DNA from: Earliella scabrosa
Taxonomy: Eukaryota > Basidiomycota > Agaricomycetes > Polyporales > Polyporaceae
Direction of reading: 5' to 3'
Length of the DNA: 64,000 nucleotides
Assembly (NCBI GenBank): GCA_022605405.1
Contig: JABYQQ010000011.1
Coordinates: forward strand, 744,001 to 808,000
The notes beneath the pieces are model-generated. The model was not told where the DNA came from. It made no database searches and worked only from the letters and a program-made list of their open reading frames with translations. Positions within the stretch are counted from its first letter, which is position 1. Each line of letters begins with the position of its first letter. This document shows, piece after piece, positions 1 to 64,000 of the stretch. The translations under genes were made by a program, and so were the position numbers.

Positions 1-2722
1 TCACCCCAGATGAGGCATGTTCTGCATAACCGATCGTCTTGATGCTAGCGGGGACTTATCTTGATCGATCCCAGATCGTCGCCGTGTCGCTGAGCATCCG
101 ACGGTATACCGCCGAGAAGACAGATATCAAGGCGATAAGGTTCATCACGAGCTATTTACTTCCTCCTCCGAAGAAAGCCGTGCTCGCATTCCTCGGTATA
201 CCTTTACAAACCGGCCAAGAACCCGCATCGCCCGTCGAGATCGTTCGGAAAGCAGAGGTCGACGTGAGTTCTATGGTCTCTCCTACACCGGCGTTCATTG
301 CTCAATGTTGTGTCCGATATCGCTAGTTCATTGATGTCGTGACTGGGTGAGTGGGAGGTAGCCATAGAGAGTCGTTGTACTGAGGATGACGTCATAGACT
401 CGCGTACAATACCATCGTGTCGTTGCATGGCCAAGACTGGGTCGTCGACACCCTTGAGAAGCTTCCCGAGGGTGTCCAGCCCCAGATCTCCGTCGAAGAG
501 CTGCTCTTGTGCGAGGAGATCATCAGAGCGGATGAACGTGTCATCAAGCTGGCGGGTGAAGTCGGTACGTGCCTGTGATCCTCGGCCAACAATGTCAGTC
601 TCCAGACTCATCCGCTCCGTCCTTCTCTCAGGCGTCAAACCGGAACAGCTGCATGCAGATGGTTGGGCTATCGGCTTCGACGCTCGCTTCCCACCGAACA
701 AGCGTGTTCAGCAGGCGCTCATGTTCGCTCGCTGGGACCGACACGAGAACCTCTACGCACATCCCCTGGTGCGCTATCTCATACAGCTCGATTGATTCTA
801 TTCCGAGTTGCTCATTCATGCTACTAGGACTTCATCCCGGTCGTGGATTCGGTCGCGAAGGAGGTTATCCATATCGACTTCCCGTCCCAGTATAAACCAA
901 AGACTTCTCAGACACTGTTCGACGGAACTGGAGTCAACGTCGAGCTAACTGTCGACACCACTGCTCACCCTCCCCTCGAAGAGGATGCTGAGGCCGCAGC
1001 CAACCGGAAACGTCTCCCTCCTCCGCAGAAGTCTTATGACTTCCTCCCGGACCTCCTGGCAAAGACCGAGGGGTTCAAGTTCCGTGACGATCTCAAGCCG
1101 CTTCATGTTGTCCAGCCCGAAGGAGTTAGCTTCAAGGTCGACGGTAACGTAGTCGAGTGGCAAAAGTGGAAGATGCATGTCGGTGAGCCTGAGTTTGCCG
1201 GTTCATGTCACTTGGTCGTGCTGATGTCATCGGTCTTCAGCGTTCCACCATCGTGAGGGCATCGCGCTCTCAACGATCACATACAACGACAATGGCACAG
1301 TCCGTCCTATCTTCTACCGCCTGTCCCTTTCCGAGATGGTGGTCCCGTATGGTGCGCCCGAGCATCCACACCCCAGGAAGCACGCGTTCGATGTGTGAGT
1401 GGCTTCCAACACTATGATCCGCGGGCCGTACAATAAACAAATCTTCAGGGGCGAATATGGAATGGGTACGATGGCTAACGAGTTGACGTTGGGATGCGAT
1501 TGCCTTGGAACGATCCACTATCTGGTAGGCGTCGTTTCCTTTTGCACTTGTTTGAACTTATGAGCTAACCCGTCGCTAGCCGGGGGCATATGTTGCTCAT
1601 GACGGCAAGGCCGTCGTGGTGAAGAATGTCATCTGCATCCACGAGGAAGATGCAGGCCTACTCTGGAAGCACACGGACTTCCGTGTCGGTGGTCGCGCTC
1701 AAGCTGTACGTAGCCGCAGGCTCGTGATCCAGCAGATCTGCACCCTCGCGAACTACGGTCAGTCGAATCGTGTTCATGCTCTTCAATAAGGACGAGAACG
1801 CTGACGGATAACGGGCAGAGTACATCTTCAACTACATGTTCTACCAAGACGGCAACATCGAGGTCGAGATCCGCCTCACGGGTATCCTGCAGGTCTACGT
1901 CAACGGCGAGGATGAGCCCAACCCCTTCGGGACAACTCTCGCCCCAGGGATCAACGCGCACTACCACCAGCACATTTTCTCCGTCCGTGTTGACCCCATG
2001 GTCGACGGGCTACAGAACACCGTCGTCGAAACAGACATCCTGCCTCTCCCGAACGCTCCAACCGGATCCGCAGCGAACCACATGGGTAACGCCTTCATCG
2101 CCCGAGGCACTCCTATCGCCGTCGCGTCCGAGGGTGCTCGCGACTTCGACTACGCGAAGGATCGGAGGTGGTCGATCATCAACCCCAAGGTCGTGCACCC
2201 GCACTCGAAGCGCAACGCAGGATACACGATCATGGGCAAAGGGGCCGCGACCCCGATGATGGCGCTCCCCGACAGCATCGTCGCAAAGCGCGCGCCTTTC
2301 GCGACGAAGCCCCTGTGGGTCGTCAAGGACGTCGAGGGGCCCAAGGGCGGACGCGTGTGGCCCTCGGGCAAATACGTGCCGCAGACCCGCGACTCGCCTC
2401 CGGACTCGCTCCCGAATTGGGTGAAAGGAAATGAGAGCCTCGTCGGGGAGGACATCTTGCTGTACCTCACTATGGGTACGTTGCTCGCGGCACTCGATGC
2501 TTGACTGGCACCTTCTCACCGCGCGTTTCGCTAGGTATCACGCACATCCCCCGTCCGGAGGACTGGCCCGTCATGCCTGTCGAGCATCTGCGCCTGTTGT
2601 TCCGGCCGACGAACTTCTTCGAGGCGAACCCGAGTATGGATGTCCCGGGAGCGGATGATAAGCGGAGCTGTGCAGCCTTTGCTGACGGCTCAGACACGTC
2701 AAAGGCAGGTCACTGTGCCTAG
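1..2722 (+). CDS. Copper amine oxidase (TPQ type), 5' end cut by window edge
   Basis: Oxidises primary amines to aldehydes, releasing ammonia and hydrogen peroxide. Eleven exons are readable: 1-14, 75-263, 327-346, 398-564, 632-768, 828-1182, 1241-1394, 1449-1524, 1580-1757, 1819-2475, 2535-2722. Phases join without a break to give 706 residues plus the cut first exon. Visible family signatures are the TPQ-forming Tyr in LANYEYIFNY (split by the intron at 1758-1818), two copper His in HYHQHIF, the third in [12 protein letters not shown], and the active-site segment FDVGEYGMG. The N-terminal N2/N3-like part reads [17 protein letters not shown]. Intron 15-74 starts GC and ends AG; it is needed to join LTPDE to [11 protein letters not shown]. 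The fit to the family is strong. The exact start lies outside the window and the short C terminus could be extended by another intron. Confidence 0.93.
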
Positions 2723-3065
2723 TAGATCGGGGTTTAGGGAGGTGGCTTCAGGGATGGCGAAGAGGTGTACGGACAATTGTAATTGTACGTCTATCATCCG
2801 CAATCACATATGTGCTAACTTCAGTTGCTATTCCGTCATTCCACTAACTACGACGTTGACAGATGCGCTGTTACAGATTACTGACTTCCGTGGGTGGTGT
2901 TTTGCGACTCATCTACAAGTGGTCTCCGCTTGGGCAGAAGTGAGTCGGAGTAAGATGGGGGAGATGAGCTATGGAAGCAAGTGTACCGATGAATGAACAA
3001 CGCAACTGCAATAGCCAACGTCCAACGGTACGCCGAGAACAATGAGCTCGAAAACACTCACGGGT
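2723..3065. other. Intergenic, convergent 3' ends
   Basis: Lies between the amine oxidase stop and the stop of the next minus-strand gene, so it should hold both 3' UTRs. I see no other coding signal. Confidence 0.6.
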
Positions 3066-4658
3066 TCACTCCGGGAAGGACTCGTCATATGACACGTCAT
3101 CCACGAGTTTTCGAAACTGAGGGAGATAATTGCGCCGCATCGTCCAATAGTCCTCGTACTCCGTGTGGACCAGTTCCAGCTCCAGGTTCTCCAAGACCGC
3201 GCCATCGCACTCCCGCTCGCGCAGGCAGTCGAGCAACGCGTCCAAAACCCAGTTCGACCCCCGCACCTGGTCATGGAGTCGGAGGAACTTGAGACGTGGC
3301 AACGGGAAGGACGGACCCGCGCAAGGGTCCAGGGCTTCGAACACGTCAGTGGGACTCCCATTGCCACCGACTACCAGGTCGACTACGAGGGGGAACGCGC
3401 TGAAGACATCGACCCAGTCGTCTGATAGGGTTTCCTCGTGATTCCCACCGCATACGTTGAGGGACGTGAGTGGGGCACCGCGGAAAACCTTGGTCACGTC
3501 TCCCAGGCCCAATTTGATAAAATTCTGCCAGTCGTCGACGGCGTCGCATAGGAGGTAGAGGTTGACACTGGTCTCCTCCGCGTCAAGTTGGGAATCGCCC
3601 GAGGCGTTGCGATAGACTTTCGTGGCCTCGAGCGCGTAGTCTTCCTTGCATGTGAGAGTGACGTTGTCCATGGTCTTGAGCAGGGGCAGTACAGAGTCGA
3701 TGTTTGATGGTAGGGACGCGGACAATCCTTCCTCGATGTCTGCATCTTCGATGCTGACGGATACGGAGAACTTCTTGGTGGCGGGAAGCGTGAGACGCGC
3801 AAGGAAACGAGAAGTGAGACCTTGGGGGTGGAGATATAGCTCGAAATTGCGCAATTGAGGAAGGTTGATAGGAGGTGCCGATGTTCGTCCAGGGAGTCCG
3901 GATAAATTTTGCAGGAAGGAAGTGAGGCACAACTCTTCTAGGTGTACGCTAGCGGCCAGGGCATTGGTGAACTCGTCGATGGATGCTCCGTACGAGCACC
4001 AGGAGAGAGATAACTTGCGCAGCCGGCTGTACATCGCGTGGTCCTGAGGTGCATTGGTCCAGTCGACAACCAGGGTGTGGAGTCGGGGCTGGCTCGTGGA
4101 GGACCATGTCAATTCTGGGAGTCGTGGACGACGCGAGGCGGAGGGCGAGTGTTCAGGTGCGAACTCCAACACCTCCAAGGCAGGCATATCGTTCTTGAGG
4201 AGTTCAGCAAGTTGGGGTCTGTGGTCCTCATCGATTCCCCAGAGACCCGTGAAGTACAATGCTCGAATGCGATGCGCGTGTGGAAATAGCATGGAGAGGG
4301 GTCGACATGAGGGACGATCTGAGCTGATGACGTCGATGGGGCTCATACCGGACCGGGAGAGGGTCAGTTCAATCCAAAGAGGACTCCTGTCCATGTAGAT
4401 GTAGCCCCAGAGCTCTGGGATCCCGAGAATGACCCTGAACCAGCGGTGACAGACGAACATCAGTTTTGTCCACTGGATATATCTGGAGGATCCCATGATC
4501 ACATCGACGAACGTTCTTGGAAGCGTCCGATAGAGGCGGTGAACGTATACGATGATATTGGCAAGGAGCTCGTTTGGAAGCATATTGATGGGCCGCGACA
4601 TATTCTGTTGTCGGCGATTCAGCACGGCGGCGGGAGGATGTTGGGCGATGGATTCCAT
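3066..4658 (-). CDS. F-box / LRR-like protein
   Basis: Single exon, 530 residues, true ATG at 4658. An F-box-like stretch starts at about residue 26 (MLPNELLANIIVYVHR) and includes WTKLMFVCHRWFRVILGIP followed by LW, the usual end of the motif in basidiomycete F-box proteins. The rest is leucine-rich and LRR-like. Near the C terminus WVDVFSAFP and GGNGSPTDVFEALDP match the C-terminal motif of the other family members in this window. By family knowledge it would be a substrate adaptor for an SCF ubiquitin ligase; no substrate can be inferred. It is divergent with the next F-box gene at 5302. Confidence 0.85.
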   Translation of the reverse strand: MESIAQHPPAAVLNRRQQNMSRPINMLPNELLANIIVYVHRLYRTLPRTFVDVIMGSSRYIQWTKLMFVCHRWFRVILGIPELWGYIYMDRSPLWIELTLSRSGMSPIDVISSDRPSCRPLSMLFPHAHRIRALYFTGLWGIDEDHRPQLAELLKNDMPALEVLEFAPEHSPSASRRPRLPELTWSSTSQPRLHTLVVDWTNAPQDHAMYSRLRKLSLSWCSYGASIDEFTNALAASVHLEELCLTSFLQNLSGLPGRTSAPPINLPQLRNFELYLHPQGLTSRFLARLTLPATKKFSVSVSIEDADIEEGLSASLPSNIDSVLPLLKTMDNVTLTCKEDYALEATKVYRNASGDSQLDAEETSVNLYLLCDAVDDWQNFIKLGLGDVTKVFRGAPLTSLNVCGGNHEETLSDDWVDVFSAFPLVVDLVVGGNGSPTDVFEALDPCAGPSFPLPRLKFLRLHDQVRGSNWVLDALLDCLRERECDGAVLENLELELVHTEYEDYWTMRRNYLPQFRKLVDDVSYDESFPE

Positions 4659-5301
4659 AGCGGCGGTGGCCCGTCTACAAAAGGGTTAAGCTACGAGGTG
4701 CGGTCGTGTTTGACACCCGGCGTCCAGGCCCGACAGGCGAGATAAGTATACTCGGTGGACGTGGTCCGTCGTGGTCCGTGGAATGACTGCGGGACCGTGT
4801 CTTGACGAGGCCGATGGGAAAGCGGGGCCCGGGGTTCGCCACGACTGGATAATTGTTAGTTCAGAAATCCATGCGTACAGCAAGAGGTGTCGTAGATACG
4901 CACAGTCCCGCGAGTGCTACGCTGATCCTGTTGCGACTAAGTATGTAATACCTGTTTCGAACGACTCTGAACCAACTTCGAGCCCAGTTCAGACTCCGAC
5001 CGGCAACTAGCGGTCGCGCCTGACACTGCCGGCAACATAGCACAGAATCCACTTCCTGGAACGAAACCGAGCGGTATGTTATCCTCAGTGTTCCAGGGAT
5101 GGGCAAACACTCACTACTTTGCTCAGAATAAGAGCGGCGTGACGTAGGCTTGTGCCAGGTTGTCCTTATTCATCCAGTGGCTTCTGCTGGCCGGCCCGGG
5201 GCAGCAACTTCGCTGGCAGTGAGTACCACTACTTATCCTGTAGGTATCGGCATTGATCGCGGTGTAACGCCTCTGTGTACAGGTGTCTTCACGTCTCCAT
5301 C
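4659..5301. other. Divergent promoter region of two F-box genes
   Basis: Shared 5' region between the minus-strand gene starting at 4658 and the plus-strand gene starting at 5302. No convincing ORF or repeat seen. Confidence 0.6.
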
Positions 5302-6978
5302 ATGGACTCTCTTCCGAACGAGCTTCTGATTGAGATACTTCTCGTACACAACTTGATCGCCTTCAAGACGAGATCGACTCGCTGCTGGGTCAAGCTCATG
5401 CGTGTATGTCGTCGTTGGAGAGACCTGGGTATCTCTACTCCTTGCCTCTGGCAGACCATCGAGGTTACTCGCAACAGTCGAGGGCTGGAACTCGCTCTGG
5501 AACGCTCAGCTCATCTACCACTTGACGTCCTGGTCAATCCCGAGGCAATTCCCTCTGAATACGGCGCGCTTCTCACCCCACACTCCCACCGCCTACGATC
5601 GCTGATCCTACCGCCAGAATGCGAAGGTCACGATTCTTCCGTGCTGCACCTTCTTCGCAATGGGGACACTCCCCTTTTGCAGAGATTAGAACTACCTAAA
5701 TACCCGTACGAGCAGCATACTTTGAACTTGGAACGACTTCCCAGCCTCCGATTTCTAACCACGGCGCATTCCCGTCTCTCCTTCCCTCGGAGTCCTTCCG
5801 CCCCTCTCAAGCTGCGACGTCTATCGCTCAGCTCCTGCTTTGTAGAGGGCCCGTTGGACGAATTCCTGCACATGTTGTCCACTTGCGTGGATCTCGAAGA
5901 ATTGCAACTCAGGTACTTAGAGTCTGAGTTAGAGTCAGACTCCGAGTCAAACCCGGACATAGAAGATTCTGAACAACTGCCTGATATCTCACCAAGGGCG
6001 TTTCCGCGGCTCCGGCACTTGTCAATCATCGACCAGCCGGACGAGTCCTATACCCCGGCTCAACTGTTATCCGCCTTCCTTATCACCGCTCCATTCACAC
6101 TCAAGGTGATCCAGTGGGTCGACTTCGACCCGGATGAGCCTGAGACACTATCCGATGCATTCGTAGACCTTCTTCCACAAGACCGTTCCAAACTATCCTT
6201 CTTCCAGGAGGTGACTGAGGGCACCATCGATTGCTACAGTTCAAGCCAGGAGGCCAAGATTCTCTGCCACAACAACTCAGGCTCCTCCATCGAGCTCGTG
6301 GTACATTCCGACTTCCTGGACCTGAGCGAGGACGGCTTGGCGCTCTACCTCAATTGTGCGCTATCTGAATTCAGGACGATCTTCGCCGGCGCACGATTGC
6401 GGACGCTGACGATATCGGGCGACCACGGCACAGTTGCAGTGGACGGCGACTCGTTCTGCGAACTGTTCAGCGCGTTTCCCACCCTCCGGACACTGGAAAT
6501 CGCAGGGGCCGGCTCACCTCTTGCATTCCTCCGCTCGCTCGCCCACCCCTCCTTGCACTCAGTTGATGCGCAACTCGAGTCTGACTCGGACTCCGAGACC
6601 GAAAGCAACGACGACTCGGAAGCCGACGAGGACTGGGGAACCGGTGACAACTCGGATGTTGAAGAAGGAACTGAAGACAAGCAAGAAGCCGAAGAAAGTG
6701 ATGGATGGGAGGACGGCCGCATCGTATTACCTGCCCTGACGTCGCTCTCCTTGCAGACGCTGGACTGGGAGATGGGGACTTCTGAGGCGCTGGTTGCTGC
6801 TCTCTATCGACGGCATGCGAGAGGCTTGCCGCGGCTCAAGCATCTGACCGTCCGTTTGAGCAGATATTCCAACGGCGGCCGTTGGGGCGCGGGTTGGGAT
6901 GCTCTGATGCTCTATCGTCGAGAGATACAAAGTCTTGTCACAACCTTTGAATATGCTCTGGTTGGAATATATGACTGA
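5302..6978 (+). CDS. F-box / LRR-like protein with acidic inserts
   Basis: Single exon, 558 residues from the ATG at 5302 (MDSLPNELLIEILLVHN). The frame is open to 5275 but only through a GTG, so 5302 is chosen. F-box features are LPNELL near the start and WVKLMRVCRRWRDLGISTP followed by LWQTI. The remainder is leucine-rich. Two acidic, serine-rich inserts interrupt it: residues about 209-228 (SELESDSESNPDIEDSEQ) and about 424-472, rich in D, E and S. After the first insert comes LPDISPRAFPRLRHLSI. The shared C-terminal motif reads CELFSAFPTLRTLEIAGAGS. Likely an SCF adaptor by family; target unknown. Confidence 0.85.
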   Translation: MDSLPNELLIEILLVHNLIAFKTRSTRCWVKLMRVCRRWRDLGISTPCLWQTIEVTRNSRGLELALERSAHLPLDVLVNPEAIPSEYGALLTPHSHRLRSLILPPECEGHDSSVLHLLRNGDTPLLQRLELPKYPYEQHTLNLERLPSLRFLTTAHSRLSFPRSPSAPLKLRRLSLSSCFVEGPLDEFLHMLSTCVDLEELQLRYLESELESDSESNPDIEDSEQLPDISPRAFPRLRHLSIIDQPDESYTPAQLLSAFLITAPFTLKVIQWVDFDPDEPETLSDAFVDLLPQDRSKLSFFQEVTEGTIDCYSSSQEAKILCHNNSGSSIELVVHSDFLDLSEDGLALYLNCALSEFRTIFAGARLRTLTISGDHGTVAVDGDSFCELFSAFPTLRTLEIAGAGSPLAFLRSLAHPSLHSVDAQLESDSDSETESNDDSEADEDWGTGDNSDVEEGTEDKQEAEESDGWEDGRIVLPALTSLSLQTLDWEMGTSEALVAALYRRHARGLPRLKHLTVRLSRYSNGGRWGAGWDALMLYRREIQSLVTTFEYALVGIYD

Positions 6979-7536
6979 TTCGTGTATGTACATCATGCCT
7001 TTCCATGCAAACATGTGTCTTGCATCAAACCGCGGGTCTCTTCTGTGCGCTCGCGCGTCCCACGCCCCTCCGACAGTGGGAGATGCAGCGGGGGACGGTG
7101 ACGACGGTCCGCCACCTGTGTGTCCGCAGCTCGAAGACGTGAGCACAGAGACACACGACTGGTATCCCGGACGATTGCCGGGTCGCTTCGTTGGCGGACC
7201 ATGAAGGGATCGCCCAAACTGCAGTATCTGGGTTTCCTGCTTAGGACTACGGATAGGGGGGATGTTGGCCATATAAGTATTCCCCGGACCTTGCATCGTA
7301 TGTGCATACCCTTGAGTGCGACCTAGAGTAGTGCCCGTAATTCTTGATCGTAGTTGTGTCTCGCTAAACCACATCCACACTTGCGCGAGTGTCATTTGGA
7401 CAAGTATACATTGGTTATGAGATCTGCTACGAAGGATCTAGATGGTACGTGACATGGCCCATTGCTCTGACCCGAGTCGTTCATCCATCAGCAGGAGCCG
7501 CGATCCAACGAGCGAGGAAACGTACCTCGTGGTAGG
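6979..7536. other. Intergenic, convergent 3' ends
   Basis: Between the stops of two F-box genes. Open frames here are short and lack domain similarity; nothing supported. Confidence 0.6.
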
Positions 7537-9102
7537 TCATTCCATGAGCTTCGACCTGAAGTTCAATACCAGTCCGTCGAACTCCGAGCGGTGACGCTCC
7601 ATGGTTTCGTTGTAAGCAGACACGGCCTTAGCATCCGCGATGTACCATTCAACCTCCATGCTTTCCAGCGCAGTGGCACCTAGCGAAGCCCGCCGACGCA
7701 GCGTCTCGAGAAGCTGGTCCACGACATCGACGCCCCACGGCAAGTAGCGCAACTCCAGCTGCCGCAGAGAGGGGCACGCGACTTGGACCTGACTGCCACT
7801 CGCACCCGACCCGGGGACCTTGGCCGTGTGCGACAGCGCGGCGAGCACATGTTGTGGATCGCCAAAGCCGTATACTTCCAGCAGCCTGAGCTTGGGAAAC
7901 GCTGCGAGCAAGTCCACCCAGGTGGCGCTGTCCGAGACGTAGTCGTGCAGCCCCGTCACGACGAGCTCCTCGAGCGGTGCCCCCGCGAAGATGGCTCGGA
8001 ACTCGCGGAGGCCGCGCTCCAGGTACGTCTCCCATTTCTTAGGGACGGAGGCGCGGAGCTTGATCGTGACCTTCGTATCGCCATCCCACCCGCGCATTTT
8101 CGCGATCTCCCCCAGGAACGTAATCGAGGCACGTTTGACGGATTGGAGGATCGGGAGCGCGCTCGGGTCGCGGTCCTTCGGCAGGAGAGATAGGGCTGCA
8201 TCGGAGAGTGCGTGGATGTTGACGTGGCGGTCGTGTGTCCCGGCGAGGCGCACTAAAGCGGTCGGCGGCACGCGAATATAGGAGAGGAATCGAGCGACCA
8301 CGGGTGCCTTGTCCCAGATGACGAGCCTGCGTAACTTCTCGAGGTGCACGGGCGGGTAGTCCTCGACTTCGGGAGGGAGGTTGACGATGACAATCGAGGA
8401 AATGGACTGTTGGAGCTCGAGCTCCTCGAGCACGCGACAGCCGGCGAGCATGTCCATCAGCTGCTCGAACGAGTACAGGCCGCCGAATGAGGAGACGGTA
8501 CAGCCCCGCAAATCGATGCGCTTGAGCTTGGAGTACGCCTCTGGTTCCCAGTCGATAAGGAAGCACGATAGACGGACGGTACGGAGCGCTGGGAAGTGCG
8601 CCAGGGAGATGTCCAGTGGCGCGTGACTGATGATCAGGCCGATTTCACTGGTTATGGCGAGCTGGAGGACGCTGAGGATTGGGAACGGCTTGTTCAATAG
8701 AGCCAAGGTCTTCCTGTACTGCGATGCGCCCAAGGGTGGCAGAGCCAATGTGCGAATGCGACGCGTAAGCCCGGCGAGTTTGGGCAAGGCCAAAATGGCA
8801 ACCTTGGCCGAAGCGGCGTGGAAGTGAAGGTCGAGAGGGCCGTTACCAGACCGGGGCAGGGCGATCTCGAACCATTGCAGTCCATTCCTGACGTGGATCT
8901 CCTGCCAGAGCTGCGGAACGGACAGGGCGAGAGCTCGCCACAGGCGACAGACGAGCATCAGCCGCGGCCAGTAGCATGTGTGCTCTCCTTTCTTCTGAAC
9001 GATTGACACTTCATCATAGTCGCACTCGCAGATTGAGGATTCTTGATGATCGATTTCGAAGATGTCGATAAGTATCTCGTTGGGGAGGCGGTCCATAGAC
9101 AT
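7537..9102 (-). CDS. F-box / LRR-like protein
   Basis: 521 residues from the ATG at 9102 (MSMDRLPNEILIDIFEIDHQ). The frame stays open upstream to 9141 but without ATG, so a small upstream exon is possible. The F-box part is RLPNEILIDIF, then YWPRLMLVCRLWRALALSVP followed by LWQEI. The C-terminal motif is WVDLLAAFPKLRLLEVYGFG. It is visibly paralogous to the gene at 29204-30787, which shares RLMLVC.WRALA and AFP.L..........G patterns and a similar overall length. Role by family: SCF adaptor, substrate unknown. Confidence 0.85.
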   Translation of the reverse strand: MSMDRLPNEILIDIFEIDHQESSICECDYDEVSIVQKKGEHTCYWPRLMLVCRLWRALALSVPQLWQEIHVRNGLQWFEIALPRSGNGPLDLHFHAASAKVAILALPKLAGLTRRIRTLALPPLGASQYRKTLALLNKPFPILSVLQLAITSEIGLIISHAPLDISLAHFPALRTVRLSCFLIDWEPEAYSKLKRIDLRGCTVSSFGGLYSFEQLMDMLAGCRVLEELELQQSISSIVIVNLPPEVEDYPPVHLEKLRRLVIWDKAPVVARFLSYIRVPPTALVRLAGTHDRHVNIHALSDAALSLLPKDRDPSALPILQSVKRASITFLGEIAKMRGWDGDTKVTIKLRASVPKKWETYLERGLREFRAIFAGAPLEELVVTGLHDYVSDSATWVDLLAAFPKLRLLEVYGFGDPQHVLAALSHTAKVPGSGASGSQVQVACPSLRQLELRYLPWGVDVVDQLLETLRRRASLGATALESMEVEWYIADAKAVSAYNETMERHRSEFDGLVLNFRSKLME

Positions 9103-10473
9103 GGCGTCAAGAGGTTCGAGTCTCTGTCTCTGGAATCCCAAAGCAAGCTCTGTACCCGCTTGAGGTAGATCTGTACGACCCTTCGAGGAGCTCCTTGTAG
9201 GTGCTAGCGATCGTCAGGCCTAGATTGATTGGGGAGGCTAAGATCCTATATGTGAGGATAGCAAGAACATATCAGTGGACGACATAACGAACAACTCGTT
9301 ATCACTTTACCTCGCTGCTCCGGCGGTCGGGACGGTTCGAGTGGTCGAACTTGATCGTTTGCCACTGGCTTCGAGGCGCGCCTGTACTGTGGAATAGTTC
9401 TTGAAGCGGCTCCTTTCCAAAGGTAAGTGAGCGACGCCATCGTTAGCCATAGTTCTCAAACGCACCTTCTGCCGAGAGCGATGCCTTGAGCGAACTTGAT
9501 GGAACGCGCAAACATGAGTATGGCGCAAATTGGGCTCGGCCGTTGCCGTTGTTTGCACGCGTTACGTCACGCGTTCTGTCACGGTGACTATTAGACGGCC
9601 CTCGACACTGACTGGGGCCTGCCAGGCGGTCACACTATGTAGTAGACCAAGTATCGTGCGCAACGGGGCCGTCGAAGCTCTATCAATACGAAGGAAAACG
9701 CCAAAGCCTCCCCGTATGACTTAAGTCACGCCACAGCAGGGATAAGCACTCCTTACTAAAGTAACATTCAGCCGACGAGGCATCACTGACCGGTTACATG
9801 CAATGGCAATTTTACCTCGTACACTTCCACCGTGACCCGCCAGAACTTCATCGGGACTATGACGTCCGGGCCCGCGTCAAGCTGCTCGCCTCACCGCCGT
9901 CCGTGATGATGAGGCGAGCGGCGGTAGCTTTATCATCGACGCGGAACTTCGGGCGCAAGTCTGGGCGATGGGCGCGCATGATGTTTGAAGTCGGATGGAT
10001 GGGAGGCATCAAAGCCCCGGATTTCATCACGACATGCACCCAGAAGAGCCACCAAGCAAAGGTGCTGCATTGCTTGTGGCTTGTCGACGGGCACTCGGGC
10101 CCATCCCTCCGGGCGCTGAGATGCGCCCACTATTCGGTCGGTATGTGCATAGGACCGGCCGACGGATGGCGGACAAGGGGTTCCCTGGTATGTATGTCTT
10201 GCGCTGAGTAAGAGCCATGCCCGAGGCTCACTCATGCGCCCGACTTGCGATGGAAACAGGTACCGCGACAACTGCTAGCTGCACAATTCAGTCTACCGTC
10301 GCAAGGCGGCCATGTCGTGCTCGCTGAGCACCGGGACAAGGACGCGGAAACGCACAGGCGGCGCGAAGAACCCCTATTTAAACCATCCTGCACAGAGCGA
10401 AAGTCAGTCAACAGCTCGCTACGCCTCGCTCCATCTAGTCAGACACGAGCACGCACCCCCTACACCACACGCC
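9103..10473. other. Intergenic, promoter of repeat-peptide gene
   Basis: Holds the 5' side of the minus-strand F-box gene and, near 10374, a TATA-like element for the next plus-strand gene. Several 100-140 codon ORFs overlap on both strands between 9798 and 10271, without a signal peptide, domain or intron logic; I do not call them genes. Confidence 0.55.
10374..10382 (+). promoter_or_regulatory. TATA-like box of the repeat-peptide gene
   Basis: CTATTTAAA about 100 bp upstream of the ATG at 10474, a spacing similar to that of other small secreted-protein genes in this window. Confidence 0.5.
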
Positions 10474-11055
10474 ATGCAGCTCCTCAACTTTGTTCTTTCC
10501 GCCCTCCTCGTGAGCCAAGGTACGTCCAGATGCCCGTCCTGCGCGCATTGCTTGTCCAGGAAGCTGACTACCTGCATCTTGCCCGCCACAGTTTGCGCTC
10601 TCGCCATCGACCGACGTGACGAGGCCGGTGTCGTCGAGGTCGACGGAACCCCAGGCTGGAAGCGTGGTACGCCCGGTTGGAAGCGCGGTACGCCCGGTTG
10701 GAAGCGTGGTACGCCCGGTTGGAAGCGCGGGACCCCGGGCTGGAAGCGCGACCCCTCGCCGGAGCCGGCCACGCAGTCAGCGGTGCAGTCCTCGGCGGCA
10801 CCCGCAACCACGAAGATCTCCGCGCAGCCCACGAAGGGCTCGACCATCGACACGAAGGTCCCCGCGCAGCCGACCAAGGTGAACACCAAGCTCCCTCGCA
10901 AGGAGACCACGCCGATCCCGACCCCGAAGACGACGAAGCCGGTCTTGGACACGACGCTCCACTGGTCCACGAAGGGCACGTCCGCGAAGACCACGGGCAC
11001 GCCCCGGACGGCGCTGCCGCAGACGAGCGCATCCGTCGCCACTGCGCATCACTAG
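10474..11055 (+). CDS. Secreted Kex2-type repeat precursor with five GTPGWKR units
   Basis: Two exons, 10474-10519 and 10592-11055, joined over a 72-bp GT...AG intron (phase 1), give 169 residues. Residues 1-20 (MQLLNFVLSALLVSQVCALA) form a signal peptide. A dibasic site follows (IDRR, residues 21-24), then the spacer DEAGVVEVD. Residues 34-68 are five perfect tandem GTPGWKR heptapeptides, each ending in the Lys-Arg that Kex2-family proteases cleave after in the late Golgi. The remaining 101 residues are rich in Thr, Pro, Lys and Ser, with AQPTK twice. Inference: the precursor would release the short peptide GTPGW (after trimming of KR) in several copies, as known Kex2-processed repeat proteins do. 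No CaaX end is present, so it is not a classical basidiomycete mating pheromone. No UstY-like or other tailoring gene is next to it. Function unknown; a modified peptide or a signal are both possible. Confidence 0.82.
   Translation: MQLLNFVLSALLVSQGTSRCPSCAHCLSRKLTTCILPATVCALAIDRRDEAGVVEVDGTPGWKRGTPGWKRGTPGWKRGTPGWKRGTPGWKRDPSPEPATQSAVQSSAAPATTKISAQPTKGSTIDTKVPAQPTKVNTKLPRKETTPIPTPKTTKPVLDTTLHWSTKGTSAKTTGTPRTALPQTSASVATAHH
10645..10749 (+). repeat. Five 21-bp in-frame tandem repeats encoding GTPGWKR
   Basis: Units start at 10645, 10666, 10687, 10708 and 10729. Units 2-4 are nearly identical in DNA. Units 1 and 5 differ from them only at third codon positions (Gly, Thr, Pro, Gly, Arg codons), so the peptide is invariant while the DNA has drifted. 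Confidence 0.97.
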
Positions 11056-11581
11056 TTCACCCGCACGGTGGCGCGGAGCCCTCACGACCTCTTCCACGGA
11101 GCATCGCTTGTGGACGGTAGCATCAGAGCTCTGGGTTAGTTGGATGGTGAATAGTAGGCGATGGCGATGAGGGGATATGTATGGATGGTATTGCAAAGTC
11201 GGGCTGAAGTCCAACGGTAACGGTGCAGGCTCGTAGAATATCTATTGCTGATCCCAATATTCGGGCCATATCAGCTGTGGTGCACCATCGCCCATGCAAA
11301 CCACTCACGAATAGCTGAATAAGGACGAAGTTCCATATCGTCGAGGTCCAATCCGACACAGCCGGCTGCGGTCAACGTTGTCCACTTCGGGAGCAGGTTG
11401 CAGGTAACGCCCCTTGCCCGACCGGTCCATGCACACGCTCAAACTCTGAGTGATGATCTGAACCGCAGATGATACATTGAATATACTTCACGTACGACAA
11501 CAAGAAAACGATAGGAGAGAGCGCAGGAGATGGATACACAAGGATTGATCTGAAAGCGAACTGCGATCGACGGATTCGACT
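11056..11581. other. Intergenic, convergent 3' ends
   Basis: 3' regions of the repeat-peptide gene and of the SUMO gene. No additional gene seen. Confidence 0.6.
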
Positions 11582-12366
11582 TCACGCTGAGCCTCCAACC
11601 TCTGCAAAACACACAAGGAACATCAGCATGCGCCATGCGTGGCTCCCGATGAACGGCACGTACGTTCTACCATGACATCGATTGTGTCTGCAGTTAGAGT
11701 CGGGTCAGCATCTGAGCGCCGATGAGAAGATGGGCCACAAGACAGCGCACGCACCGTTGTCCTCCATTCCGAGCGATGCTGGTGTGTCATCGTCGCTGAT
11801 CCGCTCTCCGTCGTACAAGAACCTGCGCAAAGCGAAGCAACATGGGTCAGCGGAGAGAACTTCCCCCGAACCCAAGCGCCGGAGTCCCTGTCGCCAAACC
11901 TTGTTGCCGTCGTCCCCCCTGCCCTGGCAGACGGCCGACAGAGGATGGCGCGAGAGGAGGCGGAGACGGTGGCGCGTGCAGAGCGGGTGTAGATGTGTTG
12001 CAAGAGACACTCACCGGATACTGCTCACGTCCTTGCCGACCTTATTCGCGTATGCCCCTTGCAGCTTGCTCAACTTCGTATTACGCTTAATCTTGAAGAA
12101 CACCTCCTCGTTCGTCTGGGTCACAACCTGCATAACAACAAAGCACGACCACCGTCAGCCTGAGCCCCCCGCCGTCGCGCACAAGTGCAAGCAAGACCCA
12201 TTCGGCCAAGATGTAAGCCAAAAACCACCGAGACTCCGCTCGCAGCGCACGATGCATCTCGGTCAAGACTCAATGAGTGCGCACGTACCTTGATATTGAT
12301 GGGCGCGTTGGCGTCCTCCATCTTGGGCTGCTCGTCCTGAGCAGATCCTGGTTCTTGGTCGGCCAT
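11582..12366 (-). CDS. SUMO (ubiquitin-like modifier, Smt3 family)
   Basis: Small ubiquitin-like modifier that is conjugated to lysines of target proteins through its processed C-terminal diglycine. Five exons on the minus strand: 12289-12366, 12015-12127, 11755-11822, 11664-11687, 11582-11601. They sum to 303 nt, 100 residues, with phases consistent throughout. The acidic N-terminal tail MADQEPGSAQDEQ is followed by the ubiquitin fold: INIKV, NEEVFFKIKRNTKLSKLQGA, then FLYDGERI and the C-terminal DTIDVMVEQVGG. The chain ends GGSA, so the usual SUMO protease must remove two residues to expose GG. Length and motif order match Smt3/SUMO closely. The tiny fourth exon (24 nt) is easily missed by gene finders. 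Confidence 0.95.
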
Positions 12367-13586
12367 ATTATGTTTGTGCGCGTCGACGAGGAAGGACGGA
12401 TGGTTCTGCGAGTGGTTCGCGAAGAAAGAGATCTCACCCGCGCCCCTCCCCAGACCACAGGCGTCTAAGCACCCTCTTACGTAATAAGCCGTCGCTCCAA
12501 GGACTCTTTTCAATGCCCTCTTTCTTAAGTTTGGCCACCCTTTCAACTAAGTGTTCACAGAGACAGATCCAAGCCATAGTAGTGTAATTATGGAGAGCAC
12601 CGGCAAGCGGCATGATACATACGATCGACGTAGGTAGTTCGACAACAGCGCCGGACTCTCCTGGTCTACCATCACGGACCTCACCTGCCGTGCTGCATGT
12701 CAGAGAAGGCCACAAGTAATCAGAGGTGGGTGTACGTCTGTGTACGTACGGTACACACCGTCGTCACGACTCCGGGAAAGGAACCGGATGGCAGCGTCGA
12801 CCGTCGCCTTATCGAGGACATGTCAAGCAACCATGCCCAATGATAGACTTACACTGTGTAGCTCACCTGTGTGAAGACCTGGAGGATGGCGGTATCGTCG
12901 CACTAGGCCGGCGGATGCTGCGAACTCAGCACGGCCGCGCTTCATTCACCGGAGTACTCTCGCCCGGGCCTGTTGCTGGAGGGATCTCAAAGCACCGTGG
13001 GCCTGCGATGCTTCGTCGCATCCTCCGGACTGAAGTACTACACTTTGAACAGCTGCAGGAGAGTGAGCTTCCTATGATATCGGTCAGCGTGTTTCCACTT
13101 AGTAACGAACATTGGCGTGCACCAATTCGCCAGGAGTGCCATGAAGGCCATGGCTCCGAACCATGCAGGTATTCGGCGGGAACCTAGACGGATTGGGGAC
13201 TCGATGCTCCGAGGTCGTTGGGCCACATGTGTTTCTGGACGTGAAGCTCATCGTCAGTAAGTACGCGAGCACGTCGTAAGGCTAATTGTCGTACCTGTGA
13301 GGATTGACGTCACCCGTCCGCTGGGATAGAGTGGTAGCACGGACGGGGGTTGCGATTGCTCGCACCTGTCATCGCGACAAGCTCATTCCAAACGTACAAA
13401 ACCATAGGATTACAGCGCGAGCTACTGTAAAATAAAGATATCGATATCGGCAGTGATCGAGGGGGCAAGGGGGCTAGTCTGAAAGACCCTTCGGAGGGGA
13501 CACACTAACCTCGCACGTCCGAAAGAATAACCACAGACAACTCGTAACAGAGACGACACTCAGCGTCCAACCTCGAGGTGCCAGTA
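12367..13586. other. Intergenic region upstream of SUMO
   Basis: Contains the SUMO promoter side and the 3' side of the next minus-strand gene. A minus-strand frame at 13038-13226 has one hydrophobic segment but no ATG in frame at its 5' end; I leave it uncalled. Confidence 0.5.
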
Positions 13587-16500
13587 CTAATGTCCGTCCT
13601 TCCTCGAGAACCGCGCCAGCATCCGCCTCGCAGCGCTATACTCAGCGTCCTCGTCGCTCGAGTCCTGCCACGCGTCCCGCGCCCCGCTCGCCTCGATCCG
13701 CGTGCCCCATCCGCGCGGTGCGATGCTCCCGCCCCCCGGCGACGCCCACGGCGCGTGCCCCTCGTCCTCGTCCGTGTCCTCGATCGCCGGCGGCGTCGCG
13801 GAGAACGTCGGCGGCAGCGACATCCGCACGCTCTTCCGCCGCCGCGGAGGCTGGTCTGTGCCGCCCGCCGTCAGGATCGTCGAGCCCGTCGAATTCGACA
13901 CTTCGCTCCCGTGGCCGTCGGGCTGGGGGTGGGGTTGGGGAGAAGCAGGTTGAGGGTCGGGATGAGCGGCGGCGACGGGGATGGACGCAGGGGCGGACGA
14001 GGGTGCAAGTGGAAGATCGGCGGGAGATGGAGGCTCGTCATCCAAGACTTCGTGCCCGGTCTCGTACGAGGAGATGGACGATATGTCGCTCTCGCGCCGC
14101 TTCGACGGCGGCCGCAAAGATGGCTCTGCAGTGATGACCGGAGCAAAGACCGGAGTCGGAGCGGGCACTACGACGGGCTGAATGGGAGTGGCAGCTGGTA
14201 CCGCCTTTGCCAGTGGCGAAGGGGACGAACTGCCAGCCACGGACGGGAGTGCAGATGGATTCGGTGATGGCGTCCGGCTCGGGTTTCGCAACGCAGACCG
14301 GAGCGGCATCCTGCCCGGGGTTGGGAGGGGTTTCGACTGGCTGGTAGACGATGACGCGGGCAAGGGAAGAGACGGCGCGGAAACGGACGCCGACAGCAGG
14401 AGAGAGTTCCGATAATTGTTCTCATCTGCCTGCTGTCTGTTCGGGCTCTTCGGACGCTGGCGGCGGACAGGAGAGCCACTACGCGAAGGGGACTTGTCGG
14501 CGTGCGAGTTCACTGTCACAATGGGCAGCTCTCCGAGGCTCTCGCTGAGCGCGATATTGATGGGTCCGGGAGCTCGGGGCACGACCAGCAGGCGATTGGG
14601 GTCCTGCTTCAGCGCCGCTTCCTTGTTCATGCGCGAGATGCCTTCGACGATGCTCATCAGGCTCGGCTCGCCGGTCGTGAGCGTCGAGCGAGTAGGAGCG
14701 GGCGTGCCGGACGTCGACGCGGTGCGTTTATGGCTAGGAGCTGTCGACGGTCCTGCGGATTGCTGCACGTCCAGCGATGCCGTCCGTTTGCGTGGTAGGG
14801 AGTTCTGCCGTCCCAACGTGGATTGAGTGACCACCGTCGTTCGCGGCGGCGCGCTCGCAACGCTCACGATCGACTGCTTCGACAGCGATGAATTGCGGGA
14901 CAGCGATGTCCCACCTTCAGCCGCAAGGACCGCCGTCACTGCCGGAGCTTTCTTAACGCGCCCAGCATTCGACGGTCCCGCCACAGCGTTGCCGTTCCCT
15001 GCGCGATCGGCCAGCCTGACGGACCCACCGAAGCCGTCAACAGTCGCCCGTTTCGCAGTGTTCTTCTGCTTGCCCGACTTCGCCCGCGCCTTGCTGATCG
15101 ACTCCGTCACGGTGTCGCTCGCATAGCCCTTCTCCGTGTCTGTGACCTTGCGCGATGGCGACTGCGCCTGCACCGAGCTCCGCTTCGCCGACCGTTTCTT
15201 CAGCCGCATCTCGCTCTCTTCCATCGCGGCCCGTGTCCGGGGAGGCGTGTTGAGCACGACGGCCGGAGGAGACGCGGGTCCCGCGTAAGAGTGGGACAGC
15301 GCCTCGTCATCGGAGCTATCGGCCCCTCCACCCCGTCGGGCTGCTGCGAGATTCCTGTCGATCCGCGTCTGCCAGCCGGAGCGCAGTTTGGATGGCGATC
15401 CGTTCGGCGAGCCCTCCGCGTCGCCACGCGAGCCGCCAACGTGGAAGAGGGCAGCGAGACTGCCGAACACCGAGCCCGTCCGTCCACGCTTCTTCGAAGG
15501 CGAGTCTCCGCGGAGAGAATAGGAGGCAGGGAGTTGGCTGTCGCTTGGCAAGCCCTTTGGACCCCGAACGGAGAAGGAGACGTGCCGGGACGGAGGTGCG
15601 GGAGGAGGGGTCGTCTTCGCTCTCGGCTTCGGCTTGCCCTTGCTGAACCGCGGGTTCTCGTGCACTTCGACAGGTACATCTTCCTCCTCGGCACTGCTCC
15701 CGCCGGCTTCCTCCATGATGGTAGGGTGTGCTGTTCCGTTCGGAACCACAAACTCGGAGATGGAATGTGCAGGGGGTATCTGGAGGGTATACGGCTTGGG
15801 CGGTGTGGGAATAGGTGGAGGTGACGGGGCTCGCCAAGTAGGGTCGGTGACCGAAGTGGGTGGTGATGAATGGCCGATTTGAGAGGCGGACTGAGATGGT
15901 GCTATAGAGGACACGTCAGAGGGAGGTCTATCATACTGAGGCAGCGGTTTATGGTGCATGTATGGGTGCATCGAAGGGCTCCCTGCAAGGCATAGACGTT
16001 AGTTCATCCATGAATCAAACCCATTCGAAAGCGATCCAACTGCAGGCACGGAACCAAATATTACTCCGATGCATCCATACTGCGAAGCTGGGAAGCAAAT
16101 GTGAATGTATACAGGACGTACCGTGGCCATTGGGCATGTCCAACGTCTCCAAAGCGCGGATGCCCTCCTTGCCCATCTCGCCCCACACCCAACCGCACTC
16201 TACCATTGCCTTGCACCGTGCCTGCAGCCCAACCCTGATCGTCTGCGAGCGTAACGCGTACAGTTCCTGCTCCTTCGCGGCGAGGTGAGCTTCACAGGCT
16301 TGCAGCTCGGCTTGGGCAGCAGACATCTTCTGTCCGACCTGGACCTCGGGTTTGGGGATGCTCAGCGAAGAACCAGAGGGGGAGCTGCCGATGATGGAGT
16401 CGCGGGTGGGTTTTTGCTGCTTGGTCGCCTTGATGAGACGTGTCACCCTGCGCACGAGCAGAGCATCCGCACGTTCAGCGTGCCAGCAGGATTGCCACAC

Positions 16501-16819
16501 AGTGCAAGACTCACAAGATTTCCCGGTCGCGCATGATGTTCCCGACGTCCTCCTCCATCGTCTTCAAGGCCTTGAGCTGCTCCTGCCATCGCTCCACCGC
16601 GGCTGCATAGTTGCGCAGCGCGTCATCCGCCCCGGCCAGGGCTCCGGCAACAGCAATGATAACCTGTGAGGTGGGAGGCGCAGAGGCGGCGGCATATGCA
16701 GAGAACGAGGCGAGCGAGGCTTGGGAGTAGTCGAGGAGGATGGAGAGATGTTTTGAGTAGTCCTTCTCGTGGCTGAGAAGGTTGGTGAGCAGTCGAGAGT
16801 CCGCCGGCCGATGCACCAT
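13587..16819 (-). CDS. I-BAR-like N-terminal domain, long Ser/Pro-rich tail
   Basis: Three exons (16515-16819, 16122-16447, 13587-15982) join in frame to 1008 residues. The first about 200 residues are helical: LTNLLSHEKDYSKHLSILLD, then MEEDVGNIMRDREIL and VTRLIKATKQQ, and a later coiled stretch with QACEAHLAAKEQELYALRS. This resembles the IMD/I-BAR-like N-terminal region of fungal Ivy1-type proteins, which bind membrane lipids; that match rests on pattern only. The last 790 residues are disordered, rich in Ser, Pro, Arg, with many SPSR/SP sites and acidic clusters, ending RFSRKDGH. The start at 16819 is the first ATG of the open frame; an upstream exon cannot be excluded. Exact function unknown. 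Confidence 0.75.
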
Positions 16820-17591
16820 GCGAGTTAGGCCGTTCGTGCACTAACTTTCCTGGATGGGTTCGTGTGGTACCCAACCGTGCGCGGCCAAAGGGTGCCTTAC
16901 ACGCTCAAGTGTGCGCTGGGAGCCTGGGATGGTGGGGTGTTGAGGTACCGTTGCGAGTGCTAAGTGTTGAAGCGATTCGTAGACCGAGGGCTTAGATTGT
17001 CCTATAGCGCAGGATACTAGCTGAACAAATGTGAAGAAGCAGGAGCAGAGAGGCGGAGGTTTGTGTTAAAGAGAGGATAAGGTGAGCCAAGCGCCTGAAG
17101 CGCGGTACTGAGCGTTATGTAAACGCATGCTTCCGCATTTGCGATCGGCGAGGACGGTTGTACACCGGAAGCGTGATGATATACGAGAGCGTTGCGGTAG
17201 CTGCGGGAAACGGAGCTGATTTGTGGTGGTAAAGTGAGGTAGTACGTAGGTCTCAAGTATTTTATGTGATGGGAAGGTGGACATGAGGGGCAGGAGGAAA
17301 CACAGATGCTCGCAAGTAACCGGTCTGAACATGCCCTCGCGGAGTGCACGCCAGTCTATTGTTGAAGAATCTCAGGAGTCCGACCAAGCACGCGAAGAGG
17401 TGCGCGATGCGTAGCGTATGTACCTTGACTCTGTCGACCACGAAGGCAAGCATAATGGGAGGAAATGCACTGAGGGAAAGTGTACAGTATAAGTATGGGT
17501 ATCCAAAAGCTCGGACCGCCTTAGGACAGAACCATCGGTCTGCCCTCAGACGGTATGTAGACCAGTGAAGAGATCACGGGAATTCGGTGTC
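16820..17591. other. Intergenic
   Basis: Upstream region of the Ser/Pro-rich gene. Short overlapping ORFs only; nothing supported. Confidence 0.5.
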
Positions 17592-18165
17592 TCATGCACT
17601 CAAGTCGTGTCGTTGATCGTAGTCGTCATCCGTTATCAGCCCTCGCCCGAAGTCGACAATGGTCCAGGTACCATCCTGCATTCGTAGAACAGTGCGGGGT
17701 GCGAGATCGCCGTGACAAACTCCCCGCGCATGCGGCTGCTTGACGGCTGTTTGCAGGTCAGTTCTGCGTACAAGTGTCAGAAACGCCGCTTGCGAACGAG
17801 AACGGACGTCCAACCTGTCGCGATCGTCCAATGCCTCCCGTACTGCGTCTCCGGGCTCGAAAGAGAGTACCAGCGCAAGCATCGGCGTCGGACCAGTTTG
17901 CACGTTCTCCTTGATTAGCGTGGGATTCGCATTCTGTCCGACAGCGTAGTGCCGACCTGAGACAGATGAGTGTAGACGGTAGCCTCTTGTCGTAGCTCCT
18001 TGTGACCAAGAGAGGTAAATGCAAGCTTCACCGCAAGGAAATCTATGCCCTTCGACATATCGTCCGCAAAGCAACCAAGGGCACCCAGGGTGTCGTCGTC
18101 GCCACCTGAGCTACCAACTTTGGTATCGTCGTACAGACTCGTACTGCTTGACCTTGACCTGAATC
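17592..18165 (-). pseudogene. Broken kinase-domain copy
   Basis: The minus strand carries a partial protein-kinase-like domain in pieces. One frame reads GIDFLAVKLAFTSLGHKEL (VAIK-type Lys) on to RMRIPR and then hits TAA at about 17914. A second frame resumes with TPMLALVLSFEPGDAVREAL, and, after a 51-bp in-frame intron-like segment, HARGVCHGDLAPRTVL and TIVDFGRG, ending DLSA at 17592. Its relative at 31.3-34.5 kb has the same order without a break (KLALSPRG, RIPRCFGLFREVV, TPMVALVLSYEPG, HARGVSHRDLKPKNVL). About ten residues after RIPR are missing here and another frame change lies further upstream. Unlike the intact gene, this copy keeps DFG. Best read as a pseudogene of a former tandem or dispersed duplicate. 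Confidence 0.75.
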
Positions 18166-19139
18166 ATATGAAGTCGCGTTATCAGATAATGTCCTTCCCA
18201 TTCGCAGGAGCAGGAAAGCTGCCAATTATCGGTTTTTTGGAGGCTGACGACACTGGATGAGCAGTTTCCGACGAGAGGCGAGGTCAACACTTACCAGGAG
18301 CTCCGGAATATGGGTCATCATGTTGGCATTGCTGGATTCCGAGTCGACGGATTGGCAGCAAAGACGGAAGGTGAAGCAGCAGAGCGTTGAACGTTGAAGA
18401 TTCAAGTTCAAATTTGAGTGTGCCCCTAACTGAGGCTTGAGGGGCGCTAACTGTACGTTAGGCGCCAGCATTTGTATCTGCAGGCAGCAGGCCAGCATGA
18501 GCACTGAGGGTAATCTGCAGAAATCTCACCTCCAAGATCCCGCTGATGGAGTCTTCAGCAAACGACGCTGTTGCGCTCTTCGATGCGGCTTAAGCGTGAA
18601 GAAGTAACTGTTGATTATTATGATTTTACGGAACGGCAGCCATCCAGCGAGGGCCAGTCAGTATCCACAACAAACATGACAATAGCCGCGAACCGCTGGA
18701 GCACAACAGATGGACGGTATGGAGGGTGTCGCGTAACGTATCGTAAGGGAGGAGCAAGGTGGGGTGAGGGCGGGTGTACTTTCAACAGTGTTTTACATCG
18801 TATAGAGGGCAGCGGGCGGAAGAAGGCAGGGGAGGGGCACGGGGTGAAGGAAGACGGCGGATGGGCGGGGAAGGGGAAGGCGAGAAGGGTGGTGGGACAC
18901 TATGCAACAGCGCAGCAAACGAATTGATGCTCTAGGAGGAGGGTTGAGATATGCAAAATAGATGTAAGTATAAACAAGTGAAGCGGCGAATAAATGGGGT
19001 GAGCGTGCGGCGCAACAAATAGCCATGGCGGAGCAGCTTGACGACTCGCGCAAGCCAATGTCTTTAGCCAAGAACAGTCCAGGTGTCGTGTCGAGGTCGT
19101 GTCGAGGTCCAAGAAACAGTCGGATAGCGGGCGAAGAGC
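18166..19139. other. Intergenic
   Basis: Between the kinase relic and the membrane-protein gene. Purine-rich around 18740-18900, with no coding or repeat structure that I can support. Confidence 0.5.
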
Positions 19140-22100
19140 CTACATGGGATGCCAGTCGGTGCCGTGCGTGTAGTGCTCCATTGTGTCCCAGGTGCGTCGA
19201 GTCTGCCCAGAGCTGCTCGTCGTGTCCTCCCGCGTCGTCGGCGCAGTGATGAAAGACTGCGGTGCAGTGCTCAAGTCAGGCCGACTCTCAAGCGCGGGCA
19301 CGGCCAACGTCTCCCTCCCAGCGATCGGTACACCTCCCCGCTCAGTCTGCAAGCTGACCTCAGAGGGATGCTCCGACGGCGCGGAGCGGGACATAGTCGA
19401 CGGTGCGGTGTGCAGCTCCTGAGACGAGCTGTTCGACGTCTCGCCTGGCTGCTGAGCTTGGGACTGCGGGCGCGGCACGGGCACCTGCGTCTCCGATTCC
19501 GCGATGTCCTCCATGTCGTGCACGCCCTCCTCGGCGCGCCACTGCTCGCGCAGCGGGTGGCCAAAGGTGTGGTTCTCCGGGCTGCTGAGCACCGCCTCGG
19601 ACGACGTCGACGCGTACGGCGAGTCCGCCAGGCGCACGAGCGAGTTCGTCCGCGAGCGCACGAGGTCGATCGACGAGCGCGACGCGGCGCCGATGGACTG
19701 GATGAGCGACTGCGTGCGCGAGCGCGCGACCTCCGAGAGCGACGTTCCCGAGTTGGTGCGAGAGCGCGAGTGCGACCGAGACGGGCCCGAGTGCGACCGC
19801 GACCCGTTCGAGCGACGGCGATGGCGGAGGTTGGCGAGCGACGCACGTGGGCTCGGTGCGGCAGACAGCAGGCCCACGCTGTCCTGGCGTTCAGCTTCCT
19901 CGATCGAACCTTCTGCCTCGGGGACGTCCATGAGGGATTCGTCGTGCTCGTCTTCGTCGTCGGACTCGAACGAGCCAATCGGAATGGGCCCGAAGCTCGT
20001 GGACGGGTCAGTCGCCATGCTCTCTGTGCGTGTCCGGGCGCGTGGCCTGCCGCCTGGGAACGCGACCGGAGAGGGGGAGCCTGGGGATGGCGGCACTGGG
20101 ACTGGGACTGTTCCTGCTCTCGCTCTTCTCGGTACCTGCTGAGCCTGTGGATGCCTGGGAGGCATGGGAATCAAGCTCCCGCTGAAGCTCGAATGCATGG
20201 GGCTCGCGTTCGAGCTCGTGTTCGACCTAGGTGAGTGCGAATCCGTCGACTCCACGTTTCCTGTTGACTGCGTCGACCGCGAGTGGCGGGTGGAACGGGA
20301 TTGCGTGGACCGCGACTGTGTCGAGTACGGCGTGGAGTGCGTCTGCGGGCTCATGTGCGATGCTGACGACACGCTTCCGCGAGGACGGCGGAACGTGAAC
20401 GGGTAGCGAGATACGACGGGGCGACCTAAGCTGGACATCGATCCAGAGGTGCGTCTCTCAGAGGACGGCACCTCACTCTCTTCCTCCTCTTCCTCGACCC
20501 CCTCTTCCTCTTCCTCCTCCTCTTCTTCCTCTTCATCGCCGGTCTGATGCGCTCGCTCGCCTTCTATGGGCACCTCCTTCTCCTCGATGGCAGGCGATGG
20601 CGGGAACGGAACCACATCCTCCGAGGAGACCTGAGCGTCACGGCCAGTGAACGGATAGGGCAGTTTCATCAACGGTCCTGATGGGTCGGCGCCCTGCTTC
20701 TCTCGCTGCTGCACAGCAGGGATAGGCGGGATGATGTTCGAAAGCTCGGCTGGCGATTTAGCCTTCGCGACAGCCACTTCCTCGAGTTCAGGAGTGTGCC
20801 TCGGGCTCTCGAACAGGTCATCCGAAAGCACGCCGCGCCGAGCAGGATGAGGGCCCGAGTGGAGTCCGACTGCAGCGAAGATGCGCTCAATGCCTTCAAT
20901 GGGGGCTGGCGCCTCCTGCGGCTCTTGCCCTTTGGCCTTCTCGCCCAACGCGGACTCCGGACGCGGCGGTTTGTTCGTGAGACAGAAGTCGTATGCGTCT
21001 TTGATGCGTAAGATCGTGCACTCCTTCCAAGACCAGGGGAGCGTGTCAAAGTCGGAGACGTTGTCGTTAATCGCGGCAGCTGCTTTCTCCGCGTCCTCTT
21101 CCTCCCAACGGTATCGCGGCCCACAGAGACCGGCACAGCCTTGTCCGCTGAGGATCCAGAGACCGATCCTGGACAACGATAGCATTAGAACGCTAGTCTG
21201 GCAATTCATCAGAGATGACGCACCAGCTGATCAAGAGAACCAGGATCCGCCATGCTGTCCATGCAGCGTTGGCGATGAGCACACCTCGGGCGTAGCTCGT
21301 CAAGGTTCCATCAGACGGCCGGAAGAAGGTCCCGTCTCTGCGGCTGATGCCAGCATCTGCGAGCGCAACGGCGCCCGGTTCGGGAGAGGAGAATGCGAAG
21401 AGCAGGGCCATGCACAATGCCGCACGCGGCATCAAGAGCGCGACCGTCGGCAGGTTCTGCGAGTAGAAGTAGAACGTTTCGGCGAGGCCATCCACGAGGC
21501 TGCCGTGCTCGCCCACGAAGGCGGAGCTCCGGATATAGTACATGAAACAGAAGTTCACGTAGGAAGACATCGCGGCGAAGTTGAACGCGGAAGAAGAGAA
21601 GTAGATGGGCAGGATCAAGGGGCGTCCTAGAAGCATCATTTCAGCTCGACTGTGCGTGTCAAACAAGATTGGGAAGAGCGACTCACGGACTCGCCATCGG
21701 CGAACGAAGGAGTAGATGACCTCGTACACAATGAAAACCACGAAAATCCAAGCGAACCAGCACGCGATGTATGCAGCTGCAGCCAAGGCCCAGTTGCGAC
21801 CAGAGCCCGGTACGCCGGGTGCCTCAGGGTTTGGAAACCGGGCAACTCTGCGCGCAAGATGTGAACATACAGCGATGCGACAGCTGACAGACACTTACGA
21901 GAGCAGTATGAATACAGCGTTGAAGTCGAAGAAGGTTTGAAGAGGGATGTGCGCGAAGACGAAGAGAGGGAACAAATAGTACCACAGGCGCATCTTCCAG
22001 GACGGGTTATGGAGCAGGTCGAGCTTTAGCGCGGGGGTTTTGAACCTTGGTCGCGGAAGCTGTCCTTCTCCGCCCGCTGACGCGGAGAACAGCGTCGGTG

Positions 22101-22563
22101 TGAGAGCAGCGCTTGTCGCGCGCGACCAGGCACGCGCATGGCCAGCACCATGGCCAGCACCAGAGAACGCGCGCGACTGGTCAGTAGGCTCCCGCCGTGT
22201 AGTCTGATCGGCCTGGCTCAGACTGACGATGCGCACCGATCGTGGAGTTGCCTTTCTGCCCACAATGACGGGCTCGGTGCTGGGGCCTGCTTCGCTGAAC
22301 ATGCCAACAACCGAGGACTGCAGAGTGGAACGAGGAGCAGGGCCGGGAGGACGTTTGGGGAGCCACGACGGGTAGCCTTCTGAACTTGACGAGACGCCGA
22401 GCGGTGACTGGGGAGAGGACGACTGGCCTTCGGATACGGGCGTTGGTCCGTGCGCGGGGTCCCTCGACTGGTCCGTTGTGTTACCCGCCGAGCTCGGCCT
22501 CGAGGCGGACTTTGGCGACGGCGACTCCGGGGTGGAAGAGCTGGACTGTTGTTGTCGTGACAT
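19140..22563 (-). CDS. Multipass membrane protein with long disordered C-terminal tail
   Basis: Four exons (21899-22563, 21687-21847, 21224-21626, 19140-21168) join in phase to 1085 residues. Residues 1 to about 185 are Ser/Pro-rich. Then come about five hydrophobic spans between residues 190 and 415, for example WYYLFPLFVFAHIPLQTFF, AACWFAWIFVV-like IACWFAWIFVVFIVYEVIY, FNFAAMSSYVNFCFMYYI, ALCMALLFAF and AWRILVLLISWIGLWIL. After a cytoplasmic-looking stretch (WSWKECTILRIKDAYDFCL) the tail of about 600 residues is rich in Ser, Arg and Pro, with an unbroken Glu run in TGDEEEEEEEEEEEG. I do not recognise the family. Arrangement suggests a conserved fungal membrane protein whose tail is a regulatory or phosphorylated region; that is inference. 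Its upstream side (22564-24119) is free of genes. Confidence 0.8.
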
Positions 22564-24119
22564 GAGCGTTGATTATGTTGTAGGAGAGCATCCAAGTCAG
22601 TAGATTAGCCAGACGAGAAGAGAGTCCGTGGAGATTAGATGCGGTTTCGCGCAGGAGGGAGGGGGAGGGCAGCGTGAAGGGACACAGCACGGCGAGCTGA
22701 ACACGGGCTCTTTGGTGCTACTGCTGCTGGAGGGCCGTGAACGCGAGGGCCTCGTGTTATGACGACGGGCAGCCTCGTGTTGAGCGAGCAGTGGGAGAGG
22801 ACGCGCGAGGGAAATCGAAGGGGGCAGGCGCGTCTTCAACATCAACGACTTACCGAATTTGGCAGGGCTGCCTTAGCCGTCGGTCTGCTCCGGGGTTTGC
22901 TTCCGTGTGCCTCGCCGGCTCCGGTGATGCGTGCAAATTGCCTCCGAACTGGCGCTTCCGTCGAAAGGGTCGTCCGAGGCGAAGTTGGGCGAAAACGAGT
23001 GTGAGCTTCTTTCTTCCAGCTTGAGAACAAGGAGCGACAGTCAGACGAGCAGGAGCAGGTCGAGGTGGTGGTATATGATCAAGGTATGTGTGGGCGTGAC
23101 CCGCTCTCCGTGCGCCCTTCTATTCTGCGTTGCCATGATGACCGCGCCGTTCGCACAGTCCCGACCACGACGTTGACGCTCTTGTGTGTCTCTAGATGCG
23201 ATGGACGTCGCGTCGCGTACGCAAAGGCCGTTGGATAGTCACCAACACCCTCCCTGGGAGAGACGTTCCATGCAGTAGTCATCGATGCACTGCCGGTCAG
23301 TACTGTGAATGATCCTTTATGCCATACATATGGCTCCAGTCTGTTTGTCCGGTTACGATCGCTCGCCGATAAGTCGACGAGCGATTTTAACCGGAGGCGG
23401 CGGTTTTGTCTCGCTGATCCGGACGCATAATTCTGAGCCATCTGTTCGAACTTCGAACCAGTGAGACTTCCTCCTGCTGCGTTCTTGTCTACCTCGCTGA
23501 CCCAGGACCTAACAGGGGGCACTCACCGAACGTGTTTGCTCATGGTACCCAGTCGACTCTCGGGGGAAAGACTGGCGAGCATGGTCGCTATATGCGCCTC
23601 ACTCACCTGCTATTGTGTCGGTCCCTTCAGGGTAGAGGGTGTATGCCACGTGCGGATACAGAGCGCGAAATGAAACAGTAAGTTGCCGTTGAACGTTGAG
23701 AACATGCACAATCACGCACGATGATAATCAACTTCTGCGCCGCGCAGCAGGGCGTCGGTGCGCACTTCCTGCCCCAGAAAGCCAGCGGCTGAATATGATT
23801 CGACCCGCAGCGTCTTTGGTGGTGGATTGTAGCCTCGTCTGGGCTCGGAGGTCGGTGCATATGCGGACGAAGATGTGGGGGACAGACAAATAGCAGCTCC
23901 GTGTTGCTGACGCTATATATACGCCTCGCGCAGGCCTCGATCCAGCCCCTGGAGAGCTATGCAAATGACGTTCCGATTCCTCTTTCCCAATCCGGCAAGT
24001 GTCCTGCCATTCATGGACAAGTGAAGCTCGCAGTGACAGTCCAACTGCCTCAGTGATGAGTATGTAGTCGTAGGCGCATCTACGCTCATACAGTATCCTA
24101 CAGAAACTTCATGGCAAGG
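22564..24119. other. Intergenic, 1.55 kb
   Basis: No supported gene. Short ORFs on both strands (for example 23079-23522) lack domains and start context. A TATATATA-like tract lies at about 23912-23919 without an associated gene. Confidence 0.5.
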
Positions 24120-25960
24120 TCAACGTTTGTATCGGGTGTTAGTGGGAGCGGTATCTCGGCACGTCACTGCACCGACGACCGTGCTCAGTGCTTGGATCAT
24201 CTCATGGTGTACCGCATCCAGCCGCGGCCCTCTATCCCGGCCAGCCAACTCCAATTCAAGCTCGTCCAGTCTGAATCCAACTCGTGCCCGATGCTCAAAG
24301 CAATCGAACATAGAGGTAAGTATATCCCTACGCCACCAAAGATGTTTGAGGCGCAGTACTCGCAGTTGGGGGAGCGTCATCAAGCTTCCTGAGAGGGCTA
24401 CAGTGAGTTCATCGATCCGCAACGTCTCTGCGGTAGCCCAATTCCTGTACGAGAGCTCGAGTGTCGATATTCTGGGAAACGACCGGAAGACCTCCACAAA
24501 AGCATACGCGGATGGTGCAGGTTCGGGAGCATTGCCCGATAATGCGAGGGACAACTTTGTAAGCGGGGACGCTCCGAAGAGGGTGCAGAAGTCGCTTAAG
24601 AGCGCATCCAGCGAGTACTCCCATCGCGGCGACCGGGAGGAATTGCGATCGACGAGGAACTGTACGGTGATCTGTCCCGTGCGGCCATCCTCCAAGGTGG
24701 TCTTGCATATCAATGTAGCGTCGTATGTACAGTCCGGATTCGTATGGAAGCTGATCGAGGCAGACTCGGTCGCTTGAAGGATAGGAAGACAGTGGGGATC
24801 TTGGGGAAGCATGTCCATTAATCCTCGAGCGGCCTCCTCGGGCACATCGTTGGTAAGCATTGTATCCCACCATAGCTCGATAGTAGCGTATGGGGAGAGC
24901 CGGATGTGGCAGAGGAGTGCCTGTATGTCGAAGATGCAGGATGGGACTATCAGCTTGAGATGCTCGAGACGGGAGAGGTCTACGACGCGCTTCGACGCTA
25001 GCGGGTCTCGGCGCCGCCGAGATATCCAGCCGGAATAAGGAAAGCCACGATTCAGATCTAGGTGCCGAAGGGGTCCATGTGACAACACCTCGAGGGTCTC
25101 GAGGAACTCGTCCAGAGTCCCGTCGTCCATCAACGTTGCTCGGAGGATGGCGAGTGTGTGCAGGTTTCGGAGGATAGGCCACTCCCACAATATGAACGTC
25201 TCGGAAACCCAGAGTCGGCGGAGGGCCGGAAGGAGATCGACTTTGAGCTCGAATTCGTCGTCGTCCCACTCTCCGCCATTCATGTAGATCAGCAGCTCCT
25301 CGAGTGCGGGCATGTGCGTCTCCCACAGCGCGTCTAAGGCATTCATCATACTGCGCCCGTATTGGTTGATGATGTTCAGCCTGCGGATACGGGATGCATT
25401 GGCGAGGATGATATCCAAGCCGGGTACATCGGTAAGGTACTTGAGCGTCAGGTCGACGGTCAGATTCGCAGACCGCGTGAAGGCAAGCGCGAGCCACTCC
25501 TTAGGTGTATTGCTCTCCACAACGACAGACCGCCAGAGGTCTGGCGTGGCGCGCGCAACCGCGTGCCAATAGTGACAGACAAGCATGAGAGGTGGAAAGC
25601 CCTTGCAAGAAGGGGTCTCGTAGGTCCACTTGCAGCCTGCAGCTGGATCTATGTTGTCCCACATCAGATCGTGCAAAATGGACTCGGTGGAGAGCTGAAA
25701 AATCATGGAAAGCAGCTCAACGGGCAGGCGAGAGACAGGGGAATGAGGATATGATCGGATAGCATGATTTGAGGACCGGGATTGACGCACTTGCGAAGGG
25801 GGGAAGTTCCGGCGACCGATGGCATTGCTGGAGGTGAAGGTGGCGACAGTCCTTGGAAGCTGTCTAGTCGTTACCTGTATCTACCAGTTCAGCTCTGTAT
25901 AGCGTGGGCGCTATTTGCTGAGGACGTGAGACGTACCTCCATGTCCTCTCCAGATGACAT
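24120..25960 (-). CDS. F-box / LRR-like protein with tiny first exon
   Basis: The main open frame has no ATG at its 5' end (only GTG at 25790) but stays open to about 25879. A 24-nt first exon (25937-25960, MSSGEDME) with donor GTACGT joins in phase 0 to an acceptor at 25859 or 25874, giving about 587 residues with the first choice. F-box part: SRLPVELLSMIFQLS, then FPPLMLVCHYWHAVARATP followed by LWRSV. A leucine-rich body follows, and the C-terminal motif is FVEVFRSFPRISTLELSYR. Family role: SCF adaptor, substrate unknown. The first exon is inferred from splice signals and phase and is less certain than the main exon. Confidence 0.8.
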
Positions 25961-26514
25961 GATAGGTGACAAGGAAAACGAATTGGTGGTAAGTATATGT
26001 GTTGACAGTAGTGGTCGGTGATCAGGGGGAGGGTGATCACCAAGCTGCGTTCGAGTCGGACTCGACAGGACCTGAGTAAGAGTATAATAAATATATGAAA
26101 CACCATCGCCATTGTAGAATGCGTCTAATGGACAATGAAATACTTGACGCTCACCTCGACGAGACAAAGAACTCGGGGACTCCCCTACGATCACGAAGAT
26201 CGTGCTAGAGCCTAGCGGCACTGCTCCGTAACAGGCTAAGTGTTTGTCCGCTGTGCATAAAGGTAGACCCCGAGTCCTTGATGGTGATGTTCGGCCGAAT
26301 AGGTGAAGATTCGGTCGGAGTGACAGAAACCGGCCCGGTCCGATCTGACGGAGACTCTCTATTCCCAAATTGGTATCCGAGACGCCCGCAACTGAGAGAA
26401 CAGGGAGAACAGGGCATGTCACATAGGTGTATTGTTGCATACAATCATAGTATCATAGGCATACGAGGGGAAAATGACGAAGGAAAAAGTAGGAGACATA
26501 GGCTGAAAGCGCAC
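25961..26514. other. Intergenic
   Basis: Promoter side of one F-box gene and 3' side of the next. The small first exon of the F-box gene ends at the left edge. Nothing else supported. Confidence 0.5.
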
Positions 26515-28202
26515 TTATCCATACAGACAAACCGGACCCCGCACCAGCTTTTGGAGTTCCGTCAACGCCCACCTCTGGTAACTCTCCGAGTGCTGGTGGC
26601 GCGGACGATCCTGGAGTTCAACGAGCAGCGACTCGAGCCAGGTTCCCGTTCTATACCGCGCCCTCAACGAGTCCATGAGCCGTGGGAGCATTTTGTCGTC
26701 CCACGCGGCGCGGACGAGGCGCAGGTGGCGGAGCTGCGGCAGGATCGTCGGCGGCTGGCTCATGGACCCGTCTGGGTTGACGGTGGCGGCAGGCGGCATG
26801 ATTGCTGAAGCGAGGTCGGTCTGCCCGGTCTGCAGGCCGGTGTACTCGAGCCAGTTAATGTACGGGAACCGGTGCAGGAGCCGTGCGAGGTCGACCGTGG
26901 GGATGGGGTCTGACCATCGCTGGTAGATGCTCAACGCCGTGAGAGGGGCTCGAGCAAGGAGCCGACCGGACTGCTGCACTGCGTCCTTTATGGTGTACAG
27001 CCAAGCGTCCGCCTGCACCTCGTCGAACGCCACAGAGAGCCGTCCGCGGCCTCCGGGAGCGACGCACTGGAAGTCGAAGTCCCTCAACACCGCGTACGAT
27101 GCGGTACGCAAGACCGGGAGACAGGACGTGTCTTGGGGGACAACGTCGAGCAGGCCCAAGGACGCGAAGCGGTCGTCAGTGCCTTCCAGGTCAATGCGAA
27201 CGCGGATGTCGATCTCGGTGGCCGCGTCAAGGTACACGTGAGAGAGGAGCTGGCGGACCTCCCAAGGGTACTCCGTGACGAGGTAGAGCTGGCGGAGCTT
27301 GGGAAGGGAGATGGAGTGCTTGGAGCGGTCCCGGTCGGAGTACAATGGGAACGCGCGATCAATCTTGAGGAACTCAAGGGACTGGCAAGACTGGAGGATG
27401 TAGAGGAAACTTTCCAGGGGGAACGGTCGTGACGGCGAGGGTCCAAGGTACAGTTGCCGCAGCCTGGGAAGGATCGGTGATTGCCAGTCGAAACGGAGGT
27501 AGGTGGCCTCAAGCTTGCGGAGGCTGGGTAGGAGGGGTGGCTGGAGGTCAGGAACGCGTTGTGTGTCCGTGGTGTGCGGGACGGTGTTGATCCACAACTC
27601 GGTCAGTGCCGGCATTGGTGTCTTCGAGAGCAGATTCTCCATGAGAGACATCGTGCGATTGTCTAGCGATACCACGATGAGCTTGCTAATGCGAGCTGCA
27701 TTGGCGGTGAGTGTCTTCATTACCGACGGTATACTCTCTGGCGAATGGAAAGTGACCTCGATGGGGGTGGTGTTCGGGCTGTTTTGCAAAGCGAGAGATA
27801 GTCCCTTGCCGGTGCGGCCAACGTCTACGACCCTCCAGAGACTTGCGTCGCCATTTGCTACCGACCGCCAGAAGCGACAGGTAGAGGAAGCTTGGAGCCA
27901 ACCTCGGCGCCGCCGGTAGAGCTTCCACGGCGGCAAATTGTCCACGACCTCGTCTTCGACCATACTCGCAAATATCTTGCATAGAAGCTCGGGCGGAAAG
28001 TGTGTCAGTCCTGACTGCCGACCGATAGGCGCAGGTAGGACTCGCGGTTGGCGTCGAGAACCACTCGCCTTCGCTGGCCCTTGTGCGACACGAGGGTAAG
28101 CGATGTACCGCACAGACGCAGAAGATGGTTCGGAACGACGCTGCATCAAGAGTTAGTGATAGTGAGAAAGTCATAGTGAAGGCTGCTGCTTACATAGCTC
28201 AT
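26515..28202 (-). CDS. F-box / LRR-like protein with 9-nt first exon
   Basis: Main exon 26515-28140. A 9-nt first exon at 28194-28202 (MSY) is followed by a textbook 53-bp intron: donor GTAAGC, branch-like CTAAC, acceptor GCAG. Joined product 544 residues. F-box part: LTHFPPELLCKIFASMVED, then GWLQASSTCRFWRSVANGD and SLWRVV. The body has many leucine-rich stretches such as LPSLRKLEATYLRF and LPRLRQLYLGPS. An alternative start inside the intron (ATG at 28146) would give nearly the same protein. Family role: SCF adaptor, substrate unknown. Confidence 0.83.
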
Positions 28203-29203
28203 TGATGCCTGTCGGAAGGTGGCGAGGGAAGAGGGGCTATATGTTAACCTTGCAACATGAGTTAGACATAGACATTGGGAAAATCATGTGAAAACTCACG
28301 ATTGCTCGGGGCAAATAGAGACGAGACGGGATTGCACTCACTTTATGGTCACAGACACGAGGCGTCGAGGAGACGGGCGCGGTCAAAGCGGCGCTGCAAC
28401 TGCCGTGTATAGCAATACGAACGGTCAAAGCGCGAGTGGCTCAGCGAAAGCGGATGCCGAGACCGGGGTCAGTCCCAGACAACCTGAGACACGCAGATCC
28501 TCGGTGCGTCAGACAAAAGCGGTGAAGCTCAGCAGCCCCCGCTCTCGTGTCCGCAAAAGCGGCTCGCTGATGCGAAGCACGGTGAGGACCAAAGCGCAGG
28601 TGGCTCGCCGTAGTAGCGTCTCTTGTGTCCTCTAAGATTGATACCGAGGACGACACCGAGTAAGTACAATAATTCTGAGGTCGCTTAAGGTTGTCTGCAG
28701 TCGTCATAGCGGCCGGACAAAACTCACCTGTGTGGTCCGGGCGCTATCGTTAAGGCCTTCATCCCAGGATGGCATATGGGAGTCGTTGCACGCTCCTGAA
28801 GTTGTCCTCCAATCTTCCTGTGAGCATTTTCGGGTGCGGGTGCCAGCAAGTCACGATGAGAATCGAATGTTCCCTCTGTTCAGTGAGGTGCCAAGGTGAG
28901 TTTCTTGATGGGTCCAAGCACTAGGGTCCGGGAGCTTGGAACTCCGCTCCCGGCAGTTGCCGACCGCTAGTTCGATTCTGCTACTGGCGCTTTCATGCTC
29001 TTCAAACCTTCGCCTCCAAAGCCACTGCTAGTAGTCGAGCTTACCAGTACGTCTGACATCTTCTATCCGAACTTGACAAGGTGCATCTGTTGTACTTTAT
29101 GACCGTGTACAGGGCACTAAAGAGCATGTTTTGTACAGCCTCTGCGACCCCCACTGAACACATCTAGATCTTCTGTCCTGGTTAGCGGACCATCCTCCCA
29201 CGC
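28203..29203. other. Divergent promoter region of two F-box genes
   Basis: 1.0 kb between divergent F-box genes. 28384-28615 holds several loose AAAGCGG-containing segments of uneven spacing. No supported gene. Confidence 0.5.
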
Positions 29204-30787
29204 ATGGCGCACGCTTCTGGCCTAGCACGACATATATCAAGTCTTCCAAACGAGATTCTCTTCCAAGTGTTCATGCTTGATCGAGAATGGTCTACAACCC
29301 CAGACGTACCAGCTGGATGGCACTGGAGCCGACTCATGCTGGTCTGCCGCCACTGGCGCGCGTTGGCGGTGTCAAATCCACGGCTCTGGCAGACGATATA
29401 CATCAAGAAACGCCCCGAGTGGTTGGAGACTTCGGTCCTGCGCAGCGGGAATATTCCTCTTGACATCACCCTCAAAGGCGGAGAAGCCCATATGGTCCAC
29501 CCGATATACGAACAGATATTGTCCCACAGTTTGCCAATACTCTCCTCCGTTCAGCATCGTCTCCGTCGGTTTCGAATCTTCCCATTGTCTCCTCCTGGCT
29601 ACAACAATGCTCTCAAGCTACTGAAAGGCAACCTGCCTGCCCTTGAGCAGTTGTCGCTTTCCGTACTGGCTCGGGTGGGTTTTGGCAGTCGACTCACGTC
29701 GTTGGGGTTTTCCCTGTCGCAACTCCCAAGCCTGCGCGACCTCTGCCTCGAGCATCTATGTGTCACATGGGAGCCTAGCGTTGGGGCATCGTTGCGGCGA
29801 TTGGTTCTTCGGGACTGTGTCTTGAAGTCGTCGACTACGGGAAAGCTATTCCATACACTCGATGAAATGGTGGACGTGCTTGACAGCTGTCGCTCGCTCG
29901 AAGAGTTGAAGCTACATGGAGTATTCGCCTCCATCCCAACCAACACCATCTCTGAGCCGTCTCGGAGGAAGACGTGTTTTCCGAAGCTACGCAAGTTCGT
30001 CATATGGGACAATGCCCCCATCATCTCCCTCCTGCTCTCCCACCTCCAACTCCCAGTAACCGCCCAGGTTCGTCTGGCTTCATACGTCACCATGTACCAA
30101 CGAGAAGTCCGCAACCTCTCCCACCTACTATCGTCTTTCCTTCCTCAAGATCGCACCGGCCTGCCTCACCTGCGTGCTGCTACCGAGGCCCGCGTATCAT
30201 TCGTCAGGATGGATAGCAAGATTCAAGCATGGTGCGGCGACACCAAGCTCACCCTCAAGATTCGCACCACTGGCACTTATCTTACCGACTATCTCCAGCG
30301 TGCCCTTGGCGAATTGCGCGATGTCTTCTCCGAAGCACCATTGGAGCACCTCACCATTTCCGCCGATTTTTCGACAGTCCAGGACACGATGCCGTGGGTG
30401 GAGACATTCACCGCGTTTCCGACGCTCGAGACCATGTACGTGGATGGGTATGGCCCTCCATTGACGCTGGTATCTGCGCTAGCCCATACCATCTCGAAGC
30501 CGACACAAGACCCTTTAGGGTCCGACGACGGCCAGGCGCAGATGGTGGTCTGCCCAAACCTCCGCGAAGTCCAGATGACCGATCTCTCATGGCAACCTGG
30601 CTTCATTGAGGCTGTCATTACTACTTTGCGTCGCCGGAGTACTGTCCTTGGAAGACCTGGCCTAGAGAAGTTCGACATGAACGCCTTCGTCGATGACGAT
30701 CAGCAAGCCGAATTTGACGCAATGATGGAGCTCTACCGAGATGAGCTTGCCTCGCTCGTTCCCAGAGTGGAAATCCGGAAGGTTTGA
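29204..30787 (+). CDS. F-box / LRR-like protein
   Basis: Single exon, 527 residues, ATG at 29204. F-box part: SSLPNEILFQVFMLDREW, then HWSRLMLVCRHWRALAVSNP followed by LWQTIYI. Leucine-rich body with LPSLRDLCLEHLCVTWEP. C-terminal motif: WVETFTAFPTLETMYVDGYG, then LVSALAHT. Closest relative in the window is the gene at 7537-9102, judged from shared F-box and C-terminal wording and the NAPIISLLLSHLQLP / KAPVVARFLSYIRVP segment. Family role: SCF adaptor, substrate unknown. Confidence 0.87.
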   Translation: MAHASGLARHISSLPNEILFQVFMLDREWSTTPDVPAGWHWSRLMLVCRHWRALAVSNPRLWQTIYIKKRPEWLETSVLRSGNIPLDITLKGGEAHMVHPIYEQILSHSLPILSSVQHRLRRFRIFPLSPPGYNNALKLLKGNLPALEQLSLSVLARVGFGSRLTSLGFSLSQLPSLRDLCLEHLCVTWEPSVGASLRRLVLRDCVLKSSTTGKLFHTLDEMVDVLDSCRSLEELKLHGVFASIPTNTISEPSRRKTCFPKLRKFVIWDNAPIISLLLSHLQLPVTAQVRLASYVTMYQREVRNLSHLLSSFLPQDRTGLPHLRAATEARVSFVRMDSKIQAWCGDTKLTLKIRTTGTYLTDYLQRALGELRDVFSEAPLEHLTISADFSTVQDTMPWVETFTAFPTLETMYVDGYGPPLTLVSALAHTISKPTQDPLGSDDGQAQMVVCPNLREVQMTDLSWQPGFIEAVITTLRRRSTVLGRPGLEKFDMNAFVDDDQQAEFDAMMELYRDELASLVPRVEIRKV

Positions 30788-31336
30788 CCCTCGTGCGTAA
30801 TCGTGCGTAATCTTGAACCCAACTCTTCGCGGCGTGCTGATAATCTTTCCCTCTACTTAGGTTTCGACTCCACGGTCACACTTAGATCTATGTCTTGTAT
30901 ATACATCATCACTCCTACTGACGGACTGTTCGTTTAACCTCGTGTACACGTTCAACCGAACTCGGCTGCCAGTGTTAGAGACGTCCGTTGGCGACGACCC
31001 AGTCATTACGGGTCTCGCATCTCCGAGTAGGCTCACCTATATCGATATCTATTAATGTGCATGGAGTAGCTGCGGCAAGTTAGACACGGCGACCTCTGAA
31101 TGTCGAGCGAGGCGACATCGTACGGACGACAAAGAACAATGCTTGAACAACCTCGTATTCTGTGAAGAATCTACTGTTACAAGGAATGCTGTAATTGCAG
31201 TTCACTGACGTATGGACGATGGGCAACAGTCACCCAACGCGGTGCCAATCATCGCATGCAACAGCTGTAGCGTGCCAGTGGACCCAGGACAAGAATAGTG
31301 AGACCATGCACCGAAAAGTCATGACCAACAAAAGAC
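30788..31336. other. Intergenic, convergent 3' ends
   Basis: 3' regions of the F-box gene and the kinase-like gene. A further 3' exon of the kinase-like gene is conceivable here because its stop overlaps a GTGAGT, but no long coding stretch follows. Confidence 0.5.
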
Positions 31337-34300
31337 TCACGAAAACTCGTCCTCCAGTGCATCGATATCGCGGTATTTCTCCGCATAGCTGTCTGAGATT
31401 ACAGCCCGTTTGAAACTGATGATGGCCAACGAACCGTCTGCCCCTTGGAGAACATTCTTCGGTTTGAGGTCGCGGTGGGATACCCCACGCGCGTGCAGCT
31501 CTTCGACGGCCGCTTGCATCTCCATTCTGCACATGAGGTGTAAAAGGCGTGAGTCCGTGTGTAGTAGGGCGATGGCGCGTAGAAGTCGGAACCTACCGCA
31601 TGGACTCGTCTAGCGCTTCACGCACCCTCTTCCCCGGCTCGTACGAGAGTACAAGGGCGACCATAGGTGTTGAACTGTTCCCCTCGGAGTCCTGTGACTG
31701 TACTACCTCGCGGAACAGACCGAAGCAGCGCGGGATCCGTACGCGGTCCGTCAACTTTCCATTGCCAAGCGCGCCCCGTGCTTGGGCAAGACGAGCATAA
31801 GCTGCTGCTTCACGCTTGAGGTGTTCCTGGCCCCGCGGACTGAGCGCGAGTTTCACGACGAGGAGGTCAACACCATGCTCCGCCGCTGGCCTTTCGGCCA
31901 AGCTGCCAGTCGCGAGCCAGACTTGGTCTACGTCCCATCCGCCGATGCGTGCACGAGCGTCGACACCCAGAACTCCGAGTCCGAGCACAGTGTTTTCCAC
32001 CGATCTGGTACCGCGGCAATGACCGTGCTCGAGCTTGACGTCGACCATGGCTGCAGCAGAAGAGCCTGACGTCGATGGCAGAGAATCATGCCACACGTCC
32101 AGGGCTACAGTGAAAATATCAGCTCCCTTCTGCTCGATCGACGCACCGGACTGCGTGGGCAAATCGCGGGCGAAGTGACGAACCTTCCAATTCTACGTCG
32201 ACTCTGTCAAAGAACGTAGACGCAGGCGAGGCGAGACAATGGCCGTCGTGCACTGTCAGCGCCATTCCATCAAACTTGGCCTCCAGAGCCGCGACCTGGT
32301 CAAGACAACGGCCGAACTGCGATGACGAGGATTCAGCGGTGCAGTCAGACAGGCGGGAGTGCGCACAACGCTCACCTCAGTTGTCGGATGCCGGTACTTC
32401 AACCCCTGGGCGTCCGCGCCCGTCACTGCCTGAAGACCAACGCCAAGATCAACTTGAGAAGTTCCGCTTTGTGTCAATTCGCTGATGCAGCGTTCTAGGA
32501 GCCCCTTCCAATCCAGGGAGTCCCAGACATTCCTCCGCTGGTGGCACGCAGAACCTGTCAGCCACCTGCCAGTACGCTCGTTGATTGCTCGATGTAGCAC
32601 GGCGCGTCCCTCACGCAAGTCAGACACCGGTTCGTAGGTCTTGAACAGCCCCTGGAGCCGTCGCAGGTCCTCTTCCATCGTGCGTACCGGCGGCTCTCGC
32701 TTCTCAGCTCCAGTTCCGGGCGCAGATGCCGCGAGGCGCATCTGCAGCGCCTCGTACGCAAAGGCCGCGATCGCCTCGAACATCGACACAGGCGGCTCGT
32801 CCGAGTCCCGGTTCTCATCATCGTCACTGCTCGATGGGGCTGGGGGCAGGTACGCTTGGTCCGGGAGCATGTCGCGGTTATCAAGCAACCAGCTCGTGAG
32901 CAGCTCCGGGGGAACAGCGCACACTTCGTCCCCACCTTCGCCTCCGCTTTTACCCTCGGGTGCGGGCGCGGGAACGTTCATAGGGAGCGCTTGCAGCAAC
33001 GGCCAGAAATTGGGCGAGAGACCCATCGTGTGCGGATCTTCGGGGTCGCGCATGGCGAACCGGAGCTCGGTGAACCAGTCCGAGACGAAGCACAGTGGAG
33101 TGCGCAAAGCGACCATGTCCCGCCAGATCTGCCGTGCAAGTGGGGACGTCAGCGGACGGGACACTGAGGAAAGAGGATCTGGCAGGGGGCGAGAAGGAAT
33201 GGCACTGGGACTCACTTCAAGGAAGCGCACTTCGAGTCCGGCTGCCAGGCCAGTACGAGGATCTTCGTAGTTCGAGGCTGACTGGGAGCGCGTGTCTTCA
33301 ATGCGTGAGAGATTCAAGTCAGATGAGCCTGATCTGAAAGCACTGGGTCGCCCATACATCTCCGCCGCGTCGTCAGGGTCCACATCCCCAGAGTCTACAT
33401 CCCAGGGCGGCTTATCACCACCGGTAGACGTGCCACTCTCTGCTGTCTCCGCCCGAGCCGGGGGACCCATCCCGGGAGTCGGATATGCGATGTCAATAGA
33501 GCTCCCGCCATCCACAGCCGCGCTGGCGGGCCACAGGTTGTCGTATGGGAGCGTGAGGGAGAGAGGAAAGAGCGTGCGAGTGGCCGGATCCCGGAGTATT
33601 TCACTGTCGAGGCAGCAGAGCCTCATGACGCCATCAGACGAGCGCACTATGAACTCCATCCCGTGCCGCTGTGATTCTTCAGCCACGATGCTCGCGACGA
33701 CGGCCGGGCGACAATAGTCGAGTGGGTGTGGGTTTGAGGCCGTTCGTGCCTGGGTTCGAGTGAGGGCGATGACGGGGGGCACGATGGCGGGAAGGATAGA
33801 AACGCCCCCGGTGGCTGCACAGATGACGATGCGTGAGACGACGGTGAGCACGGGCTCGAGCAGCTGCATGACCAGCGTCTGCAGTACCCCGATGTCCGTA
33901 CTGTCCATGGGGACCGACCGCGAGCCCGCGATTCTTGACCATTCGCCCTGAATGTCGAGCCAGCCCTCTGAGTCGGGCGATATATTGTTGAGCTCCTTGG
34001 TCTCCCGAACGAGTGCTCGCCAGCGTTTCATGATCGCTCTCAGCGTCGAGTCTTGGAGAGGGGCGACCTGGTGGAGGCGTAGGTGATCGGACATGTGGAG
34101 GTCAAACGCCCTCCCAGTCGGAATAAAAGGCAGATTGTGTGTATCCTCGCAATCCAGCGGTTCGAACAGAGGAGGCCTATTAGAGCTCTCGACCTTGGGA
34201 AGAAGCTCATGGGTATATAGTGGCGGAGAGACGATGAATGCGGGTCGCAGAAGCGCATCCCACGTTGGTGGTGCGCAGCTTCGTGTTTGAAATTGCGTAA

Positions 34301-34502
34301 CATCGTTCTCCTCGAACACTGCTGTGTGGTTGTCTGGGGCCGGCGGTATGAGGCGCATGTCCGTCTCTCCCCTCGTGCCGCCAGCCTTAGATAGGGGATA
34401 TTCGCTGACCGTCTTGTCCTTGAGTGAGACGAGTACAGTGCCAGTGGCGAACAGTTTATCAAGAAGACAGCTGTATGTGCTATACTGGCTCACTTTGATT
34501 GT
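31337..34502 (-). CDS. Long protein with C-terminal kinase-like domain lacking the DFG Asp
   Basis: Four exons are consistent in phase: 32376-34502, 32197-32316, 31597-32150, 31337-31526 (996 residues). The 5' exon opens at an acceptor (CTAG, 34503-34506) and has no ATG, so a short upstream exon is expected near 34.5-34.6 kb. Residues up to about 700 are of unknown type, with a hydrophobic stretch (VVSRIVICAATGGVSILPAI) and disordered acidic parts. The last about 200 residues are kinase-like: LLVVKLALSPRG with a VAIK-type Lys, an αC-type Glu in LKREAAAYARL, ALVLSYEPGKRVREAL at the hinge, and HARGVSHRDLKPKNVL. The next motif reads AIISFKRAV, with Ser where DFG Asp binds magnesium. It may be a pseudokinase or use another acid; sequence alone cannot decide. 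Intron 32151-32196 is only 46 bp. Confidence 0.75.
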
Positions 34503-34926
34503 CTAGAAAAGCCCCATTTCTGTGAGTACCTCCCCTGAGTCTACACAGCTGGGAGGCGATGACTAGCAGCGAATATCATTTACCGGTCGTTTCAGTGCTA
34601 CAGAGATGAATGAGTGTTAGCCATAGCACAAGTAACCTGAGACCGTACCCGGACATTCGGAATGTTGTCCCTTATTGCCACGTTTTGTCCCCATATCATG
34701 ATTCATCGCGAACTTGCAAGGAAGGGATTGTGTTGGACATAGCCGCCCGACGCCGTCCCTTTGCCCCGCGGATCGGACCGGACCGGAGAAGCGCTTCCGA
34801 CGATCCGCGATTCGTTGCCTCAACGCACTCAACACACTCGTTTCCCGACGAAGAGTAAAGCTGCTTTATATTATCTGCCACGGACATCCACGTCTCTGAC
34901 TCGGGGAGGTGGTGAGGGGGATGGAA
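34503..34926. other. Intergenic, probable first exon of kinase-like gene inside
   Basis: Must contain the start of the kinase-like gene. One possible first exon begins at an ATG near 34579 (minus), but its donor is weak, so I do not fix it. Confidence 0.4.
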
Positions 34927-35840
34927 CTAGGTAGTACTACTGCTCGTCGTAGTCGCGGTCGTCGTCGTTGGCGTGGTCGCAGTCGTAGTTGTGGGACTGG
35001 TCGTGGTCGGAGAGATGGTGGTGCTGGTAACACTGCTCGACGTGGTGGAACTGGTTGTCGTAGTGATGGGCGTGCTCGACAAGCCGGTGGAACTAGTGCT
35101 GGTACTCGTGCTCCCGGTCGCAGACCCGTTGACCGTCGTAGTGGTCGTTGCGGTCGCGGTCGCGATGCTCGTGACGAAGGTGGTGCTGGTGGCCCGGCGG
35201 GTGCTCGTCGACGTCGTGGTCGTGGTGCGGACAACCGGCCGACCGGTCACGGTGAGAGTGCTCATGACCGTACTGGTCGCGCGCGCCATTGAAGTACGAG
35301 TGAGCGTTGTCGTGGTCGTGATGGTAGTTGTACCGACGATACTGGATGAGGTTGACGTGACCGTCGTGGTCGGCGTGGTCACGCTCGATGAGGATGAGGA
35401 CGTGGACGACGAGGATGAGGACACGGACGACGAGGTTGAGGACGAGGAGGATGAGGAGGACGTCGTTGACGATGTAGTTGATAAGGTGGTTGACGATGTC
35501 AACGACGATGAAGAGGACGCTTGACGGGCGACGATAACATTCGGGTGGTCGCGACGCTTGCGAGCAGTGACGGCGGATGGGCTCACGGACTGCGTGATGG
35601 TATACACGCTGGTCGGCACGTAAGTCGAGACGACTATGACGGGTTGGCAGTACGATCCCGGCCTTGACACGCTGGATCCGCGGTCAGGCTGGTAGCCGCG
35701 GAAGGGGTAGCCAGAGTACCCTATGGATCATGTTAGGAACTGCACATGTGCTCATGAGTAATCGCCTCACCCTGTCCTTGAGCACCCGCGCAAATGGCGA
35801 GGACCACCCCGACGATAGCAGTGAACTTGGGCGCGTACAT
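34927..35840 (-). CDS. Secreted Ser/Thr-rich mucin-like protein
   Basis: Exons 35771-35840 (70 nt, phase 1) and 34927-35720 over a 50-bp intron; 287 residues. MYAPKFTAIVGVVLAICAGA is a signal peptide. A short non-repetitive part follows (GSYCQPVIVVSTYVP, then TARKRRDHPNVIVARQ with a tribasic site), then about 200 residues made almost only of Ser and Thr with some Val, Ile, Pro. Such stretches are normally O-mannosylated and belong to cell-wall or secreted proteins. No hydrophobic C-terminal tail, so not an obvious GPI protein. It faces away from the similar gene at 36987 and shares its 70-nt phase-1 first exon, which points to a divergent duplicate pair. Confidence 0.8.
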
Positions 35841-35943
35841 GCTGATTGAGGGAGGAAAGGTAGAGGAGAGAAAGTCAAGTGTGGTGGAGGGTGGAAGCTT
35901 TGAGGGCTAGACACTGTGGGATGTGACGAGAAGTCGGTGTGTG

Positions 35944-35954
35944 AGATATATATG
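35944..35954 (-). promoter_or_regulatory. TATA-like box
   Basis: CCATATATATC on the minus strand, about 105 bp upstream of the ATG at 35840. Confidence 0.5.
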
Positions 35955-36880
35955 GAGGGCGCTGCGGGTCCGCGTAGACTTGACCTTCATGATTGAATGG
36001 CAGAACCGATGTCATCGGCGCAAGAGTCCCTGCTGTTCGTCATAGCAGGGACAGCGGAAAGGTGGATCTATACGCCCCAGATCCAGCGGATGCACCTGGA
36101 GCCATTGGGGAGCCACTAGGTCTACTAGAGTCTGGACGTGCGTGGACATTGGTGGGACGCAAGAGCCGACGACATACCCTAGTGCCAGCAAACTTGAATC
36201 CGCAGGTGGATCGGCTCCGGTGCTGAGCGAACTGCCGACGCAGACTAGCCTAGAACATGGAGCCAATCCGCCGGACGACGATCGAGTGTGTGGATACACG
36301 GGTTCCTCAGCCCGGATGGTGCAGCGCTATTTCAGGAGCTCGAGCTAACCACACGTAGAGTTGAGATCGTGACGTAAGGATGGATCCGAGTGTCTTCTGT
36401 CACGGTGTTCTGGCAAGATAGCTTGTGAGATGAAGCAAGGCCCGAGTGTAGAGTCGTCTTCGAGAGGGTCGCCATACTTGAGACACATCCAAGGGACGTG
36501 CAGAAGTAGCAGAACCTATAGATGAGAGAGTTGCAGTGTTTTCGTCAGCGCGTTGAACGTTACTTGCCAGATAATTATGTAAGGACAATGCCGACGTCGG
36601 CTCCGCAGTGCCGCTGAGGCCATCGCGGCACAGCCGCTGGGCGCTCGGGCGACTCCAACACTTCGTCGTTGACAGCGATGACTCTCTAGCCGCTGCGCCT
36701 CTTACTCGGACTCTTTGGCTCGAACGCGGATGCTGGGGTCCAGGTGGAATGGCTAAGTCTCGACCATGGTGCTGAGTGACTGTGTAGTGCCCAACGTCGT
36801 CATTACAGGCCTGTCGGGGATGGCAGGATCGGCAGGATCGCGACCTTTGAGCTCCAAGTCAGTCCCAGCGGCAGGGTTCA

Positions 36881-36887
36881 TATATAG
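36881..36887 (+). promoter_or_regulatory. TATA-like box
   Basis: TATATAG, 106 bp upstream of the ATG at 36987. Confidence 0.5.
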
Positions 36888-36986
36888 AGCCTTATGCTTG
36901 ACCTGAAAACCCCAACTTCGAGATTACGACGCACTGCACATTCCAAACTTGTTCCTTGACTTGGCTTATCACAACGATCTTCAACC

Positions 36987-37832
36987 ATGGTCGCTAGCAA
37001 GATTGTCACGCTACTCGCTGCCGGCCTATCTCTCTCTGCAAGTGTTTCGGCTTACGGTGAGCGTGCTCATTATCTCATTATGCTGATCGTTGCCGACGAA
37101 GCTAAACGTTGATATTCTCCAGCCATTCCTCAGGCAAGGCGCGAATTGTGCGGCGTCACTAGCACCATCACCATCACGCGACCGACATACTCCGTGTCCA
37201 CAGTCTTCCGCACTATCGGTAGCCCTATCCTTCCGACCGCCGTTGTGACCAAACGCCAAGTTACGACCACTGACATCGACACCGATACCGATACGGACAC
37301 GGCTACGGAGACGGAGACTGCTACGGACACTCCCGAGCCCACCGAGACGGACACGGACGAACCTGAGCCTACGGATACGGACACAGACACGGATACGGAC
37401 ACACTTACTACGACCACTCCTACCACATCTGACACGTCCACCTCATCAACGTCTTCAGGTTCCACCACCTCTACCTCCACCTCTACCTCCACCTCGACCT
37501 CCCCACCTACTTCGACCTCGAGCTCTACCTCCAGTACCCAATCACCGTCTACTATCACCGTAACTTCCACGTCCATCGTACCCGCCACTGCAACCACCAC
37601 CACGACGCGCACGCAGACGACGACCACGACAAGCACGAGCACCTCCTTGGTGACCAGCACCACGAAGACCACCACGACCCCTACGTCGACCACAACACGT
37701 ACCAATATCGCTTTTGCAACCTCGACGTCGGTCGTGACTGTCACGCGCATCAGCGGCACGACGACCACGACGTCGACGGTCACCACTACTCGGCCAGCGT
37801 CGACTTCGTCTACGACCACGTCGCGCACGTAG
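36987..37832 (+). CDS. Secreted Thr-rich protein with Asp-Thr repeats
   Basis: Exons 36987-37056 (70 nt, phase 1) and 37123-37832; 259 residues. MVASKIVTLLAAGLSLSASV is a signal peptide. The part LCGVTSTITITRPTYSVSTV parallels the short globular part of the gene at 34927-35840. A Kex2-type site is present in VVTKRQVTTT. After it comes an alternating Asp/Glu-Thr tract of about 45 residues, then Ser/Thr-rich sequence to the end (TTTSRT). Likely O-glycosylated and secreted; no hydrophobic tail. Function unknown. Confidence 0.8.
37272..37401 (+). repeat. Low-complexity Asp-Thr coding repeat
   Basis: Imperfect 6-bp units of the form GAYACS encode alternating Asp-Thr, with Glu-Thr and Pro-Glu interruptions. 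Confidence 0.85.
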
Positions 37833-38151
37833 GTTTGGTCACTCCGGGCGCTCAAGTGCAAGGAGAATGTGTAGTGAGGAATCCCTATATAGCATATACT
37901 CCGAAGTGTCGCAATTTATGTAGATAATGATAACGAAGATCCTGTCTTTCTCGGGAGACCACTAGAAGTCGCGCCACCACGCAAGTCGTACTGGAACGAC
38001 GCTTTCGTCACTGAGGGAATTGAGTAATATTGCATAGCACGCGGCATTGTCATGAATAACACGCGGGTACCGTCAGAACAACGTAAAGTCCACAGGCGAC
38101 CGCGTACGAGAAGCCCCACGGAGCCCACTTTGTTCCACCCGAACCCTCTCC
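37833..38151. other. Intergenic, convergent 3' ends
   Basis: 3' regions of two secreted-protein genes; nothing else seen. Confidence 0.6.
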
Positions 38152-38743
38152 TCACAACATGAAGATCCCCGCAACCACAGCGGCACCCATGACCTGAGCA
38201 ACACCCGCACCGGTGGAGAGCGCACCGTTCTCGTTGGTGTCGTCGTCGTCCTCAGTGCCCACAGCTCCGGCGCCGTTCGCCATGTTCGAGGCGGCGGAGG
38301 AGGCCCCGCCGGACGGGGCAGAAGAGCTCGAGGTGCCCCCAACGGGGGCGGTCGCGCTACCAGCGCTCGAGGTGCCCCCCACGGGCACGGTTGGGGCACC
38401 AGAACTGGAGGGGATGGGGGGAGCGGAACTGGCGGAGCTGGTGTAGGTTACCTCGACCGTAACGGAGGACGCATGGATGGTAATCGGGGTAGCTTTACTG
38501 CTGCTAGTGTGGGGGACGGGGGCAGCGGACGAGGAGGCCGCGGTAGTAGGCTGAGGAGCCACGGAGCTGGAGGCGGGAACTGTGACCACCTCGCTGGTTT
38601 GGCGTTTGGCGATGTTGGCCGCGCCTGCGCTGGAGGCTGCAGGGATGACGAATGGTTAATACTCGATGACGGCAGCGCATAAGTGGCAAGTTGTACGCAC
38701 CAGCGACGAGGACAGCGGCGAGGATGGCTCCGGAGAAACGCAT
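38152..38743 (-). CDS. GPI-anchored Ser-rich surface protein
   Basis: Exons 38701-38743 (43 nt, phase 1) and 38152-38636; 175 residues. The N terminus MRFSGAILAAVLVAG is a signal peptide. A Kex2-type site follows (NIAKRQTSEVV). The middle is Ser/Ala/Pro/Thr-rich and contains the near repeat VPVGGTSSAGSAT / APVGGTSSSSAPS. The end has an acidic patch (GTEDDDDTNENG), then a small-residue site and a hydrophobic tail (GVAQVMGAAVVAGIFML) at the very C terminus, the usual layout for a GPI anchor. Likely displayed on the cell wall or membrane; function unknown. Confidence 0.85.
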
Positions 38744-40278
38744 TGTTGGATGTTATGTCTTGGGTTTGTGGGTGAGGCAAAGCAAAGAGTGGTAGTGTCA
38801 ACTGCGGTGAAGGAGAAAACAGCGCACTGGGAGAGAATGCGATGAATCGATGGGGTTGAGGTCTGACTTCTTATGTGGACCGCATGGGTTACACACGGCG
38901 TCGTATGCCCTACGACCATGACGTTGATCTGCCGAATGCCGATTTGGTGGTACTACGGCTGCCGCCATCGATAGCTACCCACGATTCTCCGTGCGTAGTA
39001 CGGTGAGTCAGGCCCGGCCGACGCTGCACTTTCTGTGACGACGTCTGGGGAGGGTCGTAGACGGTGAGCACTCACCGTATCATTACTCATAAGCGAGCCG
39101 ACCAAGACACGCAATGTCGTCCGCAGCGTACATGGGCCTCCCACCGCTGGGCGCCAAGAAAATGGCGGCGGACGTGCGGATTTCACGCAGTGGTGGTTCC
39201 GAAATTCTGCACTACTCCCTTTTGGGCCTCAGGTTAACCCCGGCCGAACGTCATATCATCACGGGTTGAACTTGTGCAGATTTCGACCGCTCAAATCGGA
39301 TCGGGGAGGGGATGATTCGGTAAGATTACTTAGTCACTCAACCGGATGCGTACCACTTACTGTGAGTTCGTCAGCCTTGTGTGCATCATTATCCTTCGGG
39401 AGATACGCCTCGCAGACGGAGAGCTTGCCACCATGGGTGGCGGACCGACTCGGAAGCGACATCGTCGCGACCGGAGGCTACTGCGGTCCACATTTTGACA
39501 CCGGCAATCGGCGGCTTGTGAAGGTTTGCTGATCTACACGAAAGTCAGGTCTCGCTGCTGCGGAGACACGATGGTACTCCGGCACCAGATCAGCACGTCG
39601 GTTCATCCGGTAACAACTCGTTGGGCCTTCTACTAGTGCGGTGATCTCGGTCTCGTCAGACTCTTCAAGTTGGCGAGCACTGTCACATATTGTTGACCTG
39701 TCGCATTCAAGTAGCAATCTTGTCGTCGTAGAGGGATACGTTATCATCAAAACCTTGGGGCGAAGCTGAGGCCGCGATAAAGACAGTTGAGTTTGTCGAA
39801 AACGGTCGGAGTTCAGGTGGGGTTCAAGAGGTAGGCGCCCAGGTCAGTCCCTCGGAAAGTTCCGCGGCGCTTAGTCTGAGGGCGTCACTTCCGCCCCTTC
39901 TCCTATGTACTAGTTACCTAGTACTTGCCGGTGGAACTTACGCATGATTCGACTTGAGACATTCGGCGCGAGTATGGTGCGGCGGGCTGCCTCTTCTCGG
40001 TTCATTCAGACTCGGGTATCCCACAGCTGAAGTCGGCCCCTGGTGCCACCCGACGTCCACTCAAAGAAGTTCAAGTTCACGATGTAGGATGTGTCCTCAA
40101 GCCTCTGAACAAAGGACTAAAATCATGGTAGGTATACGCAGTACAGCGTGCGTGCGACAATCACCGTGTTACAAAACCCAACCCTGTGGGCACAACAGAG
40201 GAACTCGCAACGAGATTGCGAGAACAAAGGACGTACCACGCCGACAACAGCTTTCCTCCCACTTCCAACCCCGCCTTC
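38744..40278. other. Intergenic
   Basis: No supported gene. ORFs at 39266-39532 (+) and 39478-39750 (-) overlap each other and lack signal peptides or domains. Confidence 0.5.
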
Positions 40279-40902
40279 TCAGATAACCGAAACAATAGCA
40301 GCCATCTCCGTCGCCGCACTGACCGGCTTCGCTCCTCCCCCAACGCTCGCCGCGTCATTCGTATCCGCCGCAAGGAGGGTTTTCGGCGGGGTTCCAGTTG
40401 CTCGTCCCCACCTTCGGAACCGGCGCGAACACTGAGGAATGGCAATGGCAGAAGGAGCCACCCAAGCAGCGGGCGAGCTGCACGTACCAGAATCCACCAG
40501 TCCTGAACACGAGCTGACCATCTAGGAACCTCGAGGTGACACTGGCAAGGATGCCAACGGTGCGGCCCCGCACGGGGCGAGAGTGGCGTAACGGCGAGGA
40601 TCATAGTGACGAGAGCGGTGGTACAGCCTTGGGATGACGATCCTCGTGCCCCGGGAGAAGGCTGCCGGCGACTACGGTGCTTCTGTCGCCGGTCATGAGT
40701 ACCTAAGATGCTAGGATCTGGGGGCTGGCCGAGCATGGTGATCACTGTGTTTGTTCATGTCGATTGGGCGTGCGCGGGCTGGTGGTAAAGACGAGCAGCA
40801 GGGGGTGAGTGTGTTCCCGAACCCCGAGGTGACGTGTGATGGGGACGTACCGTGCATCATGGTCAGGAGACTGGCAGAGACAACGGAGATGACGAGACGC
40901 AT
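40279..40902 (-). CDS. Possible small secreted protein, incomplete model
   Basis: A signal-peptide-like first exon (40851-40902; MRLVISVVSASLLTMMH) is exactly 52 nt, phase 1, with donor GTACGT, as in three other array members. An acceptor at about 40747 continues the frame as VITMLGQPPDPSIL. A downstream minus frame ends GGGAKPVSAATEMAAIVSVI at 40279, which could be a GPI tail, but I cannot connect the pieces without extra assumptions. It may be a decayed member. Confidence 0.35.
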
Positions 40903-43900
40903 GGTTGATCGTCAATTCTTGATATTCGGGACAGAGCGAGCCAGAAGAGAGCGACGAGACGGTCGAGGCGAAGCGGAAGAAGTCGACGGGGCGATTGGAC
41001 AGGCGTGTTGGTCTAGAGGTTTCTCCACTCGCGCTGCTGTATGACTCGCCGTGTTATGCATGTCTCCACGCTCCGTGGCGGCGTGGCATGCAGCTGTAGG
41101 CCTTCGAACGCCGTGTGTACACCTGTTAGAAGATCTGCTTCCTCGCTGGTCCGAGTCGACCGCAACGCAGCCTATGTCCGCCATCATGCCTATGAACATA
41201 TTAGCTCCCCACGAGCCCATACTGACCAATCTGAAGGTAAGTACAATGCACTTGGCCGGCGATCATCGATCAGGTCCCTTGCATCCTGTCAAGCAGCGAG
41301 GCACCCGCTCCTCGGGATTCGGGAAAAGCCTCTTCCTGAGGCTGCTGGTGGTGAGATGGACGTTCGGACGCGGACTGAATTGCGTCCGCAGCACCACCAA
41401 CAGAATGCGCAGCACGTGGACGGCTTGGCAAGGCGAGTCGGCGACTGCGCACGGCGCGCCCACTCCAATCTTCGAGCCGTCCACGAGGTCCTAGGAAATC
41501 TTCCCTTCTAGTACACTAGGCCGTGCGTACGAAGTACCGACTCGGTCGGCATACAACTCACGGTTACTGATGACTGGCATATGTTCGGTTAAGACGAGGA
41601 TGACTTGTCTGACCTTGTCAGTTCTCCTCGCGGCTCCAGGTAGACCTCCACCTCAAGCGAGGGACTGTGTCTGAAGAACACCACATCAGAAGCACTGGGC
41701 ACTGGGGCATAGGTGGAAAGGGGACGCGAAGAAGACATACTATTGGTGCGCGTCAGGTGCCGACCTTGGCGGAGATCTCCGACCCGCAGTCCGAGCTGTG
41801 TCGTCATTGCACTGAGATGTTTGAGTCATGATCGGAAAAAGTCTAGGTACATAGTGTACTGAGGCACCGTCACCGAGGGTGAAGGCAGTGCCAGGAACGG
41901 CGGCGACAGCCTATCACTGCGTGGGATGGAGTTCAGAGGAGCATATGCAACGGGAGAGGAGGAATGCACCTCGGACAGTACACATGGGACATCGAGGGAA
42001 ATTGTTCGATGGCACTGACGCCACGGACACTCAATGTGGCTTGGCCTGAGCAGTACCATAGTAGGCTTGATAATCGGAGGATGACGCACAACCGACCGCC
42101 TGAGCAATGAACTGAGTATGCCAGGTGGGGGAAAGCCATCATTTCGACTCGCCGCACGAGTAGCCAGTCCCTCGCTCCCAAAGGAGCGCCGACACGTCCC
42201 ACCGACAGGAGCGCTACTGAGAAAACAAGGGAAACACGTCAGCGCAGTGGTGCAGAGCCGGATGAGAAGCAGTCCCAGAAAAGCAGACTGGCTGACTCGT
42301 GAGACTCACCTCAGAGCAAACGGCAGAGGAGGAAAGACCTCATACTTATGCGTAGAGGGCATCGACGATCGTACACATACGATGGTGAGAGTGGACTCGA
42401 AGAGAGCACTCCCCGTTTGAACTGCCAGCATGGCAGTATATGAGGTGTAGCACCGGCCTGCCACGGACGCTGAGCCGGCCGCGAGCGCATCGATCCTGTA
42501 TGGAAAGACTGAATTAGTGAATCTATTGAGACGAATGCACGACCCCGCGAACCCTCACGAGCGTTGCATATCCCGCAACCCATGCGCGCTGAGATAGCCA
42601 AGTATACTCATCATGGTCACGCTGTGCCCAGTACTTGAGCAAGTGCGGCGGCATCTCTACGATGCTAGCGCTAGTTTGACTTCGGCGGTCGGGACTCGGC
42701 GCCGTCATACGATAATCCCCGTGAGCCTCCAAAGCGAAGGAATGAATGGTGACGAACATATGGATGAGCTGTTAATACTCACCGCATGCGACTGTCCTTA
42801 AGCCGTAGACATGGTCATGCCATTACTGGTACTGTTGGGATGCCAGTGCGAGACCCAGGCAAACGCGACAGCTTCAAGTTCGTATGATGACACTGGAGCC
42901 GCCGCAAAAGAGCGTGTATTTGCAGAGTTCAAGCGTAGCATCGAGTGTGTCAAGAGAGGGTTATGGGAGGTTCGCATTGTGCGGCTGCAAGAAGGGCAGG
43001 TCTAGACCACTGGTCTAGACCTGCCGCGCCTCCCCAATGCCGGCCCGGCCCGGGCCCCTTCCACTCCTCTCACTTGCCTCTCACCATCTTCGGGATGCGC
43101 TCCCGGTCTGTGCGCATATCTGAGGGAGGGAGTCAGGTAGGGAATGCATTGAGAGCGGTTCGAGGAAACTCGGACGTCCACCGCAAACCTCCGAGTCGCA
43201 GAGTCGTCCTTGCCAGTCACAAAAGCGCGGCGTCGCGCGAGCTTTTAGAGGACTTCAATCCCCTTGCCTTCGGACATCACTTGAAATGTATCGGAAATTA
43301 GATATCGTGAGTTGAAGCGGATGTCATTCGATGGTCTAGAGGTGGTCGCGCTGGAGTCTTGGCCACAATCCCGACTTTGTCCACGGGCGATTGCGAGGTG
43401 GCAATCATTTGTATCCTCATGAACATGCCCGACCCGCCAAGGCGAGACTATGCGTCCGTCGAGCAGGACGACCGCGAGTGTGAGCTCGACGATGAGCTCG
43501 ACACCCGCCTCTGTGCCGTTTTGGACCGTAGAGCGTCCAAATGCTATCGCGGGTAAAGTGGCGCCAGGAACGTTCGCGCCGTGAGTGGAACTAGAGCGGT
43601 GACTACACGGTGCTGACCGGGAACCAAACGGGCAGAAGCCCTGTCACCGAGATAAGCTCGTCCACCCCTCGCGCACGTGCACGAGGGTTTGCGAACGCCA
43701 TAACAGCCTGAAGTCTGTACGCCACTGTCTGCGAACGATGAGAGTGTCCTATGGGAGCTCTCCGCACCTTCCCCACGTGTACTTACATGTCAAGCACGAC
43801 CGAACCTTGCTATATGCACTCGGGCGGGACCTGGCCAGGCTCGTCGTGGATGTCGGACGTCGATCAGTCTGAATGGCAGAGGAAAACATCCCGCGACGGC

Positions 43901-43932
43901 CTTCAAAGCTTCGAGTTTCAAGCTTGCAAGCT
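40903..43932. other. Gene-poor stretch, 3 kb
   Basis: I find no gene I can support. Minus frames at 41589-41807 and 41826-42107 have Ser-rich or Pro-rich pieces that might be relics of secreted-protein genes. A perfect long palindrome lies at 42995-43025. Confidence 0.45.
42995..43025. repeat. Perfect palindrome with 15-nt arms, built from a palindromic 10-mer
   Basis: Arms 42995-43009 and 43011-43025 are exact reverse complements around C43010. Each arm contains GGTCTAGACC, itself a palindrome, so the element is also a direct repeat of that 10-mer separated by ACT. Confidence 0.95.
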
Positions 43933-44597
43933 TCATAGATAGTCCAGATAATGACACGCCAACGCCATGCCCCCAACGCCCACCGCGAGCACCGAGAGCT
44001 TCGTGCCCGCACTCGTCTCCGTCTCTATCTCCGTCTCCGTGTCCGCGCTCGCGTGCGCGTTTGGGTCGTGGTTCTGGCCAATCGCACCATCGTCTCGCGG
44101 AGGTATTAGCCTTCCGGAGGCTGGATCGACGTCCTGCGCGGCAGACATCTGTCAGGAAAACACCTCGGGAGAGGCGGGAACGGCGAGGTGCGCACCGCGT
44201 CTGTCGATGGCGTTCGCTCGCGTCCGGACGGTACGCCCACCGCGTGCAGTGACGGCGACGGGTGGGAGTGTAGCTCGTCAGATGGTGCGCCGCTCGGGAG
44301 TATCGATATGGTGAGTTGAGGATTGGGTGCGAGTGCTAGTGGTGGACTGTGCGCATCGTCGGCCTGTCGCGGGTCGGTATAGTTGTGAGTTAAAGCTTGA
44401 GCAATCGCGCATGACTCACGAGGGGAGAATTTGAGGTGCGCGCGACCGCGGCGCGGACATGCGGGAGGGAGAGCGTCGCTGTGGCGCGCGCATGTGAGTT
44501 AGTACGACCGTGGCGCCACCGCGAACTGAGTGTATGCACCTTGAAGCAGTAGTAGCAGGGAGCAGGGCAGAACTAGACCCGTCAGCGAGAGGCGCAT
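43933..44597 (-). CDS. Small secreted, tail-anchored or GPI-type protein (copy 1 of a pair)
   Basis: Four exons, 44540-44597, 44420-44478, 44196-44363, 43933-44133, with phases 1, 0, 0; 161 residues. Signal peptide MRLSLTGLVLPCSLLLLLQG. The middle is Pro/Ser/Ala-rich (GVPSGRERTPSTDA). The last exon has GQNHDPNA, an acidic Thr run (ADTETEIETETSAG) and the hydrophobic end KLSVLAVGVGGMALACHYLD. The same exon plan and the words VPSGRERT, NHDPNA and KLSVLAVGV recur in the gene at 46037-46628, so the two are tandem duplicates. The frame agreement between the copies is what fixes the splice sites. Function unknown. Confidence 0.75.
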
Positions 44598-46036
44598 TCT
44601 GCGAGGTGCGATGAGACGAGGCGAGGGCGAGAAGGACGGGAAGGATTCGTTCGAAGGGGGTGCGAGCATATTATATGTAATGTAAACGCGATCTCCGATC
44701 TCAGGCTCCCTCCTCTCGTCTCCTGTCCCGCGCGCGCATCCCGCGCACGCCTCCCGTCGGAAGAACAACAAATGCTAGGTAAATCAAGCCCCAATCGACA
44801 GAGGAGCGAGCAGGGAGGAGATACAGACCTGGCCCCGCCGCCGGAAGGCGACACGATCCGAGACACGTTTAGCCGCGCTTAGCCGCTCCAAAGGACACGC
44901 GTGACGCGCGTCGTGCGGCCTCTGTTGAGTCTCTGGGTCACGGACAACGGTGAGTATTTACTTGAAAGATTCCCCACCCATCTATATGAAGACTAGTTTT
45001 CGTGTTTGTATGCGTGTAACTTGTAGGGCGAGCATATCCTCAGGCCAACGCGCTCGCACGTTCCTGTGGGTCACAGCGCCGTGTGACACGACGAGAACAG
45101 CGCCTCAACGACGCCATGTAAACGTGCGCTGTGGTATGATTTTGCGACGACGCTTGTCAGTGGGGAATCGCGCACCTCCAACCACTGACGCAGCGAGGAT
45201 CGGGCGCCAGTGGCGCTATGTGCGCGAATATTGCCATGGGAGGGCGATACTCCACCCTCCACGTTCGCTTCCCCGGCGGAGAAACGTGCTTGATTGGAAG
45301 CGGGCCGCCTGCTGACTTTTGAGATAGCTGGAATATACTGACTTGGATGTGTGAGTACTTACTCACCCATCCTTATGCTATCGATCGTTCGCACTGCCTA
45401 TCCGAACAACTTGAAGTGCGGGTCCGCCAATGGCCATGGATAGACTCGGAGTCGATGACGGCGGGCGAACCGGGACGTTGGGCGGAATGCACGAAAGGCT
45501 GTGCGACCGCGTCCGTGTCCATGTCAGCGCTCCCACTTCCACTTCCAGCCGCCGTGTCCGAGCGACAGCCCTCTCGTCCTGATGGAATCGGAGCACTTGA
45601 CAGGCTGAGAGCGATGGATGCACTTGAAGGGCGACAGTTGTGAGAAGCGTCCGGCGGGCTCCGGTGACCAACTGCTCGGACTTGCGTCGAGGCTCCGTAC
45701 CTGCCTGGTCCGCGTTTCCTGTGAGTGTGGTGATCTCCGTCAGTGTCAGTGACTCAGAAGATCCACCTGGTCTGCGCACGCACCGAATGCAATACATATG
45801 AGGGAGAGTGCCACGGTGGCGACCGTCGCCGAGACAGGCAGGCGCGTTAGACATGTTTGGCAGGGAACGCCCTCACCTTCCACGCGTGCACGTGTCGTGC
45901 GACGTGCGCGACGGAACTTTGAGCTTGAGCTTCGATACATACTTGGGCGTTCGGGCAGGACGGTGACCGGGATGTTGGAAGAGCCTGAGCCTCCGCAAAA
46001 TTTGGAGGAAGGGCAAAGGGGTAAAGGACGGGATCG
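44598..46036. other. Intergenic with relic sequence
   Basis: Contains the promoter side of the copy-1 gene (TATA-like 44670-44677). A minus frame at 45746-45940 has a signal-like stretch (ATVATVALSLICIAFG) followed by GTGCGTG, but no usable ATG; possibly a decayed first exon. About 115 bp at 45522-45635 is repeated at 47318-47414. Confidence 0.45.
45522..45635. repeat. Diverged direct repeat, copy 1
   Basis: Shares CTTCCACTTCCAGCCGCC, CTCGTCCTGATG and CTTGACAG in the same order and spacing with 47318-47414. Both copies lie about 0.7-0.9 kb upstream of the two paired genes at 43.9 and 46.0 kb. Confidence 0.75.
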
Positions 46037-46628
46037 TCATAAATAGTCCCAATAATGACAGGCCAACGCTATCCCGACGACGCCCACCGCGAGCACAGAG
46101 AGCTTCGCGTCCGCACTCGTCTCCGGGTTCGCGGTTGCGTTTGGGTCGTGATTCCGGCCCATCGCGCTACCTTGTGTAGGAGGCATGTCGGGAGCTGTAT
46201 TGCGCTCGACACCCTGCGTAGCCCTGTCAGTACAGTGCTTGAGGGCATCGCATGAGGTCGGACGTACCGCGTGTATTGATGTTCGCTCACGTCCAGATGG
46301 GACGCTGACCACAGGTAGGGAAGCGAGCGAAGCGCCCGTTGGGTGCATCATGATCTCAAGTCGAGGATTGGGCGATGGACTTGGCACCTCGTCAAGCTGT
46401 GAACGAGCGGTGTATTCAGTCGAAGTTCATGCAGAATGAATAGCTCACTCACGAGGGGATGATCGGATATGGACAGGGGCGCGACCGCAGCACAGACACG
46501 AGAAACGCAGAGTGCTACTGCAGCGGATGTCAGCATCGCAGCTACCCATGAAGCCACAAGCCAGAAAACTTGCCTTGCAGGATCAGCAGCAAGAGATAGC
46601 GAGGGAGACCGGAACGTGAGGGGCGCAT
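46037..46628 (-). CDS. Small secreted, tail-anchored or GPI-type protein (copy 2 of a pair)
   Basis: Four exons, 46574-46628, 46453-46517, 46268-46396, 46037-46213; 141 residues. Signal peptide MRPSRSGLPRYLLLLILQG. Exon 2 gives VALCVSRVCAAVAPLSISD, paralleling the exon 2 of copy 1. Exon 3 holds VPSGRERTSIHA and exon 4 GRNHDPNATANPETSAD, ending KLSVLAVGVVGIALACHYWD. Intron 1 (46518-46573) begins GCAAGT, so it is a GC-AG intron; a GT-only gene finder would stop in it. Intron 3 has a length divisible by three and is open, so it could be wrongly read as coding. Function unknown. Confidence 0.75.
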
Positions 46629-47317
46629 TGAGACAGCCAGGCGAGGCGAGACGGGGCGAGGGGCGAGGGGCGAGGACGAGGAAGACGGGAGGGAAGGGGA
46701 GCGCATCGAGCAGCCAGCAGCCAGCATATAAACGCAATCGGCGATCGTCCCTCGTAGGCCCGCGCAGCCCGAAGGACAGACTCGGAAGGAGGACAGATGC
46801 TAAATCAAGAACCAATCGAAGCGGCGAGCATACTGGACCTCCCGACTCGGACCCAACATCCGCCGCCAGTTGATCGATGGCTCTTCGACGTCAACGCCGT
46901 CTGCGGGACTTGTCAGTTTGGGATCTTGCCCCAGCCTCCTCCGTGATGCTGAAGCTCGAAGATGGGCCACCTAGGCCGACATGTGCGTCTTGCGAGATCC
47001 ATTCATTCATTGCGGACTGGGCGTGTCCACGCTCCCCAGCCTTCGCTACCGTGTCGCTGGAGAAGGGTGCATGGAAGTCGCTCGCTGGCAAGGCGAACGG
47101 TCTAAATATAGCTGCGTCCAGACTTAGATCTAAACATAGCTACGCGAGTGATCGCTGTAAGTGTCTGTTTTTGGATCAATACAAGGTCACACTTCGCCGT
47201 AGTTGCTCACCGATATGCATCGCGGCGCAGGCTATCACCCTGCATCAGTGCTCTATGTATAGTGTCAGCGGCGGCGGTGGTTGAACGTAAACGCTTTGGT
47301 CTGTGCTGGAAGCTTGC

Positions 47318-47414
47318 AGCGCTCGGACTTCCACTTCCAGCCGCCCTCGCGCTGTCGACTCGTCCTGATGATCTGGTGCGCTTGACAGCCTGAGACAGAT
47401 GGGATGGATGGACT
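47318..47414. repeat. Diverged direct repeat, copy 2
   Basis: Partner of 45522-45635; see there. The match suggests that gene and upstream region were duplicated together. Confidence 0.75.
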
Positions 47415-48089
47415 TGGTGTTGTCAGTCCATCCTTCAGAAACGATCACCGGCTATACGTACATGTCAAACGACCAACGTCGACTCGCGACGGGCACATCG
47501 CACGACTCAGAAGTCTCAACTCGTCCACGCGCCCGGCAGCCTAGATCTCCTGATACGATCTCCCCGTCAGCATACCAGGTCGATGAGATGCAGCTCCATA
47601 CGCACCAAAGAGAAGAGCGTGGTCCAAGTTCGACGTGGCCCAAACAGACGAGCAGTTTGTTCCTGTTTGTTCCGGTGCAGCCGGCGCAATCGGCCCGCGC
47701 CACGTGGGCACTTCTGGCCAGCGTCTCCCGAATTCCTCTTCGTCAGTTCTTCCCCTCACGGTGACCTCACCCACCGTGCTTGGTGTCTCTCGTCAACCGC
47801 GACCGCCGAAACCCCACCATCTCTGGTTGACATACATCGCGCATACGCTGAGCTGGGCGCATCGCTTCTTCGTCCCTCGTTCCAATCCTGCGACACTCGA
47901 CTCGCACAGACCCAGACTCCTCCGTAAGCCAGGGTTGGCCAGGATCGCCCGCCGACACCCTCATCGGAGTCATAGCCGTACAGTGACGAGGACTCCGGAG
48001 CGCGTATTGCAAACCAGCCGCAAGTCTGCAGATTCGACGCACGGTCTGTCAGGAGTCAGTAACTCTCAACTCGCTGCCGGGTCTCAGAC

Positions 48090-48345
48090 TATATGCGTCC
48101 CTCAGACCGCGCCAACCGCCGTCTCGTGCTCTCAACTGCATCGAGTCGCACACAAGTGTGCAGTAACGAACGAGATGCCTCTGAAGAGCATCTGGGCGAC
48201 AGATACGACGAGGTATGTCGGCTATATGCGTCCCTCAGACCGTAGCCACCTCCGTCTCACGCTTCCAGTCTCACATAGGTGTGCAGCAAAAGCTAAGCCG
48301 CCTCTGAACAGCATCTGGGCGACAGATGGGGCGAGGGTGCAGTCA
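48090..48345 (+). repeat. Imperfect tandem duplication, period 133 bp
   Basis: Units begin at 48090 and 48223 with TATATGCGTCCCTCAGACCG, share GTGTGCAG, GCCTCTGAA.AGCATCTGGG and CGACAGAT at equal spacing, and differ by substitutions and small indels. Confidence 0.85.
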
Positions 48346-48894
48346 AGGTATGTCCTGGGGACTCGTGGGCGGTGATATGAGTCTTGTTCCACGCTGATGC
48401 TCTCGCTGTCTTCCTAGGCTGCCCTTGCCGCCGTCTCGGACCGTCAGGTTCCAGGACAGTCGGTCAGTCAATCGGGTATCCAAGCAAGGTACTAGTGCTA
48501 GTGGAAGTACAACACGAAAAGGAACGAGCGCAGGTGAAGTGTACGACCTGAAATTGTCTACAAAAGAATGTCACGGAGGTATGTCCGTCCCAAATTACCG
48601 CAAATTTTAAGCTCTCGAAATCTGACCCGACCTTGCAGCGCCTTCGTAGGTCGGGCTACAGTGCCGACCGGGAAGCATGCGACTGGCTCAAGCACAGTGA
48701 GGCCTGAGGCGAAAACGAGAACAACGCCGCGATGCGGTGGGCTCCAACCGAAGAACCACCCTCGTCCTGTCCCGTCTTGAGCTCGTCGATGTGCACAAGC
48801 ATCCGCCCTCCCACCTCGACCAGCACCCGCCGCCAAGTCACGGTCCAGTCCGACCCACGTCTTCTCGTCTCGTCTTGTCTCGTCGCTCCCCGTA

Positions 48895-50052
48895 TCACAG
48901 CGCAAGCACGACCGCAAAGACCGCCATCGCAGCCGACCCTCCCAATCCCAAACCGAGTCCACGCTCGACCCTGAGCGCCGCGCCGTTGTCGAACGTCTCC
49001 CCGCTCGGGAACACGGGCCCCGTCTGTGCGTCCGGGGCGGGTGCCGTTGTCATCGCCCGCGCAGCGGTTGCACTCGCGGCGGTCGCGTTCACGGCTGTCG
49101 CGTTGACGAGGCCGGACGCGGACGCGGACGCGCTGTTGCTGATGGTGAGGGTGAGGCTGGCGTCCCCGGATGCGCTCGCGGCGAGCGACGCCGAGCTGGA
49201 CCCGGAGGGCGCGAGCGAGCTGGCGACGGGCGAGGCGGGGATAGGGGATGCATGCTGTCAATACGAAGGAGCGGAGGATCATGTCAGTACCCATCCACGC
49301 CCGACCGTCGTGCAAGAAGACACTCACCGCGCTCGCGGGCGGAAGAACCGCAGTGGACGGTCGCTCCGCGCTCGGTGAGGGCGTGTGTACGGCCTGCGAG
49401 TGGGGTTTCTGAGAGGGCGCGGGAGGCGGGGGAGCATGAGGAGGAGCAGGAGCAGGAGGGGGCGCGGGGTGCGTGCTGGGATGCGGCGATGGGGCGCGAG
49501 TCGGAGTAGAGGGGGCCGGGGCGGTGATCGTCGTGACGCGCACGCTGGACACCGTGATCGTGACCGTGGCGCGAGGCGGGGGGAGCGGAGGGAGGGCGGT
49601 CGACGAGAGCGAGTGCCGGGTCGCGGAGGACGCCGTGAAGACTCGGGACACGGTCGCGGGCTGGGATAGGGTGCTGGTGCGGGCCGAGCTGAAGGATAGT
49701 GAAGTGTGCCCTGTCGGCTGGGTGGTAGAGGAGAGGATGGCGGTAAGCGTGGAGCGCGGGGGAAAGACGAATGGCTGAGGGTGAGTGAGGTGCGTGTCGG
49801 GAGACTCACCAGTGCGCTCACGTCTTCAACCACACGTTCTAGGACGTCGACCGGACCGCGCTGGACCACTGCGCCGCGCACTGGCACGCAAAGAAAGAAG
49901 ACAAGACCGAACGAACGAAAGGTTAGCGCATACGCTCGCAAGCCTCCATATACGGAACGCGCGGATGATCAGATTAGGAGCACACACGCACCGTGCGCAG
50001 ACGCGACGAAGAGCGCGAGGAGTGCCTTGAAGCTCAAGCTGGCGCACCGCAT
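48895..50052 (-). CDS. GPI-anchored Pro/Ser/Ala-rich surface protein
   Basis: Four exons, 49992-50052, 49810-49880, 49328-49717, 48895-49254, with phases 1, 0, 0; 293 residues. Signal peptide MRCASLSFKALLALFVASAH. Exon 2 encodes VQRGPVDVLERVVEDVSAL. Exon 3 has ATVTITVSSVRVTTITAP and a proline-rich run. Exon 4 starts HASPIPASPVASSLAPSGSS, very like the start of the last exon of the gene at 61625, and ends in a hydrophobic tail (GSAAMAVFAVVLAL), as GPI proteins do. N-glycosylation-type NAT sites are present (NATAVNATA). Likely cell-surface; function unknown. Confidence 0.8.
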
Positions 50053-51235
50053 CCTGTCCTGTTCTGTCCTATCCCGGGAGTAGAGGGGAGGGGAGGGGTC
50101 GGGCGCGAGGGCGATCCGGGGCAACCTCGCTGCCCCCCTGCCCCTGTGCGCGCCCTTTATACCGACTGCACGCTGCCAGGAACGGAACGGGCCGCGTCTC
50201 TCTCGAGTGCTGGGGTGCTTCCAGCCGGGAAGGTCCTACGGCTTGGAGGCATGGAACTGGAACTTGGAAGGCCTGAGAACGCGGAAGGGCCGCACGTCGA
50301 GCGACGTCGTTCTGCTTCCCCATCAGCCCGTGCGGGCTCGGAGCGAGCGAACAACTCCGAATGGGCGTGATAGGAGGAAGGGGGATGAGGAAGGGGGCGA
50401 ATTGCGAGTCGCGAGTCGCGATGCCTGACCGGTGTTCCTGGGCGCCTGGTCTGGAGAAGCCCATCTGCCCAACGGAGAGTCAAGAACGAGGGCGGATCCA
50501 AGCGCGAGGGGCACCGGGGCGAATCGCGCGTACTTGCGGCCAGGGCTGGTGCGGCGGAGCTCCCGTTCCGGGGCGGGACTGCTCCCGTGCAGACGCACTA
50601 GTCGGTTTGAATGCGGCGAGGAGATTCAGGAGAAGACGCGTTTTGGGCGCAGGGGGAGGGAGGCCGGACAGCACGCGCGCGCGCTGTATCGCCGGGGGCG
50701 TGTATTGCGGCCGGATGGAACGATTGAGCGATTGGGAGGGGGAAGGGGGGAAGGGGAGATGATGGGACCTTGCACGCGCGCATTCGACGACGTTGAATGG
50801 CGTGTAGGATGGCGTGTAAGATGGCTGGGCTTGGGAAGGAAGTTGCTATTGGGTCCGGGAGGGGGACGAGAGCGGGCAAGCTCCGCACTCGATCTGTGAG
50901 CTACAACACGAAGTCGACGGCGGATCGTGGTGGGATAAAGCAAGTCTAGGTGAGTACCATCTTATATGCAGGCGGAGTCGGTCCGATTCCGCGTATCTCG
51001 TTCGAGCGGGAAGGTGAGCGGTGAGGAAGGAGTTCGCGCCGTCTTTGGAAACGGACCCGGAGTCTGGAGAACTTTGTGAGGTCTTGGCGTGACTGGATGA
51101 GGCTATGAACCTGATGAGTGGTTCTGCGAATGCCCCCAATGTAATAGGTGATGTGATGAGTTGATGACCCCAGCATACCCCCGTTCCCGTAATATCCACA
51201 CGTCCTACGCTGAGATATAGGCAGGCTATCGCATA
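50053..51235. other. Intergenic
   Basis: TATA box of the preceding gene at 50155-50161, otherwise overlapping short ORFs without support. Confidence 0.5.
50155..50161 (-). promoter_or_regulatory. TATA box
   Basis: TATAAAG on the minus strand, 103 bp upstream of the ATG at 50052. Confidence 0.55.
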
Positions 51236-52420
51236 TCAACATGCAATGGTCATGATCAACCCAATAGTGCTAGCAATGATAACGAGGATAGACTTCACGT
51301 CGCAAGCTCGTGCCACATCATTACTAGTACTGCTAGGTTTAACCCCCAGAGTACCAGACTGGTGAGTGTGACTGGGACTGTTAGTGCCCGAGTCAGAAGC
51401 TTGGCTTGTGATGTTCACCATGGAAGCAGTGGTAGAAGGAGTGATTGTCGGAGGCGTGCCAGGAATTGGAGTAGCAGTGGAGAGTGTAGCAGGCTGAGGG
51501 CGGGTATATGTCGGGTCCTTGGTAAACGGCACATTCGTACCGGAATTCGTATCGGATCGAGACATGCTGTGGGCTGCCACCTTGCTGCTTGACTCAATGG
51601 TCTCCATATTGGACGTGACAGTGGAGCTTTGCAGAGACGGATCCATTGCTGTCTGGATGCTGGACTCGGAGTCGGAAGGGACGGGTGCGAGGCTGGTATC
51701 TTGAGTCACTGTGGTGGTGATAAGCACCGTACGCGTAAATATGGAAGAATCCGACGCTGTCACTGGCCCGGGCACGCCCCCGGTTCCAGATACAATGACT
51801 GGCGGAGGGAAGGCGACTCCCGGCCCGCCGCTGCCTGGTCCTGCCAGTGGGTACAAGAAGAGATGGTGCAGGCAAAGTGAGTGTGGTTGGTACTGCTTGT
51901 CAGCTGTGAGTTTTATCAAAGGAGCTTACCATCTAGTAAATGTCGCGCTGCCATATCACGAGATCCAGAAATTGACGACGATGACGAGCTTCTTGACGAG
52001 TGATCGGAGTGATCAGACTCAATGGATGTGGTGAACAGAGTTGGAACGACACCGTGACTCGTCGTATCAACAACGAACAACGGTGGTGTCAGGGGTGTGG
52101 TATGCTGGAGAGGGATTGGGTCCGCCGTGAACCGTGCTGAATCGCCGGACGGCTGGCAAGAGTAGTACGCAAGGGTCGGCATGAAGAATGAGACATGGTT
52201 GAGTCGATCCTAGGTCACAAGGGACGTACCTTGGTAGTCTGGAGATCAACAAGGGAGGTCGTCTCATAGTTCGCGCTATGGGCTAGTTGGAAGGAGACAA
52301 TAATCAGGAGTCTATCGGTGTAGCTGCCAAGAGGATGAATACGTGCTTACCTAGACTAGAGCACGTAAAAGCAACAGCCATACCCATGCACTGAACCCGT
52401 TTGAGTAGGATTGCATGCAT
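51236..52420 (-). CDS. GPI-anchored Ser/Thr-rich surface protein
   Basis: Exons 52351-52420 (70 nt), 52230-52282, 51930-52152 and 51236-51840; 316 residues. Signal region MAVAFTCSSLG after MHAILLKRVQC. Exon 2 (AHSANYETTSLVDLQTTK) corresponds by position and size to the HSA/HGA exon of neighbours. The last exon starts GPGSGGPGVAFPPPVIVSGT, resembles IVSRTGSVFGP in the next gene, is Ser/Thr-rich (TVTSNMETIESSSKVAAHSM), and ends in a hydrophobic tail (DVKSILVIIASTIGLIMTI). No known domain; presumably an O-glycosylated surface protein. Confidence 0.78.
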
Positions 52421-52789
52421 CGTAGTATTGAAGTCAAGGCAGCGCCTCCCGGAGACAGAGGGAAAGAGGGATGAGTATGGGTGTCGAGATATGGCAGACC
52501 GATTGCGAACTCGGAGTGTTTATGAATCAGGACTGACAAGAGAAATGGTATCTATCGCATAACTGTCATGAGTGGCCATATCTATCACGGTAACCATTCT
52601 GCTCTCTTTGATATCAGCCATGCGCCGATTCAACTGGATGAACAAAAATAGTGTCCAATAGTAGGAAATAGAACAGGGACGGACGATACTGGTACACTGG
52701 GAGGCACGCAGGAATTCTATCGTCATCATGTCTCGGTGCCACTCTAGGCGCTGCAAAGATGAGCTAATGTGTTCACTCGGACTGCCCAC
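52421..52789. other. Intergenic
   Basis: Promoter side of the preceding gene (CATAAAC at 52518-52524, about 100 bp from the ATG) and 3' end of the next one. Confidence 0.5.
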
Positions 52790-53886
52790 TTACAAGCCGA
52801 GGACAACAACAGCACCGACCAAGACCACGACTCCGACAGCAACCGAGGCTGTCGGACCCAGACCTCGTCCCACCCGTGCACCGTCTTTCCGAGGCTTGTT
52901 GATGTCGGAGGCGCTTGTTCCATTGCTGATGCTGGTTCTGTCCTGCACGTTCGGCGCCGTCTCCGGAGATGGGAGTACCATCGATGTAGTGGACGCGAAT
53001 GGTACAAACGTGATATGCTCGGAAGGATATAGAGGTGTAGGGGCGGCTTGAGGATCGGAAGCGAGTCGACTGGATAGGATATAAGGAGGTACTTTCGAGA
53101 CGAGTGGAAGGCCTGATATGGACGAGACGTGAACCGGAGGGGTCTGTGAGGCGAGCTCAGGAGAAGTCAAGAACGAGGTGGCAGTTAGAGAAGGGAAATT
53201 GATTGATATGGGAGGAGCAGCCGATGTAGATGTAGCAATATGAGAGCTTGTAGGCACTCTGCTTGAGGGATCGCGCGAGCTTGAGGTGCTTTCTGAGGCT
53301 GAGTCTGAATGTGGTGGGGGGATTTCTTCGCTCTGTTGAGAAGTGCTCCATGGCATTGAGAGTTTCAGAGACTGATGAGCGCTCAAGGTCGAGGAATGGG
53401 GCTGAGCGGCGGATAGGGTCGTGACCGTGGTACTGACATCGTACGGATGAGTGGGTGCAGGCCCAAATACACTTCCGGTTCTAGAGACGATGCAGGCCGG
53501 CGTGCCGGGGAAGCTGAAGCGGTCAGGACCACAATCCAGATCCTGCAACAAATCAAGATACGCAGACGTCATGAGTACTGAGTCCATACTGGAAGAATCA
53601 TAGTCCTCGTCATAGATATGACAAGAAGTACACTCACAGCCATTGGGTCTGTAGACAATGTCAGACGGGATTTGTATACACTGTGCGCGCCGTCTTCTAA
53701 GTCTACCTTCAGGACTATCAGGCGATGCGACCTTGAGCGGGCTTGTTGGACTCTCGACGGACGTTGGGATGTTGGTTTCAGGTGGAGTAGTAGTGAGAAT
53801 TTACGAAACGTCTGGAACTGTCAACGTTATCCTGCTCGCGCGGAGAAAGTCAGTACGCTAATAATATGAGCGGGCTGAAAGTTCAT
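52790..53886 (-). CDS. GPI-type Ser/Thr-rich protein with odd intron 1 donor
   Basis: Exons 53832-53886 (55 nt, phase 1), 53639-53694 (56 nt, phase 0) and 52790-53542; 287 residues if spliced so. First exon MNFQPAHIISVLTFSARAG is signal-like. Exon 2 reads DGAHSVYKSRLTLSTDPMA and has the same 56-nt size as in the gene at 54473. The last exon (DLDCGPDRFSFPGTPACIVS) is Ser/Thr-rich and ends SVAVGVVVLVGAVVVLG, a GPI-type tail. Intron 1 would begin GATAAC, neither GT nor GC, although phase, exon size and a TATA-like box 105 bp upstream all fit. Either the gene is broken at this site, or another first exon exists. Intron 1 (137 bp) is also longer than in the neighbours. Confidence 0.6.
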
Positions 53887-54472
53887 AACTCACAATAACC
53901 ATTGGCCGAAATCAGAGCTGAAGCCTCCTGCAACATGGGCTTGGTGGGATGAGTGCGACGACGGAAATGGACATGAAGAGGACGAATGCGTGATATATAT
54001 CATTGACATGCGCTGATATCGCACGAGTACAGTGTCCGAGCCAGATCGAAGCGATGGTTGTCCAGTGGGTTTGGTGGCAGTTGCCCGTGATTCCGTCTTC
54101 CCCTCTCCGAGTCAAGATCTGACACTTGTCTTGCGCGCAACATCATGAACCTCGATCATCTTCGCATTGTACGAAGTCGATGACAATCGTGTGAGCACAG
54201 GTTGCGGGCCGGAACGCATGGCTCGCCATCAGCCCATCCATCTAGCTTCACGATGACCATCGACAAGAGCCTGAAAATATGCACAGCCCAGGCAGAGCCA
54301 AGCTTCTTATAATGCCAATGTATGTACTCACCCACTGAGAGTTGAATTTCTGGACTCCCGGCCAGTCGGACGCACTGCAGGACGGTGTTCGTCATGGCGG
54401 AATCGAGAAGCGCCAGCACACGCTTATAGATATCAGGCAACTGCGGTCTACCAGCGCGATCTGTCAGAAGTA
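53887..54472. other. Intergenic
   Basis: TATA-like tract at 53991-54002 for the preceding gene; no other gene supported. Confidence 0.5.
53991..54002 (-). promoter_or_regulatory. TATA-like box
   Basis: TGATATATATCA, about 105-115 bp upstream of the ATG at 53886, which favours that start. Confidence 0.5.
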
Positions 54473-55593
54473 TCAGACAAAGACCGCCACCACAGCAACA
54501 ACGGCAGTAACAATGACCGAGACTATCTTTGTCCCGCCTTCGCCCCCCAACACCGTCGACTTCACTATGCCACTGTTCGATGAGTGCACTTGCGGGGTGT
54601 CAATGTCGGTAACGTTAGCATCAGCGTTCGGTGACGTGTTCGTCAGATTGTAGGTGATGGAAGCAGCAGAAGCCACGGAGGCAGCGACGGGTACACCGGG
54701 AGAAACGGTGATCGTCATGCTTTTCTGTCGCGCGTCGGATGAGGGCACGCTCTCGAAAGTCGGCGAAACGCTGGTCTCGGAGTAATTGATGCTCGGGCTG
54801 CGCGTCCCACTTTGGCTCGTGCTGACCGCAGGATTCGTGTGGCTGCCGGGCAGCACGGTGATGACCGTCACCGTGAATGCGGGTTGAGGACGTGGTGAAG
54901 CTGTGTCCAGCGGCGGGGGATCCGGAGTTGTCACTGCACCACGCAAAGGATTGCCACCAGTCACTACGGGCGCTGTAGGAATGCTCGGGAAGCTTGGGGC
55001 TAGCGTGATCCATTCGTCTAAAGGGTCGATTATAATTGACGGCTGAATGGGTGAAGATATAATATGAGTATTGATGCCGGTCGCAATCCTGCAGCGCAAT
55101 GCGAGGGACCTACTGAGGTGAGCGTTGTCAGGGGAAGCATGGTACTAGAGTGCGAGGAATATCCAGCGCGCAACGGAGAGTAAGATGCTGCGAGACTCGA
55201 TGACAGTCCAGACGATGAGATTGGCTGCAGGGAAGAGCCGACATCCGGTGGCGGTAGCGTGAGACTACGAGCGGCGTGTGTCTCAGCCGCAAACCTGAAG
55301 TTGACAGGTTCAGGCAGTACCGGAGGAGCAGAGCTCGCTGTGCTACAACTGTCATCCTGCGCAAGCGAAATCAGTATTGTGCACAAACATCGACATCAAC
55401 CCTGAATTTAGGAGAAGCCTGGAAGTGCGACACGTACGTGTTCACAAATCTCGATTGAAGCTCCCAAGGTATTCCCAAGACGCGCACTATGAACTGAATG
55501 GAAATTTAGGCTAGGCGGGTCGGAGAGAGCGGCCTGCTCACCTGCAGTAGTTGCAGCACAAAGAAACGTGCTAAGAAGGTGGAAACAGTACAT
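54473..55593 (-). CDS. GPI-anchored Ser/Thr-rich surface protein (block 1)
   Basis: Exons 55542-55593 (52 nt), 55438-55493 (56 nt), 55114-55356, 54473-55042; 306 residues, phases 1, 0, 0. Signal peptide MYCFHLLSTFLCAATTAG. Exon 2: VHSARLGNTLGASIEICEH. Exon 3 contains ARSLTLPPPDVGSSLQPI. Exon 4 begins PSIIIDPLDEWITLAPSFPS, is Ser/Thr/Pro-rich, contains SMTITVSPGVPVAASVA and ends IVSVIVTAVVAVVAVFV, a GPI-type tail. The gene at 58027-59114 is a paralogue with the same exon sizes but with frame damage. Function unknown. Confidence 0.8.
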
Positions 55594-56231
55594 GATCTGG
55601 CACGATAGATGGATCTAGCGAAAGTCGCAAGAGGTGAACCGGAGGAAGGGTCGCCGAATGTGGGGAGTCGCCAGAAGGGTAAGTCACACAGGAACAGTTG
55701 ACGAGGATGCCGCTATTATACCCTCCTGTAGAGCGCTACTGCGGCGTGGGCCAATGCCCTCTTGAGACGTTGGCGGCGGCGTTGGAGACAGATCATGACC
55801 ATTTGTACTGTGACACGGAGGGTACACTGCACAAGCTGAGACTGAGATCATAGGAGACGTGCCATGCGCCTCAAGAGGATGACGTGCCAGTGGTGGTTGA
55901 GATTCAATCAAGTTGCCTGCCATAAGCGAAGGTAAGCGATCGCGCGCGTCTTGAACGGGCCGGTTCCCGCCAGTCGCTCGTCTTTCGCTGCGTCCGACTT
56001 GCTGCGTCCAACATCCTTTTACTCACAGACGTGGCTCCTAGCCAACGATTGGGTGGCTCTGGGATATCCACCTTCTATGTCGTAACAAGCTCACATAGAG
56101 AGCACAAACATGGTGCCGGCCGCCGCCCGCAACAACCGCCGTTCCAGGGCAGCTCTCCGAGTCTCGCCTCCCACTAAAACTGCGTCAAATGGGTTCACGT
56201 CCGGCCCTTGAATGCAGCCTCGTAGGCTGAC
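55594..56231. other. Promoter side of the 54.5-kb gene, duplicated at 59.1-59.5 kb
   Basis: 55700-55830 resembles 59225-59330 (shared CTGTAGAGCGCT, CGGCGTG, GGAGACAG.TCATGA). A TATA-like box lies 120 bp from the ATG in both copies. No gene inside. Confidence 0.6.
55713..55720 (-). promoter_or_regulatory. TATA-like box
   Basis: TATAATAG on the minus strand, 120 bp upstream of the ATG at 55593; the duplicated copy at 59234 has the same distance. Confidence 0.55.
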
Positions 56232-56305
56232 GTCTTGGATTAACATTAGGAGAAACTCAGACAGCCAAATACAACTTGATCCGCCAGAGCAACACTGATC
56301 GAGAT
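56232..56305 (-). pseudogene. Relic of the 3' end of a 59.95-kb-type gene
   Basis: This 74-bp stretch matches 59941-60008, the tail coding end of the gene at 59951. Plus-strand words GTCTTGGATTA, ACTCAGA.AGCCAAATACAA and AACACTGAT are shared in order. On the minus strand it still reads SVALADQVVFGCLSFS followed by a stop, against SVAVAFVFGFLSLSQC in the intact gene. Nothing of the rest of that gene is found upstream, so only the tail survived. Confidence 0.7.
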
Positions 56306-56422
56306 CGCACACCGATGAGACGCATCATATACTACATGACAAGGAAAGGCTAGCGCTGCAGATGATGCGAACTTTGAATTTGAGGACTGGAGATGAGGGA
56401 ATAGGACACTAGCCATCTCTGG

Positions 56423-57489
56423 TTACACGCATACAACAATTAAAACACCGATCGCGGCAGCTTTGACGTGGTCAATCGAGAGCAAACCTCGTCCCCCCGG
56501 TGCGGCATTGCTTGTAGCTACTGGATACTTCTCCAACTTTGTACTCATGGTGCTGCTCCCTCTCGGATTGAGGGCGGATTCCGCTGTATGCGACCAAGTC
56601 GCCCCGACCGGCGGTGATGATGCGCTCTGCTTGGCTGGCATAGTAATGATGATAGTGGACCCACCGATCGAGGCAGGAGGCGGAAGATGGAAGGAAAGAG
56701 GCGCAGGACTTAGAGGTAATGGTGCTGCAGGTGTAGTTGAAGCAGAAGGCTCCACTGGAATTAGGGTGGGTGAATCCGCATCGACGCTCGAAAGGAGACT
56801 GGTAATTTGTCCTTGCGACGGAGTGGAGGTTCCGAGCGTACTTGGAAGTAATGACAGGCTTGCAGAGCTGCGTACTGGTATACTGTCTGAGGACACAGAC
56901 ATATCGAGCGACACGGTGCTTGATTCCGAGTCCGAACCTGAGGTAGGGGTAGATGAATGTCGGGCCGTTACCGAGTCACTTGTGATTTGAGGAGTGCTTG
57001 AAGAGAGTGTAGGTGTAGGTTCGACAATGGACCCCGGTGGCGTCACCGCTACGCTGGTAGTAGTTGATGGGGTATACGAGGGGATTGTCACTGGCCCCGA
57101 AAGCGAGTTTACAGCATGAGAAGGTGGTGATAGATTGGATGGGAAGACGGCGCCCTGTATTTCGGCCAGGTGTGCGATCAAGGTGAGTGACCGGCCTGAG
57201 CTATCTAAAATTGAACAGGGGAACTCACCGGGATTTGGGTCCCCGATGGGCATAGAACATTCCCGTGCTGACAACATGGTGTGACTCCTTTTGAGCATTG
57301 ACTTAAAACAAGAGGTCGAACGTACGTTGTCCACGTTCATAGCTACCGCCTCCGGATTTTCTTCACCGCTAATCACAAGCTGCACTGGACAAAACGGATT
57401 CACAAGAAATGCTTACATTGTGGACGAACCCACTCACCCTGAGCTACGAGGGTGAGAATCAGGAACGCACTTCCATGCAACTGGTGCAT
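56423..57489 (-). CDS. GPI-type Ser/Thr-rich surface protein
   Basis: Exons 57438-57489 (52 nt), 57326-57384, 57229-57267 (39 nt), 56423-57154; 293 residues. Signal peptide MHQLHGSAFLILTLVAQG. Exon 2: VQLVISGEENPEAVAMNVDN. The tiny exon 3 encodes HGNVLCPSGTQIP. The last exon (GAVFPSNLSPPSHAV) is rich in Ser, Thr and Pro and ends DHVKAAAIGVLIVVCV, a short hydrophobic tail. An unspliced reading of introns 2 and 3 is open and would give a different middle; phases and the pattern of neighbouring genes favour the spliced form. Function unknown. Confidence 0.72.
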
Positions 57490-58026
57490 GGAGGCAACCT
57501 GAGGGAGACGATGGACCTGCCAGTGGAGGAGGGAAAGGATGAGCAATCCGACTATAAGCAATACTTAATTTATGAATACATCGTGCCAACAAGATCGAAG
57601 CGATGGTTGTCGTGGATTTTGGCAGTCATCAATCATCATTCGTTCGCCTCGATATCTCAACCTATCCCCAATGTGCTCCGCCACGAGAGTAGGTCTAGTC
57701 GGCAGCTCTTCGCTGTCCACTGTTCATGATGAAACTCCAGGCACGGAGCATGGTCGATGATTGAGGTCAAACTCTCGGACTCTCGGGCGTGTGCCGAAGG
57801 ATACGAACGATCAAGCTTAAGGCGCCGATCACCGACCGAAATCGATGTGCGTTGCCCACCCGAATGACCCATGTGCATGCGGCGTTCCATCGTAGTCGCC
57901 TGGTGCGCCGGGAACGCGCCGGGTCACGGTTGACGCTTGAAGCAACTAGACATGCACTGAGAGGGAATGCCGACGGGATCAGTCGGAAGCACCAGACGAG
58001 CTGTCATTCGAACCTTCTCGTTCGGT
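57490..58026. other. Intergenic
   Basis: Promoter side of the preceding gene; a TATA-like CATAAATT lies at 57569-57576 (minus). No gene supported. Confidence 0.5.
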
Positions 58027-59114
58027 TCACAAACCGAAGACAGCAACCGCACCGACGACGACAACAACAATCCCGGATATCATCGTTTCCCCGCCTCCTC
58101 CCACCGACGCCGTTGAGCCGCCCATGCCACCGTTTGCCGTGTTCACCTGTGGGCTGTCATCGGTGGTAGTCGCAGTATTGTTCAGTTCTGTCGCGTGCGG
58201 TGAGGCGTGAGGGGTAGCAGTAGTAGAAGGCACCGTGGCGGCAGCGACAGGTACGCCGGAAGGAATGGTCACCAATATGTTGCCCTGTCGCGAATCGGAT
58301 GGAAGGAGAGGAGACGAAGGAACGTCGCACTGACTTCCCCAGGTTGATGAATGCGAGGCGTCCCACTGCTGCTCGGCCTGACCGCAGGATCGGAGTGAGG
58401 GCCAGAGGGGGGTTGGAAAGTCCAGCGAAGGGGTGTCCATTGACGAGGGGTTGGGGATCGCCACCGGGCCCAGCAGGGGGCTGTGGGAACGGCCGCAAAA
58501 GACTTAGTCGCGCAAGGACCAGTGATGATTGACGGGTATGATGGACAACTATATCAGCACCGAAGCTTAAGGGTCACCAGCTAGTATTCTCGCAATAGAA
58601 CGTGCGGAGGCGGGCTTTGCGGACGGAGGCCCGCTAATAGGCGCATGTGAGGAGTCTCCGGCGACAAGCTGAGAGTGAGATGGTGCGAGACTCGATAGGA
58701 GTGCAAACGATGCGGTGGAATGTGATCCCAGATTCAGGGAAGAGTTTAGATCCGGTGGCATCCGCGTGAGACTACGAGCGACATGTTTCATAGCCGCAAG
58801 ATTGACGCTTCCTGGGAGGATGGTAGCGCTTATTGCGTTTGGATTGTTATTTTGCTCGAGTGATGTCAGTATTGTATACGGCCAGCACAAAGAACCGAGA
58901 CATATACAGTCATAGAAGTTTAGTACGTACGTGTCCTTGAGACTTGCCGGCCTCTAGAGATGCCCGGAAGGCATTAAGATGCGTACCACGAACTGAGTGG
59001 AGTTTAAGGTTAGGGCTGCCAGAGATATCGCCAAGAGGTATGGGAAAGAGCTGTATGCTCACCTTGAGTACTCGCAATAAAAAGGACGATGAAAGCAGTA
59101 TCCAGATAGTACAT
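58027..59114 (-). pseudogene. Damaged paralogue of the 54.5-kb GPI protein gene (block 2)
   Basis: The exon 1 (59063-59114, 52 nt, MYYLDTAFIVLFIASTQG), exon 2 (58931-58992, VRGTHLNAFRASLEAGKSQ) and exon 3 (starting QNNNPNAISATILPGSVNLA, containing ARSLTRMPPDLNSSL) all parallel the gene at 54473-55593. After exon 3 the acceptor TTCAG of that gene is replaced by ATACC. The following sequence matches in three different frames in turn: PSIITGPCATKSFAAVPTAP, then GPGGDPQPLVNG, then DPAVRPSSSGT, and the tail QGNILVTIPSGVPVAAATV to VVVVVGAVAVFGL. At least two frameshifts plus a lost splice site are needed, so I read it as a pseudogene. A new splice form rescuing part of it cannot be excluded. Confidence 0.7.
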
Positions 59115-59950
59115 GGCAGCCAGTTGCAGTAGGAAGAGGTAAGTCGGAGGGAGGGCACCCTGATATTGGGATTTGCAAGGACAATTGATGTCGTGAGCTA
59201 GTACACGCCAACGCATGGTGGGAGTACGCACCACTCTTATACGCTCTTGTAGAGCGCTGCGGCGGCGTGCGCTGGGATCCTCTTTGAGAGCGTTGACACC
59301 CGGCGTCGGAGACAGCTCATCATGATCAGCCTGAGTACTCAGTGCCACGGCTGTACATCGCGGAAGTTGTGACTGGGGAGTTCTGGAGGTACTTGGTTTG
59401 ATGGCCTGAGGTATTCCATGTGCCTCCACCTCGCGAGCTACTTCATTCTCCATGAGGACCCTAATGGAATATCAGCTCTTGCTCAGAGGACGGTGGTCGT
59501 TGAAAGGGATTGCGCGCTTACGTAGTCGCCATAAGCGGTGCATCCAAGAGACCGGGCCGGAACGCTCCGTCGAAGCGTGCCGGCGTCCCGCTCCTTGCAC
59601 CAAACCCTTGCCAGACAACTCCGCGCATTCACCATCCCAGCATGTGCACCAGCTCAGTATTGCTCTACACAACAAGACTGAGCCGCACGCGTGTCTCGCA
59701 AATAAGGGGAGACATACAGAGTACCGGCAATGACTAGTACTTACTAGTAGTGAAAAGCTTACTACTTTCTACTAGGCATTCGGGTCCCGCGGACGGCAGC
59801 ATGATCTCGCCGCCATCGGAAACGCTGCTCGGTCCTTCGGAACAAGGGGCTGTGACTCTTGACGGGCTACGCAGCTTAGCGCATAGCGTTCATACCACAG
59901 CACTATCATGCAAACGTGCGAGTGTTCTACTAGCAGGTTTTCGTCTTGGA
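59115..59950. other. Promoter side of the damaged paralogue
   Basis: Diverged copy of the 55.6-56.2 kb region; contains a TATA-like box at 59234-59241. The long minus frame 59010-59453 is an artefact of running through the first exon and promoter. Confidence 0.55.
59234..59241 (-). promoter_or_regulatory. TATA-like box of the damaged paralogue
   Basis: TATAAGAG, 120 bp upstream of the ATG at 59114, equal to the spacing at the 55593 start. Confidence 0.5.
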
Positions 59951-60879
59951 TTAGCACTGGGAAAGACTCAGAAAGCCAAATACAAACGCTACAGCAACAC
60001 TGATTGAGACCGTCCATCCTAGACCTCCTCTCAGAGACGCCATGCCGCCGCTTGGAGGAGCAAAGCTGTCAACCGTATTTGTCACGTTCGTCGCTCCCGT
60101 CGCATCAGGCGAAGTGGAGGTAGTAGAGGAGATGGACGTAGTAGGCGCGGGAGCGGGAGGAGAGGCCCGAGGAGACTCGGAGGTTGTGATCATTTGGCTC
60201 CCCACTGCACTCAGCACAGGAGAGATCGAGTTGTTGCTATGAACAGACCGCAACGACGGCGAGTGCGAGTGAGGGTACGGCTTGGAGGTCGAGGTTGTGG
60301 AATGTGTTCTGGAATTTGCCCGGAAAGACAAGGATTCCGAGCCCGAGGGAGGAGGTTGCGGTATGCTAACCTGGATTACTGTGATGGTGTCTGTCGAGGA
60401 CGGAGGAATAGTTGTCGGTGGTGCGAGTATTGACGCATAGCCTTGGCTCGGAGTTTGTGGTACATGCGGGTAGTAATTATGTCCGACTGCCAACTGCGAA
60501 TCGCCGATACGCAATGTAGTGATAATCATGGTGGAGACAACGCGAAAGTGACTCACCACAAGGTGTGCCAAGAATAGCCATGGGGCAATTCAACGAGTTG
60601 AGGCAACGGATGGTATAAGATCGCGCGTGAGCGTATTCGGAAGAGATGGAGAGGCCACAGGGAGCCTGGCCATAAAAATCGGGGGTGCTGCTTACTAGAC
60701 GGATTCCTGGGCTGCGCACCAAACGGCCTTGAGGCGTACCCATGCAAGACTGAAAGAATGCAATGTGAGTCAATGAGTCAAGGGAGCAAGCGCGTTGATA
60801 CTTCACCTAGTGTTGCGACCAGAAAGAGAGCTCTGCCAGTGAGCCCGGAGATATTGAATCGGTAGTATCGACACCTCAT
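59951..60879 (-). CDS. GPI-type protein with a cysteine-containing N-terminal domain
   Basis: Best model: exons 60807-60879 (73 nt, phase 1), 60557-60727 and 59951-60486; 259 residues. Signal region GLTGRALFLVATLG. Exon 2 has a more globular part than its neighbours, with DFYGQAPCGLSISSEYAHA and TIRCLNSLNCPMAILGTPC (four Cys). The last exon starts VGHNYYPHVPQTPSQG, is Ser/Thr/Pro-rich and ends LGWTVSISVAVAFVFGFLSL, a GPI-type tail. The acceptor used for exon 2 (CAAG) is chosen because it alone joins the signal exon to the open frame; the alternative TTTCAG at 60785 gives another frame. Function unknown. Confidence 0.65.
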
Positions 60880-60950
60880 TGCAATACGGCCAATGACTCG
60901 GCAGCACAGCGAATGGGGGGAACGTGCGAGCAGATTGGCCGCAATGCTTG

Positions 60951-60957
60951 TATATAG
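60951..60957 (-). promoter_or_regulatory. TATA-like box
   Basis: CTATATA on the minus strand, about 75 bp upstream of the ATG at 60879. Confidence 0.5.
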
Positions 60958-61016
60958 GGCGCAGAAACGATGGTTGCGATGTCGTTGGCTGAGATTCAGA
61001 TCCCATCCGACCAGGA

Positions 61017-61226
61017 TCAGTCGGAGGGCGACGGCTCGATATACTTAGCTCCATCCCAATAGTAACGCGATTGCCCTTCCTGGAAGGGGGCCGTCTGAGT
61101 CCGCCCCCAAGCGTGGCCCAGTGACACCGATTGCCAGGATCCACGAGGCTCGAAGATGAGGGCGACGTTGGAACAGTAACCCGCGGTGCTCAGTTGCCTG
61201 GCAGGGGACCGTCGTATTGGCCGCAA
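61017..61226 (-). other. Unassigned ORF, possible exon or relic
   Basis: Reads STAGYCSNVALIFEPRGSW and QEGQSRYYWDGAKYIEPSPS in one frame, unlike the low-complexity neighbours. No start, no clear splice partner: the upstream FCGQYDGPLPG frame is shifted by one base. It could be a last exon whose 5' exons I cannot place, or a relic. Confidence 0.3.
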
Positions 61227-61624
61227 AAGGCGCTGTCAGCTAGAAGAACGGAATGTCAGTGGCAAATGGAAGGCAGTCCACCTAAAAATAGGGGGTAGAC
61301 TTGCATATTCGATCGAGTTCGCTGAGGTGAATAGCGCTACCCGCAGTGTAACTCTGCCGAGCCCATTGGCAAAGCTCGAGATGATGAGTTCAGACACTGC
61401 TGCGTCGGGAATGCGGGACGTCGGGATCTGCTCCATCTCGTAATGATCATCGACTCGGAGGAGGCTGAGTGGCAGATATAGCTGCGGCAATCTCCGGGAC
61501 AGAGCGCCTTGCCGACCAATCTTTCTCCTCCTCGTCGACCGCAACATCGACGAGCCGATTTTCATTCCCACTACTAGTACTGTGGTCACGCCGATTTCAC
61601 CCATTCGACTCGGAGTCGACAGGC

Positions 61625-62746
61625 CTACGGCCCAAACGGAACCATACCGCCCATAGCTCCTACAACGACCGCAACAACACCCGTCCACATGCTGAGCCCT
61701 AGGCTCGCGTCTCTCACCCCCATCACGCCATTGCTCGGCGGGTTCACCTCAGCACCTCCAGCAGCACTCGGAGCTGGCGCAGACGGAGCAGCAGTGCGCG
61801 AACCAGTACGACTACCGCTGCTAGTCACGGTAGTCGCAGGAGGGACTGTGATCGTCCTCAGACTCTCGCCTCCCTCACCCTGCACCGACTTCAACGCCGA
61901 CACGGACTCGATCCCGAACCAGTCGGAGGGCACTGGGAGGTTCGGGAAGCTGGCAGGCGTGAGGCTCACCCAGCCGCCGACCGTCACAGTGTCCGAGTCC
62001 GACGCGTTGGGTGCGAGGGTGATGATCACCGGCGGAGGTAGAGGTGGAGGACTCGGAGGGGAGAACGTGAGGGTGTGCACCGAGGACGCAGCTTGAGGAG
62101 GTGGGCGTAGACTCGGAGCGACCGTCGCCGTCACCCTGTCCATGTCCGGAGACTGCGAAGCGCTCGGCGTCCGTTCGGTGCCGTACGTGCTTGCAGGAGA
62201 GGGAGGCGGCGGCGGCGGCGGAGGCAACGGCTCGGATGCGCCGCCGGGCGCGAAAGTTGTGGCTTCAGCAGAGGAGGCCGCCGGACTCGAGGAACTAAGA
62301 ACAGAAGCGGAGATGGACACGTCCGCGGTGGGCGTCGATGCCTCTGAAGCCTCGGACTCGGAGCTAGATCCGGACGGTGCGGTGGTGAGTGCGACATCCG
62401 TCCACCCGTCCGCGAGGATCATCGCGGGAGGGGTTGCGACCACAGAAGCATGCTATCATCGGCATCAGCCCGGGCTGTGTGGGCGAAGCCACAGGCATAG
62501 GATGAACGTACCTGCACGACTCGACTTGGACTCGGACTAGGTCCCAGCGCGGTCCCGGATCGGAGATGTGCACCGTGTACTGCATGGGCGGAATGGCATG
62601 CGCAACAATGAAATACGGGGTGTGAGAAGGCGCGCGGCTTGGGTCCCAACGCACGAAAGGAAAGACTCACCCCGAGTGAGAGCGTTAGTAGCGACGAGCA
62701 GCGTGACTACGACTCGGAGATGGAGATGGATGGACTGTCGTGGCAT
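61625..62746 (-). CDS. GPI-type Ser/Pro-rich surface protein
   Basis: Exons 62671-62746 (76 nt, phase 1), 62512-62579 (68 nt, phase 0), 61625-62452; 323 residues. Signal peptide around LHLRVVVTLLVATNALT. Exon 2: VHGAHLRSGTALGPSPSPSR. The last exon starts HASVVATPPAMILADGWTDV, like the HAS start in the gene at 48895, and contains a run of nine prolines (EPLPPPPPPPPSP). A second, more structured part reads VGGWVSLTPASFPNLPVPSD. It ends MWTGVVAVVVGAMGGMVPFG, a hydrophobic tail of GPI type. Function unknown. Confidence 0.78.
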
Positions 62747-63433
62747 CTATGTGGTGGAAGTGCTGCGAAGAACGGCGAGAGGGAAAGCGTCAGGAGTCCG
62801 TAAGACGGCGCCGTACATATATGTAAATGTAGAGCGGATTGGAGAGGTGACTCTGGAACAGAATGGGATGGGATGGGCTGCAGTCGCGAGCTGCCCTCAG
62901 TCGCCCACGCGCGGGTTCTCGTGGTCCATCTCCTTGCGCCAGCTGTCGCGTCGCAGTTAGCGTCACTGTGTGCGTTCGGGAGTGACGAACAGAGATGATG
63001 AGCGCGCTCACCCTGTCAGGCTGTGTACATCGTATGACCGTTGCGCGATTGCTACATGATTACGGATCGGACTTCTACCGCGAGCGTGTAGGAGTGAGAC
63101 AATTCGTACCCGTTTGCTTCGGAAGGTGTCCTTGACTGAGCACTGGCAGCCTCTTTGATGGTCGAGGTTGCGAGCCTAGCGGTATCTGCAAAACGTCTGT
63201 CATGCCGAAGGAGGAGATTGACCGCTTACCCAACCAGGTTCGCAAGCTCTCCCCAAACCTTGAATGACAGAGGATGTGATACAGTAAGAAGCCACCAACA
63301 CCGTCCCCTCGATAGACACATGTACATATATAGCAAATAAGACAGCATCAATAGTTCAGGGTATAAATCGCTCGTCCACGTCAGGCAGGAGACAGAGAGA
63401 GGAAGGGGTTTGAGGCGCATATAGTCAAGTTCA
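62747..63433. other. Intergenic
   Basis: TATA-like box of the preceding gene at 62815-62825; otherwise nothing supported. Confidence 0.5.
62815..62825 (-). promoter_or_regulatory. TATA-like box
   Basis: TACATATATGT, about 70-80 bp upstream of the ATG at 62746. Confidence 0.45.
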
Positions 63434-64000
63434 TCATCCGAGGAGGACCGCAGCGCCAACAGCGACCGCAGCGGCGACGCAAACCCTCTCGTCCAGCCCG
63501 ACCCCAACGAGCGCGCCGTTCGCGCCTGGGTTCACCACAGAGCCGTTGGTCGGTACGGGCGGCGTCATGGTCACGTTCAGGTCCACAACGGGCGTGCTCG
63601 AGGAGACCGTGAGCGTGCTAGAGGAGACCGTGAGCGTACTCGGGGAAACCGTGAGGGTGGTCCCGCTGGGCTGCAGCGTCGGCATGCGAGCGGAGGTGTC
63701 AGCAGATGACTCTGTCAAGTTCGCAGAGGGCGCCAGGAGCGTCTGGAAACCGAGATGCGACACGTGGACAGAAGAGATCAGCATAAGCCGGTTCGAAGCT
63801 AGCTGGAGGCGGGTGTGAATAGACTTACGGAGGAGCCGGAGACAGCGGTGAGGCTGGAAGACGCAGCCGGAGCAGTACCGTTGTGAGCGGAATATGAGAG
63901 CGTCGAGCTTGAGGACGTCGAGCTGAGAGCATCGGCCCGGGAGCGGGAGGTTGCGAGATGGGTGCTTGTCTGTTCCAAAACAGACGAGGATGCCGATTCC
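63434..64000 (-). CDS. GPI-type Ser/Thr-rich protein, 5' part outside window
   Basis: Two exons are visible: 63829 to the window edge (Ser/Thr/Ala-rich, SRSRADALSSTSSSSTLSYS) and 63434-63742, joined in phase 0 over an 86-bp intron. The last exon has three TLTVS-type 7-residue repeats, then DLNVTMTPPVPTNGSVVNPG and a hydrophobic end (VCVAAAVAVGAAVLLG), a GPI-type tail. Same style and strand as the rest of the array. The signal exon must lie beyond position 64000. Confidence 0.75.
   Translation of the reverse strand, partial: GIGILVCFGTDKHPSRNLPLPGRCSQLDVLKLDALIFRSQRYCSGCVFQPHRCLRLLRKSIHTRLQLASNRLMLISSVHVSHLGFQTLLAPSANLTESSADTSARMPTLQPSGTTLTVSPSTLTVSSSTLTVSSSTPVVDLNVTMTPPVPTNGSVVNPGANGALVGVGLDERVCVAAAVAVGAAVLLG
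63600..63662 (-). repeat. Three 21-bp coding repeats
   Basis: Units of 21 bp, the first two nearly identical and the third diverged, encode TLTVSPS, TLTVSSS, TLTVSSS in the last exon of the gene at the right edge. Confidence 0.85.

Follow-up and report, generated by a model that had tools for sequence, protein, structure and literature searches.

The window, by which we mean the whole 64,000-nucleotide stretch analysed here, comprises bases 744001-808000 of contig C11 in a 51.7-Mb genome of 48 contigs. Frame reading places a predicted precursor gene on its plus strand, with two exons (10474-10519 and 10592-11055) that together encode 169 residues; an earlier note on this DNA had proposed these coordinates, the 10519/10592 junction and five perfect GTPGWKR units, all of which we confirm in the DNA. 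A TATA-like element, TATTTAAA, lies on the plus strand at 10375-10382, about 90 bases 5′ of the ATG at 10474, and may function as such. Exon 1, MQLLNFVLSALLVSQ, accounts for the bulk of the predicted signal peptide, and the N-terminus preceding the IDRR sequence is hydrophobic, with a mean hydropathy of up to 2.53 per nine residues (judged by hydropathy only). The predicted 72-nt intron (10520-10591, plus strand) runs from GTACGT to CACAG with donor and acceptor evident in the DNA, and a branch-like CTGAC occupies positions 10564-10568. There is no in-frame stop within these 72 nucleotides, so that a retained intron still leaves an open frame of 193 residues, and the database entry for the precursor is indeed a 193-residue protein in which the intron is read through.

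Exon 2, assigned by its frame and codon score, encodes the remainder of the signal peptide, a pro-segment, the repeats and a tail, and ends at a TAG stop codon (11053-11055). The first dibasic site, Arg-Arg at residues 23-24 (10612-10617), is followed by the short stretch DEAGVVEVD and then by five tandem 21-nt units, each encoding GTPGWKR (10645-10749). The 101-residue tail (10750-11052), in which Thr (23), Pro (14), Ala (12), Ser (10) and Lys (10) are abundant and whose role we can only suggest, begins with DPSPEP, in which the X-Pro dipeptides look like Ste13 sites. Pfam scans returned no match for the 169- or the 193-residue reading or for the antisense frame described below, and an Rfam scan of the window gave no match. 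Among 27 other ORFs and proteins of the window, Pfam identifies five F-box-like domains, one copper amine oxidase exon and one SUMO, with one match below the cut-off (DUF1317) and 19 without any. The five long ORFs with F-box-like domains make positions 5257-30784 an F-box-rich neighbourhood, and the SUMO gene, read as five exons on the minus strand at 11582-12366, converges on the repeat-peptide gene.

Nowhere else in the six frames of the window do at least three identical units of 6-14 residues, each ending in a dibasic site, follow one another. A degenerate GTPGWKR pattern finds five matches in the genome, all of them inside the array, with none for the reversed-pattern control, and a search of the 51.7-Mb genome revealed no paralogues of the precursor, the two matches obtained being weak (E 0.36 and 0.78). 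The five units vary at five columns, all third codon positions (3, 6, 9, 12 and 21), requiring a minimum of seven changes, and all seven are synonymous, as the earlier note had claimed of the unit DNA. Three simple point-mutation models predict a silent share of 25-27%, giving a chance of about 7e-5 to 1e-4 for this outcome when the changes are taken as independent and homogenisation between copies is ignored. The silent-only differences thus support the view that the GTPGWKR peptide is under selection, and the earlier proposal of a Kex2-processed repeat precursor with a constrained peptide is supported by the sequence.

An antisense open frame of 209 codons also crosses the region (10422-11048, minus strand), in which the array reads as five perfect copies of RFQPGVP, because the silent positions coincide on the two strands. 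With codon scores trained on 2665 codons from six window ORFs with Pfam matches, the sense strand is favoured over the antisense strand both in exon 2 (+8.8 versus -10.4 bits) and in the tail (+13.4 versus -4.3), while the repeats taken by themselves give -7.7 for the sense and -0.5 for the antisense frame, the best there being another sense-strand frame (+4.9). The DNA of units 2-4 is nearly identical, suggesting that part of the array is young, and this, together with the disfavouring of the sense frame over the repeats and the perfect repeats of an open antisense frame, is what would be expected if the units had arisen by recent tandem duplication in DNA that is non-coding or codes on the antisense strand, and gave no functional peptide. 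Such a duplication would not account for units 1 and 5 departing from the others at silent sites only, nor for the recurrence of the core in other genera (see below), and in the antisense frame no Met occurs before residue 68 and the scores over exon 2 and the tail are lower; we therefore regard this explanation as highly improbable.

Kexin cuts after Arg-Arg and Lys-Arg. Kex2 would likely cut the precursor after its Arg-Arg and after each Lys-Arg, following which a Kex1-type carboxypeptidase would likely trim the Lys-Arg residues to leave a free Trp end. Only four of the five units are flanked by dibasic sites at either end, and the product of unit 1 would be DEAGVVEVDGTPGW, so that the likely output is four linear GTPGW peptides and one N-extended copy, not five copies of GTPGW. 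Because the array copies have no separating residues, unlike those of the relatives that we have read, Kex2 and Kex1 alone would give the mature peptide. The calculated [M+H]+ values are 517.2405 for GTPGW, 645.3355 for GTPGWK and 1430.6434 for DEAGVVEVDGTPGW. The reading that we prefer and consider probable is that of a predicted secreted precursor whose five GTPGWKR units are processed by Kex2 and a Kex1-type enzyme in this manner; splicing, signal-peptide cleavage, Golgi processing, the mature C-terminus and the absence of cyclisation are all inferred from sequence.

A different fate for the units would be to serve as cores of a cyclic dikaritin-type RiPP, with Kex2 cleavage followed by modification by UstYa-type oxidases. 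Precursors of the ustiloxin type are reported to have the same architecture, a signal peptide with Kex2 repeats (PMC7329392), and there are at least 19 UstYa matches in the genome. The nearest match detected on C11 is, however, about 291 kb from the precursor (among the best candidates, 20 of 20 scored), and Pfam identifies no UstYa among the 27 other window ORFs and proteins, where the sole enzyme domain is the copper amine oxidase exon. As no UstYa match was detected closer than about 291 kb, the data lend no support to a UstYa-modified RiPP, and we view it as very unlikely; a further point against it is that a DUF3328 gene is described near only 22% of fungal KEP genes (PMC7329392). Nine of the at least 19 UstYa (DUF3328) matches are located between positions 1046516 and 1275195 of C11, a span of about 230 kb that is likely an expanded RiPP-type region.

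Searching the protein database (5.8 billion; 1384 candidates) with the whole precursor recovered only itself at E values up to 0.1, and thus no orthologue covering its full length. When residues 40-95 of the 193-residue reading were used as query there were weak matches to a metagenome protein (E 0.78) and a Termitomyces protein (E 2.8), and both contain Kex2-type repeats ending in APPW, APGW, TPGW, PPGW and SPGW, among others. The Termitomyces sp. Mi166 protein (P0004) has GTPGWRR, GPPGWKR and GSPGWRR following EPEA-type spacers, and its unit KR-EPEA-GTPGW-RR would yield exactly GTPGW once two dipeptides had been removed. A profile built from these two proteins and the precursor, with the 7996 candidates sharing most words scored, identified ten further proteins, of which six (P0005-P0010) have E values of 5.3e-15 to 3.8e-8; these are from Lyophyllum shimeji, Arthromyces matolae, Favolaschia claudopus, Mycena epipterygia, Termitomyces sp. 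Mi166 (a second protein of this fungus) and a metagenome. The five genera of the named relatives are all Agaricales, in the families Lyophyllaceae and Mycenaceae. The weak matches P0011-P0013 (E 0.007 to 2.1) were used in counts only, and P0014 (E 9.1) was left out before counting, as its two Trp residues before dibasic sites are not repeats of one unit.

In the 12 counted proteins, 72 of 82 Trp residues precede a dibasic site or stand at the protein end, and 53 of these 72 are in the form PGW. For P0005-P0013 alone, nine proteins that exclude the profile members, the figures are 51 of 60 and 37 of 51; the search words favour PGW, and the PGW shares are thus biased upward. Trp is the last residue of the protein sequence in seven of the 12, two of these seven (P0003 and P0009) being on short metagenome contigs and perhaps truncated. 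Since several relatives end in PGW, Trp is likely to be the mature C-terminus once the Lys-Arg is trimmed. Like the precursor, P0004-P0008 and P0010 mostly have Ala, Thr, Pro or Ser before PGW, followed by KR, RR or KKR; they differ from it in having units of at least six residues between dibasic sites, some of them starting with X-Ala or X-Pro, and in that all six begin with MR and five of the six end in Trp. Across 11 relatives, an X-Ala or X-Pro start is present on at least one piece in eight. By these searches, the GTPGW core belongs with a larger group of repeat proteins from other Agaricales whose units end in PGW.

These comparisons also bear on the tail, which at 101 of 169 residues and with its abundance of Thr, Ser and Pro could be taken for the working part of the protein, possibly glycosylated and belonging to the cell surface or cell wall, with the repeats forming a removable pro-region and the free peptides being by-products. 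A pro-region would have no need of five identical copies, the silent-only unit differences point to selection on the units, and the tail has no counterpart in the relatives that we have read, the ends of the six named ones reaching 13 residues at most (P0008). We accordingly think a working tail unlikely.

The genome contains further genes of this general type. The Termitomyces protein query, which gave two weak matches on C4 and C9 (E 1.49 and 3.94), together with a triple Trp-Lys-Arg pattern led to a cluster of three Kex2-type repeat genes within about 8 kb of C10 (940973-948925), each with Ste13-like X-Ala or X-Pro dipeptides. As read from their repeats, the first (940973-941209, beginning MRPSFIAVF) has QNKDW units after EA, the middle gene (about 945780-946260) has QNTGGKPW units after EA, EADP or EAEP, and the third (948494-948925, beginning MRAQIITS) has QVRTVDW units after EP or DP; in two of the three, Trp is the very last residue. 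In the middle gene a TAG interrupts the frame immediately ahead of the first unit; the gene may be a pseudogene or an allele, or the stop may come from an assembly error or an intron that was not recognised. The triple pattern occurs in five places (14 overlapping forward matches, with one forward and four reverse for the reversed-pattern control). An open frame of 153 codons at C14:273208-273666, with GRGQSWKR/GRGHRWKR-type units, was set aside because it has no evident secretory N-terminus, and is possibly another frame of a repetitive gene; the C20 place was rejected as a repeat gene, being low-complexity.

The enzymes that the proposed processing calls upon have counterparts in the genome: a kexin gene on C15 (PDB Kexin, E 7.1e-78), a DPP-IV-family gene (matching the DPP-IV N domain) and S10 carboxypeptidases, for which there are 62 matched pieces with Kex1 not singled out among them. 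STE3 receptors are encoded on C20 and C22 with none on the precursor contig, and a mating-locus link for the precursor was rejected on these grounds; a search for STE2, run without a positive control, gave no match in the genome. Together with the Agaricales relatives and the KEP-like genes, the STE3 genes suggest an agaricomycete, likely one that forms mushrooms.

Fungal Kex2-type repeat precursors are described as widespread, with peptide functions that are largely unknown (PMC9769878), and by the KEP criteria of Le Marquer they contain at least three near-identical motifs at dibasic sites that make up at least 15% of the protein (PMC6339444). The five identical seven-residue units here constitute 35 of 169 residues (21%), the genome encodes the C15 kexin, and Trp stands directly before the dibasic site in five of five units. 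Trp-ending cores have already been described in basidiomycete KEPs (PMC9769878, PMC6339444), and this, with the sharing of the core by PGW-ending Agaricales proteins, qualifies the description of the peptide as a candidate new one in the earlier note, which holds for the precursor as a whole in that it matches only itself at E values up to 0.1. The same note called GTPGW unusually short; its length is not special, given that published KEP motifs are reported to be as short as three residues (PMC6339444), although the 11 relatives, with 58 internal Trp-ending pieces between them, have none of five residues, the shortest being six. Literature text searches returned nothing relevant, as judged by title and abstract, for GTPGWKR, GTPGW or PGWKR, which published KEP tables may nonetheless list, nor for PSWKR, ADWKR, SDWKR or APSWRR, and none was found for KEP, KEX2 and Polyporales in combination.

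The precursor would provide a very simple KEP test case, with a predicted five-residue product in four free copies from a single gene, likely no Ste13 step, and the same predicted product in Termitomyces. GTPGW is likely to act as an extracellular signal, either among hyphae in an alpha-factor-like manner or towards other organisms, but this is a guess because knock-outs of six Coprinopsis KEP genes are reported to have given no phenotype (PMC9769878). The cross-genus xPGW pattern is to our minds the most interesting part, and suggests that there may be a common receptor or target.

Peptides of a similar kind are known from animals. Peptide amidation uses a Gly following Trp; molluscan PGW peptides are amidated, whereas in the fungal units Trp comes directly before Lys-Arg, as in GTPGW-KR, which leaves no Gly there to act as amide donor. 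Molluscan APGWamide precursors are described as containing repeats of APGW, RPGW, TPGW, KPGW or SPGW amides (PMC5996578), and share with the fungal proteins a signal peptide (here predicted) and many short PGW-ending repeats. Slugs are reported to be important consumers of fruiting bodies (PMC8855016), and the mushroom xPGW peptides could be imagined as convergent mimics of the molluscan xPGWamide neuropeptides, with an (A/T/S)PGW core and the same multi-copy type of precursor, aimed at fungus-eating slugs and snails; we hold this to be an extremely unlikely idea.

Filamentous ascomycete alpha-pheromones often end in Cys-Trp. With ascomycete alpha-type pheromone precursors the present gene shares a secreted (here predicted) repeat precursor and dibasic cutting, and it differs in having no Pfam match and no Ste13 signature in the array, in which the units run KR-GTPGW without spacers. 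Its closest parallels are the Trp-ending agaricomycete KEPs, namely Coprinopsis GPPAPSW and QYKAPSW (in Pichia), Lentinula SGTGEASAADW, Pleurotus SGVAADW and the basidiomycete XSDW, a conserved motif reported together with Ste13 signatures (PMC6339444). Mass spectrometry has revealed Trp-ending KEP peptides in Coprinopsis, Lentinula and Pleurotus, and the peptides from three mushroom genera are described as linear and minimally modified (PMC9769878). The precursor has in common with these a predicted signal peptide, dibasic sites and Trp-ending peptides, and departs from them in its shorter GTPGW core, its identical spacer-free copies, the lack of Ste13 dipeptides in the array and its long Thr/Pro tail. 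On this comparison we would place it among the known agaricomycete KEPs, as a minimal representative without spacers.
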